64,000 nt of DNA from Erysipelotrichaceae bacterium. Lineage in GTDB: Bacteria > Bacillota_I > Bacilli_A > Erysipelotrichales > Erysipelotrichaceae. The stretch covers positions 62,001 through 126,000 of the forward strand of contig JAFRIE010000033.1 in NCBI GenBank assembly GCA_017432885.1. Reading direction: 5' to 3'. The position numbers and the translations under genes are program-made. This document shows, piece by piece, positions 1-64,000 of this stretch. Under the pieces are notes generated by a model. It saw nothing but the letters and a program-made list of their open reading frames with translations, ran no database searches and was not told the origin of the DNA. Every line of letters begins with the position of its first letter. The stretch's first letter is position 1.

Positions 1-471
1 ACGGCTACCGGTCTCTACGAGGCAGGCTATGATGTCGTATTCGCATGCGGCGGCCAGGCCGGTCTGGGCGGATTCGATGCCGTTATCGAACAGCCGGAAG
101 GCAAGTGGATCGTCGGTGTCGATGGCGACCAGGGTTCCTACTTCGCTTCATTAGGCACAACGGAAGGCACCAACAAGGCTGCCAGAACGATTACTTCCAT
201 GCAGAAGAACGTCAACAACGGCTTCTATCAGGCTATGGAAAGACACCTGAACGGAAATCTGCCTTACGGATCCAATGAAAAATTAGGTCTTAAGGGCGAA
301 TACGTCAGTGTTTCCGTCAATGAAATCACAAAGGCTCTCTTCACGCCGGAACAGCTGGCTCAGGTCGAAAAGATCACTGCTGACATCATCAGCGGCGCTA
401 TCGATCCGGGAACGGCATTCGGTCAGCCTGACGGATGGTTCTACGGTACATTCGTACCTTCTATGCAGTAA
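1..471 (+). CDS. BMP-family nucleoside-binding lipoprotein, C-terminal part
   Basis: The reading frame is open from the first base and ends at TAA 469-471, so only the last 156 residues are present; the signal peptide and N-terminal lobe lie outside the window. The visible part has the hallmarks of the BmpA/PnrA (Med) family: a VVFACGGQAGLGGFDAV stretch followed by WIVGVDGDQ, the hinge and purine-nucleoside-contact region of this fold. As a surface lipoprotein it would deliver nucleosides to the ATPase and permeases encoded directly downstream. The intergenic hairpin after it suggests that it is made in excess over those partners. Family assignment is firm; the nucleoside substrate is inferred from the family and from the nucleoside hydrolase at the end of the cluster. 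Confidence 0.9.
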   Translation, partial: TATGLYEAGYDVVFACGGQAGLGGFDAVIEQPEGKWIVGVDGDQGSYFASLGTTEGTNKAARTITSMQKNVNNGFYQAMERHLNGNLPYGSNEKLGLKGEYVSVSVNEITKALFTPEQLAQVEKITADIISGAIDPGTAFGQPDGWFYGTFVPSMQ

Positions 472-519
472 TCTGCTGCGTCAATCAAATCAATACGATT
501 TAGATCACTAAGATCGATC

Positions 520-558
520 AGCCTCTGATATCGTTGAGGTATCAGAGGCTTATTTTTT
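520..558 (+). terminator. Hairpin terminator/attenuator between binding protein and ATPase
   Basis: An 11-base perfect stem (AGCCTCTGATA pairing with TATCAGAGGCT), a 9-base loop and a run of Ts lie between the binding-protein stop and the ATPase start. The next gene begins only 11 bases further on and no separate promoter is visible, so partial read-through is the likely role. Confidence 0.8.
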
Positions 559-569
559 AAGGAGATTCA

Positions 570-2120
570 ATGGATAACTATCTGGTAATGGAAAACATCA
601 CGAAAGTTTACGATAACGGAATCATGGCAAACGACCACGTAAACTTTTCAGCGAGACAGGGAGAGATCCACGCGATCTGCGGCGAAAACGGGGCAGGAAA
701 ATCAACTCTGATGAAGATGCTGTTCGGTATTGAACAGCCTGACCACGGTCAGATCATCATCAAAGGGAAGCCGGTTCATTTGACTTCCCCTACCAAAGCG
801 ATTGAAGAAGGCATTGGCATGGTGCATCAGCACTTCATGCTGGTTCCGTCTTTTACGGTTGCCGAGAATGTCATACTGGGAATTGAACCGGTAAAGGGCA
901 TGCGCTTTGATATGAACAAGGCGATCGAGATGACGGAGGAGGTCTGCAAGAAGTACGGTTTCGATATTAATCCGCGGGCGCGTGTGCAGGATATTACGGT
1001 CGGTGTGAAACAGAAAGTGGAGATCGTCAAGGCTCTGGTCAAGGGCTGTGAGATTCTGATCCTCGATGAACCGACGGCTGTTCTGACACCGCAGGAGACG
1101 GCGGAGCTTTTTGTTCAGCTGAAACTCCTGAGAGAGACCGGACATACGATCATTTTCATCTCTCACAAACTGAATGAAGTCAAGGAACTGTGCGACCGGG
1201 TTACGGTCATCCGTAAGGGCCGCACGGTAGGTGTATATAATGTTGCCGATGTAACGGAAGCGGACATCTCCAGAGCAATGGTTGGTGTCGATGTCGTTCT
1301 GGAAATTCCGAAAGAAGAAGCAAAGCCGAGGGACAATGTCCTGGTAGTGAAAGATCTTGGCGTCTATAATGATGCCGGAAAAAAGGTCGTTAAAAACATC
1401 TCGTTCTCGGTTCGGGAAGGAGAGATCGTCGGTATTGCCGGTGTTGAAGGGAACGGTCAGAGAGAACTGATCGATTCGATTGCCGGTCTGCATGTCTACT
1501 CGGAAGGATCGATCAAGCTTCTGGGAGAAGAAGTCGGCGGCAAGAACATCAAGGAACTGCGCCAGCTTGGCATGGTTCATGTTCCGGAAGACCGCATGAC
1601 GCTGGGTATTGCCGGAACAATGTCGATCAAAGACAATATGATTGCCGACAAGCTCGATGACGAAAGATACACCGGTAAGATCCTGAATAAACCGAAAAAC
1701 ATCAAGGAAGATACGGACAAGTGGATCAAGGACTATCTCGTTCTATGTAAGAACGGCGATCAACAGATCAACAATCTTTCCGGCGGCAACATTCAGAAAG
1801 TCGTCGTCGCCAGGGAATTCACTTCTTATAACCGTCTTCTGATCTGTGACCAGCCGACACGCGGTATCGACGTCGGTGCTTCTCAGTTTATCAGGGAGCG
1901 TCTGGTTCAGATGCGGGATGAAGGAAAAGCCGTTCTGCTGATATCGGCCGATCTGGGAGAGATTCTCAACCTGTCAGATACTTTGCTGGTTATGTACGGC
2001 GGGGAGATCGTCGCCTGCTTCAAGGATGTCAAGGCGGTTACGGAAGAGGACCTCGGTTATTACATGTTAGGAGTCAAGAAGATGTCGGAAGAAGAGATCG
2101 GAGGTGCACTGCATGCTTAA
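570..2120 (+). CDS. Nucleoside ABC transporter ATP-binding protein (two ABC domains)
   Basis: The 516-residue protein carries two nucleotide-binding domains in one chain, as in the YufO/NupA type that partners BMP binding proteins. Domain 1 has Walker A GENGAGKST at residues 38-46 and Walker B ending in LILDEPTAVLTP. Domain 2 begins near residue 260, has a degenerate Walker A (GVEGNGQRE) but a good LSGGNIQK signature, so only one site is likely to hydrolyse ATP efficiently. This asymmetry is usual for sugar and nucleoside members of the family. ATG 570 follows AAGGAG with good spacing. It is the energising subunit for the two permeases directly downstream. Confidence 0.93.
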   Translation: MDNYLVMENITKVYDNGIMANDHVNFSARQGEIHAICGENGAGKSTLMKMLFGIEQPDHGQIIIKGKPVHLTSPTKAIEEGIGMVHQHFMLVPSFTVAENVILGIEPVKGMRFDMNKAIEMTEEVCKKYGFDINPRARVQDITVGVKQKVEIVKALVKGCEILILDEPTAVLTPQETAELFVQLKLLRETGHTIIFISHKLNEVKELCDRVTVIRKGRTVGVYNVADVTEADISRAMVGVDVVLEIPKEEAKPRDNVLVVKDLGVYNDAGKKVVKNISFSVREGEIVGIAGVEGNGQRELIDSIAGLHVYSEGSIKLLGEEVGGKNIKELRQLGMVHVPEDRMTLGIAGTMSIKDNMIADKLDDERYTGKILNKPKNIKEDTDKWIKDYLVLCKNGDQQINNLSGGNIQKVVVAREFTSYNRLLICDQPTRGIDVGASQFIRERLVQMRDEGKAVLLISADLGEILNLSDTLLVMYGGEIVACFKDVKAVTEEDLGYYMLGVKKMSEEEIGGALHA

Positions 2121-3252
2121 GGAAAAACTGGCTGCCCTCAATCTGGCAAACATGAACGCACAACAGAAGCACTCGTTGCTTCGTATGGCCGTTTCAATTG
2201 CGATCGGTCTGGGACTGGCAACGCTGCTGATCCTTTTGACAAGCGACAAGCCGATGGATTCGCTGCGTTATTACTTTACCGCTCCGTTACAGAACGCCAG
2301 CTATTTCAGCTACTGGGTACAGAAGACCATACCGCTGATCTTTACCGGAACAGCCGTATGTATCATGTTCTCGGCAAACCAGTTCAACCTGGGTCTGGAA
2401 GGCTCGTTCCTGTTCGGCGGTCTGGTCGCTGCCGTGATCAACATCTATATAACCCCGTTTAATCCTGCGTTAGGCATTCCTCTTTCGCTGGTGGCGGGTG
2501 CTCTGGTTGGAGCGCTGATCACTTTCATACCGGCCCTGCTGGACAGACTGTTCAATGCATCGGTCATGGTTACATCACTGATGATGAACTACATCTGTCT
2601 GTGGTTCTCGACCTATCTGCTTTTCTCGCATCTGAAAGACCCGAGAAGCTCGAAGAACTCCTACAACTGGGCGGAAAAAGATCCGATCATGGTTCTGAAG
2701 TTCGGCAAAGGGAACCAGCAGCTTACGATCTACTTCTCTATTCTGATCGCGCTGCTTGTCGTCGTCCTGGCCTGGTTCTTCCTGTATCGCACGAAGACCG
2801 GTTATAAGCTGCGTACTGTCGGTGTTAACCACAACTTCGCAAGATACGTCGGTATCAATGCGGTATCCATCGCGATCGTCGTTCAGCTGATTGGCGGTGC
2901 CATCGGCGGAATCGGCGGTGCCTGCGAGATCATGTCCAACTATATCAACTATTCCTGGGTCGACCTGACCGGTTTCGGCTGGGATGGCGTCACGATTGCC
3001 ATTTTCGCGAAAAACAACCCGAAGAATGTACCGCTGGCAGCGATCTTCATTGCCTTCCTGAGAACCGGAGCCATGGTCATGTCCTACAAGACCAACATTC
3101 AGAACGACCTGACATCGGTAATCGAAGGTGTCGTTATTCTCTTCCTGCTGGCAGAAAAGTTCCTGTCCAAGACTTATCGTAAGATGATCGTCAAAGAGAC
3201 CGAAGAAAACAGAAGGCTGGAAGCGGAGATGCAGAAGAAGGAGGCGAACTAA
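2113..3252 (+). CDS. Nucleoside ABC transporter permease, first subunit
   Basis: This is a polytopic membrane protein of the BPD_transp_2 family (YufP-like), about 379 residues with roughly nine to ten hydrophobic segments. I chose ATG 2113 because GGAGGT at 2100-2105 is spaced seven bases upstream; an in-frame GTG at 2104 would sit inside that ribosome binding site. The start overlaps the end of the ATPase gene, which points to translational coupling. The C-terminal tail after about residue 345 is charged (REETEENRR-like) and cytoplasmic. Together with the next gene it should form the heterodimeric channel for nucleosides. Confidence 0.9.
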   Translation: MLKEKLAALNLANMNAQQKHSLLRMAVSIAIGLGLATLLILLTSDKPMDSLRYYFTAPLQNASYFSYWVQKTIPLIFTGTAVCIMFSANQFNLGLEGSFLFGGLVAAVINIYITPFNPALGIPLSLVAGALVGALITFIPALLDRLFNASVMVTSLMMNYICLWFSTYLLFSHLKDPRSSKNSYNWAEKDPIMVLKFGKGNQQLTIYFSILIALLVVVLAWFFLYRTKTGYKLRTVGVNHNFARYVGINAVSIAIVVQLIGGAIGGIGGACEIMSNYINYSWVDLTGFGWDGVTIAIFAKNNPKNVPLAAIFIAFLRTGAMVMSYKTNIQNDLTSVIEGVVILFLLAEKFLSKTYRKMIVKETEENRRLEAEMQKKEAN

Positions 3253-3255
3253 GGT

Positions 3256-4239
3256 ATGTTTGAATCATTCGTACAAATACTGACTAATCCGAATTTCTAT
3301 TCAAATGTCGTAGCGGTAACTCCTCCGATCCTGCTGGCAGCACTTGGGTGTGCCGTAGCGGAAAAATCCAATTCCACCAATATGGGTATGGAAGGCATCA
3401 TGCTGATATCGTCACTGACAGGCGTTCTGGCCTCCTACTATATCGGCCACAACAACCCTTGGCTGGAGCTTGTTGTCGCCATTCTGGTTGGTGGACTGCT
3501 GGGCTATCTGGTCGCTTTCTTTGCCTTGAAACTTCGAGTCGATATCATTCTGGTCGGCATTGCGATGAACCTGCTGGGTTCCGGCGGAACAGCCTTCTTC
3601 ATGTATGTGTTCACGGGTGACAGAAGCTCGACGAACTCTTTACAGACGGGCACACTGCCGCAGATCAACATCCCGTTTATTCAGGATATTCCTGTTTTGG
3701 GAAAGATCTTATCCGGACAGAACGTCCTGACTTATGTCTCATATGTCATGATCTTTGTCCTGTCTTATCTTGTCTTTAAAACCAAGCTCGGTGTCAGGAT
3801 CAGGGCTGTTGGCGAGAATGCGAACGCTGCCGAATCTGTCGGTATTTCATCTGTCAGGATCCGGACCATCGCTCTGATCATTTCCGGAATGCTGGGAGGT
3901 ATGGCCGGTGCCTTCATGTCATCCGCCTATGTCTCCTACTTTGCCAAGGATATCACTGCCGGTCGTGGCTTTATCGGTCTGGCTGCCTGTTCCATGGGCG
4001 GTGCAAACCCGGTCCCTACCGCATTAACTTCGATTCTCTTTGGTTTCTTCTACGCGCTGTCCAACTTTGCGCGAAACACGGGAATCTCCGACAACCTGAT
4101 CAAGATGTGGCCTTACATGGCGACGATCGTCGGTGTTGTCATCTATTCGATCAAGAAGACCAACGATGAAAAGAAGAGACTGGCAGGCGAAGCCGGTGAA
4201 ATCGTCAAGAAAGAACACAGACATTCGGAATTACATTAA
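3256..4239 (+). CDS. Nucleoside ABC transporter permease, second subunit
   Basis: This 327-residue polytopic protein of the same permease family is YufQ-like. It begins three bases after the previous stop, with GGAGG at 3239-3243. The sequence shows alternating hydrophobic helices and the conserved family segment around VGENANAAESVGIS, the cytoplasmic loop that contacts the ATPase. It pairs with the preceding permease. The cluster order (binding protein, ATPase, permease, permease) is the canonical one for BMP-type nucleoside importers in Bacillota. Confidence 0.9.
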   Translation: MFESFVQILTNPNFYSNVVAVTPPILLAALGCAVAEKSNSTNMGMEGIMLISSLTGVLASYYIGHNNPWLELVVAILVGGLLGYLVAFFALKLRVDIILVGIAMNLLGSGGTAFFMYVFTGDRSSTNSLQTGTLPQINIPFIQDIPVLGKILSGQNVLTYVSYVMIFVLSYLVFKTKLGVRIRAVGENANAAESVGISSVRIRTIALIISGMLGGMAGAFMSSAYVSYFAKDITAGRGFIGLAACSMGGANPVPTALTSILFGFFYALSNFARNTGISDNLIKMWPYMATIVGVVIYSIKKTNDEKKRLAGEAGEIVKKEHRHSELH

Positions 4240-4244
4240 GAAAC

Positions 4245-4268
4245 AAGGCGGTCTTTGGACCGCCTTTT
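4245..4268 (+). terminator. Intrinsic terminator after the permease genes
   Basis: A nine-base stem, AAGGCGGTC pairing with GACCGCCTT, with a TTTG loop and a short T tract, follows the second permease. The nucleoside hydrolase starts about 30 bases later, so read-through or a nearby promoter must serve it. Confidence 0.75.
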
Positions 4269-4299
4269 ACTACAGAAATTAAAATGTTTAGGAGAGAAA

Positions 4300-5283
4300 A
4301 TGAGAAAGATCATAATTGATACAGATACCGGTTCTGATGATGCCGTAGCAATCATGATGTGTCTGCGGGAACCCTCGGTAGAGGTTCTGGCATTGACAAC
4401 GGTCAGCGGAAACGTTCCGGTGGAACAGGCGACATTGAACTGTCTGATGTCGGCAGAGATCGCTGTAGGAGCCGACAGGATGCCTCCTGTCTATGTGGGT
4501 GCAGACAGACCTTTGATGCGAGACAGAGTCCATGCTCGCAACGTCCATGGAGATGACGGCATGTCGGATGCCGATCTGATCCATCCTTCGGTAAAACCGG
4601 TAGAAGGCGTTCATGCCTGCGATGCGATCATCGATCTGGTCAGGAAGTATCCTGACGAGATCGAAATTGCCGTTATCGGTCCGGTAACCAACCTGGCGCT
4701 GGCAATGATGAAGGAACCGGAAACGATGAAACATCTGAAATGCATCTGGACGATGGGAACGACTGGTTTTGGCAGAGGAAATACAACACCGGTGAGTGAA
4801 TTCAATGTTTATGCGGATCCGGAAGCGTATCGGGTCATGATGGACTTCGGTGTTCATGTCTATGTGGGCGGATACGATCTGTGTACGAGTGAAGCCGCCT
4901 GGTTTGATGAGGACACGGAAAGACTGCTTGGTTCCGGAACAAGGGCGGCAGACTATGCGGTTCGCTGCAACGAGAAGCTTGCACAGTTCTGTCTCGCTAT
5001 CGGCGGACAAAGAAGGATCGATCTCCCGGATGCCGTATCACTGGCACCGATGCTTTGGCAGGACGTCATCGTCGCATCCAGCGAATGCGTTTCTCATGTC
5101 TGTACGGAGCACAACGAGACCTACGGTCAGGTCATTTTCTACGACGGAAGGATGCTGGCGGGAATGGGACCGGGATTCGAAGGTGGCTACTACGGCAAGA
5201 AAGAGCCGAACTGCACCGTCATCTATCAGGTCGATAATCCGCTGTATAAGCAGAGGCTTGAGGAACTCCTAACCAGGGAGTAG
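4300..5283 (+). CDS. Inosine-uridine preferring nucleoside hydrolase family protein
   Basis: The 327-residue cytoplasmic enzyme belongs to the IUNH superfamily, which splits ribonucleosides into base and ribose. The N-terminal DTDTGSDDA at residues 7-15 supplies the calcium-binding and catalytic aspartates. The central VIGPVTNLALAM segment and GNTTPVSEFNVYADPEA are further family signatures. ATG 4300 is preceded by GGAGAG; a longer in-frame start at 4255 would include non-family residues and has no ribosome binding site. Position behind a nucleoside importer supports a salvage role: import followed by hydrolysis. Whether purine or pyrimidine nucleosides are preferred cannot be read from the sequence. 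Confidence 0.9.
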   Translation: MRKIIIDTDTGSDDAVAIMMCLREPSVEVLALTTVSGNVPVEQATLNCLMSAEIAVGADRMPPVYVGADRPLMRDRVHARNVHGDDGMSDADLIHPSVKPVEGVHACDAIIDLVRKYPDEIEIAVIGPVTNLALAMMKEPETMKHLKCIWTMGTTGFGRGNTTPVSEFNVYADPEAYRVMMDFGVHVYVGGYDLCTSEAAWFDEDTERLLGSGTRAADYAVRCNEKLAQFCLAIGGQRRIDLPDAVSLAPMLWQDVIVASSECVSHVCTEHNETYGQVIFYDGRMLAGMGPGFEGGYYGKKEPNCTVIYQVDNPLYKQRLEELLTRE

Positions 5284-5304
5284 AAACATTTCATAACAGA
5301 ATCT

Positions 5305-5330
5305 AAAAGCACCCGATCGGGTGCTTTTTT
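5305..5330. terminator. Bidirectional intrinsic terminator
   Basis: A perfect inverted repeat, AAAAGCACCC-GATC-GGGTGCTTTT, lies between the converging nucleoside hydrolase and sigma-factor genes. Its A-rich and T-rich ends allow it to act on both strands. Confidence 0.85.
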
Positions 5331-6564
5331 ACAGAATGTATTCCGTGATGCAGTCGTACCAGTGCATACACTCTTCGCCGTTGACGATCAGCTTTTCGTT
5401 TCCTTGCAGTTTTGTCTCGTCTGCCGATTCGAATCCGTCAAAGAGCCAGCGCCGGTTCTTCCGGTTGAAGCGCCTCCATAGAACGGTATGTCCGCTTCTG
5501 TCAATGTACTGTTCACTGACGGTATATTCATCGTAGGTGCAGACATCCATCAGACAGACGGTGTCATAAGTTTTTCCGTTGATGGTGACATCGTATCTTC
5601 CCACAAGATCCATGACTTCTTCTCCATCGGCGGTCGTGATGATATTACCGCTTCTTTTGATCAGTCCCTTCTGCTTCAGATGCGTCTCGTTGCCGATGTT
5701 GTCCGGACCGAAGCCCCAGTTGTTCAGAAAGACGTTCCCATCCAGAAAGGTATAGTATTTCATTACACCGTCTTCTTCGTGCCGTTCCGCCAGGTAGCGG
5801 CAGTGTGTTTCGGTAAGCTGGGCAATGAAATGCCTCTTGATCTTTTTTCTGTCATAAGACTCGATCGCTTCGACGGTAACACCCTGCAGTCCGTGGATCT
5901 CGGCTTTCCCCTTGCAGCGAAGCTCATAGGTCTCACTTCTTTTTCTTTCCGGAAAATCGTAGATCGCCCAGGCGATCCGGTTTCCTTCTTTCGGGATCAG
6001 GAACCAGCCCATCAGTTCTTCCCATAAGGTTTCAAACGGTTTTTCGTTTTTTTCTGTAATCGTATATTCCGGCATGATTTCCGGCAGTTTCTTGTTCATG
6101 GTTTCCTCCTTCGGATATCTTTCTTTAAAGTGTTTTCTGGCATAGTACAGGCGGCTCTTGACCGTGCCTTCCGGCAGCTTCAGTCTTGCGGAGATCTCCT
6201 TCAGGGAAAACTCGTCCCAATAGAAGAGATACAGGATCTGTCTGTCAGAAAGCGACAAAGAACGTAGTGTTTCTCTTACCGTATCGTCTATCGTCCGGTG
6301 GATAGACACCACGGGGATATCTTCTTCCAGAGGAACGGAAATATCCCTGGCTGCAGTCCGGTAGTAGTCGTTCACTTTGTTTCTGGCAATAGCCAGGATC
6401 CAGGCTTTGAAAGCTTCTTCGCTTTTTAGGCTATCGAAGTTTTCATAGGCGTTCAGATAGATCTCCTGCAGCAGATCTTCCCGGTCCGAAACCAAAGATA
6501 CCTTATACTTCACATAAGCCTCGACGTTGCTTCGGTACTTTTCCAGCAGTTCTTCAAAATGCAT
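5329..6564 (-). CDS. ECF-type sigma factor fused to an unknown C-terminal domain
   Basis: The 411-residue protein has two parts. Residues 1-155 are a complete ECF sigma factor: region 2 (DLLQEIYLNAYENF to ARNKVNDYY, about 10-75) and region 4 (LSLSDRQILYLFYWDEFSLKEISARL to EGTVKSRLYYARK, about 100-150). Residues 156-411 form a soluble, Trp- and Tyr-rich domain that I do not recognise; no transmembrane helix or zinc-finger anti-sigma motif is visible. The junction is exactly at an internal Met-156 preceded by AAGGAGG, so the C-terminal domain may also be made alone. Transcription diverges from the M16 protease gene. The domain could be a sensor or an inhibitor in cis; both are inference. Confidence 0.85.
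   Translation of the reverse strand: MHFEELLEKYRSNVEAYVKYKVSLVSDREDLLQEIYLNAYENFDSLKSEEAFKAWILAIARNKVNDYYRTAARDISVPLEEDIPVVSIHRTIDDTVRETLRSLSLSDRQILYLFYWDEFSLKEISARLKLPEGTVKSRLYYARKHFKERYPKEETMNKKLPEIMPEYTITEKNEKPFETLWEELMGWFLIPKEGNRIAWAIYDFPERKRSETYELRCKGKAEIHGLQGVTVEAIESYDRKKIKRHFIAQLTETHCRYLAERHEEDGVMKYYTFLDGNVFLNNWGFGPDNIGNETHLKQKGLIKRSGNIITTADGEEVMDLVGRYDVTINGKTYDTVCLMDVCTYDEYTVSEQYIDRSGHTVLWRRFNRKNRRWLFDGFESADETKLQGNEKLIVNGEECMHWYDCITEYIL
6097..6111 (-). promoter_or_regulatory. Internal Shine-Dalgarno and start codon inside the sigma-factor gene
   Basis: On the minus strand AAGGAGG (6111-6105) is followed by five bases and an in-frame ATG at 6099-6097. That is a near-ideal translation start at codon 156, the boundary between the sigma domain and the C-terminal domain. 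It would yield a separate product of 256 residues. Confidence 0.7.
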
Positions 6565-6637
6565 GTCAGATATCCTTCACCTATAAAGTCGTCATTAAGG
6601 ATGAAAAGGTTCAATCAACTTTAATATAAATCTATCA

Positions 6638-6646
6638 TGTTATAAT
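6638..6646 (+). promoter_or_regulatory. Extended -10 promoter of the M16C protease gene
   Basis: TGTTATAAT (TG-N-TATAAT) sits about 25 bases upstream of the protease start. No good -35 box is visible at the expected distance, which is typical of extended -10 promoters. Confidence 0.55.
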
Positions 6647-6672
6647 GGGTTTTGTATGTAGGAGGTAATGCG

Positions 6673-9579
6673 ATGCAGATAAACGACAGCATTCACGGAT
6701 TCAGAATAAACAAGATCCGTCACGTTGAAGAGATCAAGGCGGATCTCTATGAAATGATACATGAACAGACCGGTGCCAAGACGATCTGGCTGAAACGCGA
6801 TGATGAAAACAAGACTTTTTCCATTGCCTTTAAGACGACTCCGGTCGACGATACCGGTGTTTTCCATATTCTGGAACACTCCGTTTTAAACGGTTCGAAG
6901 CATTACCCGGTCAGAGAGCCGTTTGTGGATCTTTTAAAAGGTTCGCTGCAGACATTCCTGAACGCGATGACTTATCCGGACAAGACAGTCTATCCGGTAA
7001 GCTCCAGAAACGACAAGGATTTCATCAATCTGATGCGGGTCTATCTGGATGCGGTCTTTTATCCGAATGTCTTAAATGATCCGAATATTTTCTATCAGGA
7101 AGGATGGCACTACGAACTGAATGATACGAAAGACGATCCGATCTACAAGGGCGTCGTTTTCAACGAAATGAAGGGAGCCTTCTCTTCACCGGACGGTTTA
7201 AGAAGCAGATATATGATGCATTCGCTGTTCCCGGATACCTGCTACGGTAACGAGTCGGGAGGAGATCCGGAGCACATTACCGACCTGACTTATGAACAGT
7301 TCTGTAACGCCCATAAGAAACATTACAGCCCAGGCAATTCCTATATTATTCTGGACGGCGATATGGACATTGAAAAGGTGCTGAGAATCATCAATGATGA
7401 ATATCTTTCACATTTTAATTCGGAAGGTGAAGTGACCGTTATTGAGAAGCAGCAGGCAGTAATGGCTGATCCGGTAACGATCGAATTTGAAGTATCGCCG
7501 GAAGAGAGCGGGGAAGGAAAAGCACAGACCGCCTACGGCTATGTGATCGGGAATTTCAATGACTACGAAAAGATCATGGCGTTCTCCTTGATATCGTCCG
7601 TACTCTGCGGAACAAACGAGTCACCTTTAAAGAAGGCGATCCTCAGCAAAGGCCTGGCAGAAGATATTTCCTTCGATGTACAGGACGGTATTCTGCAGCC
7701 GTTTGTCGAAATCGACGTGATCAATACCGATCTGGAAAAAGAAGAAGAGATCGATAAGACGATCAAAGAAGAACTGAAAAGGATCGTCAAAGAAGGTCTG
7801 GACAAAGAAGAACTGGAAGCGACTCTGAACCAGAGGGAATTCAAGGCCAAAGAAAGGGATTTTGGCGGCGCGCCGAAAGGTCTGGTGTTTGCTTTAAGCG
7901 CACTGGACAGCTGGCTTTACGACGGTGATCCGGTTGACAGTATCTGTTTTGATAAGCTGTTCCGTGAACTGAGAAACAAGATCGGCACATCCTATTATGA
8001 AGATCTGATCGATGAACTGATCCTCAACAGCAGACACTGTGCGAAGATTCTGCTGAAACCATCGAATGTCTTGGGACAGAAGAAGGCGGAACACGAAAAA
8101 GAAAAACTGCTGCAGATCGCTTCAAATTGGTCCGATACGGACAGAGAAGAACTGACAGAAATGAACCGGAAACTGCAGAAGTGGCAGGCGGAAGAAGATA
8201 CGCCGGAGCAGAAGGCAACACTGCCGGCTCTGCATCTGGAAGATCTCAAAAAGACACCGACGGAATATCCGCTGGAAGTCTGTCTCCATGACGGAAGCAA
8301 CACCGTTCTGAAACATGACTGCGATACCAACGGCATTTCCTATGTCACCCTGAACGTAGAAGCAAACGACCTGCAGCTGCAGGAGTATACGGTGCTGGTA
8401 CAGCTGCTTTCCTTCCTTGGAAAGCTGAAGACCGAGCACTACGATCCTTTGACCTTAAGCAGGATCATGCGAAGCATACTGGGAGACTTTGCTGCCTCGT
8501 TCTCCCCTTCTATGACCTATCATTCACAGACACAGAAAAACAACATCTCGATCAGCTGGTCTTCTTTACACCGCAATGATGAAGAAGCCGTCAAACTGAT
8601 CAAGGAGATCCTTTATACAACAGATTTCACCGATCCGCAGGCGATCCGGGACATTCTGAAACAGAACATCTTCGCTCTGGAACAGGGCTTCATCAACGCC
8701 GGCCATTCTCTGGCTTTACAAAGAGCGGCTGCCCATTGTTCGCCGCTGGCTGTCGTATCGGAATATTCGGCAGGCTATGAAGCATACAAGTATCTGAAAG
8801 ACCTGGATGAAAACTGGAACGAGAAGAAAGATGCTTTCCTGGGGAAACTGGAAGAACTGCAGAAGAGACTCTTCATCAAAGAAAGATACACGGTATCGGT
8901 AGCGGGTGAAGATATGCCTTCCATCGTCAAGTTGCTGCTGGACGATGCGCCAGAGGGATCGATTGGAAAAGCAACAGAAAAGAAGCCTCTCAATCATAAG
9001 CGCGAAGGTATCGCTGTTCCTGCCAATATTTCTTATGCGGCAAAGAATTCCTCTTTGAGAGATGAAATCAAAGATCTTGGCGTCATGTATGTGATCTCCA
9101 ACATTCTCAGTTACGATTATCTCTGGAACAATATCCGTGTGAAAGGCGGAGCCTACGGCTGCGGTTTCCGCTGCGGTTTTGCGAAGTCGGCGAACTTCTA
9201 TTCCTACCGGGATCCGAACCCTGCCAACTCTTTGCGGATATACAAGGAAGCAACGGAATATCTGAAAGAATTCTGTGACAGAGAAGGTGACATCGAGAAC
9301 TATATCGTCGGTACGACCGGAGACTTCGATCCGCTGCTTTCGGTCAAGTCGGCCATCCGTTCCTCCGATCTGGAATATCTGATGGAAATCTCTCTGGAAG
9401 ACAAACAGGAGATCCTCAACCAGATCCTGCGTGCAGACAGAGAAAAGATCAGAGAAGCGATCCGACTCTTCGAAAAGATGAACCAGGACGATAACGTCTG
9501 CGTCATCGGCAACCGGGAAGCTTTGGAGAAGTGCAGGGATCAGCTTGATGTGATCTTCGATCTGAGTCAGAAAGCCTAA
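6673..9579 (+). CDS. M16C-family zinc metalloprotease (presequence-protease type)
   Basis: This 968-residue cytoplasmic protein matches the M16C (PreP/insulinase) family in length and order. The inverted zinc motif HILEH is at residues 65-69, the distal metal ligand lies in the FNEMKGAF segment near residue 165, and the C-terminal half carries the GGAYGCGFR segment that forms the substrate-binding R/Y region. I chose ATG 6673 because GGAGG at 6661-6665 is seven bases upstream; the in-frame ATG at 6652 precedes that site. Such enzymes degrade unstructured peptides inside the cell. The gene has its own promoter and is followed by a hairpin, so it is probably monocistronic. Confidence 0.93.
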   Translation: MQINDSIHGFRINKIRHVEEIKADLYEMIHEQTGAKTIWLKRDDENKTFSIAFKTTPVDDTGVFHILEHSVLNGSKHYPVREPFVDLLKGSLQTFLNAMTYPDKTVYPVSSRNDKDFINLMRVYLDAVFYPNVLNDPNIFYQEGWHYELNDTKDDPIYKGVVFNEMKGAFSSPDGLRSRYMMHSLFPDTCYGNESGGDPEHITDLTYEQFCNAHKKHYSPGNSYIILDGDMDIEKVLRIINDEYLSHFNSEGEVTVIEKQQAVMADPVTIEFEVSPEESGEGKAQTAYGYVIGNFNDYEKIMAFSLISSVLCGTNESPLKKAILSKGLAEDISFDVQDGILQPFVEIDVINTDLEKEEEIDKTIKEELKRIVKEGLDKEELEATLNQREFKAKERDFGGAPKGLVFALSALDSWLYDGDPVDSICFDKLFRELRNKIGTSYYEDLIDELILNSRHCAKILLKPSNVLGQKKAEHEKEKLLQIASNWSDTDREELTEMNRKLQKWQAEEDTPEQKATLPALHLEDLKKTPTEYPLEVCLHDGSNTVLKHDCDTNGISYVTLNVEANDLQLQEYTVLVQLLSFLGKLKTEHYDPLTLSRIMRSILGDFAASFSPSMTYHSQTQKNNISISWSSLHRNDEEAVKLIKEILYTTDFTDPQAIRDILKQNIFALEQGFINAGHSLALQRAAAHCSPLAVVSEYSAGYEAYKYLKDLDENWNEKKDAFLGKLEELQKRLFIKERYTVSVAGEDMPSIVKLLLDDAPEGSIGKATEKKPLNHKREGIAVPANISYAAKNSSLRDEIKDLGVMYVISNILSYDYLWNNIRVKGGAYGCGFRCGFAKSANFYSYRDPNPANSLRIYKEATEYLKEFCDREGDIENYIVGTTGDFDPLLSVKSAIRSSDLEYLMEISLEDKQEILNQILRADREKIREAIRLFEKMNQDDNVCVIGNREALEKCRDQLDVIFDLSQKA

Positions 9580-9585
9580 TCAAAC

Positions 9586-9612
9586 AAAGACAGGTCATAA
9601 GATCTGTCTTTT
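9586..9612 (+). terminator. Probable terminator after the M16C protease gene
   Basis: AAAGACAG pairs with CTGTCTTT across a ten-base loop and runs into a T-rich tract. Confidence 0.6.
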
Positions 9613-9651
9613 CCTTGCCGTGTTATGATAGATAAGAACGAGGAATACGTT

Positions 9652-10323
9652 ATGAACAAAGAACTACTGAAAGAAGCGCTGATTAAATATATCGTCGGCG
9701 TCATTCTGGTGGGAGTGCTGCTGTTTCTGCCTGCGGGCTCACTGAAATGGAGAGACGGCTGGATCTTCATGGCTGTTTTGTTTGTGCCGATGCTGCTGGC
9801 GGGGATCGTCATGTATACAAAAGCACCGGATCTCTTGAGAAGAAGACTGAACGCCAAGGAAAAGGAAGCCCAGCAGAAGGATGTCATCGGCATGAGCGGT
9901 CTGATGTTTCTGGCCGCTTTCATTGTCGCCGGACTCAACTACCGTTTCTCCTGGATCCGTTTTCCAGACTTTGTCCGGATCGCCGGCATTGTCATCTTCC
10001 TGCTTTCCTATCTGATGTTTGCGGAAGTACTAAGAGAAAACGAATACCTTTCACGTACCATCGAGGTGCAGGAAGGACAGAAAGTCGTCGATACCGGTCT
10101 TTACGGCATGGTCCGGCATCCGATGTATTCCGCAACGGTCCTTCTCTTCCTGAGTATGCCTCTGATCATGAATTCCCCGATCTCCTTCGGAATCATGCTG
10201 CTGTACATCCCGCTGATCGTAAAACGTATTTTGAATGAAGAGGAAGTTCTGGAAAAAGGACTGCAGGGATATAAGGAATATAAAGAAAAGGTAAAATACA
10301 GGATACTGCCTTTTATCTGGTAA
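9652..10323 (+). CDS. Isoprenylcysteine carboxyl methyltransferase-like membrane protein
   Basis: The 223-residue polytopic protein has about five hydrophobic segments and the C-terminal signature of ICMT/PEMT-fold methyltransferases: GLYGMVRHPMYSA near residue 147, then LNEEEVLEKGLQGYKEYKEKVKYRILPFIW-type ending in which Glu, Tyr and Pro are conserved. These enzymes methylate small or lipid-like acceptors with S-adenosylmethionine at the membrane; bacterial members rarely have a known substrate. I place the start at ATG 9652 (weak AGG upstream); an ATG at 9625 is in frame but lacks a ribosome binding site. mntP follows only six bases after the stop, so the two are likely co-transcribed. Confidence 0.75.
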   Translation: MNKELLKEALIKYIVGVILVGVLLFLPAGSLKWRDGWIFMAVLFVPMLLAGIVMYTKAPDLLRRRLNAKEKEAQQKDVIGMSGLMFLAAFIVAGLNYRFSWIRFPDFVRIAGIVIFLLSYLMFAEVLRENEYLSRTIEVQEGQKVVDTGLYGMVRHPMYSATVLLFLSMPLIMNSPISFGIMLLYIPLIVKRILNEEEVLEKGLQGYKEYKEKVKYRILPFIW

Positions 10324-10329
10324 TCAAAG

Positions 10330-10884
10330 ATGAATGCGTTGGATATATTGCTGATATCGGTCGGAATGGCAATGGATTCGTTTGCTGTTTCGGTATGTAA
10401 GGGCCTTTCCGTCAAAAAAGCCGGGATTCCGGAGGGAATGAAATGCGGCTTTTATTTCGGCGGTTTTCAGGCGCTCATGCCTGTGATCGGCTACTACCTG
10501 GGAAGACTGTTTGCGGATCTGATCGTCAGGATCGATCACTGGATCGCCTTTTTTCTGCTGCTGTTCATCGGACTGCAGATGATCAGGGAATCCAGGGAAA
10601 CGGAAACGGTCGACGACAAGATGGATGTTAGAACCATGCTGCTGCTCGCTGTTGCTACGAGTATCGATGCCCTGTCGATCGGGGTTACCCTGGCTTTCAT
10701 CAAAGTCAACATCTGGATCGTCGTGACTTCGATCGGTGTTGTCACATTCCTGTTTTCACTGACCGGTGTACTGATCGGCAGAAAAGCCGGATCCATGCTG
10801 GGGAACAAGGCCAAGGTCATCGGCGGACTGATCCTGATTTATCTTGGTACCAAGATCCTGCTGGAACATCTGGGAATCATTTAA
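10330..10884 (+). CDS. mntP: MntP-family manganese efflux pump
   Basis: The 184-residue protein has six hydrophobic segments arranged as two repeats of three. Each repeat carries the family motif with an intramembrane aspartate: GMAMDSFAVS near residue 16 and ATSIDALSIGV near residue 118. This is the MntP (formerly DUF204) signature. It exports manganese and so protects against excess of the metal. No yybP-ykoY manganese riboswitch lies upstream; the gene instead appears to ride behind the methyltransferase gene. Confidence 0.9.
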   Translation: MNALDILLISVGMAMDSFAVSVCKGLSVKKAGIPEGMKCGFYFGGFQALMPVIGYYLGRLFADLIVRIDHWIAFFLLLFIGLQMIRESRETETVDDKMDVRTMLLLAVATSIDALSIGVTLAFIKVNIWIVVTSIGVVTFLFSLTGVLIGRKAGSMLGNKAKVIGGLILIYLGTKILLEHLGII

Positions 10885-10903
10885 CAAGGAACCCGAAACA
10901 TGC

Positions 10904-10932
10904 CCGGTTTTCATATGGAAGACCGGTTTTTT
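10904..10932 (+). terminator. Intrinsic terminator after mntP
   Basis: CCGGTTTTC pairs with GAAGACCGG (one G-T pair), with a five-base loop and a following run of Ts. Confidence 0.75.
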
Positions 10933-10949
10933 ATATGTTGTTGATAGCA

Positions 10950-10978
10950 TTGTTCAAAAAGAAAAGACAATATATAAT
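10950..10978 (+). promoter_or_regulatory. Promoter of the sugar-acid catabolic operon
   Basis: TTGTTC (10950-10955) and TATAAT (10973-10978) are separated by 17 bases. Transcription would start near 10985, inside the TGTATACA palindrome, as expected for a repressed promoter. Confidence 0.7.
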
Positions 10979-10982
10979 AAAA

Positions 10983-10992
10983 GTGTATACAT
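10983..10992. promoter_or_regulatory. Candidate GntR/FCD operator GTGTATACAT
   Basis: The palindrome TGTATACA covers the predicted transcription start of the catabolic operon. The same ten-base element, ATGTATACAT, occurs at 17981-17990 in front of the transporter operon. FCD-type GntR regulators bind short AT-flanked palindromes of this kind. Confidence 0.6.
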
Positions 10993-11034
10993 TTTTTAAT
11001 TCGTTATTTCATAAAATATAAAAGGAGAAGGATC

Positions 11035-12057
11035 ATGAGCAGAGCTGTTACTTTCGGAGAAATCATGTTGAGACTGAATCCGCATGGCTATGAGCGTTTT
11101 ATTCAGGCAAACGAGTTTGAAACGAGTTTTGCCGGAGGAGAAGCCAATGTTGCGGTATCTCTGGCCAATTACGGCGTCGATACGGCTTATGTGACAAAAA
11201 TGCCGAAACACGAGATCGGCCAGATGTGTGTCAACGATCTACGGAGGATGGGTGTCGATGTTTCAAAGATCGTTAGAGACGGCGACAGGATCGGCGTTCT
11301 TTATCTGGAAAAAGGCGCATCACAGCGTTCTTCAAAAGTCATTTATGACAGGGCAGGGTCGGCTATTGCTTTGGCAAGGCGTGAGGATTTCGACTGGGAT
11401 GCCATTTTTGAAGGGGTAGACTGGTTCCACTTTACCGGGATTACTCCGGCCCTTGGCGGACAGTTGCCTGAGATCTGTGAAGATGCCTGCAAGGCGGCGA
11501 AGGCGCATCATGTGAAGATCTCCTGCGATCTTAATTACCGTAAGAAACTCTGGACACGGGAAAAGGCGGGAGAAGTGATGAGCCGACTCATGCCTTACGT
11601 CGATCTGTGTATTGCCAACGAGGAAGATGCCAAGGACGTATTCGGCATCACGGCAAAGAATACCGATATCGAATCCGGAAAGCTCGATTATGAAGCGTAT
11701 GTCAGTGTAGCTGAACAGCTGATCGAGCGATTCGGCTTCGAGAAGGTCGCTATCACCCTAAGAGGATCGATCTCAGCCAACGACAATGACTGGGCGGGCA
11801 TGCTGTATGAAGAAGGAAAAGCGTATCTTTCGAAGACTTACCGCATTCATATCGTCGACAGGGTCGGAGGCGGAGATTCTTTCGGCGGCGCTCTGATCTA
11901 CACGCAGCTTGAAGGCATGGGACCTCAGGATGCCATTGAATTCGCCGTTGCGGCATCCTGTCTGAAGCAGACGATCGAACACGACTACAATCTGGTCAGC
12001 GTAGACGAAGTCAATGCCTTGGTCAAAGGTTCCGGTTCCGGGAGGGTCCAGCGCTGA
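11035..12057 (+). CDS. kdgK: PfkB-family sugar kinase, probable 2-keto-3-deoxygluconate kinase
   Basis: The 340-residue protein is a ribokinase-fold enzyme. It has the N-terminal substrate-binding region GGEANVAVSLANYG near residues 33-46 and the C-terminal signature DRVGGGDSFGGAL with the catalytic aspartate of the GxGD motif. It resembles KdgK, which phosphorylates 2-keto-3-deoxygluconate to KDPG. A closely related copy sits next to the KDPG aldolase gene at 23360, and both end in the same GSGSGRVQR tail. ATG 11035 has AAAGGAGAAGG upstream. It is the first gene of a six-gene operon. Substrate specificity is inferred from family and context. Confidence 0.85.
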   Translation: MSRAVTFGEIMLRLNPHGYERFIQANEFETSFAGGEANVAVSLANYGVDTAYVTKMPKHEIGQMCVNDLRRMGVDVSKIVRDGDRIGVLYLEKGASQRSSKVIYDRAGSAIALARREDFDWDAIFEGVDWFHFTGITPALGGQLPEICEDACKAAKAHHVKISCDLNYRKKLWTREKAGEVMSRLMPYVDLCIANEEDAKDVFGITAKNTDIESGKLDYEAYVSVAEQLIERFGFEKVAITLRGSISANDNDWAGMLYEEGKAYLSKTYRIHIVDRVGGGDSFGGALIYTQLEGMGPQDAIEFAVAASCLKQTIEHDYNLVSVDEVNALVKGSGSGRVQR

Positions 12058-13322
12058 TGGAACGTTTTGATTACGCCGATCTACATGCGCTCTGTGAAGA
12101 TATTCAAAGAAGAAGACTGGATATTCCCTGTTCGGTAGATACAGGCATTTTAAAGAAGCCTTATGATAAAAACGGGATCTATCTGAAAAACAGAATACTG
12201 GCTCAGCCTGTCGAGGGTTTTGATGCCAACGATGACGGATCTCCTAGCGATAGAACATTCGAACGCTATACGGAACTGGCCAGAGGCGGTGCGGGATGTC
12301 TGTGGCTGGAATCGACTTCAGTCGATTTTTCCGGCCGTTCCAACCGAAAACAGCTCTGGATCACGGAAGACAACTGGGAGAAGTTCCGCGAATTGACGGA
12401 AGCGATCAGAAAGGCGAGCGACGGAAAGATTTATCTGGTACTTCAATTGACGCATTCAGGAAGGTATTCAAATCCCGAAGGCATTCCTAAGCCGATCGTA
12501 GCCTTTCATTCTGAAGCGATCAAAAAAGAAAACGAGTATATCATCAGCGACGAAGAACTGGATAGGCTGGAAGATGACTATATCAAAGCGGTAAAGCTTG
12601 CGGAAAAAGCCGGCTTCGATGCGGTCGATATCAGAGCCTGCCACGGTTATCTGCTCAACGAACTGTTTGCTGCATACGATCGTCCCGGAAAATATGGAGG
12701 ACCTTTCGAAAACAGAACCAGACTATTCGTCAGCATCTGCAAAAGAGCGATGAAAGAATCCGGGATCACTGTAGGCGTCAGGCTGAACATGTATGATGGC
12801 GTTGCCTATCCTTACGGCTGGGGCTGCAGCAAGGACGGACAGTTGAAGATGGATCTGGAGGAAGCGCTGCGACTGATCGGCATTCTTTATTCATCGGGGA
12901 TCCGTCTGTTCAATGTCACCAACGGCATCGGCGCATGTTCGCCGTTCATGATTAGACCTTACGATTCCGGAGGTCCGGAACCTGCCGAGCACCAGCTGGA
13001 AGGAATCGAAAGAATGCAGGTCTGCGCAAAGCTCGTGAAGCAGCACGCACCGGAAGCGGCAGTCGTTGTTTCCGGCCTGACTTGGCTCAGGGAGTATTCG
13101 GCGAATGTCGCAGCCGGCGGCATAGAAAACAAGTATTACGACATTGCCGGGTTCGGAAGACAGTCCATCGCCTATCCGGGATTTGCCAACGACATTCTGA
13201 AAGACGGCACGGTGAAAAGGGAACACTTCTGCAGGACCTGCTGCGGATGTACGAACCTTATTAAAGTTAAGAAAGAGGAGCTGGTCTGCGTGTTTAAGGA
13301 ACAGCTGGCCAAGGAGGCTTAA
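12057..13322 (+). CDS. Old Yellow Enzyme family oxidoreductase with a Cys-rich C terminus
   Basis: This 421-residue TIM-barrel FMN enzyme starts on the last base of the kinase stop codon (TGATG overlap). Family landmarks include LVLQLTHSGRYS, FDAVDIRACHGYLLNELF (the HxxxL/N substrate-binding histidine region) and the GGPFENRTRL segment. The C terminus has CRTCCGC and a further Cys about 14 residues on, resembling the 4Fe-4S ligands of 2,4-dienoyl-CoA reductase, but the second domain for NAD(P)H/FAD of that enzyme is absent. It probably reduces or oxidises an activated C=C or enol intermediate using an external electron donor. The exact substrate is unknown. Confidence 0.85.
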   Translation: MERFDYADLHALCEDIQRRRLDIPCSVDTGILKKPYDKNGIYLKNRILAQPVEGFDANDDGSPSDRTFERYTELARGGAGCLWLESTSVDFSGRSNRKQLWITEDNWEKFRELTEAIRKASDGKIYLVLQLTHSGRYSNPEGIPKPIVAFHSEAIKKENEYIISDEELDRLEDDYIKAVKLAEKAGFDAVDIRACHGYLLNELFAAYDRPGKYGGPFENRTRLFVSICKRAMKESGITVGVRLNMYDGVAYPYGWGCSKDGQLKMDLEEALRLIGILYSSGIRLFNVTNGIGACSPFMIRPYDSGGPEPAEHQLEGIERMQVCAKLVKQHAPEAAVVVSGLTWLREYSANVAAGGIENKYYDIAGFGRQSIAYPGFANDILKDGTVKREHFCRTCCGCTNLIKVKKEELVCVFKEQLAKEA

Positions 13323-13325
13323 AAG

Positions 13326-14165
13326 ATGAAATACAGATTGGGACTGATAGCCAAGGATATTAAGAACTCGGTGAATCCGTATGTGTATGCGACATACGGA
13401 AAGGATCTGGGTGAAGAAGTTGAATTTGAAATCAGAAACATTCCTGAGGAACAGCTGGAAGCGGAACTGGAAAAAACCAGGACAGACTGGCACGGATATC
13501 ACATCACGATGCCATACAAGATCGTCGCCATGAAATACATGGACGAACTGGATGAATCAGCCGTGAAATGCGGTTCGGTCAACACGGTTGTCGTCAAAGA
13601 AGGGAAACTGGTCGGATACAATACCGACGGCTGGGGCCTGGTGAGATGCCTGAAAAACAACGGAGTCGAAACGGAAGGCAAAAGGATCGTGATGCTGGGA
13701 GCCGGAGGAGTCGGCAGCAGTATCGCCTATAATCTTTTCATAAACAAAGTCGCTCATGTCGATGTTGTCAACATATATTTGAAACAGGCTCAGGATCTTT
13801 GTGACCGATATGAAGGTTTTGATGCTTATCCGCTGGATTACGACACGCTTACGAAGCTGTGTAAGAATGCGGATATATTCATTAATGCTTCCGTCATGGG
13901 CCAGATCGGCTATGACGAATTCAGCGATTTCACTTTCCTGGACGCTATAGGAAAAGACGGTGTCGTTTTCGATGTCAATTACTCAAACCCTGATTCACTG
14001 CTGGTGCCTGAAGCCAGAAAAAGAGGCATGCGGGCATGGAACGGAAGAGGGATGACCGCGTCTCAGGCGATCGGTGCCTGCCGTCTCTGGTTTGGAAAAG
14101 AGCCTTCGCTGGAGGCTTATAAAGGAATTCTGTCTCATTTTGAAGAAATAGATAAGAAACAGTAA
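13326..14165 (+). CDS. Shikimate/quinate dehydrogenase-like (AroE family) oxidoreductase
   Basis: The 279-residue protein has the AroE two-domain layout. The catalytic lysine lies in HITMPYK near residue 65, the substrate aspartate in GYNTDGWGL near residue 99, the nucleotide loop GAGGVGSS near residue 122, and the C-terminal GMTASQAIGACRLWFG closes the family pattern. The usual double-serine N-terminal substrate motif is altered to NSVNPYVY, so the substrate may differ from shikimate. There are no aromatic biosynthesis genes nearby; instead it lies in a sugar-acid operon. It is therefore more likely to oxidise a hydroxy-acid or cyclic polyol intermediate than to make shikimate. The start lies three bases after the previous stop. 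Confidence 0.82.
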   Translation: MKYRLGLIAKDIKNSVNPYVYATYGKDLGEEVEFEIRNIPEEQLEAELEKTRTDWHGYHITMPYKIVAMKYMDELDESAVKCGSVNTVVVKEGKLVGYNTDGWGLVRCLKNNGVETEGKRIVMLGAGGVGSSIAYNLFINKVAHVDVVNIYLKQAQDLCDRYEGFDAYPLDYDTLTKLCKNADIFINASVMGQIGYDEFSDFTFLDAIGKDGVVFDVNYSNPDSLLVPEARKRGMRAWNGRGMTASQAIGACRLWFGKEPSLEAYKGILSHFEEIDKKQ

Positions 14166-14175
14166 GGAGTTATAT

Positions 14176-14838
14176 ATGGAGAAAAAAGTAGCTTTCTTTC
14201 ACACCACTATGGGTACGCCACTTCCTTTGAAAAAGGCCTTCGAAGAGAAGTATCCCGGTATCCAGCTGATTACTGTCATGGATGACAGCGTTCTGCCGGA
14301 AGTCGACGCCAACAACGGCATATATACGCCGGGCATTGTCAGGAGACTGGTCAATTTCGGAACCAATGCGCAGATGCAGGGAGCGGTCGTCGCCTGCTGC
14401 ATGTGTACAACGCTGACAATGGCCGTCCAGGAGGCCCAGAAAGCCATGGATATCCCGTTCCTCACGATTGACGGACCAATGCTGGCGGAAGCCGTCACCA
14501 AAGGAGACAGACTGGCACTGATCGTGACCGCCAAGACGACGATCGAAGCATCCGGAAGAAGCGCCAGGCAGGCAGCCGAAAGAGCCGGGAAACCGGACAT
14601 GGACATTGATGTCATTCTGGTTGAAGGGGCTTTTGAAGCCAAAAACAAGCTTCATGACAACGAGCTGCACGACAGGCTGGTTGTCGAATGTGCTCGGAAA
14701 GTCGCAGAGAATCACGACGTCATCGCTCTGGCACAGGTTTCAATGGTAGACTGTGCGAAACAGCTGGAAGATCTGAAGATTCCTGTTCTGACCAGTCTTG
14801 ACTCGGGTATTGCCCAGCTGGAAAGGTATTTGAGATAA
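14176..14838 (+). CDS. Asp/Glu/hydantoin racemase superfamily protein, copy 1
   Basis: The 220-residue protein has the alpha/beta repeat fold of the aspartate/glutamate racemase superfamily. Catalytic-cysteine-like positions are in VVACCMCTT near residue 76 and in MVDCAKQL near residue 195, the expected two halves of the active site. Members of this superfamily include racemases, maleate isomerase, hydantoin racemase and arylmalonate decarboxylase, so the fold does not fix the reaction. The gene is translated from its own AAGGAG site 11 bases after the dehydrogenase. A divergent second member follows two bases later, and the pair could form a heteromer or act in sequence. Confidence 0.78.
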   Translation: MEKKVAFFHTTMGTPLPLKKAFEEKYPGIQLITVMDDSVLPEVDANNGIYTPGIVRRLVNFGTNAQMQGAVVACCMCTTLTMAVQEAQKAMDIPFLTIDGPMLAEAVTKGDRLALIVTAKTTIEASGRSARQAAERAGKPDMDIDVILVEGAFEAKNKLHDNELHDRLVVECARKVAENHDVIALAQVSMVDCAKQLEDLKIPVLTSLDSGIAQLERYLR

Positions 14839-14840
14839 AC

Positions 14841-15494
14841 ATGAAGAAACTGTACTTTATCTATACGATCCCTGATTTCTACAATGCCTTATACAAACCG
14901 GTGATGTATCGGGAGTTTGAAAGAAAAGACGACCTGATTGTCAGATTCACGGCCGATACCTCGCTGCTTCAGGAAACCCTGGCCAATAACGTAATTCCAA
15001 GCAAGACGACAAAGCAGCGGCTCTTCGGTTTTGCCAAGTGTGCCGAAGCCGATGGTGCAGACTGTATCGTAGTAGGATGCACAGCAATCAATACAGCCAC
15101 GAAAGAGATATCGCAGATGCTGGAAACGCCGATGTTTTCCATTGATGAGCCGATGATCCAGGCCGTTCTTGCAGACGGCCACAAAAAGATCGCGGTCCTC
15201 TCGCATACGCCGATCAATGCCGGAACGATAAAAAGAAGACTTCTTGCCGAAGATCCGGGATTAACGGTAGATCTTTATCCGGTAGAAGGAGCGAAAGAGG
15301 CCTTTGAGAAAGGCGATATGGATGAATTAAGGGCGCTGCTGAAGAAGGGTGCCGAGAACATACCCGAGGGCTATGACTGCATCGTTTGTGGACATATCTC
15401 GGCAGAAGATACAGACTTTTCACGGATATCAGTACCGGTATACAGGACCGGTGAATATGCGATAAAAGCAATCAACAGATCATTGAAAGGATAA
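14841..15494 (+). CDS. Asp/Glu/hydantoin racemase superfamily protein, copy 2
   Basis: The 217-residue protein belongs to the same superfamily as its neighbour but is clearly diverged. The first cysteine is in IVVGCTAINTA near residue 77, followed by the Thr/Asn typical of the family. The second candidate is in DCIVCGHISAED near residue 181, where His follows directly, unlike the C-terminal motif of copy 1. One of the two active-site halves may therefore be remodelled. The start lies two bases after the previous stop, so the two proteins are probably made in equal amounts. Substrate unknown; an epimerase or isomerase role on a hydroxy-acid is the simplest reading. Confidence 0.75.
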   Translation: MKKLYFIYTIPDFYNALYKPVMYREFERKDDLIVRFTADTSLLQETLANNVIPSKTTKQRLFGFAKCAEADGADCIVVGCTAINTATKEISQMLETPMFSIDEPMIQAVLADGHKKIAVLSHTPINAGTIKRRLLAEDPGLTVDLYPVEGAKEAFEKGDMDELRALLKKGAENIPEGYDCIVCGHISAEDTDFSRISVPVYRTGEYAIKAINRSLKG

Positions 15495-15497
15495 GAT

Positions 15498-16676
15498 ATG
15501 AAGATTACAAATGTAAGTGCGATGATACTGAGGTATCAGTATGAAAACGCGATTGCCGATGCTCAGAACTATTTTTCCGTTAGAAACGCCGTCATCGTAA
15601 CGGTAGAGACTGATGCCGGCATATCAGGAATCGGTGAAGCAGCCTGTTTCGGCGGACCTGCCGAGTCAACCAAGTTTATTGTTGAAAAAGAGCTTGGTCC
15701 GATCGTCATCGGTGAAGATCCGACGAATATCGAACGTCTCTGGAAAAAAATGTTTGACAGAACCAGGCAGCATGGACGCGGAGGTATCATTTTCTCGGCT
15801 ATGTCCGGTATCGATGTCGCCCTTTGGGATATTCTGGGAAAACACGCCAACTGCCCGGTTTACAAGCTTTTGGGCGGATACTCCGACAGACTTCTGCCAT
15901 ATGCATCAAGCGGCTTCTATACCAAAGGAAAAGAGAAGGAACAGATGGCTGCGGAAGTCGAGAGTTATTTTAAGCAGGGATTCAAATATGCCAAGATCAA
16001 GGTAGGTAGAAATCCCGGTGTCTTCCTGTCCCCTCTGGAGAACATGCAGGCAAACGATGAATGTACCTATACGTTGGAAGAAGACTACGAAAGAGTCAAG
16101 GCATGTACAGATGTCGCTGACCGGTACGGAGCCAGAATCATGGTTGATGCCAACAATACATACAATACTTATACGGCAATCAAAATGGGAAAAGCGTTCC
16201 AGGATCTGGGTGTCTTCTGGCTGGAAGAACCGCTGCATCTGGACAATATCGAAGGTTCTATCGAACTGGCGCAGGCTCTGGATATGCCAGTAGCCGGATA
16301 TGAGTCGGAAACCGGACTGTTCAATTTCCGTGAATACATCAACAGACACGCCGTCGATATCGTCCAGCCGGATACGATCTGGTCCGGAGGTATTACCGAA
16401 TGCGTGAAGATCGCCAACTATGCCTATGCCCATAACATGCCGTGTATGCCGCATGTCTTCTCCTCGGCCGTCTCCCTGATGGCTAACGCCCACTTCCTGG
16501 CTTCGATCTCCAACCAGGGCATTTTAGAGATGGACAGAAACGTTTATCCGCTGCGTGATGAACTCCTGAAAGAACCTCTGACGCTTGCGGAAGACGGCTA
16601 CGTCTATCTGCCACAGAAACCTGGACTTGGCATCGAGCTTGATGAAAAGACCGTTGAAAAGTATCGGGTCGGCTAA
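15498..16676 (+). CDS. Enolase-superfamily sugar-acid dehydratase/cycloisomerase (MR/MLE family)
   Basis: The 392-residue enzyme has the mandelate racemase/muconate lactonizing plan: capping domain to about residue 125, then a TIM barrel. The base motif is K166-I-K168; metal ligands are D217 (VDANN), E243 (WLEEP) and an acidic residue in AGYESE (E269). D292 (VQPD) and H319 (MPHV) supply a second base dyad like that in mandelate racemase and galactarate-type enzymes. The overall pattern is close to galactarolactone cycloisomerase and related sugar-acid dehydratases, which yield 2-keto-3-deoxy acids, the substrate class of the kinase in this operon. A 20-residue insertion follows K168. Substrate is not determinable by reading. 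Confidence 0.85.
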   Translation: MKITNVSAMILRYQYENAIADAQNYFSVRNAVIVTVETDAGISGIGEAACFGGPAESTKFIVEKELGPIVIGEDPTNIERLWKKMFDRTRQHGRGGIIFSAMSGIDVALWDILGKHANCPVYKLLGGYSDRLLPYASSGFYTKGKEKEQMAAEVESYFKQGFKYAKIKVGRNPGVFLSPLENMQANDECTYTLEEDYERVKACTDVADRYGARIMVDANNTYNTYTAIKMGKAFQDLGVFWLEEPLHLDNIEGSIELAQALDMPVAGYESETGLFNFREYINRHAVDIVQPDTIWSGGITECVKIANYAYAHNMPCMPHVFSSAVSLMANAHFLASISNQGILEMDRNVYPLRDELLKEPLTLAEDGYVYLPQKPGLGIELDEKTVEKYRVG

Positions 16677-16696
16677 GCAAAAGCATTGTTTCCTTA

Positions 16697-16720
16697 AAAG
16701 AGTGACTCAGGTCACTCTTT
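16697..16720 (+). terminator. Hairpin at the end of the catabolic operon
   Basis: AAAGAGTGAC pairs perfectly with GTCACTCTTT across a TCAG loop, 20 bases after the dehydratase stop. The T run is short, so termination may be partial. Confidence 0.65.
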
Positions 16721-16721
16721 A

Positions 16722-16769
16722 AAATGTATGAAAAAATGTTTTAGTTTTAATACATTTATATGCTATAAT
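16722..16769 (+). promoter_or_regulatory. Promoter region of the GntR gene with operator half-sites
   Basis: An extended -10 box, TGCTATAAT (16761-16769), lies 30 bases before the regulator gene. Upstream are AAATGTAT (16722-16729) and its inverse ATACATTT (16750-16757), matching the two halves of the ATGTATACAT element found at the operon promoters. This suggests weak autoregulation. Confidence 0.45.
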
Positions 16770-16798
16770 TTTTTCGGTTTTGTTAAGAGGAACAGATT

Positions 16799-17476
16799 AT
16801 GGCAGAAAAAAAAGAATCAGTGGTATCACAACTATACCGGGAATTCAAAAGACAGATCATCACTTCACGGATGGTTCCGGGTCAGCTTCTGATGGCTCAG
16901 AAACTGGCACAGGATTTCGGCGTGAGCAGGACTCCGGTCAGAGAGGCTTTGATCAGGCTTAAGGAAGAAGGCCTTGTCGAGGATGCCGGCGGACATAAGT
17001 TTAAAGTGTCGGCATTGAGCTGGAAAATGGTTGAGGATTCCTATCATGCCAGAGAGATCATCGAAGGCGAATGCATCGCCTATGCCGCCAAGAACGCAAC
17101 AAAAGAACAGATCGCCGTTTTGGAAAAGCTGTGTAAGGAGATGTCCAAGGTCAACAACGAAGCCAAGTACGATGCGTACTTTGCGCTGGATCAGGATTTT
17201 CACTATGAGATCGTCAAGATCATGGACAATGACAGGATAACCGATTTCATGTCCAAGAACGCGGATGAAATGCAGAGGATCAGATACTACACCAGATCAC
17301 TAAAACATAATATTGAAGTCAGCTATCATGAACATGTAGAGATGACGGAAGCGATTAAAGCAAGGAATCCGGTTCTTGCGAAAAAACTCATCTCTAAGCA
17401 TTTGAGAAGAGTTGTCAACGATTTGAGAGACCTCAAGGAAGAAGAGAAGATCTATCCTTTGACCTTGATATCATAA
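16799..17476 (+). CDS. GntR-family transcriptional regulator, FadR/FCD type
   Basis: The 225-residue protein has an N-terminal winged helix-turn-helix (residues about 10-75, with the GntR hallmark VSRTPVREALIRLKEEGLVE) and a C-terminal all-helical FCD ligand-binding domain. In that domain the metal-binding Asp and His positions are visible in LDQDFHYEIV near residue 140 and in the two later His-containing helices (YHEHVEMTEAI and ISKHLRRVV). FCD regulators typically sense sugar acids or other carboxylates. It sits between the catabolic and transport operons and is the natural candidate to bind the TGTATACA palindromes in front of both. Confidence 0.9.
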   Translation: MAEKKESVVSQLYREFKRQIITSRMVPGQLLMAQKLAQDFGVSRTPVREALIRLKEEGLVEDAGGHKFKVSALSWKMVEDSYHAREIIEGECIAYAAKNATKEQIAVLEKLCKEMSKVNNEAKYDAYFALDQDFHYEIVKIMDNDRITDFMSKNADEMQRIRYYTRSLKHNIEVSYHEHVEMTEAIKARNPVLAKKLISKHLRRVVNDLRDLKEEEKIYPLTLIS

Positions 17477-17502
17477 AAAAAGATCGTCCAGATCTTTTTT
17501 TA
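17475..17502. terminator. Bidirectional terminator between the GntR and VOC genes
   Basis: AAAAAAAGATC pairs with GATCTTTTTTT across a five-base loop, in the 23 bases between two converging genes. Confidence 0.8.
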
Positions 17503-17931
17503 ATATAACGTCACACAGGGCCCGTCTTTCAGCTGCGGAGCATCCGGTCCGTATTCCATGATCTCGATGCGATAGCCGTTGGGATCGGTACACCACATCT
17601 GCAGATTGCCGTCTCTGGCAACCTTAATATCTGTCACCCCCTGGATGCCGTTTTCCAGAAGCAGTCCATGCATTGCGGCGATGTCGTCGGTTCTGAAAGC
17701 CAGGTGGTTCCTGCCCAGCTTGTCGGAAAGAGGAAACTGTTCCGGACGGGGATAAAACAGTTCCAGCAGCGAACCGTCGGGAAATCTGAGCATTTCGATC
17801 CACGGCGTTCCTTTGGGTTCCTCGATCTTCATGATGATCTTCCCTTCGAAGAGCCGCGTATAGAAATCAAGGCTTGCCTCCATATCTCTTGTCGACAGAC
17901 CGGTGTGTGCCAATCCTCTAATCATTTTCAT
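17500..17931 (-). CDS. VOC-superfamily (glyoxalase I-like) metalloprotein
   Basis: The 143-residue protein contains two beta-alpha-beta-beta-beta modules. The four metal-ligand positions of glyoxalase I-like proteins can be read as H9, E57, H76 and E123. These proteins act as isomerases, lyases or dioxygenases on small organic substrates, so the exact reaction is open. ATG 17931 is preceded by AAAGGCGG. The gene diverges from the Liv-type transporter operon, and its putative promoter overlaps the ATGTATACAT element at 17981, so it probably belongs to the same regulon. An epimerase or lactone-related step in the sugar-acid route is possible but speculative. Confidence 0.8.
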   Translation of the reverse strand: MKMIRGLAHTGLSTRDMEASLDFYTRLFEGKIIMKIEEPKGTPWIEMLRFPDGSLLELFYPRPEQFPLSDKLGRNHLAFRTDDIAAMHGLLLENGIQGVTDIKVARDGNLQMWCTDPNGYRIEIMEYGPDAPQLKDGPCVTLY

Positions 17932-17980
17932 ACCGCCTTTCTACATCATTATTATAATAATTGTAATTCAATATTAGAAA

Positions 17981-17990
17981 ATGTATACAT
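17981..17990. promoter_or_regulatory. Candidate GntR/FCD operator ATGTATACAT
   Basis: This perfect ten-base palindrome lies between the divergent VOC gene and the transporter operon. It lies just upstream of the transporter promoter (TATAAT at 18021-18026) and near the -35 region of the VOC gene, and shares nine of ten bases with the element at 10983. Confidence 0.6.
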
Positions 17991-18070
17991 AAATGAATAT
18001 TCAAAATGTAGCAATTATTGTATAATTTAATTGCGAATAGGTTCGCGATACATGTAATTAGGAGGTACAA

Positions 18071-19243
18071 ATGAAAAAATTAATTACATTATTGCTTGCT
18101 GTACTGATCGTATTCGGCATGACTGCCTGCGGTAATGGCGGCGGCGGAAACGAAGGCGGCGGTGCAGAAGCAGAAACGATCCGTATCGGTGTAGTTTCCA
18201 CCTTCTCCGGAAACAACTCCGGACATGGCGAATACTGCAAAGAAGGCGCTGAACTTTGGAAAGAAGAAGTTAACGCCAACGGCGGTATCAATGGTAAACT
18301 GGTCGAGCTCGTTTATGAAGACAACGGCGATACCAACGAGTCCTATCAGTCAGCATTCGTCAAAATGCTTTCTGAAGACAATGTAGTTGCTGTCTATTCG
18401 AACGGCTTCTCTGATCAGGTAACCATGGTCATTCCTGATGCCGATACATATCAGATCCCGTTCCTTGCCGGCAACTCTTCACAGGCTTGCCTGAATCAGG
18501 GTTCTGATTACTACTGGATGATCCGTCTTTCTGACGCGATCGTATCTCCGACGATGGCGAATGCCTGTGTCGACCTGCTGAACATGAGCAAAGTCGCTAT
18601 CCTTCAGGTCAACGACAGCTACGGCGATGGCATGGCAGACTTCGTTGAAGAAGCATTAAAAGCAAGAGGCGCTGAAGTAGCTCTTCGTCTGAGCTTCGAC
18701 GGTGACGTCGTTCAGTTCAACTCTTATCTTGCACAGGTCGAGGCTGCCGGTGTTGACGGTATCGTAGGTATCGCTCACCAGGAACAGTGCGGTCCTCTGA
18801 TGATGCAGATCGATGCAGCTGAAATCGATGTTCCGCTGATGGGCTGCTCACAGTTCGCAACCGCTCTGGCTATCGACACTGCCGGCGAATCCGCAGATGG
18901 CTGGTACTCACTGGCTGACTGGACAAATGAAGCCGACACAGAAACCGCTCAGGCATTTGTTAAAGCTTACACGGAGAAGTGGGGCAGAGTTCCTGACATG
19001 CAGTCGGTTGTCTGCTACGATGCAATGCACATCTTACAGGCCGCTATCGAATCCATCGACGGCGAAATCACTCCGGCTGCCATCAACGAGGCAATCTACA
19101 AGACCAACAACATCGTAGGTGCAATGTCCACTTACAAGTGTGACAGCTCCAACCCTGCATACGAGCACTGCCTCGGTCAGAGCATCTTCACGACTCAGAC
19201 TGTCAACGGTTCCGGTGTTGTTATCGGTGTTGCACAGCGCTAA
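18071..19243 (+). CDS. Liv-type ABC transporter substrate-binding lipoprotein
   Basis: The 390-residue protein has a lipoprotein signal peptide with the lipidated cysteine at position 20 (MTAC). After a Gly-rich linker comes a type 1 periplasmic-binding fold of the Peripla_BP_6 (LivJ-like) family, beginning IRIGVVSTFSGNNSGHGEYCKEG. The family is named for branched-chain amino acids but also binds amides, aromatics and other acids. Here the transport genes are followed without a break by KDPG aldolase and a sugar-acid kinase, which argues for a hydroxy-acid or lactone substrate. AGGAGG precedes ATG 18071. The strong hairpin after the gene suggests that it is expressed above the membrane subunits. 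Confidence 0.88.
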   Translation: MKKLITLLLAVLIVFGMTACGNGGGGNEGGGAEAETIRIGVVSTFSGNNSGHGEYCKEGAELWKEEVNANGGINGKLVELVYEDNGDTNESYQSAFVKMLSEDNVVAVYSNGFSDQVTMVIPDADTYQIPFLAGNSSQACLNQGSDYYWMIRLSDAIVSPTMANACVDLLNMSKVAILQVNDSYGDGMADFVEEALKARGAEVALRLSFDGDVVQFNSYLAQVEAAGVDGIVGIAHQEQCGPLMMQIDAAEIDVPLMGCSQFATALAIDTAGESADGWYSLADWTNEADTETAQAFVKAYTEKWGRVPDMQSVVCYDAMHILQAAIESIDGEITPAAINEAIYKTNNIVGAMSTYKCDSSNPAYEHCLGQSIFTTQTVNGSGVVIGVAQR

Positions 19244-19267
19244 TTTAATCTGATCTGATTTTTGAAA

Positions 19268-19308
19268 AAATATCATCCATGGGCAACCATGGATGATATT
19301 TGATTTTT
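19268..19308 (+). terminator. Terminator/attenuator between binding protein and permease
   Basis: AAATATCATCCATGG pairs with CCATGGATGATATTT across a GCAA tetraloop and is followed by a T-rich tract. With the permease starting 20 bases later, the element should lower expression of the downstream genes relative to the binding protein. Confidence 0.8.
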
Positions 19309-19327
19309 ATATATCGGAGAGAATGAT

Positions 19328-20191
19328 ATGTACTTACAATTATTGATCGTCGGGATCGCCATGGGAATGATCTATGCCCTGCTGTCGCTGGGTATCGTTC
19401 TGCTTGTGCGTGCCGTAGGCGTGCTTAATTTCGCAGAAGGCCAGCTGTTCATGCTGGGGGCATATGTTACTTTCTGTCTGACTTATCAGGTCGGCATGCC
19501 TTTGTGGCTGATGATCCCTATTGCTGTCGTAATCCTGTTTCTGTTTGGCGTTCTTTTCATGTTCAGCATCTACTGGCCGTTAAGAAAATCCACCTGGAGC
19601 GCTACGATCATCATCAGCTGTCTGGGAGCTTCCTCGGTCATATCGGAACTGGTCAAGGTCATCTGGGGGAATAACCCGCTTGTCTATGCACCTCTGATCA
19701 AAGGAACGGTAAAGATCGGCGGAGTCAATCTGGAATATCAGTATCTGATCATTATTGCCGTATGCATCCTGATGATTTTCCTGATCCAGATGCTTTTTGA
19801 CAAGATGTACGTAGGCAGAATCATGCAGGCGGCTGCCCAGAACAAATATGCTGCCGGATTGCTTGGCGTTTCAGCTACCTTGACCGTTGCCGCGACATAC
19901 GGCATATCGGCTGCTCTGGTAGGCATCGGCGGATGGCTGGTTGCTCCTTTGTTTCTGGTCAGGACCGGTCTTAGTGATTTCCTGCTGAAAGGTTTTGCCG
20001 GAATGGTCATTGGCGGATATGGAAGCGTTAAAGGCGCCGTCATCGGTTCGATCCTTGTAGGAATCATCGAATCCTACGCCGTTCTGCTGACCACCACTTA
20101 TCAGAACGCCATCGTCTTCCTGGTACTGATCGTCTTCCTGGTAATCAAACCGGATGGACTGATCAAGGGCAAGATATCGGAGAAAGCGTGA
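19328..20191 (+). CDS. Liv-type ABC transporter permease (LivH-like)
   Basis: The 287-residue polytopic protein has about eight hydrophobic segments and the LivH signature: an N-terminal GIAMGMIYALLSLGIVLL with LNFAEGQLFMLGAY close behind, and the C-terminal VIGGYGSVKGAVIGSILVGIIE. A GGAGAG site precedes ATG 19328. It forms one half of the import channel with the next gene. The sequence itself does not reveal the substrate; see the note on the aldolase and kinase genes in the same operon. Confidence 0.9.
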   Translation: MYLQLLIVGIAMGMIYALLSLGIVLLVRAVGVLNFAEGQLFMLGAYVTFCLTYQVGMPLWLMIPIAVVILFLFGVLFMFSIYWPLRKSTWSATIIISCLGASSVISELVKVIWGNNPLVYAPLIKGTVKIGGVNLEYQYLIIIAVCILMIFLIQMLFDKMYVGRIMQAAAQNKYAAGLLGVSATLTVAATYGISAALVGIGGWLVAPLFLVRTGLSDFLLKGFAGMVIGGYGSVKGAVIGSILVGIIESYAVLLTTTYQNAIVFLVLIVFLVIKPDGLIKGKISEKA

Positions 20192-20195
20192 TCCT

Positions 20196-21224
20196 ATGAC
20201 GAAACGTTTACTGAATAGAAAGACTATTATCGGTGCGGTATCGCTGCTGCTGTTCGTCCTGCTGTTTTATTTGTATATTCCTAACAACACAGGTGCCTAT
20301 ACGATAACGGTATGGAACAGCGCACTGATCTACTTCATGGCCAACATCGGTACAGCCATCATGCTGGGATCGTGCGGCATGGTTTCTTTTGCCTCTCCGG
20401 CTTTTATGGGACTGGGCGCTTATACCAGCGTCTATATCTGCATGAACTACGGCGTCAATCCGTTTATTACGATGCTGATCGGAATGCTGGTATCGATGCT
20501 TTTTGCCGTTCTGATCGGAATGGCTCTGATGAGACTCAACGGGACTTTCTTTACCTTCTCGACAGTCGCTCTTTGTCAGATCGCCTATACGGTATACAAC
20601 GGCTGGAAGCCGGTAACCGGCGGTCCTAACGGCATTCCGCGTGTTCCTCAGTTTACAGCCTTCGGCTGGGTGGCAAAAACATATTTCGATAATTACTATG
20701 TACTCCTAACGATTGCGATTATTGCTTTTGTTTTGGCCAACAGACTGGGAAAAACCAATTTCGGACGGGCAATGAATTCCGTCAGAGACAATGAATTAGT
20801 CGCTAAAACGACAGGTATCAACGTGTTTAGGACCAAGGTCACGGCGTTTGCAATCGCCGCCGGGTTCGCCGGTATTGCCGGTGCCTGCCTTGCCCACAGC
20901 ACACACTATGTCGTTTCAACATATTTTACTTATTCCAATGCCACGATGTACATCATTCAGGTCATGATCGGTGGCGTCTACAATATTGTCGGCGTTTTCG
21001 CCGGAACGATTCTGATCACAATGCTGCCGGAATGGCTTAGACCTTTGCAGGAGTACATCAAGCTGGTCTATGGCGTGGGCGTCATCCTGCTGATGATCTT
21101 TATGCCGATGGGCATCTGGGGACTTGGTTCCGATTTCATCAAAAGGATTAAGAAGAGATATCACATCAAAGACAACGTTACGCCGATCGGCGTTCTTGCT
21201 GAAGATCAGGAGGTAGGAAAATGA
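20196..21224 (+). CDS. Liv-type ABC transporter permease (LivM-like)
   Basis: The 342-residue polytopic protein matches LivM in length, with about ten hydrophobic segments. Its conserved cytoplasmic loop contains FGRAMNSVRDNELVAKTTGI, the segment that docks onto the ATPases. The start is four bases after the LivH stop, and the end overlaps the start of the first ATPase gene by four bases (ATGA), so the membrane and energy subunits are translationally coupled. Confidence 0.9.
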   Translation: MTKRLLNRKTIIGAVSLLLFVLLFYLYIPNNTGAYTITVWNSALIYFMANIGTAIMLGSCGMVSFASPAFMGLGAYTSVYICMNYGVNPFITMLIGMLVSMLFAVLIGMALMRLNGTFFTFSTVALCQIAYTVYNGWKPVTGGPNGIPRVPQFTAFGWVAKTYFDNYYVLLTIAIIAFVLANRLGKTNFGRAMNSVRDNELVAKTTGINVFRTKVTAFAIAAGFAGIAGACLAHSTHYVVSTYFTYSNATMYIIQVMIGGVYNIVGVFAGTILITMLPEWLRPLQEYIKLVYGVGVILLMIFMPMGIWGLGSDFIKRIKKRYHIKDNVTPIGVLAEDQEVGK

Positions 21225-21982
21225 ATAGACCAATACTTGAACTGATCGATGTCAACAAGGCTTTCGGCGGTGTTGTCGTCGCTGAACATGTCAATCTGAA
21301 ACTGTATCCGGGAGAGATCCACGGACTGATCGGACCTAACGGTGCCGGAAAGACGACGCTGCTTAATCTGATTTCAGGTATCTATGAAATGGATAGCGGA
21401 CGCATTGAATTGAACGGTGAGGATATCTCGAATATGCCGGCTTATCTTAGAGCCAGAAAAGGTATTGGCAGAACATTCCAGATGCCGCGCTTTCTGGACA
21501 AGGCAGACATTGAGGAAAACATCCGCATTGCCGATGACCTGGCCAATCCGGTATCTTTCCTGAAATCGTATTTCGGAAAGAACGACCGGGCCTATGTACC
21601 TAGACTCAATGAACTGACCAGGATCGCCGGTTTTTCCTTTAACCTTGAAGACGACATCTCCAGCCTGACCTTCGGACAGAGGAAGATGCTGGAAATCATC
21701 CGGGCGATACTGGCAAACCACAAGGTGCTTCTGGTAGATGAGCCTGCCGCAGGACTGAACGGAGCCGAGATCGAGAACGAGATCAGCCTGCTGAAGCATG
21801 CGGCAAAGAATATGAACATGGGCATCCTGCTCATAGAACACTCAATGGATATGATCATGAACATCTGCAGCAATATTACAGTCATCAACTTCGGTTCTGT
21901 CATCGGAAACGGAACTCCTGATGAAATCGCCGCAAATCAGGATGTCATTGAAGCATACCTGGGAAGGAGTAAAGATGCTTAA
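21221..21982 (+). CDS. Liv-type ABC transporter ATP-binding protein (LivG-like)
   Basis: The 253-residue ABC ATPase has Walker A GPNGAGKTT near residue 33, the LivG-specific FQMPRFL segment after the Q-loop, the signature LTFGQRKMLEI and Walker B VLLVDEPAAGLN. The signature is LTFGQ rather than LSGGQ, as is common in LivG proteins. It overlaps the next ATPase gene start by eight bases. The two ATPases should act as a heterodimer driving the LivH/LivM channel. Confidence 0.92.
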   Translation: MNRPILELIDVNKAFGGVVVAEHVNLKLYPGEIHGLIGPNGAGKTTLLNLISGIYEMDSGRIELNGEDISNMPAYLRARKGIGRTFQMPRFLDKADIEENIRIADDLANPVSFLKSYFGKNDRAYVPRLNELTRIAGFSFNLEDDISSLTFGQRKMLEIIRAILANHKVLLVDEPAAGLNGAEIENEISLLKHAAKNMNMGILLIEHSMDMIMNICSNITVINFGSVIGNGTPDEIAANQDVIEAYLGRSKDA

Positions 21983-22712
21983 GATACAAGATCTTAAAGT
22001 CCGTTACGGTTCGATAGAAGCCGTCAAGGGTGTGAACATTGAAGTGAAGGACGATGCTATCGTCTGCCTGATCGGCTCCAACGGTGCCGGCAAGACCTCG
22101 ATCCTGAAGGCAATATCCGGCGTGGTGGAGCATTCCGGTCTGATCGAATACAACGGCGAGGACATCAGTTCCGCCAGCAACATTCATATCGCTAAACTGG
22201 GAATACAGCATGTTCCGGAAGGACGGCAGGTTTTCCCGGGACTGACGGTCTTCGAAAATCTGGAGATCGGCTGTGTCAACTGGCGCGGCTATTTCGGTAA
22301 AGCCGATCACAAAGAGGAACTGGAATATGTTTATTCGATGTTCCCTCGTCTCAAGGAGAGAGAAAAACAGCTTGCCTGGTCTCTTTCCGGAGGTGAACAG
22401 CAGATGCTGGCGATTGGCAGAGCGCTGATGGGAAGACCAAAGCTTCTGCTTCTGGATGAACCTTCCATGGGTCTGGCTCCGCTGGTAATTGAGGAACTGT
22501 TCCAAAAGATTACGGAAATCAACAAAAAGACCGGCCTGCCGATCCTGATGGTTGAACAGAACGCCAGAATGGCCCTGTCCGTTTCAGATTACACGTATAT
22601 CATTGAACAGGGTCAGATCTCTATGGAAGGAGCTTCTGCAGACCTGATTCACGATGACAGAGTCGAAGCGGCGTATTTTGGAAAGAGCTGGAAAGTAAAG
22701 AAAGAGGTATGA
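21975..22712 (+). CDS. Liv-type ABC transporter ATP-binding protein (LivF-like)
   Basis: The 245-residue ABC ATPase starts at ATG 21975 behind GGAAGGAG; a longer frame upstream is only the overlap with the previous gene. Walker A is GSNGAGKTS, the signature WSLSGGEQQMLAIGRAL and Walker B LLLLDEPSMGLAP, all as in LivF. It is the last transporter subunit, and the aldolase gene follows after one base, placing transport and catabolism in one transcript. Confidence 0.92.
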   Translation: MLKIQDLKVRYGSIEAVKGVNIEVKDDAIVCLIGSNGAGKTSILKAISGVVEHSGLIEYNGEDISSASNIHIAKLGIQHVPEGRQVFPGLTVFENLEIGCVNWRGYFGKADHKEELEYVYSMFPRLKEREKQLAWSLSGGEQQMLAIGRALMGRPKLLLLDEPSMGLAPLVIEELFQKITEINKKTGLPILMVEQNARMALSVSDYTYIIEQGQISMEGASADLIHDDRVEAAYFGKSWKVKKEV

Positions 22713-22713
22713 A

Positions 22714-23367
22714 ATGAACGAGATACTTGATTTTATCCTGAAAAACAAAGTCATTACGATCTGCCGGAAAGTGTACGGCGACGATCTGATGAATCTGGCT
22801 AAGGCACTTACGGAAGGCGGCGTCAAAATGATCGAAGTGACCTTCGACCAGGAAGACCCGGATTGTGTTCGCAAGACTTCTGAAGCAATCAGCACACTGA
22901 AGGACTATTTCAAAAACGAGATGCATTTCGGAGCCGGCACGGTATTGAATACGGAACAGGTTGAAGCGGCCTATGCCGCAGGAGCGAAATACATCATCGC
23001 ACCGAACGTCAACCTTGATGTAATCAGAAGAACCAAGGAACTGGGACTGATCTCCATACCCGGAGCGATGACGCCTAGCGAAGTAATGACGGCTTATGAC
23101 AACGGAGCAGACATCGTTAAACTGTTCCCTGCCAACTATCTCGGATTCTCGTATATCAAGGATCTAAGAGCACCGATCAACCATGTCAAGCTTCTGGCGA
23201 CAGGAGGAGTTACAGAAGAGAACTTCGAAGCTTTCCTGAAAGCGGGACTGGTCGGAGCCGGCGTATCTTCAAGACTGTGCGATAAGAAACTGATCGCCGC
23301 AGGCGATTTTGCTGAAATCACCAGAAGAGCAAAAGTCTTCTCAAAGATCGCAAAACAGTATGAATAA
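22714..23367 (+). CDS. eda: 2-keto-3-deoxy-6-phosphogluconate (KDPG) aldolase family protein
   Basis: The 217-residue class I aldolase has the Eda pattern: the GVKMIEVTFD glutamate region near residue 41, GAGTVLNTEQ near residue 74, and ADIVKLFPA near residue 137 with the Schiff-base lysine. It splits KDPG, or a related 2-keto-4-hydroxy acid phosphate, into pyruvate and an aldehyde such as glyceraldehyde-3-phosphate. Position directly behind the transporter and overlapping the next kinase gene by eight bases fixes its role as the terminal step of the sugar-acid route. The precise stereoisomer it accepts cannot be read from sequence. Confidence 0.88.
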   Translation: MNEILDFILKNKVITICRKVYGDDLMNLAKALTEGGVKMIEVTFDQEDPDCVRKTSEAISTLKDYFKNEMHFGAGTVLNTEQVEAAYAAGAKYIIAPNVNLDVIRRTKELGLISIPGAMTPSEVMTAYDNGADIVKLFPANYLGFSYIKDLRAPINHVKLLATGGVTEENFEAFLKAGLVGAGVSSRLCDKKLIAAGDFAEITRRAKVFSKIAKQYE

Positions 23368-24385
23368 GAAGTTCGTCGGTTTCGGTGAACTTCTGCTCAG
23401 ATTGACCCCGGAAGGCTATCTGCGCTTCAGACAAGCAAGCAGGTTCAATCTGAACTATACCGGTGCCGAAGGAAACATGTGCATCGCTCTGGCCAACATG
23501 GGCATGGATGCAGCGCTTGTCAGCAAGATCCCCGATAACGAGATCGGACAATGTGCACTGGATATGCTGGAAAGATATGGTGTCAATACGGAACATGTAC
23601 CAAGAGGCGGAGAAAGACTGGGGGTCTATTATCTGGAAAAAGGCGCATCGCAGCGTCCTTCAAAAATCATATACGACCGCAAGTATTCTTCGATTTCTCA
23701 GGCCGAGCCTTCAGAGTTCGACTGGGAAAAGATCCTGCAGGATGCCGGCTGGTTCCATTTTACCGGCATTACGGCGGCACTTTCGGACAACTGTGCACAG
23801 ATGTGTCTTGATGCCTGCAGATGCGCACGCAGCCTTGGAATAAAAGTCAGCTGCGACCTCAATTACCGCAAGAATCTGTGGAGCACCGAAAAAGCCCGAT
23901 CGGTAATGATACCTTTGATGGAATATGTCGATGTACTGTTTGCCAACGAAGAAGACAGCGGGAACGTTCTAAATGTTCATGCCGACGACAGCAACATCGA
24001 GGAAGGAAAGCTGTCGATTGAAGGATACTCCGATCTGGCCTTCAGACTGAAAGAACGTTTCGGATTTGAAAGAGTATGTATCAGTCTGAGAGAATCCCTC
24101 AGTGCTTCTGACAACAACTGGTCCGGACTCATGTATGCGGATGGAAAGACCTATGTTTCTAGAAAATACCCCATCCATCTGGTCGACAGAGTAGGCGGAG
24201 GCGACTCCTTTGCTTCCGGAATGATCTATGCGCTGATGAATGAATACGAGAATCAGGAAGCCATTGAATTTGCTGTTGCAGCTTCCTGTCTGAAACAGAC
24301 GATCGAATACGATTTCAACCTGGCCTCTGTGGATGAAGTGAAAGCCCTGATGAAGGGAAGCGGTTCAGGAAGAGTACAAAGATAA
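23360..24385 (+). CDS. kdgK: PfkB-family sugar kinase, second KdgK-like copy
   Basis: The 341-residue kinase is a paralogue of the one at 11035: both share the LEKGASQR, SCDLNYRK, DRVGGGDSF and GSGSGRVQR segments. The catalytic Asp lies in the DRVGGGDSFASGM signature. I place the start at ATG 23360, overlapping the aldolase stop (ATGAATAA); an in-frame start at 23309 lies inside the aldolase gene. It likely supplies KDPG or an isomer to the aldolase encoded just upstream. Having two such kinases in one regulon suggests two related substrates or two entry routes. Confidence 0.87.
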   Translation: MNKKFVGFGELLLRLTPEGYLRFRQASRFNLNYTGAEGNMCIALANMGMDAALVSKIPDNEIGQCALDMLERYGVNTEHVPRGGERLGVYYLEKGASQRPSKIIYDRKYSSISQAEPSEFDWEKILQDAGWFHFTGITAALSDNCAQMCLDACRCARSLGIKVSCDLNYRKNLWSTEKARSVMIPLMEYVDVLFANEEDSGNVLNVHADDSNIEEGKLSIEGYSDLAFRLKERFGFERVCISLRESLSASDNNWSGLMYADGKTYVSRKYPIHLVDRVGGGDSFASGMIYALMNEYENQEAIEFAVAASCLKQTIEYDFNLASVDEVKALMKGSGSGRVQR

Positions 24386-24388
24386 AAT

Positions 24389-24428
24389 GATCCGTTGTTT
24401 GTCAAAAGACAGATAACGGATCTTTTTC
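24389..24428 (+). terminator. Intrinsic terminator of the transporter operon
   Basis: GATCCGTT pairs with AACGGATC around an inner loop and stem, followed by TTTTT. Confidence 0.7.
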
Positions 24429-24474
24429 ATTCGTTTAGAAAGCGTTTTGGCAGGATATAGTACAATAAGGGCGT

Positions 24475-25170
24475 ATGAAAAAAGAGAAAAACAAGGAAAC
24501 CGGCAGTTCAATACCGGTGGAGATCGGAATCCCTCAACATGCCGTTCTGTATGCCTTGATCTGTAAGAGCTGTTTTCAAAACGCCTGTAGGAAAGAAGCG
24601 GAAGACATGGTCAGAGAGGTCACGGAAACATATGGCAGGAAACGCGGCAACAGAATGCGTCTTCTGACGGCAGAAAACGGGGAAGACATCGGCATGAATT
24701 CATTCCTGATCCACGCGGAATGGCAGGGAAAGAAAGACGAAAACCAAAGCAGGATGTATTATGAAAACGACAGGACGGTATCGGAAGTAACGAAGTGTGC
24801 CTGGTACGAAGCCTGGAAAAAATATGACTTGCTGAAATACGGTTCCTATTATTGCCGGTATATCGACAAGGCCATCTGTGAAGCTTATGACGGCGGGTTT
24901 GAATTGAATGTTTCTTCCGTGTTAAGCCAAGGCGAATCCAGCTGCCGTTTTGAATGGACAAAACAGGCTGACGAAAAGACCGTCACGGAAGGAAAGGCCG
25001 GTTCAAAATGGATCCTGCCGTTCTCGTTCCATTGTCGGGAACTGTATCGCTGTGCACAGGAAGTGCTGAAAAAACACAGTAAAACAGAAATCCTTCTAAA
25101 AATACAAGCAGAATTCATCAAAATCTTCCCGGATACAGTAAAACTGTTCGGTAAAGAAGAAGATTTATGA
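24475..25170 (+). CDS. Probable ATC hydrolase-family protein (L-2-aminothiazoline-4-carboxylate hydrolase-like)
   Basis: The 231-residue soluble protein has the general layout of the ATC_hydro family: a helical N-terminal part with Cys and Arg clusters, a central Tyr-rich segment followed by YCRYIDKAICEAYDGGF, and a later CRFEW. In this family the central and late Cys/Asp positions are conserved. Family members open a thiazoline ring to cysteine derivatives, but many anaerobe homologues have no known substrate. A promoter-like -10 sequence precedes the gene and no operon partner is evident. The assignment is by pattern recognition only and is moderate. Confidence 0.5.
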   Translation: MKKEKNKETGSSIPVEIGIPQHAVLYALICKSCFQNACRKEAEDMVREVTETYGRKRGNRMRLLTAENGEDIGMNSFLIHAEWQGKKDENQSRMYYENDRTVSEVTKCAWYEAWKKYDLLKYGSYYCRYIDKAICEAYDGGFELNVSSVLSQGESSCRFEWTKQADEKTVTEGKAGSKWILPFSFHCRELYRCAQEVLKKHSKTEILLKIQAEFIKIFPDTVKLFGKEEDL

Positions 25171-25247
25171 TAGAATGCATAAGAAACGGTTCAAACAGAG
25201 AAAGAAACAGACCTGTTTAAAGAAAAATAAAGAAAAGAGGTAGATCT

Positions 25248-25907
25248 ATGTATAAAACCAAAGAACTGTTCGATCTGGAACATACGCTGGCGAAAGATTA
25301 TCTGAAACAGTACGAATATCCCTGGGAAGCCTTAAAAGGGATCAAGGAACTGATCATCAAACTGGGACAGCAGCTGGATCCAAACGAGTACACGGAAGTC
25401 TCGGAACACGTCTGGATCCACAAGGATGCCACAGTCTTCCCTAGTGCCTATATCGCCGCGCCGTGTATTATCGGAGCAGGAACAGAAGTAAGACACTGTG
25501 CCTTCATCCGCGGATCGGCACTGGTTGGAGAAAACTGTGTCGTAGGAAACAGCTGCGAACTGAAAAACGTGATCCTGTTTGATCACGTCCAGACACCGCA
25601 CTACAACTACGTCGGTGATTCCATTCTGGGATACTATGCCCACATGGGTGCCGGAAGCATTACTTCGAATGTCAAGTCGGACAAGAAACCGGTCGTTGTC
25701 CATGGCGAGGAAGATGTTGAGACCGGACTGAAGAAGTTCGGCGCAATGATCGGCGATCATGTGGAAGTCGGATGCAACTCGGTTTTGAATCCGGGAACGG
25801 TGATCGGAAGAAACTCCAACGTTTATCCGCTGGCCAGAGTCAGAGGCATTATCCCTTCCGATTCGATCTACAAAGATGAAAACAACGTCGTGGAGAAACA
25901 TGGATGA
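25248..25907 (+). CDS. Left-handed beta-helix (hexapeptide-repeat) protein
   Basis: The 219-residue protein has an N-terminal helical part (to about residue 50) and then hexapeptide repeats: ATVFPSAYIAAPCIIGAGTEV, followed by ALVGENCVVGNSCELKNV and MIGDHVEVGCNSVLNPGTVIG-type turns. It resembles the C-terminal acetyltransferase-like half of GlmU without the nucleotidyltransferase half. An imperfectly repeated HYNYVGDSILGYYAHMGAG segment matches sugar-nucleotide acyltransferases. Catalysis on a sugar nucleotide is plausible but unproven. It is transcribed with the HAD phosphatase gene, whose start overlaps its stop. Confidence 0.75.
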   Translation: MYKTKELFDLEHTLAKDYLKQYEYPWEALKGIKELIIKLGQQLDPNEYTEVSEHVWIHKDATVFPSAYIAAPCIIGAGTEVRHCAFIRGSALVGENCVVGNSCELKNVILFDHVQTPHYNYVGDSILGYYAHMGAGSITSNVKSDKKPVVVHGEEDVETGLKKFGAMIGDHVEVGCNSVLNPGTVIGRNSNVYPLARVRGIIPSDSIYKDENNVVEKHG

Positions 25908-26554
25908 TCAAAGGTGTGATCTTTGATCTGGACGGAACGACTTTATATACGCTGGATGATCTTCATCACGCTGTCAATCTGACCATGCGTCATTTCGGCT
26001 TTCCGGAAAAAACGCCGGACGAAGTCAGGGCAGGTGTAGGCAACGGTTTCCAGAAACTGATCGATGCGATCGTTCCGGAAGGAACCAAGGAAGAAAAAAG
26101 GAAAAAAGTCGGCCTGTATTACCGCGATATTTATCGGGAAAACTGCTGCATTGATACCAAGCCTTATGAAGGAATGAAGGAAGTATTAAAGATCCTGCAG
26201 AAGAATGGAATACAGCTGGCCATCAATTCCAATAAGAGCGATAACACCACAAAGATCCTGATTGGAAAGTGTTTCCCGGATATTTCCTTTACGGAAGTCA
26301 TGGGCGCAAGAGAAGACATTCCGCGCAAGCCGGATCCTACCGGAGCGCAGATGATCCTGGATCTGATGAAGATCAGCAAGGAAGAGGCACTCTATGTCGG
26401 GGACAGCGATACCGACATGCTGACAGGAAAGAATGCCGGAATCAGAACGGCCGGATGTCTTTGGGGATATCGGGATCTTAAGACTTTAAAAGAAAGCGGT
26501 GCCGATATCATCCTGTCCAGACCGGAAGAACTGCTGAATTATCTGAATGAATAA
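25904..26554 (+). CDS. HAD-family phosphatase (phosphoglycolate phosphatase-like)
   Basis: The 216-residue HAD hydrolase has motif I FDLDGTTLYT near residue 8 with the two catalytic aspartates, motif II INSNKS, motif III Lys in RKPDP, and motif IV YVGDSDTDM. The helical cap between motifs I and II places it with the phosphoglycolate phosphatase/beta-phosphoglucomutase subfamily. The ATG overlaps the stop of the beta-helix gene by four bases, so the two proteins are co-translated and may act on the same metabolite. Confidence 0.88.
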   Translation: MIKGVIFDLDGTTLYTLDDLHHAVNLTMRHFGFPEKTPDEVRAGVGNGFQKLIDAIVPEGTKEEKRKKVGLYYRDIYRENCCIDTKPYEGMKEVLKILQKNGIQLAINSNKSDNTTKILIGKCFPDISFTEVMGAREDIPRKPDPTGAQMILDLMKISKEEALYVGDSDTDMLTGKNAGIRTAGCLWGYRDLKTLKESGADIILSRPEELLNYLNE

Positions 26555-26577
26555 GAGTCCTGCCAAAGGACTTTTTC
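26554..26577 (+). terminator. Intrinsic terminator after the HAD phosphatase gene
   Basis: AGTCCT pairs with AGGACT across a five-base loop, followed by TTTTTC. Confidence 0.7.
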
Positions 26578-26761
26578 TTATATTAAGAATTTCAATGCGT
26601 CCTGTCCGGACGAGATTGCTGGCAGGAGCATCTGTATCGATGGGGATATCGGCGAAATATTGATGAAGATAAAATAACTGTAAGGTTTCAGAAGAAAGGA
26701 TCACGGCTCCCATGTTGTCATCATCGACAGTAAGGGGGCCTTGTTTTATTTTTTACACTAC

Positions 26762-26791
26762 TTGAAATAATTTCAATTAATCAGTTAAAAT
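26762..26791 (+). promoter_or_regulatory. feo operon promoter with a 7-1-7 palindrome
   Basis: TTGAAA (26762-26767) serves as -35 and TAAAAT (26786-26791) as -10, 18 bases apart. The -35 box lies within the perfect palindrome TTGAAAT-A-ATTTCAA (26762-26776), a 7-1-7 arrangement like that bound by Fur-family metalloregulators. The start codon lies almost at the expected transcription start, so the leader is very short. Confidence 0.5.
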
Positions 26792-26798
26792 GAAACTG

Positions 26799-27053
26799 AT
26801 GAAAACAGGAGATAAGGTTTATTACAACAGGAACGGACAGCCTGCGGAAGCGGAAGTGATCCGCATTTGCGGAGACTACGTGACACTGCGTTATAATGTG
26901 ACAGTATGGATCGGGAACGACAATCCCTACTTTAATATGCATGGAGGATTCCGTTTAAGAAAGAACAGAGTCTTTACGGATAAAAAAGAGCTGGAAGAAG
27001 CGATCAAGAAACAGCGCGAGAGACAATATAAAAACATATCTGTAGGTATATAA
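26799..27053 (+). CDS. Small hypothetical protein at the head of the feo operon
   Basis: This 84-residue ORF, using ATG 26799, is not a family I can name. It starts TGDKVYYNRNGQPAEAEVIR, suggesting a small beta-barrel (SH3-like) domain, and ends in a charged helix with KKELEEAIKKQRE. An in-frame ATG at 26790 would overlap the -10 box. There is hardly any leader, so translation may be leaderless or use a weak site. It is followed by the FeoA-FeoB gene after 22 bases, and shares its promoter, so a role in iron transport or its control is inferred from location alone. Confidence 0.6.
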   Translation: MKTGDKVYYNRNGQPAEAEVIRICGDYVTLRYNVTVWIGNDNPYFNMHGGFRLRKNRVFTDKKELEEAIKKQRERQYKNISVGI

Positions 27054-27075
27054 TGATAGAAGAATACCGGTGAAT

Positions 27076-29427
27076 ATGAAAACATTAAAAGACATTAAAA
27101 TCGGCGAAAAAGCCGTCATTACAAAAGTAAACGGAGACGGCGCTCTCCGTCAGCACCTGCTGGATATGGGCGTCATACCGGGCGTGGAAGTCACGGTCGT
27201 CAAGTATGCTCCGATGGGGGATCCGATCGAGATCCTGCTTCACGGATACGAACTGACCCTGCGTCTGGAAGATGCGCAGCAGATTGAAACGGAACCCGTT
27301 TCTGCTAAAGAAGAAGAAAAGTCTATAAAAAACAGGAAACACCAAAAGACACCGCATCCGGGTCTTGGTGAAGGAGGAAAATTTCATCCGAAAGGAAGCG
27401 GTGATCCTCTGCCGGAAGGAACGATCCTGACTTTTGCGCTAGTAGGAAACCAGAACAGCGGCAAGACCACCCTGTTCAACCGTCTGACCGGTTCCAATCA
27501 GCACGTCGGTAATTTTCCGGGCGTAACAGTAGACCGAAAAGACGGCGTGATCCAGGGGCATCCGGATACGCTGATTACCGATCTCCCGGGCATTTATTCC
27601 ATGTCTCCTTACAGCAGTGAGGAGATCGTTTCCCGTAACTTTGTATTAAACGAAAAACCGAAAGCCATCATTAATATCGTCGATGCGACAAATATTGAAA
27701 GAAACCTTTATCTGACCATGCAGCTGCTGGAAATGGATATTCCGATGGTGGTGGCATTGAATATGATGGATGAAGTCATCGGTTCGGGCGGCAGCATCGA
27801 TATCAACGCCATGGAAGAAGCACTGAAAGTTCCGGTCGTAAGTATATCCGCAGCCAAGAACCAGGGCATTGAAGAATTGGTCGACCACGCTCTTCATATC
27901 GCAAAATACCAGGAAAGACCGATCCGTCAGGATTTCTGCGACGAGACGGATCATGGCGGTGCAGTACACCGCTGTCTGCACGGTATTGCCCATCTGATCG
28001 AAGACCATGCAAAGAGTGCCGGTATCCCGGTCCGTTTTGCCGCCAGTAAGGTCATTGAAGGCGATGAACTCGTTTTCTCCCAGCTCGATCTTGAACAGAA
28101 CGAGAAAGAGATGATCGAACACATCATCCTGCAGATGGAGATGGAAAGAGGACTGGACCGCAGTGCGGCGATTGCCGACATGCGTTTCGCCTTTATTCAC
28201 AAAGTCTGCGACAAGGCGGTGATCCGCATCTCTGAAAGTAGGGAAAAACTGAGAAGTGAAAGAATCGATAAAATACTGACCGGACAATATACGGCCATAC
28301 CGGCCTTTATTCTGATCATGGGAGCGGTTTTCTGGCTGACCTTTAATGTGATCGGCGCCGCCCTTCAGGAACTTCTGGAAACAGGGATCGGAATAATAAC
28401 CGATAGAGCGGATCAGCTGTTGAGTGCGTTGGGTGTCAACTCGGCCATACATAATCTTCTGATCAAAGGCGTTTTCGCGGGCGTAGGCAGCGTTTTGAGT
28501 TTCCTGCCTATTATTGTGACACTGTTCTTTTTCCTGTCTCTGATGGAAGACAGCGGCTATATCGCCAGAGTGGCCTTTGTCATGGATAAACTCTTAAGAA
28601 AGATCGGCCTGTCCGGACGCAGTATCGTACCGATGCTGATCGGATTCGGCTGCTCTGTTCCGGCTATTATGTCGACCAGGACGCTGCCGAGTGAAAGAGA
28701 CCGCAAGATGACGATCCTGCTGATCCCGTTCATGAGCTGTTCCGCCAAACTGCCGATCTACGCCTTCTTTGTGAATGCTTTCTTCCCGAAACACGGAGCA
28801 CTGATCATGATCGGTCTGTATCTGCTGGGCATACTGCTTTCGATCCTGATCGCCTATGCCTATAAGGGAACACTGTTTAAAGGATCGGCTGCTCCGTTTG
28901 TGATGGAACTGCCGAACTACCGCATCCCAAGTGCACAGAATGTCATTCGTCTGCTTTGGGAGAAAGCCAAAGATTTTCTGCAAAGAGCCTTCTCGGTCAT
29001 TCTGATCGCGACCGTTGTTGTCTGGTTCCTGCAGAGCTTTGATCTGCATTTCAATCCGGTAACGGATCCTCATACCAGCATTCTGGCAATGCTATCGGGA
29101 ATGATGGTGCCTCTGTTTAAACCGATCGGTCTGGGAGACTGGCGTATTGTTACGTCTTTGATTAGCGGTGTCATGGCCAAGGAAAGTGTCACATCGACGA
29201 TGGAAGTTCTTTTTGGTCAGGATCTGTCAATGATCCTTACGCCTCTGGCTGCCGCATCGATGCTGGTATTCTCGCTGCTGTATACGCCGTGTATCGCAGC
29301 GATCGCCGCCGTGAAAAGAGAGATGGGAAACAAGTGGGCGATATCTGTCGTTCTTTGGCAGTGTTTTGTCGCCTGGATGGCTGCCTATCTGGTCAGGGCA
29401 ATCGGATTGCTGCTGGGGATAGTATAA
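27076..29427 (+). CDS. feoB: FeoA-FeoB fusion, ferrous iron transporter
   Basis: The 783-residue protein carries an N-terminal FeoA (SH3-like) domain at about residues 1-75, a charged linker rich in Lys, Gly and His to about residue 115, then FeoB. The G domain has G1 GNQNSGKT (124-131), G3 DLPG and G4 NMMD. Residues from about 410 on are membrane-spanning and include the Gate motif region with GFGCSVPAIMSTR and PFMSCSAKLPIYAF. It imports ferrous iron, as expected for an anaerobe. ATG 27076 is preferred to GTG 27070; the ribosome binding site is weak, consistent with coupling to the small upstream gene. Confidence 0.95.
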   Translation: MKTLKDIKIGEKAVITKVNGDGALRQHLLDMGVIPGVEVTVVKYAPMGDPIEILLHGYELTLRLEDAQQIETEPVSAKEEEKSIKNRKHQKTPHPGLGEGGKFHPKGSGDPLPEGTILTFALVGNQNSGKTTLFNRLTGSNQHVGNFPGVTVDRKDGVIQGHPDTLITDLPGIYSMSPYSSEEIVSRNFVLNEKPKAIINIVDATNIERNLYLTMQLLEMDIPMVVALNMMDEVIGSGGSIDINAMEEALKVPVVSISAAKNQGIEELVDHALHIAKYQERPIRQDFCDETDHGGAVHRCLHGIAHLIEDHAKSAGIPVRFAASKVIEGDELVFSQLDLEQNEKEMIEHIILQMEMERGLDRSAAIADMRFAFIHKVCDKAVIRISESREKLRSERIDKILTGQYTAIPAFILIMGAVFWLTFNVIGAALQELLETGIGIITDRADQLLSALGVNSAIHNLLIKGVFAGVGSVLSFLPIIVTLFFFLSLMEDSGYIARVAFVMDKLLRKIGLSGRSIVPMLIGFGCSVPAIMSTRTLPSERDRKMTILLIPFMSCSAKLPIYAFFVNAFFPKHGALIMIGLYLLGILLSILIAYAYKGTLFKGSAAPFVMELPNYRIPSAQNVIRLLWEKAKDFLQRAFSVILIATVVVWFLQSFDLHFNPVTDPHTSILAMLSGMMVPLFKPIGLGDWRIVTSLISGVMAKESVTSTMEVLFGQDLSMILTPLAAASMLVFSLLYTPCIAAIAAVKREMGNKWAISVVLWQCFVAWMAAYLVRAIGLLLGIV

Positions 29428-30261
29428 ATGATTATTTTTACCGATGTTGATGGAACATTGTACGACTACGAGATCCGTCTTTCTTCTAGCGCTGTAGAAG
29501 CGATCCGCAAGCTTAGAAACAACGGTCATAAGGTCTATATGGTGACCGGCCGTTCCAAGGCAGAAAACAAGCAGGAAGTCTGGGATATCGGCTTTGACGG
29601 CATGATCGGGGGTAACGGTTCTTATGTGGAAAGCGATGGTGAAGTGATCCTTCATCAGACTATGAGTCTGAAACAGTGCCGGCAGTTCGTCGACTGGTGC
29701 AGAAGCAGAAATATCGATTTCTATGAAGAAACCAACGACGGCCTGTTTGTCTCGGAGAATTTTATCGAAAACGCCAGAGAAACGCTTGTCCGATACATGA
29801 TCGGTAAAGGGACAAGTGTCGAAGAAGCCGCTGGGATACAGGTGAAGAAACTGATCCACGGTCTTGTTGAAGGAGAGGAGCTGTATCGTGACGATGTCAA
29901 TAAGATCTCGTTCATCCTTCGCTCTTACCAGGATCTTCTCGATGCGGAAAAAGATTTTTCTGATCTGTGTGTCGGAAGCTGGGGCGGCAGAGGAGAACTG
30001 GCGCTGTTTGGCGATATCGGCGTGAAAGGCGTAGACAAGGGAAAGGCGATCGAAATCCTGCTGAAACATCTTGGTGTCTCAAGAGATGAAACGATCGCGA
30101 TTGGCGACGCGAAAGCCGATATACCGATGTTCCGGTCCTGTCATCTCAGTATCTGTATGGGTTCCGGGGGACAGGAAGCCAGAGAAGCCGCCGACTATAT
30201 CACGGACGATGTCGACAAGGACGGATTCTTTAAAGCTTTCCGGCATTTCGGCCTGATTTAG
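29428..30261 (+). CDS. HAD-family phosphatase, Cof type
   Basis: The 277-residue HAD hydrolase begins directly after the feoB stop (TAAATG). Motif I is IIFTDVDGTLYD near residue 5, motif II MVTGRS, motif III Lys in GVKGVDKGKAI, and motif IV AIGDAKADIPMF. The large C2-type cap between motifs II and III matches the Cof subfamily, whose members dephosphorylate sugar phosphates or nucleotides. Why it is co-transcribed with feoB is unclear; it may simply share the transcript. Confidence 0.88.
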   Translation: MIIFTDVDGTLYDYEIRLSSSAVEAIRKLRNNGHKVYMVTGRSKAENKQEVWDIGFDGMIGGNGSYVESDGEVILHQTMSLKQCRQFVDWCRSRNIDFYEETNDGLFVSENFIENARETLVRYMIGKGTSVEEAAGIQVKKLIHGLVEGEELYRDDVNKISFILRSYQDLLDAEKDFSDLCVGSWGGRGELALFGDIGVKGVDKGKAIEILLKHLGVSRDETIAIGDAKADIPMFRSCHLSICMGSGGQEAREAADYITDDVDKDGFFKAFRHFGLI

Positions 30262-30346
30262 ATCCTGTTTTAGAAAGATTTATAATACATTATTTACATA
30301 TATCGATTCCTATTCTGGTCGTTTGAAACTTTAGAGAAAAACAACG

Positions 30347-32611
30347 ATGAAAAACCATTTTCGTGAAAAGAAAAAGCAGATGTTCGAAGAGTTCGACGCC
30401 TTCTATTCCGGATATCCGGCAGACGTATCCGACATACTGGAAAAGCTTGATGAAGAAGACCGGAAAGAACCCGATCGGACACCTTACCGGCTCAAGGCCA
30501 TGCAGTACCGGATCCTGTCCGAGAACTGCCGGGTCAAGGTTTTTCGGCATTGTCCGTTCTATTTTGAAATCGTATCCGGCATTGCCCGGGGCAGGCTGGG
30601 AGCGAAGCTTCCGCTTTCGGAATCCGGCTTCGGCAGCTGGATCATTGAAAGAAACCGGAAAATCAACGATCCGTTCGTAGAATTCTTTAAGCCTTATGAG
30701 GAAGGCTATTTTCTGCATTCCCTTTCTAAATTCTTCGATGTGACCCACATCATACCGGGGTATGAAAATGTTTTTGCCTATGGATTCAACGGTCTTAAAA
30801 ACAGAGTCCTGGACAAACTGGCAAACGAAAGCGATCCGGAACGCCTTGATTTTTACAAGGCCATGATCCAAGGCCTGGATGCGGGAATGCTGGTGGCTGA
30901 AAAGTTCGCTGCAGAAGCTGACAGGATGCTGAAAGAGGAAAACGATCCCGATGTCATTCGGAATCTGACACGGATCAGGGAGAGCGCCTTAAGATGCCCA
31001 AAGGAAGCGCCAAGGACCTTCTATGAAGCCCTGAACACCTACTGGTTTCTCCATGAGCTGCTGAAGATCTTCGACTGTCTTTCAATCGCTACGATCGGTC
31101 ACATCGACCGGGAGCTGATCACCTATTACCGGAACGACATATCCAAAGGCATACTGACCAGGCAGGAAGCCGAAGAGCTGATCTATTACTACCTGTTAAT
31201 AACGGACGGGATCTTCGACTACTACGAACAGGGAAGAGATCATCTCAACGCCAACATGGCCCTGACCATCGGCGGACAGAACCCGGATGGTTCCCCTGTC
31301 TACAACGAAATCACCTCGATCGTGCTCAAGGCGATGAGTGAACTCAAACTGGTCAATCCTAACGTTTCGGTAAGAGTAGGAAGTCAGGATGATCCACAGT
31401 ATTTCAAGGAAATAGCTGAGATGATCGCCGGCGGATGCAACAACTATTCAATCATCAACGACGATACGGCGATTCCTTCCCTCGTCCGTGCCGGCATACC
31501 TCTGGAAGATGCCCGAATCTACGGAACCGGAGGCTGTCAGGAGACAGTCGTTCCAAATAAGCATCATTTCATGAGAGCCTTCATGTACATCAATCTGCCG
31601 ATACTTTTCAACATGTCTCTGCACGGAAAGACGGAAGACAGGGAATATCTCGAAAAGCTTTTCCCGCTGGCGTTCTTTAACGAAGCGACAAATTATGAGG
31701 AAGTCTACAGGATCTTCTTAAAGAACTTCCGGGAATACTGTCTGGCAGTATCGGCAAAATTCAGGGAATATGCCCCGTACGCCAAGATCTACAATCCTCT
31801 CCCTTTGTATTCGACGACAGTCGATGACTGCATCGACAAGGGGAAAGATTATACCGATTCAGGAGCCCGCTTCTATAACGCCTCCATTTCTCTGGTCGGT
31901 GTCGGCACTTTGATTGACATGCTGTATACGGTCAAGACGGAAGTCTTTGAAAAAAGAAACTTCACCCTGAAACAGCTTTCCGACATGGCCATGAACGATT
32001 TTGAAGGGCCGGGCGAAGAACGGGTGCGTCAGTATCTGCTGAACCGGGTGAAAAAATACGGCAACGACGAAGAGGAACTGAACCGCTTTGCCGCAAAGAT
32101 CTTCCACGATCTTGCCGAGCTGTCCAGCGGGATGGATGACGGTTTCGGAGGCAGATACGTCGCTTCGCTGTTCTCGTACAACTGGTATGCCAAGATGGGT
32201 TTCCATACGGAAGCGACGCTGGACGGACGGAAGGCGGGAAAGGCCTTCTCCCGTTCGATCGGACCTTCCGAGTACGGCAAGACGATCGAAATCTCCAAAG
32301 CTATTCATTCCATTTCAAGGATCGACAGCACGGAATATCCGGGGATCACCGTTCTTTATCTGGATATGCCTTATACCCGAAACAGACTGAATACGCAGTT
32401 CTATGTCGATCTGCTGCGTTATTTCATGGTAAACGGGGGATATGTGCTGCAGCTGAATATCGTCGACAGAGAGACGCTGATCGCCGCCAGAGAAGAACCC
32501 GACAAGTATCGGAACCTGGTCGTCAGAGTCTGCGGTTTCTCCGAATACTTCGTTTCCCTGAAGCCGGAACGGCAGGAGGAGATGATCAACCGAAACGAGG
32601 CCAGCCAATGA
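30347..32611 (+). CDS. Glycyl radical enzyme of unassigned substrate
   Basis: The 754-residue protein is a member of the pyruvate formate-lyase superfamily. The thiyl-radical cysteine is C397 in YGTGGCQE, followed two residues later by E399, the GCxE arrangement of dehydratases, lyases and some decarboxylases rather than the CC of pyruvate formate-lyase. The glycyl radical is G730 in RVCGFSEYF close to the C terminus. The N-terminal 100 residues do not match the better-known members. No microcompartment or obvious substrate-transport genes are adjacent. Only its activase follows, overlapping by four bases. The reaction cannot be assigned from sequence; oxygen sensitivity implies strictly anaerobic use. 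Confidence 0.88.
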   Translation: MKNHFREKKKQMFEEFDAFYSGYPADVSDILEKLDEEDRKEPDRTPYRLKAMQYRILSENCRVKVFRHCPFYFEIVSGIARGRLGAKLPLSESGFGSWIIERNRKINDPFVEFFKPYEEGYFLHSLSKFFDVTHIIPGYENVFAYGFNGLKNRVLDKLANESDPERLDFYKAMIQGLDAGMLVAEKFAAEADRMLKEENDPDVIRNLTRIRESALRCPKEAPRTFYEALNTYWFLHELLKIFDCLSIATIGHIDRELITYYRNDISKGILTRQEAEELIYYYLLITDGIFDYYEQGRDHLNANMALTIGGQNPDGSPVYNEITSIVLKAMSELKLVNPNVSVRVGSQDDPQYFKEIAEMIAGGCNNYSIINDDTAIPSLVRAGIPLEDARIYGTGGCQETVVPNKHHFMRAFMYINLPILFNMSLHGKTEDREYLEKLFPLAFFNEATNYEEVYRIFLKNFREYCLAVSAKFREYAPYAKIYNPLPLYSTTVDDCIDKGKDYTDSGARFYNASISLVGVGTLIDMLYTVKTEVFEKRNFTLKQLSDMAMNDFEGPGEERVRQYLLNRVKKYGNDEEELNRFAAKIFHDLAELSSGMDDGFGGRYVASLFSYNWYAKMGFHTEATLDGRKAGKAFSRSIGPSEYGKTIEISKAIHSISRIDSTEYPGITVLYLDMPYTRNRLNTQFYVDLLRYFMVNGGYVLQLNIVDRETLIAAREEPDKYRNLVVRVCGFSEYFVSLKPERQEEMINRNEASQ

Positions 32612-33513
32612 GTGGTGCACTGATATCCAGGATACAGCGTTTTTCTCTGCATGACGGAGACGGCGTCCGTACGACGGTGTTTTTCAAGGGCTGTCCGCTT
32701 CATTGCCGCTGGTGCCACAATCCCGAAACGATCACACCGGATAGAATCCTCATGACGCACTTTGAAAAGTGCATCGGCTGTAGAGCCTGTCTGGAAGCAT
32801 GTCCGCATAAGGCCATCGTATTCGATGAAAACAGACATTTTGTCAAGAGGGAACTCTGCGACAGCTGCGGACGCTGTGCCGAGGTCTGTTTTCCGGAAGC
32901 CATGACGATCAACGGACAGTACTGTGATGTCGGAGAAATCATGAAGGAGATCGACAAAGACAAGGAACTGTATGCCCTTTCGAAAGGAGGCGTTACGCTG
33001 TCGGGAGGCGAGCCGATGCTTCACGCCGACTTCATCAGAGAACTGGGATCCGCCATCATAGAGAGAGGTTATACGTTATTCATCGATACGGCAGGATATG
33101 TCCCTTTCCGGGAATTTGAAAAGATCAACGACCTGGTCGATACTTATCTTTACGACATCAAATCCATGAATCCCGATACGCACCGCTTCATTACCGGAAA
33201 AGACAACGCCCTCATTCTGGAAAATGTCAGAAAACTTTCTGATCTGGGTAAGGATATCATTATTCGGATGCCGATCATGGAAGATGTCAACGACAGCGAC
33301 GAAAACATCTCCGCAGCCATCGCCTTCATCAAAGAACTGAAAAGCGTCAGACAGATCGACATCCTTCCGATCCACAAGCTGGCGTCAGCCAAATACAGAA
33401 GTCTGGATCTCGACTACTCTTTTGTGGAAGACCGCAAAGAAACGGATAAAACCGTGATCCGGAAGATCATAGAGCGCTTTGTTGAAAACGGGATGAACGC
33501 CAAAGAAAACTGA
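32608..33513 (+). CDS. Glycyl radical enzyme-activating enzyme (radical SAM)
   Basis: The 301-residue protein generates the glycyl radical on the enzyme encoded upstream. The radical SAM cluster binds C29, C33 and C36 (CPLHCRWC). Between that site and the barrel is a ferredoxin-like insert with two further clusters (C55-C65 and C84-C94), typical of activases for GCxE-type glycyl radical enzymes and absent from the pyruvate formate-lyase activase. SAM-binding GGEP follows near residue 133. Its start overlaps the enzyme stop by four bases. Confidence 0.93.
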   Translation: MSGALISRIQRFSLHDGDGVRTTVFFKGCPLHCRWCHNPETITPDRILMTHFEKCIGCRACLEACPHKAIVFDENRHFVKRELCDSCGRCAEVCFPEAMTINGQYCDVGEIMKEIDKDKELYALSKGGVTLSGGEPMLHADFIRELGSAIIERGYTLFIDTAGYVPFREFEKINDLVDTYLYDIKSMNPDTHRFITGKDNALILENVRKLSDLGKDIIIRMPIMEDVNDSDENISAAIAFIKELKSVRQIDILPIHKLASAKYRSLDLDYSFVEDRKETDKTVIRKIIERFVENGMNAKEN

Positions 33514-33556
33514 AAGGAAACCCTTTATTTTACAGTTTATTTAAGATAGAATATTT

Positions 33557-33770
33557 TTATCACGTGGAAGAGACGAGTAGGACATCTAAGGTCATTAAGC
33601 GAGTTCCTGAGGGTGGAAGAGGAACGGATACATCTGTCTGAATAAAAACTTGGAGTGAGTCGTTCGTCGCGTTAAGACGGAATGAAGGTGCCCGTACATC
33701 GTGCGGGAACTAAGGTGGTACCGCGTTATTGACGTCCTTAGAGATAGGGACGTTTTCTTTTATCGTCAGG
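33557..33770 (+). promoter_or_regulatory. T-box leader of lysS (lysyl class)
   Basis: The leader has the ordered elements of a T-box riboswitch: the AGTA-containing 5' side of stem I (near 33576), a specifier region in GAATAAAAACTTGGAGTG (33640-33657) compatible with a lysine codon AAA, the conserved T-box sequence AAGGTGGTACCGCG at 33712-33725, and a terminator with ACGTCC pairing to GGACGT before a T run (33732-33760). Uncharged tRNA-Lys should bind the specifier and the T-box bulge, favouring the antiterminator. The specifier assignment is by eye and by the identity of the gene downstream. Confidence 0.85.
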
Positions 33771-33782
33771 AAGGAGAAAGAC

Positions 33783-35705
33783 ATGGAAAGAGAATTCAAC
33801 GATCAGGAACTGGTAAGAAGACAGAAAATGGAAGACCTGAGAGCCAAGGGCATCGACCCGTTCGGCCAGGCTTTTGAGAGGACCGCAAACTCGAAATCGA
33901 TCAAAGAGGAATACGGCACATTCAATAAAGAGGAACTGGAAGCCAAGGCAGTAGAGGTATCCATTGCCGGAAGGATCATGTCCAAGCGCAGAATGGGCAA
34001 GATGTGCTTCATGCATATTCTGGACAAGGACGGTCAGATTCAGCTGGTCATCAATAAGATGGATGTCGGAGAGGAAGCCTACGAACTGGTGAAGGCTGCC
34101 GATATCGGCGATATCATTGGTATCAAGGGAACGGTCTACAGAACCAATCCTACGGAATCCAATCCGAACGGTGAACTGTCGGTCTATGTCAGGGAATACA
34201 CGCACCTGACGAAAGCCTTAAGACCTCTGCCGGAGAAATTCCACGGTCTGACTGATGTCGAAGAAAGATATAGAAGAAGATATGTCGACCTGATCATGAA
34301 TGACGATGCCAGAAGGATCGCCTTCCTGAGACCGGCCATCATCCGGGCCATTCAGCAGAATCTGGATGCCCAGGGTCTGGTTGAAGTCGAAACACCGGTT
34401 CTGAATCCGATTCTTGGCGGAGCGAGCGCCAGACCTTTCGTCACGCATCACAACGCCTTGAACAAGGATTTCTATCTACGTATCGCAACCGAGCTTTATC
34501 TGAAGAGACTGATCGTCGGCGGCATGGAAGGCGTCTACGAGATCGGCAGACTGTTTAGAAATGAAGGCATGGACCTGAAGCACAATCCGGAATTCACGAC
34601 CATCGAGGCCTATGTCGCCTATTCCGATCTGGAAGGCATGATGAAGCTGTGTGAGAACCTGATGGAAGAAGTATCCATGAAGGTGCTGGGCACGACCGAA
34701 ATACAGACAGGCGATCATACGATATCCCTGAAGGCTCCGTTCAAGAGAGTGAACATGACCGATGCGGTCAACGAAAAGACCGGAAAGGACTTTAGAACGA
34801 TCTCTCTGGAAGAGGCGGAAGAAGTCTGCACACAATTCAACGTCAATCTGGAGAAACACGAGCACGATCTCGGCCACATTATCAACAATCTTTTCGAAAC
34901 ACTCTGTGAAGAAGACATGACCGGTCCGGTCTTCGTCTGCGGACATCCGATTGAGATCTCTCCACTGGCTAAGAAAGATCCGAAGGATCCTAGATTTACA
35001 CTCCGATTCGAACTCTACATCAATGGTACGGAGTATGCCAACGCCTTTACCGAACTCAACGATCCGATCGATCAGTACGAGAGATTCGAGAACCAGCTCA
35101 AGGCGAAAGAACTGGGCGATGCGGAAGCGACCGATATGGATATGGACTATGTAGAAGCGCTGGAATACGGACTTCCGCCAACGGGCGGTATCGGCATCGG
35201 TATCGACAGGTTCGTGATGCTGCTGGCGCAGACGGAATCGATCCGGGAAGTTCTCCTGTTCCCGACCATGAAACCGAGAGAAGGAGAAAGAAGCGCCATC
35301 AAGGTTGTAGAAGAAACAGAAGAAGTCATCGATTTCTCCAAGGTCGAAATCGAACCGCTGTTTGAAGACTACGTCGATTTCGAGACTTTCTCCAAATCTG
35401 ACTTCAGAGCCGTTAAGGTATTAAGCTGTGAAGCCGTACCGAAGTCAAAGAAGCTTCTGAAGTTCAGACTGGATGACGGAACAGGAAAGGAAAGAACCAT
35501 TCTCTCCGGTATCCATGAATACTATGAACCGGAGGAACTGATCGGCAAAACCTGTGTGGCAATCGTCAACCTGCCGCCAAGGAATATGATGGGCATCGAT
35601 TCCGAAGGCATGCTGCTGAGCGCCAAGCACAGCGAAGAAGGACAGGAGAAACTCCACCTTCTGATGGTCGATCCGCACATCCCGGCAGGAGCGAAACTGT
35701 ATTAA
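33783..35705 (+). CDS. lysS: Lysyl-tRNA synthetase, class II, with C-terminal tRNA-binding domain
   Basis: The 640-residue protein charges tRNA-Lys. An N-terminal OB fold (residues about 55-160, VSIAGRIMSKRRMGK) precedes the class II catalytic core: motif 2 in GRLFRNEGMD and motif 3 in GGIGIGIDRFVML. Usual LysRS ends near 500 residues. Here residues from about 530 form an extra OB domain of the Trbp111/EMAPII type (DFRAVKVLSCEAVPKSKKLL, NLPPRNMMGIDSEGMLLSA), as found at the end of MetRS. ATG 33783 has GGAAGGAGA upstream; an in-frame start at 33729 lies within the T-box terminator. Expression is governed by the T-box leader. Confidence 0.95.
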   Translation: MEREFNDQELVRRQKMEDLRAKGIDPFGQAFERTANSKSIKEEYGTFNKEELEAKAVEVSIAGRIMSKRRMGKMCFMHILDKDGQIQLVINKMDVGEEAYELVKAADIGDIIGIKGTVYRTNPTESNPNGELSVYVREYTHLTKALRPLPEKFHGLTDVEERYRRRYVDLIMNDDARRIAFLRPAIIRAIQQNLDAQGLVEVETPVLNPILGGASARPFVTHHNALNKDFYLRIATELYLKRLIVGGMEGVYEIGRLFRNEGMDLKHNPEFTTIEAYVAYSDLEGMMKLCENLMEEVSMKVLGTTEIQTGDHTISLKAPFKRVNMTDAVNEKTGKDFRTISLEEAEEVCTQFNVNLEKHEHDLGHIINNLFETLCEEDMTGPVFVCGHPIEISPLAKKDPKDPRFTLRFELYINGTEYANAFTELNDPIDQYERFENQLKAKELGDAEATDMDMDYVEALEYGLPPTGGIGIGIDRFVMLLAQTESIREVLLFPTMKPREGERSAIKVVEETEEVIDFSKVEIEPLFEDYVDFETFSKSDFRAVKVLSCEAVPKSKKLLKFRLDDGTGKERTILSGIHEYYEPEELIGKTCVAIVNLPPRNMMGIDSEGMLLSAKHSEEGQEKLHLLMVDPHIPAGAKLY

Positions 35706-35727
35706 AAAGGTTTTCTAAAACCTTTTT
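35704..35727 (+). terminator. Intrinsic terminator after lysS
   Basis: AAAAAGGTTTT pairs with AAAACCTTTTT around a two-base loop, starting at the lysS stop codon. Confidence 0.7.
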
Positions 35728-35890
35728 AATATATCCGTCATGATTGTGCTTTCCGGCTCATTATGTCTGCTCCTCTATTTGAGCAAATGATTCAAAAGTT
35801 TATAACAACTGATTTTTATGCTACTATTTTATTCGGCGTGCATTAATAAACACAGCCTGAATTAAAGAATTAAATAAAGGAGTAACAAAA

Positions 35891-36100
35891 ATGAAATTTA
35901 ATCTGAAATGGATCAACATCTATAGCAACGAGACAGGTTACGTAGGCAAGGTTTCCAAAAAAGAAGGCCACTTCATAAGCTCACCGGACAAAGCCGGTGC
36001 CAAGACATACGTTTCCGAAAAAGCCGCTAATAACGAAATCGAACTGCTGGCTTCCATGGGCGAAGCAGACAACAACCGTTTCGAAATCGAAGAAGCATAA
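35891..36100 (+). CDS. Small acidic hypothetical protein
   Basis: This 69-residue ORF begins with MKFNLKWINIYSNETGYVGKV and ends in an acidic tail (EIEEA). I do not recognise a family. Its ribosome binding site is strong (AAGGAG, eight bases before the ATG) and the frame has codon usage like its neighbours. It is isolated: lysS ends 185 bases before it with a terminator, and a bidirectional hairpin separates it from the tRNA on the other strand. It therefore looks like a small, independently transcribed and probably well-expressed gene. Function unknown. Confidence 0.6.
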   Translation: MKFNLKWINIYSNETGYVGKVSKKEGHFISSPDKAGAKTYVSEKAANNEIELLASMGEADNNRFEIEEA

Positions 36101-36117
36101 GAAAAGAGAAACAAATG

Positions 36118-36145
36118 AAAAACGGTCAAAAGACCGTTTTTCTTT
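36118..36145. terminator. Bidirectional terminator between the small ORF and tRNA-Pro
   Basis: AAAAACGGTC pairs with GACCGTTTTT across an AAAA loop. It serves the plus-strand small ORF and lies immediately downstream of the minus-strand tRNA gene. Confidence 0.8.
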
Positions 36146-36149
36146 CTAA

Positions 36150-36226
36150 TGGTCGGAATATCGGGATTCGAACCCGAGACCTCTTGAACCCCATTCAAGC
36201 GCGCTACCAAACTGCGCTATATCCCG
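36150..36226 (-). tRNA. tRNA-Pro (anticodon GGG)
   Basis: The minus strand folds as a cloverleaf of 77 bases including encoded CCA. The acceptor stem pairs CGGGATA with TATTCCG (one G-T pair) before discriminator A. The anticodon stem CTTGA/TCAAG holds the loop ATGGGGT, giving anticodon GGG with G37. The T arm has GGGTTCGAATCCC. Anticodon GGG reads proline codons CCC and CCU. A -10-like TATAAT (36245-36240) lies upstream. Confidence 0.95.
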
Positions 36227-36448
36227 TCATCTATATTCCATTATACCCGGTAAGATCCTTATATTTCCAACACTGATATTCACAAGAAAGAACAAATACG
36301 TTGAATCGTGAAGTTTTCTCTATCTTCATGATCAGCGGCTGTCTTATAGTATGATATTGATAAGAAGACAGATGAGACCGACAAGAAGAACTGTCTTATG
36401 GTAAACACGAGCCGATCATGATTTGAATAGAACTTGAGGAAATGAGAA

Positions 36449-37081
36449 ATGAATCAGAAAGAATACTGGAACAGCGTATCGGAAACAAAGACCTTTACTC
36501 TTCCTTTCGACAGCGATCTGTTTGCCGGATATGTACAGAAAGATTCCGTGATCGTCGATATCGGCTGCGGATATGGAAGGATCCTAAGGATCCTGCAGGA
36601 AGAAGGATATGAAGATCTGACTGGTTACGACTTTTCGCCCATGATGATCAGAAGAGGCAAAGAAGAATGCCCGCTGATCCGTTTTGAAACGATGGAAGAA
36701 GGAAAAATACCTAGGGAAGATGAAAGTGCCGATGCGGTCATCCTGTTTGCGGTGCTTACCTGCATCGTTTCCGACGAGAAACAGGAAAAACTTATCGGGG
36801 AGATCCTAAGGATCCTGAAACCGCAGGGCATCCTCTATGTGAACGATTATCTTCTCAACAATAACGAAAGAAACATCGAACGTTACCGGAAATACGAAAA
36901 GGAATTTGGTGTATATGGCGCCTTCGAACTGCCTGAAGGAGCGACCTGCCGTCACCATACCGAAGAGCACATCCGGGAGCTGTTCCGGGATTTTGAAACA
37001 AAAGAATACGGACATGTCATCTATACAACAATGAACGGACACCAGTCCCCGGGATTCTCCTATATCGGCAGAAAGAAATAA
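36449..37081 (+). CDS. Class I SAM-dependent methyltransferase
   Basis: The 210-residue protein has motif I in VIVDIGCGYGRIL near residue 35, an acidic motif II (LTGYDFSPMMI), and post-motif segments ADAVILFAVL and LRILKPQGILYV, all typical of the Rossmann-type methyltransferases. It probably acts on a small molecule, since no RNA- or protein-binding extension is present. A short leader with GAGG precedes ATG 36449. It is a single-gene unit ending in a symmetric hairpin. The acceptor is unknown. Confidence 0.85.
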   Translation: MNQKEYWNSVSETKTFTLPFDSDLFAGYVQKDSVIVDIGCGYGRILRILQEEGYEDLTGYDFSPMMIRRGKEECPLIRFETMEEGKIPREDESADAVILFAVLTCIVSDEKQEKLIGEILRILKPQGILYVNDYLLNNNERNIERYRKYEKEFGVYGAFELPEGATCRHHTEEHIRELFRDFETKEYGHVIYTTMNGHQSPGFSYIGRKK

Positions 37082-37093
37082 AAGAGAACATAA

Positions 37094-37122
37094 AAAGAGA
37101 TCATCATATGATGATCTCTTTA
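37094..37122. terminator. Bidirectional terminator between methyltransferase and GH5 genes
   Basis: AAAGAGATCATCAT pairs with ATGATGATCTCTTT, a long perfect stem with A- and T-rich flanks between converging genes. Confidence 0.85.
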
Positions 37123-37144
37123 TTTAAAGTTATCGGACCCGTTC

Positions 37145-38143
37145 TTATTTTTCGGATCTCTCTTTTATCATGTCGATCAGCCACTGTCCCGAAGTCGAAA
37201 AGTCGTCGTATTCAAGACCGCTTGCCTTTAGACAGCTGGACTTGATCGCCGCCGAAGATTCAGCTACCTTGGAGAAGTTCCACATGACATGACTGATACC
37301 GTTGGCTTCCAGGAAATCGATCCACACACCGGCTTCCTCGAGATCATACGGATAGTTGCCCGTAGATGCCGTTACTCCGTATTCGGTAACGAAGATCGGT
37401 AGACCCTTGTCTATCGCATACTTGGCAACATCTCTCGCTTCCTGTTTGTGGGAAGCGGAATAGAAATGCAGCGTATACAGCAGATTAGGATAATCCAGCG
37501 GATCATCTGCGGCAATATCTACGCGGGAAGACCAGTCTGGCGTTCCGACAACAATGACGGAATCCGGGTCATTGTTCCGGATGATCGGAATGATGACATC
37601 GGCGTATTCCTTGATCTGCTGCCACTCGACTTTGTTCGGCTCATTGCAGATCTCATAAATCACATTGTCTTTATCTTTACATTCTTTTGAGATCCGATCG
37701 AAGAAGTCCTTCGCATCCTCGATATACTTGTTCGGATCTCCATCCGAAAGGATATGCCAGTCGAGAATCACATACATGTCATTGCTTCTGGCGTAATCGA
37801 CTCCGTCCATCATCAGCTGAAAGAGCTTCTCTTTATCGCCGCCGGTACAGTATCCCACAACACCCATTCCATAAGTATACATAGCCATCCTGAAAACGTT
37901 AGCACCGATCACGTGGGAGATATCATGAAAGGTCTCATCGGTAATATATCTTTCGGAAACCGAAACACCGTAGCAGGATATCCCTCTCAAAATGACAGGT
38001 TCGCCATCGGCACCGCACAGCCTCCCTTCAGTGACCTGCAGACGACCTCTTGAAGAAGGGCGATCTTTTCCGTCAAAAGAAGATTTCGGCGTACACGATG
38101 CCAGCAGGATCAGACAGAGAAAGATGAGTAGAAGTTTTTTCAT
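37145..38143 (-). CDS. GH5-family glycoside hydrolase lipoprotein (endoglucanase-like)
   Basis: The 332-residue protein has a lipoprotein signal with the lipidated cysteine at position 17 (LASC), so the enzyme is displayed on the cell surface. The catalytic domain has the GH5 pattern: IYEICNEPNKV supplies the acid/base Glu (NEP motif), and IFVTEYGV supplies the nucleophile Glu. It would cut beta-1,4-glucan chains outside the cell into oligosaccharides for the importer encoded on the other strand. The ATG overlaps the stop of the cellodextrin phosphorylase gene (ATGA) and has GGAGGTG upstream. Confidence 0.9.
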   Translation of the reverse strand: MKKLLLIFLCLILLASCTPKSSFDGKDRPSSRGRLQVTEGRLCGADGEPVILRGISCYGVSVSERYITDETFHDISHVIGANVFRMAMYTYGMGVVGYCTGGDKEKLFQLMMDGVDYARSNDMYVILDWHILSDGDPNKYIEDAKDFFDRISKECKDKDNVIYEICNEPNKVEWQQIKEYADVIIPIIRNNDPDSVIVVGTPDWSSRVDIAADDPLDYPNLLYTLHFYSASHKQEARDVAKYAIDKGLPIFVTEYGVTASTGNYPYDLEEAGVWIDFLEANGISHVMWNFSKVAESSAAIKSSCLKASGLEYDDFSTSGQWLIDMIKERSEK

Positions 38144-41016
38144 AACAGCACCTCCAGCGTATGCGTCTTATTATCGTTCGGAATCTTTATTTCAGAAGTG
38201 GTATTGTTGCCGTCGAAGCGGTATAGGGTCCTGTTTCCGGATCTAAAGCCGTTGACTTGTCTGATAAGTATATTGATCGGCGTATCGCCCATGTTCAGAG
38301 TGTATTGGAAGGCATCGGTATTGATGATTGGATCGATCCTCAGACGATCGCCACCAAAATCAAGACCCAGGATCTCGTAGTATGCCAGGGTCAGCCAGGA
38401 AGCTGTACCCGACAGAATAGGCCCTATCCCTTCGCCAGTCTGGGAGTTGTTGTACTGAGTACAGAAACGCGGGTTGCCTTTCAGGATATAAGGGTTTTCC
38501 AGCGTCCTGTACGGAAGCGTTCTGTCGATCATGAAGAAAGCAAGATCCTTAAGATGTTTTGCCAGGTCAGGATCTTTCACTGTCTTGGCCTTTTTCAGAC
38601 AAGCCACCGTAAACATCATCGCAGCATGTTTAAATACACCGCCATTCTCCCTGTCTCCCGGGAAATAGAACGAAGATCCGGTTACGATACCGAGTTTGTC
38701 GTAATCGACCGGAGTGACCAGTTTCAGTCCGGCATCGGTCTTAAGATATTTTTCGATCACCTCTAGCATTGTTGCAATCTTTTCCTCGTCGGCAACATCA
38801 GCCAGCAGTGCCCAGGAGAAGCTGTTGAGATAATAGGTACCATCGATGTTTTCATCAAGAGAAAGGGAATCACCTGTCGAACCCAGATAGGCGTAGGAAC
38901 GTCCGTCATTGATCAGACAGCGGGCATAGTAGTTCTTGATCCAGGCGTTGCGGTTAATGGAATCGGAAACCGAAATGGAGATGTCATGACATTTATCGGA
39001 TACTTCTTTTTCCTGCAGCGCTTCTGCCATCTCGGCAAGTTCATCAGCAGCGATCTTCAGCAGACAGGCATTCATGACCGATTCGCTCTGGTTGGTTTCT
39101 AACGCGGTACCAAACTCCTGTTTCTTTTCCGCGATCTGCCGGTAATAGAGCCTCTCCTTCTCTGGACCGTCCAGGACGTTCTTGTCCAGCCTCAGACAGT
39201 CGTTCCAGTCAGCCTTGTCCAGTAAAGGCAAGCCGTGTTTCCCCACGGAGATCTTTCCGGAATACGTGACGATACTCTCAAGAGTCTTGTACAAAGGTCT
39301 TGTTTTGTCTGAATTCGCGATCTTGATCTCTTCTTTCAGGAAATCCAGATCTTTGCTTAAACGGAAATAGCGGTATACCGCCTGAACCAGCCAAAGGTGA
39401 TCATCCGAACACATGCCCGGTTCCTTACCTCTGGTCGTAAAGTTGTGGTAGGCGTAGCCGAATTCAAAGACGTTTTCCGCCCAAGACCGGATCAGTTTTT
39501 TGATCAGTTCATCCTGACCTGATGCGTGCATGTAGTACATCGAGGCAAATATATCCTGTATCTCTCGGAAACCGGTTTCCCGATAGGATTTCTGTGTCCA
39601 GGCAAAAGAGCGGGACACATAGGTCTGATAAAGAACCTGGAATGGGAGGTTTCTGGAAAGATAGGCGTCGGCATACGGATCGTTGTTTCTGAACTGCAGA
39701 AAGGAAGAATAACGTTTATTGTCACCGATCATTCTTTCATAGATCTCTTCCAGTCTGTACGGATTGCTGTATTTTGTATAAAGTGATTCCAGATGTTTAT
39801 CAAATAGTTCTCTGACATCTGTTTCATCATCATCCATACCGACAAAGCAGTCGATAACACTTTCTTTATTCAGACGGAAAGACTTTCCCATCGCAAAGAA
39901 AGCCGCCTGTCTGCGCGAATGCGCATTCGACAGATGCGAGATCATCTCCGGTCTTTCCAGAGAACCGGAACCGATGAAATCATACAGACTGGAACAGTAT
40001 TCGTCCATCGTCTGTCCATCCGTAAGCATCATGGCAAAACGTTTCTCGCTGTTGCATTCCTTCGGCTGATGGTGGGCAGTCATGGCGACCGGCCTGCCGT
40101 TTCTGTAATATAGTTCGCTCTCTACGACTACGTTGGCGTAGATGATGTCGCCGGCCAGAGTACCCGGATCGGTAATGCCGAACATGCCGGTAGCGACGAT
40201 CCTGAGATCTCTCGCTTTATCTTTCAGATTGATGATCCGGATACGCTGTACCTCGACGGCACTTGGCATGTTTCTTTCCTGAGGCAGCAGGAAAATGGTA
40301 CGGATGATACGCAGACCGCATTCGGTCTCGTAGGTGATGACTGTTCTGTTCTGCGAGTGACAGCAGTAAGCGGATCTGACGTTGTAGTTGATATCCAGGG
40401 AATAGAAGATCTGTTTTCCGTTTTCCGTAAGATAGAACTGCCTGTTCGCAGGTTCTCCGTTTTCATCCGGAGACAGCACATATCTGGTAGCCAGGACCTG
40501 TTTCTCCTGTTTTCCTCTGAAGGATCCGCGTCCGAACTCGTCTAAGACGGATTTCGGTGTCGACTGCAGACAGTCGGCGTATTCGCTCCTGTCTCCCAGT
40601 AGCAGGTTGATCGCGTAGTGCGAGCCGATGTGGTAGCCTTTCAGATCGATGATCAGTTCCCCGTTTTCATTGAGATAGCCCGGGGAGCTTTTGATTAGTG
40701 CACGGATCTTCTGAATGCGGTCAATAGCCTTTTCGTCCAGTTCCAAAGCCTGTTTCTCCACATACGCGCTCAGATCATCCCTGATCAGTATGTTTCCGCT
40801 GTAGCGGTTTAAAACACCGTAGATCACAGGATCATTGATCAGATGCATACAGATAGGCGCATAAGCATCAAGGCCAGTATAGACTATGACGCTGTCCCGG
40901 TCGGCATTCCTGAATAGTGCATCGTTTTTTCCGTACAGCCTGTCCTTAAAAACATCCTGCGCAAAGTCCAGGGCATCCTTCTTCTGTTTCCTGCTGGTTT
41001 CTATTTCAAAGTTCAT
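38140..41016 (-). CDS. Cellodextrin phosphorylase (GH94)
   Basis: The 958-residue cytoplasmic enzyme resembles clostridial cellodextrin phosphorylase along its length: an N-terminal beta-sandwich with QTTPKSV-like, FGRGSFRGK and ATRYVLSPDENG segments, then an (alpha/alpha)6 barrel. The catalytic Asp lies in ADWNDCLRLD and the phosphate-binding region in GDRENGGVFKHAAMM. It removes glucose-1-phosphate from the non-reducing end of cellotriose and longer chains. I chose ATG 41016, which has AAGGAG eight bases upstream; an in-frame start at 41034 precedes that site. It is preceded by a terminator that likely lowers its level relative to cellobiose phosphorylase. Confidence 0.93.
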   Translation of the reverse strand: MNFEIETSRKQKKDALDFAQDVFKDRLYGKNDALFRNADRDSVIVYTGLDAYAPICMHLINDPVIYGVLNRYSGNILIRDDLSAYVEKQALELDEKAIDRIQKIRALIKSSPGYLNENGELIIDLKGYHIGSHYAINLLLGDRSEYADCLQSTPKSVLDEFGRGSFRGKQEKQVLATRYVLSPDENGEPANRQFYLTENGKQIFYSLDINYNVRSAYCCHSQNRTVITYETECGLRIIRTIFLLPQERNMPSAVEVQRIRIINLKDKARDLRIVATGMFGITDPGTLAGDIIYANVVVESELYYRNGRPVAMTAHHQPKECNSEKRFAMMLTDGQTMDEYCSSLYDFIGSGSLERPEMISHLSNAHSRRQAAFFAMGKSFRLNKESVIDCFVGMDDDETDVRELFDKHLESLYTKYSNPYRLEEIYERMIGDNKRYSSFLQFRNNDPYADAYLSRNLPFQVLYQTYVSRSFAWTQKSYRETGFREIQDIFASMYYMHASGQDELIKKLIRSWAENVFEFGYAYHNFTTRGKEPGMCSDDHLWLVQAVYRYFRLSKDLDFLKEEIKIANSDKTRPLYKTLESIVTYSGKISVGKHGLPLLDKADWNDCLRLDKNVLDGPEKERLYYRQIAEKKQEFGTALETNQSESVMNACLLKIAADELAEMAEALQEKEVSDKCHDISISVSDSINRNAWIKNYYARCLINDGRSYAYLGSTGDSLSLDENIDGTYYLNSFSWALLADVADEEKIATMLEVIEKYLKTDAGLKLVTPVDYDKLGIVTGSSFYFPGDRENGGVFKHAAMMFTVACLKKAKTVKDPDLAKHLKDLAFFMIDRTLPYRTLENPYILKGNPRFCTQYNNSQTGEGIGPILSGTASWLTLAYYEILGLDFGGDRLRIDPIINTDAFQYTLNMGDTPINILIRQVNGFRSGNRTLYRFDGNNTTSEIKIPNDNKTHTLEVLL

Positions 41017-41032
41017 AATTATCTCCTTAAGC

Positions 41033-41060
41033 AAAAAAAGCGGACTGTTTCATCCGCTTA
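41033..41060 (-). terminator. Hairpin between cellobiose and cellodextrin phosphorylase genes
   Basis: On the minus strand AGCGGA pairs with TCCGCT around an eight-base loop and is followed by seven Ts. The next gene starts about 16 bases further on, so this is likely an attenuating terminator. Confidence 0.75.
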
Positions 41061-41064
41061 TTCT

Positions 41065-43494
41065 CTACATGATGATCTCGACGTTGACATCCTTCTTTCT
41101 GGATAGAGGAATGACATTTCCCTCTACCGCCTTGTCGTCGACGATCAGCTGTCTGACGCCCTTCTGCGCCTTGTTTGGATTAGAGATCGTAATGTGGTAC
41201 ATCGTTCCTCTAAACAGACGGTTGACCTTATATTCCCTTACTCGGTCAGGAATGCACGGATCAACGCGCAGTCCGTCGTAATCCGGCTGTATGCCGAGTA
41301 TTCCCTGGGTCAGAACAGTAAAGGTCCAGGCGGCAGTTCCGGTCAGCCAGGAGTTCTTGCCTTCGCCAAATGTCGGCGCATCCTTGCCCGCAACCATCTG
41401 ACAGTAGACATAAGGCTCCGTACGATGGATTTCGGAGATCTCCTCCAGGAAAGTCGGACAGGTCTTCTTGTACAGGTCAAAAGCCCTGTTTCCGTGTCCC
41501 ATGACCGTTTCCGCAAAAATGATCCAAGGATTGTTGTGACAGAAGATACCGGCATTCTCCTTGTATCCAGGAGGGTAAGAAGAGATCTCGCCAAGATTGA
41601 GTCTGTAGGTCGTATAGGCAGGATTGTTCAGTACGATACCGTATTTGGTCTCCAGTCTTTCCTGAACGGCATCCAATGCTTTCTGGGCTTCTCCTGTTTC
41701 CACACCGACTCCGGCCATGATACACATGCCCTGTGGTTCGATAAAGATCTTACCTTCACTGTTGAAATGCGATCCGATCTTCTTTCCAAAGGCGTCATAG
41801 GCTCTAAGGAACCAGTTGCCGTCCCATCCGTCTTTCAAAATGGCCTTCTCCATGTTCTTGACGGCTTTCTCGGCTTTTTTTGCCTCTTCATCCTTATCCA
41901 GATGTTTCAGCAGTTCCGCATATGCCTTGCCGTATTTCACAAACATACCGGCAATAAATACGGATTCCGCAACCGGTCCCTCGCTTGGTCCGGTGATCTG
42001 GAAAGATTCACCCGGATGCCTGGAGAAGCAGTTTAGATTCAGACAGTCGTTCCAGTCGGCTCTGCCGATCAATGGAAGCTTGTGCGGACCCAGATTGTTT
42101 AAGGTATAGTTGAAACTTCTTCTAAGATGTTCCAGCAGACTATCCGCAAGTTCCGGCCGGTTATCGAAATCGACTTTCTCGTTGAGGATGTTCCAGTCGC
42201 CCGTTTCCCTGATATAGGCATCGGTGCAGGCGATCAGCCACAGCGGGTCATCGTTGAAGCCGCCACCGATATCGGAATTACCCTTCTTGGTCAGAGGCTG
42301 ATACTGATGATAGGCGCCTCCGTCTTCCTTCTGTGTGGCAGCAATGTCCAGAATCCTCTGTCTGGCTCTTTCCGGAATCATGTGGACAAATCCCAGCAGG
42401 TCCTGGCAGGAATCCCGGAAGCCCATGCCTCTGCCGATACCCGATTCATAATAGGAAGCGGAACGCGACATGTTGAAGGTGACCATGCACTGGTAGGCGT
42501 TCCAGATGTTGACCATTCTGTTGACCTTGTCGTTCTCAGTCGATACTTCAAAACGTGATAGAAGTTCATCCCAGAAATCACGCAGGATCTTCAATCCTTC
42601 ATCAAACTTCTTGTTGGTATTGTATTTTTCCATCAGCTTTCCAGCTGGTTCTTTATTAATGATGGAAGGAGCGATGAATTTCTTCTTCTCCGGTACTTCG
42701 ACATAAGCGAGTCCGAAAATAACATCGTAGGATTCCCCGGCTTTCAGCTTCAGATGAATATGATGCGCACCGACCGGTTGCCAGCCATGGGCGATCGAGT
42801 TGAAGCATTTCCCCTCGATGACGGCCTTTGGCGCAGCAGGCGAACCGTAGACGCCCATGAAGGCGTCCCTGGAAGTATCAAAGGAAGTGATCTTTCTGTT
42901 CGCAAAGAAAGCTGCATAGTGGTTTCTTCTTTCCCGGTATTCCGTCTTGTGGTAGATCACGGATCCATCCACTTCCACCTCACCGGTCGAATAGTTACGC
43001 TGGAAATTAGTCGTATCATCCTGAGCATCCCAGAGACAGAACTCGATAAAGGAGAAGAGATCGAGTTCTCTCTCTGTCTTGTCACTGTTTTTCACGGTGA
43101 CCCTGTTCAGGAGGATGCTGTCGTTTTTCGGAACATAGAGTTCCTGAGAAACTTCGATTTTGTTCTTGCTTCCGCTAATGATTGAATAACCCATGCCGTG
43201 ACGGCACTGATAGCTGTCAAGCTTCGTCTTGACCGGCTGCCATCCCGGATTCCAGACTGTTTTATTATCCTTAATATAGATGTGGAAACCGTCCTGATCC
43301 AAAGGAAGGTTATTGTAGCGGTATCTGGTCAGTCTTCTCAGACGGGCGTCCTTATAAAAGGCATAACCTCCCGCGGTATTGGACAGCAGGGCGAAGAAGT
43401 CGTCGCTGCCTAAATAGTTGATCCAAGGAAGCGGCGTTTCCCATTTGTTGATCACATATTCTCTGTTTTTATCATCAAAATAGCCGAATTTCAT
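41065..43494 (-). CDS. Cellobiose phosphorylase (GH94)
   Basis: The 809-residue enzyme has the length and landmarks of cellobiose phosphorylase: [15 protein letters not shown] at the start, LPWINYLG, the [12 protein letters not shown] catalytic-Asp segment near residue 490, and the [28 protein letters not shown]-type C-terminal barrel loop. It splits cellobiose with phosphate to glucose-1-phosphate and glucose. GGAGGAATCAT precedes the ATG. It is the first gene of the minus-strand operon, and its promoter is overlapped by a LacI-type operator. Confidence 0.95.
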
Positions 43495-43511
43495 ATGATT
43501 CCTCCATTGTT

Positions 43512-43525
43512 CTTAAACGATTAAG
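43512..43525. promoter_or_regulatory. LacI-type operator O1, minus-strand promoter
   Basis: CTTAAACGATTAAG is a near-perfect palindrome with the central CG of LacI-family sites. It covers the predicted transcription start of the cellobiose phosphorylase operon. Confidence 0.7.
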
Positions 43526-43529
43526 TTAA

Positions 43530-43558
43530 GTATAACCCATTTTTCGCAATAATAACAA
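43530..43558 (-). promoter_or_regulatory. Promoter of the phosphorylase operon
   Basis: On the minus strand TTGTTA (43558-43553) and TTATAC (43535-43530) are separated by exactly 17 bases, with operator O1 immediately downstream. Confidence 0.65.
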
Positions 43559-43575
43559 GCGATTTTAAGGGATTT

Positions 43576-43587
43576 GGAAACGTTTAC
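43576..43587. promoter_or_regulatory. LacI-type operator O2, between the divergent promoters
   Basis: GGAAACGTTTAC centres on AAACGTTT and lies 10 bases upstream of the -35 box of the transporter promoter. It could bind the local LacI protein or CcpA. Confidence 0.6.
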
Positions 43588-43596
43588 AGATTTTTG

Positions 43597-43624
43597 TTGA
43601 CATTTTTGAGAAATATGTCATACT
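43597..43624 (+). promoter_or_regulatory. Promoter of the cello-oligosaccharide transporter operon
   Basis: TTGACA (43597-43602) is an ideal -35; CATACT (43619-43624) is the -10, 16 bases away. Operator O3 follows within about 10 bases of the predicted start. Confidence 0.65.
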
Positions 43625-43633
43625 TAAATTAAC

Positions 43634-43646
43634 GAAAACGTTTAAG
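43634..43646. promoter_or_regulatory. LacI-type operator O3, plus-strand promoter
   Basis: GAAAACGTTTAAG shares the AAACG core and TTAAG arm with O1 and lies just downstream of the transporter transcription start, where repressor would block elongation. Confidence 0.65.
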
Positions 43647-43728
43647 TAGACTTTTCCGGTCTACCTGGACGTAACAGTTGCTTATGTGTAGCTGATACAC
43701 AATTACTTAATAGGAAGGGAGAGAAATA

Positions 43729-45051
43729 ATGAAAAAACTGTTAAGTATCTTATTGGCTCTGCTCATGGTCCTTTCTTTAGCTGCCTGCGGACAGAAAGAA
43801 GAACCGGCTCCTGTAGAAGAGGGCGAGGGCAAAGTATTCCACATTTATGCCTGGAATGAAGAATTTAAAGGTTTCTTTGAGAAATACTATACCGTACCTG
43901 AAGGCATCGAAGTAGTATGGACCATCGTACCGAATGAAGGAACACAGTATCAGGATGCTCTGGACCTGGCTCTGATGAATCAGGATTCCGCATCTGCCGA
44001 CGACAAAGTCGACATGTTCCTGGCTGAAGCCGACTACATCTTAAAGTATACGAATTCTCCATATACGCAGGATGTCAAGGCCTTAGGCGTTACCGACTTC
44101 TCCAACACTTATCCTTACACTGTTGAAGCTGCTTCTGACGCTTCCGGCGTCGTTAAGGGCGTTTCCTTCCAGTGCTGCCCTGCCGGCATGATCTACCGTC
44201 GTTCCATCGCGTTAGACGTATTAGGCACAGACGATCCGGCTGAAGTACAGGCCGCTGTCGCTGACTGGGACAAGTACAGAGAAGTAGCTGCCAAAGCTGC
44301 AGAAAAGGGCTACATCATGACTGCTTCCTATGCTGAAGACTACCGTGTATTCTCAAACAACACTTCTTCTCCATGGGTTGATGCCAACAACAATCTCCAG
44401 ATCGACGGCGCTATCCAGGCTTGGATGGATCAGGCTGAAGACTTCGTAGCAAAAGGCTACACCCTGACTTCCGGCGTATGGGATGCTGAAACAACTGAAC
44501 AGGCCGCAAAAGACGGCAAGGCATTCTGCTTCTTCGGACCTGCCTGGTACTACAACTTCTGCATGGGCCCAGCATTCGGCGCAGACGCTGAAGCTGCCGG
44601 CACTGACTCCATCGGTGACTGGGGCCTGGTAGACGGTCCTCAGGCATTCTTCTGGGGCGGCACCTGGCTGCTTGCTGCTACCGGTTCCGACAACCCTACC
44701 ATGGTTGCTGATGTCATGAACGCTTTCATCAACGACGAAGAACTCTGTACCAACCTGATCAAGAACGAAGCTCAGTTCACGAACAACCAGGCTGTCAACA
44801 ACAAGTTCGCTGCTGATCCTGAATTCGGAAACAGATACTTAGGCGGTCAGAACGATACAGCTGTCTTCGCAGCAGGCGCTAAGAACATCAAGTTCCAGAA
44901 CCAGACTATTTATGATCAGGGCTGCAACGAAGGTCTCCAGAATGCATTCGTAGAATATCTGAAAGGCACTGTTACAAAAGAAGAAGCCATGAACAACTTC
45001 TACAAGGCTCTGAAAGAGAAATACCCTGCAATCAACGTACCGGAAGCTTAA
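43729..45051 (+). CDS. Sugar ABC transporter substrate-binding lipoprotein
   Basis: The 440-residue protein has a lipoprotein signal ending in LAAC (Cys-20), then an acidic spacer and a type 2 solute-binding fold (family 1, MalE-like) with a Trp/Phe-rich cleft, seen for example in FFGPAWYYNFCMGPAFG. Divergence from cellobiose and cellodextrin phosphorylases and linkage to two GH5 enzymes indicates cello-oligosaccharides as ligand. A GGGAGAG site precedes ATG 43729. A strong hairpin follows the gene. Sequence alone does not say which chain length is bound. Confidence 0.9.
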   Translation: MKKLLSILLALLMVLSLAACGQKEEPAPVEEGEGKVFHIYAWNEEFKGFFEKYYTVPEGIEVVWTIVPNEGTQYQDALDLALMNQDSASADDKVDMFLAEADYILKYTNSPYTQDVKALGVTDFSNTYPYTVEAASDASGVVKGVSFQCCPAGMIYRRSIALDVLGTDDPAEVQAAVADWDKYREVAAKAAEKGYIMTASYAEDYRVFSNNTSSPWVDANNNLQIDGAIQAWMDQAEDFVAKGYTLTSGVWDAETTEQAAKDGKAFCFFGPAWYYNFCMGPAFGADAEAAGTDSIGDWGLVDGPQAFFWGGTWLLAATGSDNPTMVADVMNAFINDEELCTNLIKNEAQFTNNQAVNNKFAADPEFGNRYLGGQNDTAVFAAGAKNIKFQNQTIYDQGCNEGLQNAFVEYLKGTVTKEEAMNNFYKALKEKYPAINVPEA

Positions 45052-45071
45052 TAGCGGTATCATTAAATAGA

Positions 45072-45107
45072 CACTGTGGCAGGGGTAAAACTCTGCCACA
45101 GTTTTTT
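45072..45107 (+). terminator. Terminator/attenuator after the sugar-binding protein gene
   Basis: ACTGTGGCAG pairs with CTGCCACAGT around a ten-base loop, followed by TTTTTT. The permease starts about 58 bases later without a clear promoter. Confidence 0.85.
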
Positions 45108-45164
45108 AAACAAAGCACAGAAAAGCGTTTCTTACCTTGTTTAAAAGAAAGAAAGGAAAATCGT

Positions 45165-46106
45165 ATGGCAAAAGAAAATAAGAAAAAGCACCGCAGGTCG
45201 GTCAGCTATGCGAAGTGGGCATATATCTTCATTACGCCCTTCTTCATCTCCTATATCCTGTTCACGCTGATCCCGCAGTTCCTTACGATCTACAACAGTT
45301 TCTTTGAAAACTACCGTAACGGACTGGAACAGATCGGACCGAACTTTGTCGGATTAGGAAACTATATACAGCTGCTGACGCCGGACAAAAACGGCACGAT
45401 CGACTTCCTGCGCTACCTGGGCAACTCGCTGTCCATGTGGATCGTCGGAGCGATCCCGCAGTTTCTCGTCGCCCTGCTGCTGGCGGTTCTGTTCACCAGT
45501 TCCCGTCTGAACCTCAAAGGCCAGGGACTGGCCAAGACCATCATCTACATGCCAAACCTGATCATGGCATCCGCGTTCTCCATGCTGGTGTTCTCCCTGT
45601 TTTCGAATGTCGGACCCATCAACAAGCTTCTGGTCTCATCGGGTATCCTGGAGAAATCCTTCGAATTCTTCGCCTACAAGATCCCGGTTAGAACGATTAT
45701 CGCTTTCATGAACTTCATCATGTGGTTCGGCAATACGACCATCGTCCTGATGGCGGGTATCATGGGTATCGATCAGAGCCTGTTTGAATCGGCCAACCTC
45801 GACGGGGCAAATTCCATCCACGTATTCTTCGATATCACCCTGCCGTTGCTGATGCCGATCCTGTCGTATGCCCTGATCACTTCCATGATTGGCGGTATCC
45901 AGATGTTTGATATCCCTCAGGTCATTTCCAATGGCAAGGGCACCCCGAACATGACATCAACAACCGTCATCATGATGCTGAACAACTACCTCGGCATATC
46001 CAAGAATTACGGTATGTCGGGCGCCTTGTCGGTAATGCTGTTTGTCATCACCGGCATCCTGGGCATGTTCGTCTACCGCTCATTAGCGAAGCAGTATAAG
46101 GACTAG
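45165..46106 (+). CDS. Sugar ABC transporter permease (MalF-like)
   Basis: The 313-residue membrane protein has a basic N terminus and six hydrophobic segments of the MalF class. The conserved EAA loop is visible in QSLFESANLDGANSIHVFFDITLPLLMP. It forms the channel with the next gene. A AGAAAGGAAA site precedes ATG 45165. Confidence 0.92.
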   Translation: MAKENKKKHRRSVSYAKWAYIFITPFFISYILFTLIPQFLTIYNSFFENYRNGLEQIGPNFVGLGNYIQLLTPDKNGTIDFLRYLGNSLSMWIVGAIPQFLVALLLAVLFTSSRLNLKGQGLAKTIIYMPNLIMASAFSMLVFSLFSNVGPINKLLVSSGILEKSFEFFAYKIPVRTIIAFMNFIMWFGNTTIVLMAGIMGIDQSLFESANLDGANSIHVFFDITLPLLMPILSYALITSMIGGIQMFDIPQVISNGKGTPNMTSTTVIMMLNNYLGISKNYGMSGALSVMLFVITGILGMFVYRSLAKQYKD

Positions 46107-46116
46107 GAGGATCCAT

Positions 46117-46977
46117 ATGAAAAACTCAAACAAAAAAGCCAGGATATCTTTGATCATCAGCCGTATACTCGCATACGGATTCGTATTCCTTCTGTGTTTC
46201 CTGTGCCTGTTCTGCTTTATCCTCCTGATCCTGATGGCATCTAAGTCCAATTCACAAATGCAGGGAGCCTTCAACTTCCGTTGGGGCGGCCACTTCATGG
46301 AAAATCTCAAAAACGCCTGGAACGACTTTTCCATCAATATTCCGGTAGGTATGGTCAACAGCTTCATCGTTGCGATGAGCTCCGCTCTGATCACAACCTA
46401 CTTCTCGGCACTGACCGCCTATGGCGTCCATGTCTACAATTTTAGACTGAAAAACGTCATCTTTACCTTCATCATGGCCATCATGATGATTCCTTCCCAG
46501 GTATCGGCAGTTGGCTTTATTCAGCTGGCCTACAAGTTCGGTCTCACCAACAAGCTCTGGCTGCTGATCGTCCCGAGCATCGCCGCTCCGGTAGTTTTCT
46601 TCTACATGAAGCAGTATCTGGAAAGCGTGCTGCCGCTGGAAATGGTTGAAGCGGCCAGGATAGACGGATCCAACGAATTCCGTATCTTCAATGAGATCGT
46701 ACTGCCGATCATGAAACCGGCGGTTGCTGTACAGATGATCTTCTCGTTCGTATCCTCCTGGAACAACTACTTCATGCCGGCGCTGCTGCTGACGAAGGAA
46801 AAATACAAGACCGTTCCGATCATGATTGCCAACCTGCGTTCCGCAGACTATTCCAAATTCGACCAGGGCAAAGTATTCATGTTCATCCTGCTGGCTATCC
46901 TGCCGGTAATGATCGTGTATACGATCCTGTCAAAATCTATTATCAAAGGTGTCACTTCAGGAAGTGTGAAAGGTTAG
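46117..46977 (+). CDS. Sugar ABC transporter permease (MalG-like)
   Basis: The 286-residue membrane protein has six hydrophobic segments and the MalG EAA loop, LPLEMVEAARIDGSNEFRIF. GGAGG lies seven to eight bases before ATG 46117. It pairs with the preceding permease, and the ATPase that energises the complex follows directly, making the cluster self-contained. Confidence 0.92.
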   Translation: MKNSNKKARISLIISRILAYGFVFLLCFLCLFCFILLILMASKSNSQMQGAFNFRWGGHFMENLKNAWNDFSINIPVGMVNSFIVAMSSALITTYFSALTAYGVHVYNFRLKNVIFTFIMAIMMIPSQVSAVGFIQLAYKFGLTNKLWLLIVPSIAAPVVFFYMKQYLESVLPLEMVEAARIDGSNEFRIFNEIVLPIMKPAVAVQMIFSFVSSWNNYFMPALLLTKEKYKTVPIMIANLRSADYSKFDQGKVFMFILLAILPVMIVYTILSKSIIKGVTSGSVKG

Positions 46978-46986
46978 GAATAAAAT

Positions 46987-48141
46987 ATGTCAGATGTAAG
47001 ATTGATCAATATCAAGAAAATATATCCGTTTACGGAAAGCAGAAAAGACCAGAAAGAAAACAAGAAAAACAATCTGCAGATCACCAATGAAGGTGTTGTC
47101 GCCGTTCAGGAATTCAACCTGGACATTGCCGACAAAGAGTTTATCGTACTGGTCGGTCCTTCCGGCTGCGGCAAGTCTACAACACTCAGAATGGTTGCCG
47201 GTCTTGAAGAGATCTCCTCGGGGGAACTCTACATCGACGGCGAATACATGAACGATGTTGCTCCGAAAGACAGGGATATTGCCATGGTCTTCCAGTCTTA
47301 TGCCCTCTATCCGCATATGACCGTCTACGACAACATGGCTTACTCCCTGAAGATCAAACACACCCCAAAGGAAGAGATTGAAAGAAAGGTTCAGGAAGCG
47401 GCCGAGATCTTGGATATTACCCAGTATCTCAAGAGAAAGCCTAAGGCCTTGTCCGGCGGTCAGAGACAGCGTGTCGCGATCGGCCGGGCTATCGTCAGAG
47501 ATCCTAAGGTACTGCTGATGGATGAACCTCTCTCCAACCTGGATGCGAAACTGAGAAACCAGATGAGAGCCGAGATCATCAAGCTGAGAAAACGCATCAA
47601 CACGACCTTTATCTACGTTACCCATGACCAGACGGAAGCCATGACTTTAGGCGACAGAATCGTCGTCATGAAAGACGGCTTCATTCAGCAGATCGGTACT
47701 CCTCAGGAGGTCTATGACCACCCAAGAAACCTCTTCGTATCCGGCTTTATCGGCACTCCGCAGATGAACTACTTCGATGCGAAGCTGATCAGAGAAGACG
47801 GCAAGTATGCAGTGGTTTCTGACGGCTACAAGGTCGTGCTGGCCGATGAGAAACAGGAAAGACTCTCTGCCAAAGGCATTGAGGAACAGGACGTCGTCCT
47901 AGGCGTCAGACCTGACCACATCATCTTAGGAAACGAGGGTATCAGGGGTAGAGTCGACGTTTCCGAACTGATGGGACCTTCCTGCCACCTACACATGAGT
48001 GTAGGCGACAAGGATGTCATCGCCATCGTACCGACCGAAGGCAAGGCCGTCGACTACATGAACAAAGAAGTATCGCTGAATTTCAACGGCAGTGTCTGCC
48101 ACGTCTTCTCGAAGGACAGTGGACTGAATCTGGAATTCTAA
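46987..48141 (+). CDS. Sugar ABC transporter ATP-binding protein (MsmK/UgpC type)
   Basis: The 384-residue ATPase has Walker A GPSGCGKST near residue 57, signature LSGGQRQRVAIGRAI, Walker B VLLMDEPLSNLD, and a C-terminal TOBE/OB regulatory domain from about residue 250. A Lys/Asn-rich insertion of about 15 residues near positions 20-35 separates the first strand from the usual start of the fold, a variant seen in other clostridial sugar ATPases. Many Bacillota share one such ATPase among several sugar importers; here it is encoded within the locus. Confidence 0.93.
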   Translation: MSDVRLINIKKIYPFTESRKDQKENKKNNLQITNEGVVAVQEFNLDIADKEFIVLVGPSGCGKSTTLRMVAGLEEISSGELYIDGEYMNDVAPKDRDIAMVFQSYALYPHMTVYDNMAYSLKIKHTPKEEIERKVQEAAEILDITQYLKRKPKALSGGQRQRVAIGRAIVRDPKVLLMDEPLSNLDAKLRNQMRAEIIKLRKRINTTFIYVTHDQTEAMTLGDRIVVMKDGFIQQIGTPQEVYDHPRNLFVSGFIGTPQMNYFDAKLIREDGKYAVVSDGYKVVLADEKQERLSAKGIEEQDVVLGVRPDHIILGNEGIRGRVDVSELMGPSCHLHMSVGDKDVIAIVPTEGKAVDYMNKEVSLNFNGSVCHVFSKDSGLNLEF

Positions 48142-48156
48142 GAAGAAGGAGAAGGA

Positions 48157-49179
48157 ATGCGCAAGTTTGAAGGATACATGCATGGCATCAATCTGGGAGG
48201 CTGGTTCTCTCAGTGCGACCACAGCATTAAGAGATATGATTACTTTGTCCGGAAAGACGATTTCAGAAGGATCGCTTCCTGGGGTTTTGATCATGTCCGC
48301 ATTCCTGTCGATTATGAACTGATCCTGAATGAAGACCGTTCTTTTCGTGAGGACGGTTTCTTCAGACTGGATGAATGTATCCGCAACTGTGCCGACAATT
48401 CTCTGAACATGATCCTGGATCTGCATAAAACGCCGGGATTCAGTTTTGATGACGGAGAGAACGAAGACGGTTTCTTTGTGAACGAAGACTGTCAGAAGAT
48501 CTTTTACGACATCTGGAAAGAGTTTGCGAAACGTTACGGCAGATACGGCCACATTGCCTTTGAACTGCTGAATGAAGTATCGGATCCTTCCTATTGTCGG
48601 AAATGGAATCAGATCATCGCCAGAACGATCGAAGTCATCAGAGAATACGCCCCGGATACGAAGATCCTGGTAGGCGGCTACCACAACAATTCAATCACGG
48701 CGATCAAGGACCTCGATCCGCCTCACGATCAGAATGTCGTATACAACTTCCACTGCTACTCCCCTTTGGTCTTTACCCATCAGGGTGCCTACTGGATCGC
48801 CAATATGGATACGTCTTTTCGTACGAAACTGGAACACACGTACAAAGAATATATTGAACTGACAAAGAAACAGGTCGGTCCGCAATTCGATGATCATTTT
48901 TCCGAAGAAGACAGGATCTTTGACGCTTCCTATTTTGAGGATCTGTTCGCGGAAGCGATCCGGATCGCGGAAGAAAGAGACGCCCCTCTGTACTGCGGCG
49001 AATACGGTACAATCGATCTGGCCGATACCGTGGAAACACTGAAGTGGTACAGCTGCATTCATGAAGTGTTTGAAAAACACCGGATTGGCAGAGCGCTGTG
49101 GTCTTACAAGGAAATGGATTTCGGTCTTGTGGACGCACACTATGATCCGATCCGAAAAGAACTGCTGGAGATGAAATAG
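48157..49179 (+). CDS. GH5-family beta-glucanase, cytoplasmic
   Basis: The 340-residue protein has no signal peptide and begins MRKFEGYMHGINLGGWFSQC, as in CelC-type GH5 enzymes. The acid/base Glu lies in FELLNEVSDP and the nucleophile Glu in YCGEYGTIDL; HCYSPLVFTHQ provides the conserved His-Tyr. An intracellular location means it probably shortens imported cello-oligosaccharides, complementing the phosphorylases. A GAAGGAGAAGG site precedes ATG 48157. The LacI gene follows after three bases, in the same transcript. Confidence 0.9.
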   Translation: MRKFEGYMHGINLGGWFSQCDHSIKRYDYFVRKDDFRRIASWGFDHVRIPVDYELILNEDRSFREDGFFRLDECIRNCADNSLNMILDLHKTPGFSFDDGENEDGFFVNEDCQKIFYDIWKEFAKRYGRYGHIAFELLNEVSDPSYCRKWNQIIARTIEVIREYAPDTKILVGGYHNNSITAIKDLDPPHDQNVVYNFHCYSPLVFTHQGAYWIANMDTSFRTKLEHTYKEYIELTKKQVGPQFDDHFSEEDRIFDASYFEDLFAEAIRIAEERDAPLYCGEYGTIDLADTVETLKWYSCIHEVFEKHRIGRALWSYKEMDFGLVDAHYDPIRKELLEMK

Positions 49180-49182
49180 AAT

Positions 49183-50184
49183 ATGGTTTCAATCAAAGAT
49201 ATTGCAAAAGAATGTAACGTATCGGTAGCTACCGTATCAAAAGCACTTAATGATCAGAGCGATATTTCCGATGCGACAAAAGAAAAAGTAAAGAAAGCCG
49301 CAAAGAAACTGGGGTACATGACCAATGTCTCGGCCAGGGCTTTAAAAACCAACAGGACCTACAATCTGGGCATCCTGTTTGCGGATGAAAGAGCCGGTCT
49401 TGGCCATGAATACTTCTCCAAGATCCTGGAAAGCTTCCAAAGAGAAGCAGAAAGATTCGGCTATGATATCACCTTTATCAATCATGCGATCGCTGGCAAG
49501 AAGACGACTTATCTGAAACACGTAGAATACCGTAATCTGGACGGGATCGTTATCATGACGGCAGACTTTGAAGATCCGGAGATCCTGGAACTCGCACAAT
49601 CGGGACATCCTGTCGTCGCGGTGGACTATGTGCTGGATGGATGTGCGGCAGTACTCTCGGACAACTCCAGAGGACTGGATGAGATCGTCCACTACCTGCA
49701 TCGAATGGGACATAGAAAGATTGCTTTCATTCATGGTGATCCGACCTTTGTCACCCAGGAAAGAATCGGCAGTTTCCGGGGCGCCTGCATCAGACTTGGG
49801 ATCGATATCCCTGAGAACTATGTTCTGGCCGGACACTATCACGACATTGAAGACTGCAGGATCAAGACGGCACAGCTTCTGGAACTTCCTGATCCGCCTA
49901 CGGCGATCATTTTCCCGGACGACTATTCCTATATCGGCGGCATGGAAGAGATCACATCACGTGGTCTAAACATTCCAAACGACATTTCGGCAGTCGGCTA
50001 CGACGGCATCAACATGGCTAAGATCATGGGCTTGACGACCTATGAACAGAATACACAGGAACTGGGACAGCTGGCAGTCAGAAAACTGCTGCAGCTGATC
50101 AATGAACCGGAGCTTCCTCCGGAAAGAGTCATCGTTAGCGGAAGGATGCTGGAAGGAAAGTCGGTAAATCAGGTAAAAGAATAA
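49183..50184 (+). CDS. LacI-family transcriptional regulator of the cellodextrin locus
   Basis: The 333-residue protein starts with the classic LacI helix-turn-helix (VSIKDIAKECNVSVATVSKALND) and hinge, then a periplasmic-binding-like sensor domain. It is the last gene of the transporter operon, so it should be autoregulated through the operators at 43512-43646, which have the central CG typical of LacI targets. The inducer is likely a cello-oligosaccharide or a phosphorolysis product; that is inference. Confidence 0.92.
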   Translation: MVSIKDIAKECNVSVATVSKALNDQSDISDATKEKVKKAAKKLGYMTNVSARALKTNRTYNLGILFADERAGLGHEYFSKILESFQREAERFGYDITFINHAIAGKKTTYLKHVEYRNLDGIVIMTADFEDPEILELAQSGHPVVAVDYVLDGCAAVLSDNSRGLDEIVHYLHRMGHRKIAFIHGDPTFVTQERIGSFRGACIRLGIDIPENYVLAGHYHDIEDCRIKTAQLLELPDPPTAIIFPDDYSYIGGMEEITSRGLNIPNDISAVGYDGINMAKIMGLTTYEQNTQELGQLAVRKLLQLINEPELPPERVIVSGRMLEGKSVNQVKE

Positions 50185-50209
50185 AACCTCTGAAGATTCA
50201 GAGGTTTTT
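50183..50209 (+). terminator. Intrinsic terminator of the cellodextrin transporter operon
   Basis: AACCTCTGA pairs with TCAGAGGTT across a four-base loop and is followed by TTTTTC, directly after the LacI stop codon. Confidence 0.85.
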
Positions 50210-50251
50210 CTATGATACGGAACGTATCTGCAGATACATGATAGAATAGAT

Positions 50252-50854
50252 ATGAATATGAAGAATATAAGAAGATATCTGGTATTTCTGTTGGGTCTGG
50301 TCTTTTTCGGCTTTGGCATTAGCCTGGGCATCAAGTCCGGTTTCGGCAACAATCCGATGGGTGTTTTTGTCCAGGGAATGACCGTCCTGACATCGTTGAG
50401 TCTCGGAACCTGCAATCTCATTTCCGGTCTGTTTCAGACGGTGATCGGTTATGTACTGGAGAAAAAGAACGTCAGTATTGCGACTTTTCTTGTCATTTTC
50501 TTTGGCTCGTTCTTTATTGACCTTGCTAACGCGGTAATACCGGACAGTGACGTGTTTATTGTAAGGGTAATGTACATGCTGGCGGGGATCCTGGTCTATT
50601 GTCTGGCTTTCTCCCTTCAGCAGATTGCGAAATGCGGCCTAAGCAACTACGACTGTTTTATCTTTGGTCTGTCAAAACTGTTTAAGACAGACAATTATCC
50701 CCTGATCAGAGGGATCTGTGATCTCTCATTCATCGTTTTAGGTTATCTGCTTGGCGGCGTTGTCGGTCCGGTTACGCCGGTCATGTTCTTGTTCTCCGGA
50801 AAGATCATCGTCTTTTTTAGGAAACATCTGCAACGATTGGAAGAAAGCCTGTAG
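50252..50854 (+). CDS. YczE/YitT-like integral membrane protein
   Basis: The 200-residue protein has five hydrophobic segments with the YczE-like N terminus: LGLVFFGFGISLGIKSGFGNNPMGVF. The function of this family is not established. The start could be ATG 50252 or the in-frame ATG at 50258; neither has a strong ribosome binding site. The alpha/beta hydrolase gene follows 31 bases after the stop and may be co-transcribed. Confidence 0.75.
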   Translation: MNMKNIRRYLVFLLGLVFFGFGISLGIKSGFGNNPMGVFVQGMTVLTSLSLGTCNLISGLFQTVIGYVLEKKNVSIATFLVIFFGSFFIDLANAVIPDSDVFIVRVMYMLAGILVYCLAFSLQQIAKCGLSNYDCFIFGLSKLFKTDNYPLIRGICDLSFIVLGYLLGGVVGPVTPVMFLFSGKIIVFFRKHLQRLEESL

Positions 50855-50885
50855 TTTATTGTGAGAAAACACGAAAGGAGATGGC

Positions 50886-51488
50886 ATGGAAAAGAAAAAG
50901 CTGCTTTGTCTTCACGGTTTCGGGAAACGAAGAGGCAGACAGTTTGAAACAGTCCGGGAAGTTCTCGGCGATCGTTTTGAAATACTAAGCCCTGATTATT
51001 ATGCATTAAAGAAAGAGGACGCTTCCTGTGAACAGTGGATGAATAACGTCAGGTCGATACTGGAAGAGTATAAAGAAAAAGAACCAGTCGTGATCGGCTT
51101 TTCCATGGGGGCTCTCATGGCGGCACATTTTTCCAGGGAATACCGTTTTGAAAAGATGATCTTTCTTTCACCGGGTTTTGACGATCAGAAATTCCTGGAA
51201 ATCAAACGAAACAATCCGGATCCTGCCGTTCCCGAGGAATACATCGACATCTTCCCGGAAGTACTGAAACGCTGTCTTCCGGATGTTGAAAAGATCGACT
51301 GTCCTGTCGTCATCATTGCCGCAAAGGGAGACGAACTGATCCCTTATGAATTCTCACAGAAGTATTTTGAAAAGATCCAGAACAAGGAAAAGAAATACTA
51401 TCTTCTGGAAGGCGGATCGCATACCATTCTGGATGATCCTGAAACCAAAGAAAAAGTCCTGGAGATCCTGGAGAAAGAACTGATATAA
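50886..51488 (+). CDS. Alpha/beta-hydrolase family protein
   Basis: The 200-residue protein has the nucleophile elbow GFSMG (Ser near residue 74), an oxyanion-type N-terminal LLCLHGFG, Asp in AAKGDELIP near 143 and His in GGSHTIL near 178. That gives a complete Ser-Asp-His triad in a compact, lid-poor esterase. It is close to the RsbQ/YdeN-like small hydrolases. GAAAGGAG precedes the ATG. The substrate is unknown. Confidence 0.82.
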   Translation: MEKKKLLCLHGFGKRRGRQFETVREVLGDRFEILSPDYYALKKEDASCEQWMNNVRSILEEYKEKEPVVIGFSMGALMAAHFSREYRFEKMIFLSPGFDDQKFLEIKRNNPDPAVPEEYIDIFPEVLKRCLPDVEKIDCPVVIIAAKGDELIPYEFSQKYFEKIQNKEKKYYLLEGGSHTILDDPETKEKVLEILEKELI

Positions 51489-51515
51489 AAAGGCGTGAAC
51501 AGCACGCCTTTATTT
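51487..51515. terminator. Bidirectional terminator between hydrolase and mgtC-like gene
   Basis: AAAGGCGTG pairs with CACGCCTTT across a five-base loop with T-rich flanks, between converging genes. Confidence 0.8.
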
Positions 51516-52157
51516 TATCTTTACATCAATGACAGAATCGATTTTTTTCAGTTCCTCGATCAGATCCTTTGGAACAATACTGTCATGGGTAGCGATCTCG
51601 GTTTCCAGATGCCATCCCGATCCTTCATCGGAACGGATGTGGTTTTCCGTATGGATGCAGTGAAGCCTAACCAGACAGTTCTCGATATTCTCAACCGTTC
51701 CGTTCTGATCCATGTGGATACTGATCTTCAAGACATTGCGCGGATGATTGTAGTTGAAGATCGGGGAGATCAGGGCGAACAGGAACGTCAGAATACTGGC
51801 GCAGACTCCCAAAAGATACATGCCTGCACCGAAACACAGACCGATCGTGCCGGTAGCGAAAATGCCTGCGGCCGTCGTAAGACCTTCGATCCTGCCTCTT
51901 CGTTCGAAAAAAATACCGGCACCCAGAAAGGAAATACCGGATACGACGCCTGCCGCGATACGCGAAGCATCGACTTTATCGGTATCGAAGAAGCCGTACT
52001 TCGATAGGATCATCAGCAGACAGGTCGACAGTGCCACCAGGACATGCGTACGGACACCGGCCTCCTTGTAGCTGCGATGCCGCTCATAACCGATGAGTGT
52101 CGCAAAGAAGACCGATGCGAGAATCCTTAAAAGCCATTCATATCGAAATGTATTCAT
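51510..52157 (-). CDS. MgtC/SapB-family membrane protein
   Basis: The 215-residue protein has about four hydrophobic segments with the MgtC hallmarks LIGYERHRSYKEAGVRTHVLVAL and GISFLGAGIFF, then a C-terminal cytoplasmic ACT-like domain (about residues 140-215). MgtC proteins are linked to low-magnesium survival and to control of P-type ATPases, though their transport role is disputed. I place the start at ATG 52157 with AAAGGTGG upstream; an in-frame GTG at 52169 overlaps that site and would add four residues. Confidence 0.85.
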   Translation of the reverse strand: MNTFRYEWLLRILASVFFATLIGYERHRSYKEAGVRTHVLVALSTCLLMILSKYGFFDTDKVDASRIAAGVVSGISFLGAGIFFERRGRIEGLTTAAGIFATGTIGLCFGAGMYLLGVCASILTFLFALISPIFNYNHPRNVLKISIHMDQNGTVENIENCLVRLHCIHTENHIRSDEGSGWHLETEIATHDSIVPKDLIEELKKIDSVIDVKIK

Positions 52158-52218
52158 TTGATCATCCACCTTTTTCCGTTTTCATTATTTCATGAATCAT
52201 TGCTAAAGGCAAAAAGAC

Positions 52219-53853
52219 CTAGTCCCAGCGGTCGACGACTCGGTCGACTTCCTTCAGGAAGCGCTTCAGTTCACTGTTCCTGGCGTTCTTTCTTTTTTCG
52301 ATCAGACGGATCAGCTTCTTTCCTTTCTCCATCAGTTCGTTGTAGTACTTGTTTTGTGAATAAGTATCCTGTTCCCGTTTCTTGTCTTCCTTGATCTTTT
52401 CTTTTTTCTCTTGAGCAGTCAGGACCGGATCCGGTCTGTCGGTAATGATGTATTCATTTCGCAGCAGGTCGTAGACGTAACCCGAATACGGCGCAGTCGC
52501 ACTGTAGCCGTGTTCATTTATTAAGAGTTCCGTAAATGTCTCGCAGGCTTCTTCATCCCCATGTACAACAAATATTTTGTCCGGTTTTTCCGGATTGTCG
52601 CTCAGCCAGTGAACCAGCCCGTTCTGATCGGCATGGGCGCTGACGTCCTGCAGCTGAACGATCTGTGCCGCTACGTGGATGTCTTCCTGGAAGATTCTGA
52701 CATCCTTTTCGCCGTCTGCCAGTATTCTTCCCAGTGTTCCTTCCGCCTGATAGCCGGCCAGGGCTATGGTGCATTCCGGCCTCCAGAGATTGTGTTTCAG
52801 GTGGTGCTTGATCCGTCCGCTGGAACACATGCCTGAGGCGGAGATGATGACGGAAGACCTGGTGGAGGAGTTGATCTGTTTTGAATCTTCTGCACTGACA
52901 ACCGTGATCAGATTCGGAAACAGAAGCGGATGATCTCCCTCATGGATGATTTTCATCGCTTCTTCGTCGTAATAGCCGAAGGTATTTTCTTCAAAGATCG
53001 CTGTCGCTTCATCAGCCAAAGGACTGTCGACGTAGACATCAAAATCCCGGTAAGAGATCAGCTTTCTTTCAATGATTTCCCGGATAAAGTAAAGAATCTC
53101 CTGGGTCCTGCCTACGGCAAAAGCCGGAATGACGACGTTACCGCCTTTTTGGAAAGTCCGTTCCATGATATCCGCAAGCTGTTTGATCGGATCGTCCACC
53201 TTATCATGAAGCCGGTTTCCGTAGGTACTTTCCGTTATAACATAATCTGTCGTTTCACGCGGCGAAGGGTCATTGACGATCGGCATTCCTGTATTCCCAA
53301 GGTCTCCGGTAAAGGCCAGTGTCTTTTTCTGTCCTTTCTCTTCCATGGTCAGATAAAGGATCGCGCTTCCTAGAATATGTCCGCCATCTTCGTAGCGGAC
53401 CCTGACGCCTTCTACCGGCGAGAACGTTTCCCCATAAGATACGGAACGGAAATGGGCCATGGTTTTTTCAGCATCCTCTACGGTATATAGAGGCTGTGCC
53501 TGTTTCTTTCCGCTTCGTTTGGCTTTCCGGTTGGACCATTCCGCTTCCGATTCCTGAATGTGCGCGGAGTCCTTCAGCATGATATCACAAAGCTGCCTGG
53601 TCACTTCCGTGCACCAGATCTTTCCCTGATATCCGTCTTTGACCAGTTTCGGCAGCAGGCCGGAATGGTCGATATGCGCATGAGAAAGCAGAACGGCATC
53701 GATCTGTGCTACCGGAACCGGAAGATCCTCGTTTACATAAAGATCCCTTCCCTGTTCCAGACCGCAGTCCAGCATAATATACTTTCCGTTTACCTCAATG
53801 ACGTGACAGCTTCCCGTCACTTCATGATCTGCACCGATAAAATAGAGTTTCAT
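52219..53853 (-). CDS. Beta-CASP metallo-beta-lactamase RNase-like protein
   Basis: The 544-residue protein has the metal-binding motif SHAHIDHSG (H58, H60, D62, H63), further ligand positions in DGGHILGSA and FTGDLG, and the beta-CASP insert with motifs around ITESTYG and SASGMCSSGRI. The C-terminal 60 residues are Lys/Arg/Glu-rich and likely contact RNA. This is the YSH1/CPSF-like exonuclease-type family found in bacteria and archaea, distinct from RNase J. It probably processes or degrades RNA. AGAGGTGG precedes the ATG. Confidence 0.88.
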   Translation of the reverse strand: MKLYFIGADHEVTGSCHVIEVNGKYIMLDCGLEQGRDLYVNEDLPVPVAQIDAVLLSHAHIDHSGLLPKLVKDGYQGKIWCTEVTRQLCDIMLKDSAHIQESEAEWSNRKAKRSGKKQAQPLYTVEDAEKTMAHFRSVSYGETFSPVEGVRVRYEDGGHILGSAILYLTMEEKGQKKTLAFTGDLGNTGMPIVNDPSPRETTDYVITESTYGNRLHDKVDDPIKQLADIMERTFQKGGNVVIPAFAVGRTQEILYFIREIIERKLISYRDFDVYVDSPLADEATAIFEENTFGYYDEEAMKIIHEGDHPLLFPNLITVVSAEDSKQINSSTRSSVIISASGMCSSGRIKHHLKHNLWRPECTIALAGYQAEGTLGRILADGEKDVRIFQEDIHVAAQIVQLQDVSAHADQNGLVHWLSDNPEKPDKIFVVHGDEEACETFTELLINEHGYSATAPYSGYVYDLLRNEYIITDRPDPVLTAQEKKEKIKEDKKREQDTYSQNKYYNELMEKGKKLIRLIEKRKNARNSELKRFLKEVDRVVDRWD

Positions 53854-54043
53854 ATGTCCACCTCTTTATAAAGACGATTATGTCTGTTTCTTTATCTCTA
53901 TTTCAATTATACCGAAGGCTTTTGGAGAAGGAAGTATTTTCCGGTGAAAAAATGCACCCACGAGTGCGGTTGTGATATGCTTGTATATAAGAAAATAATA
54001 CGGATCGGCCTTCCGTAGAAAAAGGCCGGAAGTGAGGTAAACG

Positions 54044-55795
54044 ATGAAAATAAGAAAGCATTCATTGCTTCTTCTGCTGGTTCTTTGTTGCGGCTTATCG
54101 GCATGTCAGAAAACGCCGGAACCGGTCGACAGCGAAAAAGCCATGAAGAATTTCCTGAACAAACTGGAAGAAGGAAACTATGTCATGACCGTCAAGGATT
54201 ACCTGACGACGACCGTCTCTTCCAGAGACCTGGTAAACTTTGAATACGAGGAAGAAATCTACCGCGACTTCTCCGCCGTAAGTGTCGATAATGAATCCTT
54301 CCAGATCTTCCTGGATGAAGATCCGCTGGAAGCACAGTATCTCGGTGAAGGACAGGCGATCGATGCCGCCAGCAAGAGGCTGCCAAACAGCTGGGTGGAA
54401 CTGGCCGATGGAAACATCTGGAATCTCTTCTACAACATACAGGAAGAACCGCTGAAATTCGTTTCCTATGATGAAACTCTCAAGCAAAGTCTCCTGTCTT
54501 TTGTCGGATATAACGAGAATGCCTTAAGACTGATGCACGAAGTGTATCTGATTCTGGATAAAGAAGAACCGACTTCCGCAAGAATACAGGCAGAAATCGA
54601 CGAAGACTTTGTCGCCCGCGTCAATTACGATGACATCGATGTACAGATCGTTTTCGGCAACGCTCCAGGCAACGCCAAAGCCGAGGCCTGGATGGCAAAC
54701 CCTGTCTATCCGGAAAAAAGAGACGGCTGGACAGAAACGGATGAGTTTGTTTTCAATTCCGTATTCCTTCCCGGCTACGGACTGGAAGCCATCCCGTTCC
54801 CTGCTTTTGCCAGCTATGCGTTAAGTGTAGACGGCGTGAACTTTATCATGACGGATGAAGTCGATATCCGCGACGCACACGCGACGCAGCAGGATATGGC
54901 CGACTATGCCGTCGAACTGATCAGGAACGGTTTCCGTGAAGTCAAGGAAAACGTAGACGGTGTAGAAAAGACCTTCTATCGGAAAATGCTGAGAGAAGAC
55001 TACAAGTGCTATTCTTCCATTCTTCTGGAATACAACGACGGCGTTGATCTGATCGCCAAGAAGTACTACGACTTCCCGATCTATGACGATCTTGCGGAAA
55101 TCAACAAGGTTATCGAAGCGACAGGCTATCCGGCTCTTCCGGCCTCTGAAAACTTCACTTCCTACAAAGGAACCGACAGAGCCAATGAAATGAGCGAATC
55201 CTGGCTGTATTTCTTCAACTATGATCTCGGTCTGTATGTCGACATCGACTTCAACGACCGCGAAGAAACCCTCAATTACCTGGCAGAATACCAGAAGACA
55301 CTGGAAAATGCCGGATTCATTCCGGTCAGGGAAGAGGAAGAAGAAGACGCTGTACGTTATGATTCGGAAAACGGCTTCTACAGTTTCCGTTACAACTTCC
55401 TGGAAGACGGCAAGGTCAGCCTGCTGTTCAAGTCGGAGAAATACATCAGTGCCAAAAAGGCGGAACAGCTGATCGAAGAAGCGGGTTTCCCGAAAATCAG
55501 CCTGCATGAACCGAACGCCAGCAGAGATCTGAGACTCTTCCAGAAGATGCGCTACGGTATGGACAGAAAAGCATATCTTACCGTCAGTCAGGAGTTTGAA
55601 AGCGCAGAGAAGGCGGAAGAGTTCCTGCATGCCTATGAAGCTCTTCTCAATGAAGCAGGCTTTGACAGAGAAAAACCGGATGTCGTAGGATCGTTGAAAC
55701 AGGTCGCGATCTATAATCCGGAAAAGGAAATGTTTGTTGGAATCGACTTCTTCCCGGAACAGGCGACCGTCAACTTCGACTTCGTAGCAGATTAA
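54044..55795 (+). CDS. Lipoprotein of unknown function
   Basis: The 583-residue protein has a lipoprotein signal with Cys-21 (LSAC) and is otherwise soluble and acidic. It contains at least three related-looking segments with the pattern NYDLGLYVDIDFNDREET, VSLLFKSEKYISAKKAEQL and KEMFVGIDFFPEQATVNF, suggesting tandem beta-alpha modules of about 90 residues in the C-terminal half. I do not recognise a named domain. GTGAGG precedes ATG 54044. A second, broken lipoprotein gene follows after 15 bases, so the two formed an operon. Surface-exposed, role unknown. Confidence 0.75.
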   Translation: MKIRKHSLLLLLVLCCGLSACQKTPEPVDSEKAMKNFLNKLEEGNYVMTVKDYLTTTVSSRDLVNFEYEEEIYRDFSAVSVDNESFQIFLDEDPLEAQYLGEGQAIDAASKRLPNSWVELADGNIWNLFYNIQEEPLKFVSYDETLKQSLLSFVGYNENALRLMHEVYLILDKEEPTSARIQAEIDEDFVARVNYDDIDVQIVFGNAPGNAKAEAWMANPVYPEKRDGWTETDEFVFNSVFLPGYGLEAIPFPAFASYALSVDGVNFIMTDEVDIRDAHATQQDMADYAVELIRNGFREVKENVDGVEKTFYRKMLREDYKCYSSILLEYNDGVDLIAKKYYDFPIYDDLAEINKVIEATGYPALPASENFTSYKGTDRANEMSESWLYFFNYDLGLYVDIDFNDREETLNYLAEYQKTLENAGFIPVREEEEEDAVRYDSENGFYSFRYNFLEDGKVSLLFKSEKYISAKKAEQLIEEAGFPKISLHEPNASRDLRLFQKMRYGMDRKAYLTVSQEFESAEKAEEFLHAYEALLNEAGFDREKPDVVGSLKQVAIYNPEKEMFVGIDFFPEQATVNFDFVAD

Positions 55796-55810
55796 AGAAA
55801 GGAAAGATAA

Positions 55811-56656
55811 ATGTCTATTAAAAAGATCCTTGTTTGCTTCTTCTGCATGATAATGCTCCTGTCGGGCTGCTCAGCCAAGAACGAAAACGTCCCGGAGCAG
55901 GAAGAAAAGGCGGAAGAAACGCCATCGGAAAATCAGCAGGAAACGGTGGCAATACCGCAAGAGTAAGTCGGAAACTATCTGCTTACCAGCATGATCATTT
56001 CAGATAAAGAATACATTACTGAAGATTTTATGCAGTATCAGATAGATAACGATATGTTTTTCAAGATGACAGTCCTGGAAGATGGAGCCGTCTTCATCGA
56101 CTTCATATCGGAACAGATGAGAGGTTATATCAACCCTGAAACTTCGACGATCGGAATTGGAAGCAACGGCATTCCGTTCACTTATGAAAACGGAACAATG
56201 ACGCTTGTGACCACCGCGGAATATGTCTATACGTTCGAGAAAAAAGACGATCTAAGTCCTGTCGTCATGCTTTACCGGAACGATTATTTCATACTCGAAG
56301 ATCCGTATCTGCTGCCTTGGGCTAATGTTCCGGACGAAGACGGAACCGGCCTTTTCCTGTTCAGCAAGCAGATCTGGCTGGTTGAGCATAGTTATCCGAA
56401 GGATGACGAATCGGAAGAACTGCGGGAAGCCTTAAATCTCTTTCAGGACAACAATCCCCTTATGGACCTGAACGAAGGCACACACTACAGCTACACCGAA
56501 GACGGGGATGCGTTCTTCCTGGATGTGCTCTTTGTCACCCCGACCAACTATCATTATTTCAGAATGTGGTGTCCAAGCTCCGATCGGGACAAGTATGAAG
56601 ATCTTTTGGTCGATCTGATGAGCAATCACGTCTATGTTCTGGAATACTACCAGTAA
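55811..56656 (+). pseudogene. Lipoprotein gene interrupted by an in-frame TAA at codon 52
   Basis: Reading from ATG 55811 (AGGAAAG upstream) gives a lipoprotein signal with Cys-20 (LLSGC) and an acidic spacer, then TAA at 55964-55966. The same frame reopens at once (VGNYLLTSM...) and continues to 56656 without another stop, with a Trp/Tyr-rich folded domain. The downstream ATG 55991 lacks a ribosome binding site, so the 221-residue remainder is not a credible separate gene. A single base change, for example from GAA, CAA or AAA, would restore a 281-residue lipoprotein. It is either a recent pseudogene, a sequencing error or a recoded stop. The family is unknown; it follows another lipoprotein gene. 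Confidence 0.8.
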
Positions 56657-56663
56657 ATGAACT

Positions 56664-56688
56664 TAAGCATCCGCAAGGATGCTTTTTA
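56664..56688 (+). terminator. Intrinsic terminator after the lipoprotein genes
   Basis: AAGCATCC pairs with GGATGCTT across a GCAA loop and is followed by TTT. Confidence 0.8.
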
Positions 56689-56755
56689 AATAAATAAATA
56701 ATAAGGCTAACATTTTCAATAAGTGATACAATTTAACTAAGGATACAAGGTATAA

Positions 56756-59700
56756 ATGAAACAAGACATACCTGCATATTATATATATATTCTGAAAGGA
56801 GTGAAGCATTTTAACATGCAATTTCAAAGAAAACTACTATCGTTTTTTCTTGTCCTTGCAATGATGATTTCTTCCCTTCCTTCTCAACCGCATGTTCTGT
56901 ATGCGGAAGAGAGCGAAGAACCGGATGTCATCGAAGTTCTGAATGAAACGGAACAGGAGGACGATGAAATTCCACAGACAGATGAACCTGTTCTGGAAGA
57001 AGAGGCCTTGAAGCCGGAGGCGATCCCGGATGCGGATGAGACGCAGGAAGATGAAGGCACGTATGTAGCCTATATCGGTGAGACCGGCTATGCATCGCTT
57101 GTGGAAGCTGTAAATGCAGCGGAGAGCGGCGACACGATCACAATGGTCGCAGACGAAACGATCGATGTATCCGGTTATGCGATCACCGTTCCTTCAGGCA
57201 AGAGCATTACCCTTGATCTGAACGGAAAGACTGTCATCGGTTCCTGCACGGAAGCCGGAACCTCTGCCCTGATCCGCAACCTTGGTACTCTGACGATCAA
57301 TGACAGTACCGGAAACGGAAAGCTGGTCGGCGGTGCGGATCCGACCTGGACCTGGGACGGTTCTGATGACTATAGCGGAAGCTATGCCAGCAATACGATC
57401 CGAAACGAAGGTGCTTTAACTGTCAATGGAGGCACTGTATACAACGCAAGCAACGGCAGTGCCGTATATGCGATAGACAATTACGGTTCCGGAAAAGTTA
57501 CGATCAACGGCGGTACTATCGATGCGAAAAAAGCTTCGGCGATCCGCATGTTCTACTGCAACGGCGGTTCGATAACGGTAACGGACGGCAATATCGGTCA
57601 CTACAACAGTGACGAAGACTATAGCTACATGGGCATCCAGGTCATGGGCGGAACGGATTCTGACGTTACGGTGACCGGCGGAACCATAGCCGGAGAATAT
57701 GCCCTTTATTCTAACGGCACGGGCGAAAGTTCGGTAAACATTTCCGGCGGAACCTTTGACGGATATGTCGGATTTGCTGAAGCCGGACCGGATGAGAACC
57801 ATCTCAGTATCTCCGGCGGAACCTTCTTGGAATGGGTAGGATGCTGGGGCGATCAGGCCGGCTTTATCTCCGGCGGAACTTTTGCCTCTGATGTATCAGA
57901 TTATCTTGCTGAAGGATTAGAGCAGAATGAGAAAGGTGAAGTCATTCAGAAAACGTTGGTCGTAGAAGTAGATCCTCTTACGGCGACATATGACGGATCA
58001 GCCAAGAACCCAACCGTTACGGTTAAATTCGGACACACGGCAACAGAAGCACTGGTTGAAGGAACCGATTATACGAGTGACGGATGGAAAGATGCTTCCG
58101 GAAACGCCGTTACTGAATTAAAGAATGTCGGTAAATATACCTATTCAGCAACAGGAATCGGCAGCTATGCGGGACAGACAGCAAGTGCCGAATATGAAAT
58201 TCTTCCGCAAAACGCCAGACTGGCAATCAAGAGCGTTACTGCCGAAGACAAGACATTTACCGGTTCACCTGTATCCACAACATTTACTTTTACAGGTTAT
58301 GACAACAACGTAATCGAACTTGTCGAAGGAAGCGACTACGATGTTACTTATTCCAACAACATCAACGCCGGCGAAGCTTCAGCCCGTATTACCTATAAGG
58401 GAAATCTTGAAGGAAGCGACCTGATTTCTTTCAATATCGAAAAAGCGGACATCAGCAAAGTTACGATTACATTAAGCCCTAGCAGCTATGTTCTCGGAAA
58501 CGCTGAACCGGCTGTAACCGTCAAACTGGGTTCTTATGTACTGCCTCTATCCGAATACAGCTTTGCGTTTGGAGATATGAGCACAGCCGGTACGGGAACG
58601 GTAACGGTTACTTCCAAAGGAGTTAACCTGACGGACGGTACAAAAGAAAAGACCTTTACAATATCCAACAGTACCGCCGCCATTACCAAGAACGGTACAA
58701 CAACATATTATTCAAATCTGAAAACAGCGATTTCGGCTGCCGCTACAGGAGATACGATCGAACTGATCGCCGATTACAGCGGAGCGGATTTCATCTCTTA
58801 TTCCAACAAGGCGTTAACCATTGATCTGGCAGGACATTCCTATACCAGAAGCAATTCCGGTGCAGTCGTTCAGGTTTCATCGAAAGCTTCCTTGACCTTG
58901 CTTGACAGCGTCGGAGGAGGATCTTTTAATGCCGCAAACGGCATTGGTATCGAAACAAAAGCGGCAACCGCAACCGTTACAATCGAATCCGGTGCAGTGA
59001 CTGGATCGACAACAGGTATCAGCTCGGATAACGGTACAGTAGTCATTAATGGCGGAACTGTTACTGGTAACAGCCGGGAAGGTATCAGAACGCAAAGCGG
59101 AAACATTACCGTCAACGGCGGAACCGTTACCGGAACAGTCAACGGAATACTGGAATATGAAAACAACGAGGCGGCAACCATTACTGTTACCGGCGGTACG
59201 ATCAAAACGACCGGAACGGCTGCAGATACGGCAGGTATCTATCTGTCTGATGCAACAGCATTAACGGTTGAAAACGCTGAAATCATCGGCGGACACAGCG
59301 GAATCGCAGTATTTGATGCTGCAAATGTAACAATCAACAGCGGTTCTGTAACAGGTAACGTATTCGGCGTTTCCGGCAATGGATCAGAAGGTCTAGGTGC
59401 TTACGTTGTAAATGTCAAAGGCGGAAGTATCACCGGAACAGACGGAGCAGCTATTTATCATCCGAATAACGGTACAGTCAGTATTGAGGACGGTACATTA
59501 AGCGGCCCGACTGCCGTCTATCAGAAGTCAGGAACACTGAACATCAGCGGCGGTACTTTCCATGCGACCGGTGCAGCTTCGGAATACGCGTACAACGGCA
59601 ATGGCATTAACCCGACCGGTGAGGCTCTTGTCATCGACAACTGCGGCTATCCTGGCGGAGCTCCTGCACCTCTTGTAAATGGCGGAACGTTTATTTCCGA

Positions 59701-62700
59701 TAACGCTTCTCCTGTCGGCTCTTATGCTTACGGAGAAGGAAACGAGGCTGTAGGCGGATTCGTGTCAGACGGCATATTCTATGGCATTATTTCTGATCCT
59801 TGTCTGGCAGAAGGCAAAGAACTGGTACTTTTGGATGAAGCAGAAAACAAATACGGCGTACAGGACGCAACTGTTCATGTAACGGTATCCGAAGGAAACT
59901 ACGTATTTACCGGATCGGCAATTGAACCGGAACTTACGGTTAAACTTGGCACAGTTGTAACAGATGAATATACAGTAGAATACAGCGACAACGTCAATGC
60001 CGGGGAATGCACGGTCACCGTAACGATCGGAACCCAGACAGGAACAGCGGCATTTACCATTGAGAAAGCCGATTTCGCTGATGTGACGATTTCACTGGAT
60101 CCGGAAACCTATGTCTATGGCAACGCCTCGGTTTATGAACCGACAGCAACGGTTAAGTTTGGCGAATATACGCTTAATGCAGAAGAATATAGCGTAACAT
60201 ATGCAGACAATACAGAAATTACGGATAATGCGAAAGCTGTCATTACCCCTGCAAACATTAATTTCAAGGGTGATGCCAGAACCGTAACATTTACGATCAA
60301 AGCGGCTGCTGTTAAGCTTGGCGACACATATTTTACATCGCTTCAGGAAACTCTGGACGCTGCTCATGAACTGACAGGCGAGGTCACGGTTGAACTGCTG
60401 GCCGATATCACCGAAGTGGCCGTCATTCATCAGAAGGCTGGTCTGGATCTGATCCTTGAAGGTAATGAAAATATCATTACCGGTCAGCTGTACATCGATG
60501 GCGACGGAAGGTATGAAGGAACCGATACATTAACCATTCAGAATCTGAAGTTCGCCTATGATCCGGCCACATATGACGACGCATTTATCGACGTTCCGAA
60601 TACAAAGACTACTGGAAAGCCATATACGACCGGCAAATATAACTATTCTCACAACACAACAGTCAAGAACTGTGAATTTACGGGTGAAGGAACAACAACG
60701 GTAGCCTTCCGTGTAGCTTCCGGATCCGGCTCCAACAGTATTACGCTGGACCACGTTAAAGTGAACGGCGGTCACAGCTTTGCACAGCTTGTCGGCGTAA
60801 GGGATCTTACGATCACCGATTGTGAAATCAACGGAACCAAGAACGGCATCAACATCAGCGGCGGTGCCGGTACAGGAACCATAAGCAACACCATTTTGAA
60901 TGCCGATTCTACAGAAGGATATACTGTCAGACTTAAGGATGCCTGCGGCATGGAAGTAAGTCTTTCGGGCAATACTTTCAGCGGCGGTGAAGGTCTTGTC
61001 AATTCTGCCACAAGCGGCGGAAAGATCATCGTAGTCGACGGCAAGTATGTCGGACCTCTGCCGACAGATCCTGAAAAGATCCTTATCAAGGGCGGTCTGT
61101 TCAGCGTTGAACCGGACGTAGCGGTATGCGATGAAAACCTGTATCCGATGAACAACCTTGATGAGGAAACAAAGGATACTTATCCGTATGCCGTAGGAAC
61201 GGCCGTTGCTTCAGTCAATGGCGTCAACTATGCGACCTTTGAAGAGGCGGCTGCAGCACGGGAATCCGATGAGGATGTCATCACACTGCTGTCAAACGGC
61301 ATCGGCAAGAAGTTCACATTCACTCTCGACAGCATCGATTCGAAACTCTCAGTCAAGAGAGAAGACGGCGCAACCGTCAGCACCTCAAGCGACGTTGTCG
61401 TTACCAAGGGAGAAAACATTCCGGCTGATTCAGCCGAAATGGTTTACAAGCTGGAGAATAAAAACGCCGATGGCGTGCGTACCTGGAAGATCCGTACCTT
61501 TGTACCGGTCGTTGAATATACCAACAAGAACGGGGTCGTTTCCTATTATGAGACTCTGAGCGGATCAACAACCAGCACAACTACTTTCAGCAGTGACGGA
61601 ACATATAAGTTGCTTGCGGATATCAGCGTTAATCAAAGAATCAACACAGGCGCATTGGCATCGAATGTCGTGCTTGATCTGAATGGTCATACACTGACTT
61701 CTAATGCTACGGACTGTGCAATTCTGTTAAGCAGAGCCGGAACAGCATCAAGTCATAAGACATTTGCAATCATCGATTCCAGTGAAGAAAAAGGTGGCAA
61801 GCTTGTCGTGAATCCTGCCGCAAATCTGGCGCTTCAGGTAAGCGGCAAATACAACGATATCACCATCGGTGAAGGCGTGACTATTGAAGGAGAAGGCATT
61901 GCTTTACTTTCAGAGAACCAGACACTGAATATTTACGGAAAGATCGACGGCGGAAACGATTTCGCAGTTTCTACCAACGGCGGTACCACCAAAAATCCGG
62001 TCATCAACATCTATGAAGGCGCAGTGCTTGAATCCGATGAAATAGCCGTATATCTGCCTTCCGGCGGAACGACAACTATCAGCGGCGGAACCATCACCGG
62101 TACGACTGCCGTCTATCAGAAGTCAGGAACACTCAATATCAGCGGCGGTACCCTGCATGCTACAGGAGCTGCTGCCGACTATGCCTATAACGGCAACGGC
62201 GCTTATTCAACAGGCGACGCTCTGGTTGTAGACAACTGCGGTTATCCGGGCGGAACTCCTGTTACGGCAGTATCGGGTGGAACCTTCATTTCCGACAACG
62301 CGAAACCGTTCGGTTTCTATGCATATGGCGAAGGCAATGAACCGATCAGCGAATACATCGCCCTGGAAGACGGAGAGAGTTTCTACGTCAATAAAGAACT
62401 GGGTGAAAATTATCTGCCTGACGGTTATGTTTGCATACTGTTAAGCGAAGGAGAACATGCCGGACTGTATGAAGTAACATTAGGTTATACGGTATCCTTC
62501 GATACCAATGGCGGTACACCTGCAACGATGGAAGATCAGAAAGTCGCAAAAGGCGAAAAGGCCACGAAACCGGCAGATCCGGCAATGGATGGCTATTCGT
62601 TCGCCGGATGGTATCTGGGAGAAGAAGCCTTCGACTTCGATACGGTCATTACAGACAACATTACGCTTAAGGCACATTGGAGTCTGAATGTAGCGAAGAT

Positions 62701-64000
62701 CGGCGATACGTTCTATCCGACCCTTCCGGCAGCATTTGCCGCTGCTCAGGCAGGTGACACGATCGTACTGCTGACGGACACCGAGATCGAAACGATCGTG
62801 GTAGACAGGCAGATCATCCTGGATCTCAACGGACATGAAGCAAGTTCCGACAGTTCCGAACTCTTCGTCGTAAGCACAAGCGGTGATCTCACGATCACCG
62901 GTAACGGCAAGATTACGGGTCCGGCAAACGGTGAAGCCTTCGACGGCGAAGCTCTGATCAGAGTAGAAGGCGGAAAACTTACGGTCGAAAACGGTACGCT
63001 TACCGCGACCGGTTCAGGATCCGACGGAATGTATGGCGTCTATGTGCTTAAAGGCGGCACGGCTGTCTTCGGAAACGAAGAAGGCGGTCCGACAGTCACG
63101 GCACACTTCGCAGCGATCGGAACCAACAACACGACAGCTCCGGCGACGATCATCGTCAACGGAGGTACATACACGGCCAATGCCGTACCTGCAAACAACG
63201 AGTGGTGGTATTACTTCTGCGCTCCGGTATATGCGGCGGCAAACGGTACTTACACATTCAATGGCGGTATGTTCAAAGGCTACTACGGCCTCTCCAGCCG
63301 TTATGCGGATACGGATCAGGATATTACCCTGAACAATGTAACGATAGAAGCTTCATCCGGCATCGATGTCTTCATCGACAGCCAGACGGGTTCTACCAAT
63401 ACGCCTGACCGTCACATCCAGTCTTCGGACAACACTCTGACGCTTCCGGAAGCTTATTTGTGGAAACCGCTTGAAAGCGGAATGTACGAAGCGGCGGAAC
63501 CGAGTGTCATGGTGACATTCGATCCGGACAACGGCAATGATGCCGTCAAAGTCGAAGTCATCAAGGGCAAGAAGGTTGAAGAACCTGCTGCACCAAGCAA
63601 CGGTGAATTCGTATTCATCGGCTGGTACAACGGCGATACGGAGTTTGATTTCGATACTGAACTCAATGAAGATGTCAATCTGAAAGCATGGTGGAAGACG
63701 ACAGTCATCTACAATGTCGACGGAGCTGTAACGGAACTGGAAGCCATCTACCATCAGCCGACTCCGACCATTGACGATCCAACCAAAGAAAACTATGTGT
63801 TTGACGGATGGCTGAAGAGCGGCGCCGAGGAGAAGGGCGTGGATGAAACGGTTGAAGCGGCGAAAGTACTTTACATCGCAACCTGGAAGGGTGAAGAAAA
63901 GATCGTCGTCTATGCGGATGGTCTTGGAAACGTGCTTGAGTACTACATGCTCAACTATGGCGATGATACCCCTGCTTTCACCGGAACGCTTCCGACAAGA
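56756..64000 (+). CDS. Giant secreted surface protein, N-terminal 2,415 codons (runs off window)
   Basis: The frame is open from ATG 56756 to the last base. Translation samples along the frame show no stop. Start 56756 has an AAGG site and gives a long signal peptide with a hydrophobic core around LLSFFLVLAMMISSLP; ATG 56816 is an alternative. After an acidic linker come several units that open with a SLxEAxxAAxxGDTIxLxxD pattern and run into beta-helix repeats rich in GGT and NG turns. Between them lie MBG-like modules (near 57960-58650 and 59880-60300). InlB-type (Listeria-Bacteroides) repeats with GYSFAGWYLG and FIGWYNGDTEFDFDT occur near 62490-62690 and 63500-63880. It looks like an adhesin or glycan-interacting wall protein; the anchor lies outside. 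Confidence 0.88.
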   Translation, partial: MKQDIPAYYIYILKGVKHFNMQFQRKLLSFFLVLAMMISSLPSQPHVLYAEESEEPDVIEVLNETEQEDDEIPQTDEPVLEEEALKPEAIPDADETQEDEGTYVAYIGETGYASLVEAVNAAESGDTITMVADETIDVSGYAITVPSGKSITLDLNGKTVIGSCTEAGTSALIRNLGTLTINDSTGNGKLVGGADPTWTWDGSDDYSGSYASNTIRNEGALTVNGGTVYNASNGSAVYAIDNYGSGKVTINGGTIDAKKASAIRMFYCNGGSITVTDGNIGHYNSDEDYSYMGIQVMGGTDSDVTVTGGTIAGEYALYSNGTGESSVNISGGTFDGYVGFAEAGPDENHLSISGGTFLEWVGCWGDQAGFISGGTFASDVSDYLAEGLEQNEKGEVIQKTLVVEVDPLTATYDGSAKNPTVTVKFGHTATEALVEGTDYTSDGWKDASGNAVTELKNVGKYTYSATGIGSYAGQTASAEYEILPQNARLAIKSVTAEDKTFTGSPVSTTFTFTGYDNNVIELVEGSDYDVTYSNNINAGEASARITYKGNLEGSDLISFNIEKADISKVTITLSPSSYVLGNAEPAVTVKLGSYVLPLSEYSFAFGDMSTAGTGTVTVTSKGVNLTDGTKEKTFTISNSTAAITKNGTTTYYSNLKTAISAAATGDTIELIADYSGADFISYSNKALTIDLAGHSYTRSNSGAVVQVSSKASLTLLDSVGGGSFNAANGIGIETKAATATVTIESGAVTGSTTGISSDNGTVVINGGTVTGNSREGIRTQSGNITVNGGTVTGTVNGILEYENNEAATITVTGGTIKTTGTAADTAGIYLSDATALTVENAEIIGGHSGIAVFDAANVTINSGSVTGNVFGVSGNGSEGLGAYVVNVKGGSITGTDGAAIYHPNNGTVSIEDGTLSGPTAVYQKSGTLNISGGTFHATGAASEYAYNGNGINPTGEALVIDNCGYPGGAPAPLVNGGTFISDNASPVGSYAYGEGNEAVGGFVSDGIFYGIISDPCLAEGKELVLLDEAENKYGVQDATVHVTVSEGNYVFTGSAIEPELTVKLGTVVTDEYTVEYSDNVNAGECTVTVTIGTQTGTAAFTIEKADFADVTISLDPETYVYGNASVYEPTATVKFGEYTLNAEEYSVTYADNTEITDNAKAVITPANINFKGDARTVTFTIKAAAVKLGDTYFTSLQETLDAAHELTGEVTVELLADITEVAVIHQKAGLDLILEGNENIITGQLYIDGDGRYEGTDTLTIQNLKFAYDPATYDDAFIDVPNTKTTGKPYTTGKYNYSHNTTVKNCEFTGEGTTTVAFRVASGSGSNSITLDHVKVNGGHSFAQLVGVRDLTITDCEINGTKNGINISGGAGTGTISNTILNADSTEGYTVRLKDACGMEVSLSGNTFSGGEGLVNSATSGGKIIVVDGKYVGPLPTDPEKILIKGGLFSVEPDVAVCDENLYPMNNLDEETKDTYPYAVGTAVASVNGVNYATFEEAAAARESDEDVITLLSNGIGKKFTFTLDSIDSKLSVKREDGATVSTSSDVVVTKGENIPADSAEMVYKLENKNADGVRTWKIRTFVPVVEYTNKNGVVSYYETLSGSTTSTTTFSSDGTYKLLADISVNQRINTGALASNVVLDLNGHTLTSNATDCAILLSRAGTASSHKTFAIIDSSEEKGGKLVVNPAANLALQVSGKYNDITIGEGVTIEGEGIALLSENQTLNIYGKIDGGNDFAVSTNGGTTKNPVINIYEGAVLESDEIAVYLPSGGTTTISGGTITGTTAVYQKSGTLNISGGTLHATGAAADYAYNGNGAYSTGDALVVDNCGYPGGTPVTAVSGGTFISDNAKPFGFYAYGEGNEPISEYIALEDGESFYVNKELGENYLPDGYVCILLSEGEHAGLYEVTLGYTVSFDTNGGTPATMEDQKVAKGEKATKPADPAMDGYSFAGWYLGEEAFDFDTVITDNITLKAHWSLNVAKIGDTFYPTLPAAFAAAQAGDTIVLLTDTEIETIVVDRQIILDLNGHEASSDSSELFVVSTSGDLTITGNGKITGPANGEAFDGEALIRVEGGKLTVENGTLTATGSGSDGMYGVYVLKGGTAVFGNEEGGPTVTAHFAAIGTNNTTAPATIIVNGGTYTANAVPANNEWWYYFCAPVYAAANGTYTFNGGMFKGYYGLSSRYADTDQDITLNNVTIEASSGIDVFIDSQTGSTNTPDRHIQSSDNTLTLPEAYLWKPLESGMYEAAEPSVMVTFDPDNGNDAVKVEVIKGKKVEEPAAPSNGEFVFIGWYNGDTEFDFDTELNEDVNLKAWWKTTVIYNVDGAVTELEAIYHQPTPTIDDPTKENYVFDGWLKSGAEEKGVDETVEAAKVLYIATWKGEEKIVVYADGLGNVLEYYMLNYGDDTPAFTGTLPTR
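59508..59745 (+). repeat. Long in-frame DNA repeat, copy 1, inside the surface protein gene
   Basis: This 238-base segment aligns without gaps to 62103-62340. The first 31 bases are identical, and later differences are mostly at third codon positions. It encodes a module with AVYQKSGTLNISGGT and DNCGYPGG. Confidence 0.85.
62103..62340 (+). repeat. Long in-frame DNA repeat, copy 2, inside the surface protein gene
   Basis: This is the partner of 59508-59745, offset by 2,595 bases (865 codons), with equal length and frame. It shows that this gene grew by duplication of whole modules. Confidence 0.85.

Follow-up and report, generated by a model that had tools for sequence, protein, structure and literature searches.

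A conserved internal start in an ECF sigma factor gene of Erysipelotrichaceae and Clostridia, and its possible place in a self-regulating two-product gene

The gene and its surroundings

The window, a stretch of 64,000 nucleotides from an Erysipelotrichaceae bacterium (contig JAFRIE010000033.1, positions 62,001 to 126,000), carries on its reverse strand a gene whose product is, by its domain matches, an ECF sigma factor with a C-terminal extension (Table 1). Only Sigma70 regions 2 and 4 (PF04542 and PF08281) were found in the sigma part, which spans about 154 residues, and the 411-residue protein scores 72.6 bits against the sigma70-ECF superfamily model TIGR02937 (cut-off 42.9). The remaining 256 residues gave no match in Pfam or NCBIfam, and a sequence search of the PDB returned no convincing relative. 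The original prediction had placed an AAGGAGG and an ATG at codon 156 of this reading frame, and both are present as claimed: AAGGAGG, AAACC and ATG follow one another, in frame with the 256-residue remainder.

Table 1. Position of the features at the sigma factor locus, in window coordinates.
Feature	Position	Strand	Remarks
Two-product gene (predicted): ECF sigma factor (codons 1-154) plus C-terminal domain	5329..6564	-	411 aa + stop
Sigma part	6103..6564	-	Sigma70 region 2 (aa 6-73), E 4.8e-11; region 4 (aa 96-145), E 6.3e-12
Internal Shine-Dalgarno, AAGGAGG	6105..6111	-	-11.0 kcal/mol
Internal start codon, ATG	6097..6099	-	codon 156; 5 nt 3' of AAGGAGG
Predicted second product, free C-terminal domain	5329..6099	-	256 aa, beta-rich, LolA/YmcC/RseB-like model
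Primary Shine-Dalgarno, AAGGA	6573..6577	-	-6.3 kcal/mol
ECF-type promoter, TGAACCTTT-N13-CGACTTTA	6584..6613	-	-35 at 6613-6605, -10 at 6591-6584
Intrinsic terminator	5305..5328	-	adjoins the stop codon

The gene appears to stand by itself. A terminator lies 3' of it both in the window and at many of the other loci. No operon partner or anti-sigma gene is conserved beside it, the largest cluster of shared neighbours comprising 6 of the loci described below. By its layout the gene is monocistronic. No Rfam element was detected in the gene region, and a simple scan found no internal promoter of the sigma-70 type for a short product.

Conservation of the internal start

The strength of Shine-Dalgarno (SD) sequences was computed with ViennaRNA as duplexes with CACCUCCUU. 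Among 376 in-frame internal ATGs of the window, just 2 have an SD of -11 kcal/mol or lower. The codon-156 site is unusual in the window, yet taken as a lone sequence it is weak evidence, and the question of an internal start was therefore decided by conservation. Another strong internal SD-ATG (TCCGGAGGTGAACAGCAGATG) occurs at codon 162 of the gene at 21921-22709 on the forward strand, probably as a by-product of the ABC-transporter signature SGGEQQM.

We assembled 88 loci from Erysipelotrichaceae and Clostridia, with domain identities down to about 51%, from a genome scan (168 domain relatives, 80 kept) and a survey of Clostridia. The reading frame runs uninterrupted through the junction in 87 of them, the exception being L023, a domain without a sigma factor, and a complete sigma part precedes the junction save at contig ends or where the sigma frame is damaged. 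Every locus has a start codon at the junction (86 ATG, 1 GTG and 1 TTG), so that the methionine is swapped only for GTG in L037 and TTG in L084. An SD of -6 kcal/mol or lower precedes this codon in 82 loci (93%), as compared to 13.6% of the 566 further in-frame ATGs that these genes contain; it is weak or absent in L023, L032, L035, L036, L049 and L073. The distance from GGAG to the start is 5-9 nt in 78 of the 88 loci. Moreover, less pairing is found at the internal site than at other places in the gene (unpaired 0.55 versus 0.45). The linker between two reference positions varies from 10 to 35 residues across the loci, and in several lineages (L022, L024-L026 and L034) start and SD shift jointly relative to the domain.

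Ribosome pausing at internal SD-like sequences has been reported, and the present site lies exactly at a domain boundary, where a programmed pause might aid co-translational folding in place of initiation. A pause requires neither a start codon nor a set spacing, however, whereas here the former is kept at every site and the latter at most of them; the joint movement of SD and start and the open structure of the site also speak against a pause, which we regard as very improbable.

We then asked what selection acts on at the junction, by recoding 34 representatives (domains less than 80% identical) synonymously with each gene's own codon use. The mean junction SD was -8.27 in the observed sequences and -5.78 (sd 0.41) in the synonymous null, of which none of 2000 draws attained the observed strength (z -6.2), whereas the same test on a control conserved methionine (WEELMGW) gave a z of +0.24. 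Codon choice pointed the same way. In the clostridial representatives, the lysine of the site is AAA in 22/22 and the glycine GGA in 22/23, as compared to 26% and 22% at the remaining conserved Lys and Gly positions; the third codon invariably begins with G, whereas the residue it encodes may be E, D, V or A. The Erysipelotrichaceae write the site in another phase, AAG GAG GAA (KEE), with GAG in 14/14, and L046 and L082 retain the SD with MEID and MEV peptides. The proposal that the SD is a by-product of codon usage was rejected, since both the synonymous null and the codon choice at the site contradict it. The sequence could also have been kept for protein reasons, a K-G/E-E-x-x-M peptide serving as linker or protease site with the SD as its by-product, and KGE or KEE is indeed found at the site in most members. 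However, the synonymous choice is far from that at conserved Lys, Gly and Glu codons elsewhere, and the peptide varies where the SD is constant, which, with the rejected null, leaves this explanation with hardly any probability. Because the null was never exceeded, the Lys and Gly codons are biased and differing peptides keep the SD, selection at the junction is, on this comparative evidence, directed at the nucleotides and not at the peptide.

All together, conservation of SD and start, the synonymous null and codon choice give strong comparative support to the original prediction of two products from one gene. It is very likely that the internal start is functional and that the gene yields both a full-length fusion and the domain alone.

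The C-terminal domain and the age of the fusion

None of 29 domain members matched a Pfam family. The domain modelled alone from 29 sequences reached a pTM of 0.86 and a pLDDT of 85. Its top Foldseek match was 3fzx (E 9.6e-4), with which VIA-align gave a moderate Z of 8.5 (4.3 A, 149 residues aligned); other structures scored below 8 (4fvs 7.9, RseB 6.8, MucB 6.6 and several LolA, LppX and LprG structures about 5). The model thus resembles LolA/YmcC/RseB folds; the match is moderate, and a shared fold is no proof of function. This likeness suggests binding of a hydrophobic ligand. MucB is described as a lipid-responsive regulator in an envelope sigma system (PMC7400510). The predicted fold is similar to those of RseB, MucB and other LolA/YmcC-like proteins, without detectable sequence similarity to any of them; unlike these proteins, which are exported, the present domain is predicted to be cytoplasmic and is fused to the sigma factor. 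Three of its cysteines, C100, C182 and C250, are invariant or nearly so, and a metal or redox site is possible.

A distant homologue of the domain is found in another family of Bacilli, in three proteins (L090, L091 and L218) where an XRE helix-turn-helix head replaces the sigma factor. The XRE-fused and sigma-fused domains are homologous over their whole length (hhalign E 1.6e-16), and each stands behind a DNA-binding head; in contrast to the sigma fusions, an internal SD is not seen where head and domain meet in L090 and L091. Since it occurs behind either head, the domain appears to be a module that serves as effector domain in transcription regulators.

We also considered how old the fusion may be. 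Sigma distances and domain distances are correlated (r 0.79, reached in 0 of 2000 permutations) and the fusion is present in two classes; for both reasons it is, as far as the phylogenetic spread goes, old. The suggestion that a sigma gene and its regulator gene had recently been joined does not agree with these data, and the split two-gene versions that had been anticipated among relatives were found neither among the 88 loci nor in genome surveys. Nearest to a split version come L023, where the domain without sigma factor (2890-3783) lies 3' of a Fic-like gene, and L050 and L068, where the sigma frame is broken by a frameshift or an in-frame stop and the domain and internal start are intact. 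The latter two could be assembly errors or natural genes for the short product only.

The gene was found in 5 of 35 other genomes of the same genus, and its distribution is patchy, with repeated loss. Decayed remnants are seen in Clostridia genomes (L107, L108 and L112), and one member (L042) belongs to the cultured species Acetatifactor muris. Searches of plasmids, phages and viral contigs gave no match.

The promoter and a possible one-gene circuit

The region 5' of the gene carries a conserved motif, TGAACCTTT-N13-CGWCTWTA, which scored at least 13/17 in 83 of the 86 loci examined, 44 of them with the full 17/17. It shows the features of ECF-type autoregulatory promoters (TGAAC ... CGTC, 16-nt spacing). 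A conserved promoter of this type suggests autoregulation, and there is a high probability that the sigma factor recognises the promoter of its own gene. Just 3' of the -10, clostridial loci (for example L071, L087, L036 and L070) have a perfect palindrome of 10-14 bp, TGAAACCGGTTTCA, whose position is fixed near the expected +1 and whose symmetric centre is ACCGGT, AGCGCT, ATCGAT or AACGTT. A palindrome of at least 10 nt is present in 79% of 24 representatives and in 2.3% of shuffles; it is possibly an operator.

Few other candidate targets came to light. The source genome (73% complete) holds one exact promoter match, the gene's own, and with up to 3 mismatches 25 matches, as compared to 32 for the reversed control, so that there is no excess. 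In 20 other genomes every match with at most 1 mismatch was a gene's own, except for one in G439 (L120) that has no clear gene set behind it, and a looser promoter core gave no clear excess over the control in the 21 genomes; these counts come from a motif search in partly incomplete genomes, which would miss targets with degenerate promoters. Given the own-promoter matches, the terminators and the lack of conserved neighbours, the visible regulon is the sigma factor's own gene; targets with weaker promoters are possible. The target promoters of ECF factors can be less strict than the autoregulatory one, and the core search does give matches at background frequency; the sigma factor might thus run a normal multi-gene regulon through highly degenerate promoters, with the fused domain as an ordinary on-board sensor and the short product as a minor one. 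The lack of any excess over the reversed control in 21 genomes and the strong selection on the internal start argue against such a regulon, which we consider unlikely.

The TipA gene is autoregulated and its short product, TipAS, sequesters the drug. We propose that the present gene is a self-contained, autoregulated two-product gene of the same logic, built on a sigma factor, and we favour this as the best explanation with some confidence. The first product would be the sigma factor with its C-terminal ligand-sensing domain, the second the domain alone, translated from the internal ribosome-binding site. Binding of a ligand, which, given the LolA/RseB-like model of the domain, is probably hydrophobic, would switch on the sigma factor, which would transcribe essentially its own gene. 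From the internal start of this mRNA a surplus of free domain would be made, which would capture or neutralise the ligand and reset the switch. We infer that both proteins accumulate. All 14 Erysipelotrichaceae loci have a stronger SD at the internal start than at the primary one (-11.2 versus -5.5), which predicts an excess of the free domain; the prediction is confined to this family because in Clostridia the primary SD mostly equals or exceeds the internal SD in strength. By analogy to TipAS, the chance that the free domain senses and sequesters the ligand seems to us about even.

In Streptomyces lividans, TipA gives two products, TipAL and TipAS, of which the short form predominates (PMC7762955). 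The likeness would lie in a single gene, probably autoregulated here as well, with two in-frame starts and a predicted short product that is the C-terminal effector domain alone. In contrast to the TipA class, of the MerR family, the head is here an ECF sigma factor and not a MerR helix-turn-helix, and the C-terminal domain, unlike TipAS, is rich in beta structure and resembles LolA. Membership of the TipA class was rejected, as neither the MerR helix-turn-helix nor the TipAS domain (PF07739) was matched in Pfam.

Among ECF sigma factors, ECF41 (SnoaL), ECF42 (TPR), ECF238/CorE and ECF56 likewise combine a sigma2-sigma4 core and a C-terminal extension without an adjoining anti-sigma gene; the present proteins differ from them by a larger, different domain (256 aa), the conserved internal start and a sole target found, their own gene. 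Assignment to ECF41 or ECF56, with their SnoaL extension, was also rejected: the 29 members have no SnoaL match in Pfam, and the fold matches of the domain model are LolA/YmcC-like. Excerpts of ECF reviews do not mention an internal start in C-terminally extended ECF sigma factors, and no sigma factor whose gene has an internal start turned up among the open-licence papers searched.

Internal in-frame starts that give a free C-terminal part are found in phage endolysins (PMC9430671). There, as in Cas11, an internal ribosome-binding site gives rise to a free C-terminal domain; those are enzymes or interference complexes, whereas the present gene would encode a transcription factor controlling its own expression. 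The free C-terminal parts of phage endolysins assemble with the full-length protein (PMC9430671), and the C-terminal extensions of ECF41 are described as inhibiting through contact with the sigma linker (PMC8999054). By extension, the free domain could be a regulatory subunit that forms hetero-oligomers with the fusion, or acts on it in trans as anti-sigma or co-sigma factor, the ratio of the products setting activity. This is the main rival to the TipA-like circuit, and we think it rather unlikely: it leaves unexplained a sigma factor that has no recognisable target except itself, and the full-length fusion model (pTM 0.60) shows no confident arrangement between the domains. The original prediction was that the free domain may titrate or modulate the fusion; a TipAL/TipAS-type circuit, with the free domain as its output, agrees better with the data.

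Sigma factors normally activate many genes. One whose sole visible target is its own gene, and whose mRNA also encodes a free sensor-like domain, would be, if the TipA-like reading is true, a minimal sense-and-respond cassette, and the logic of TipA would have evolved again from unrelated parts. The domain would add a C-terminal family that is absent from Pfam, and current annotations would miss such in-frame second products. More tentatively, and at slightly less than even chances in our judgement, gut Firmicutes may contain widespread one-gene regulons, where the ECF sigma factor has its own gene as sole target and the mRNA also encodes, from an embedded start, an effector responding to the stimulus: a counterpart of TipA, convergent in its logic and assembled from unrelated parts and a new family of ligand-binding domains.
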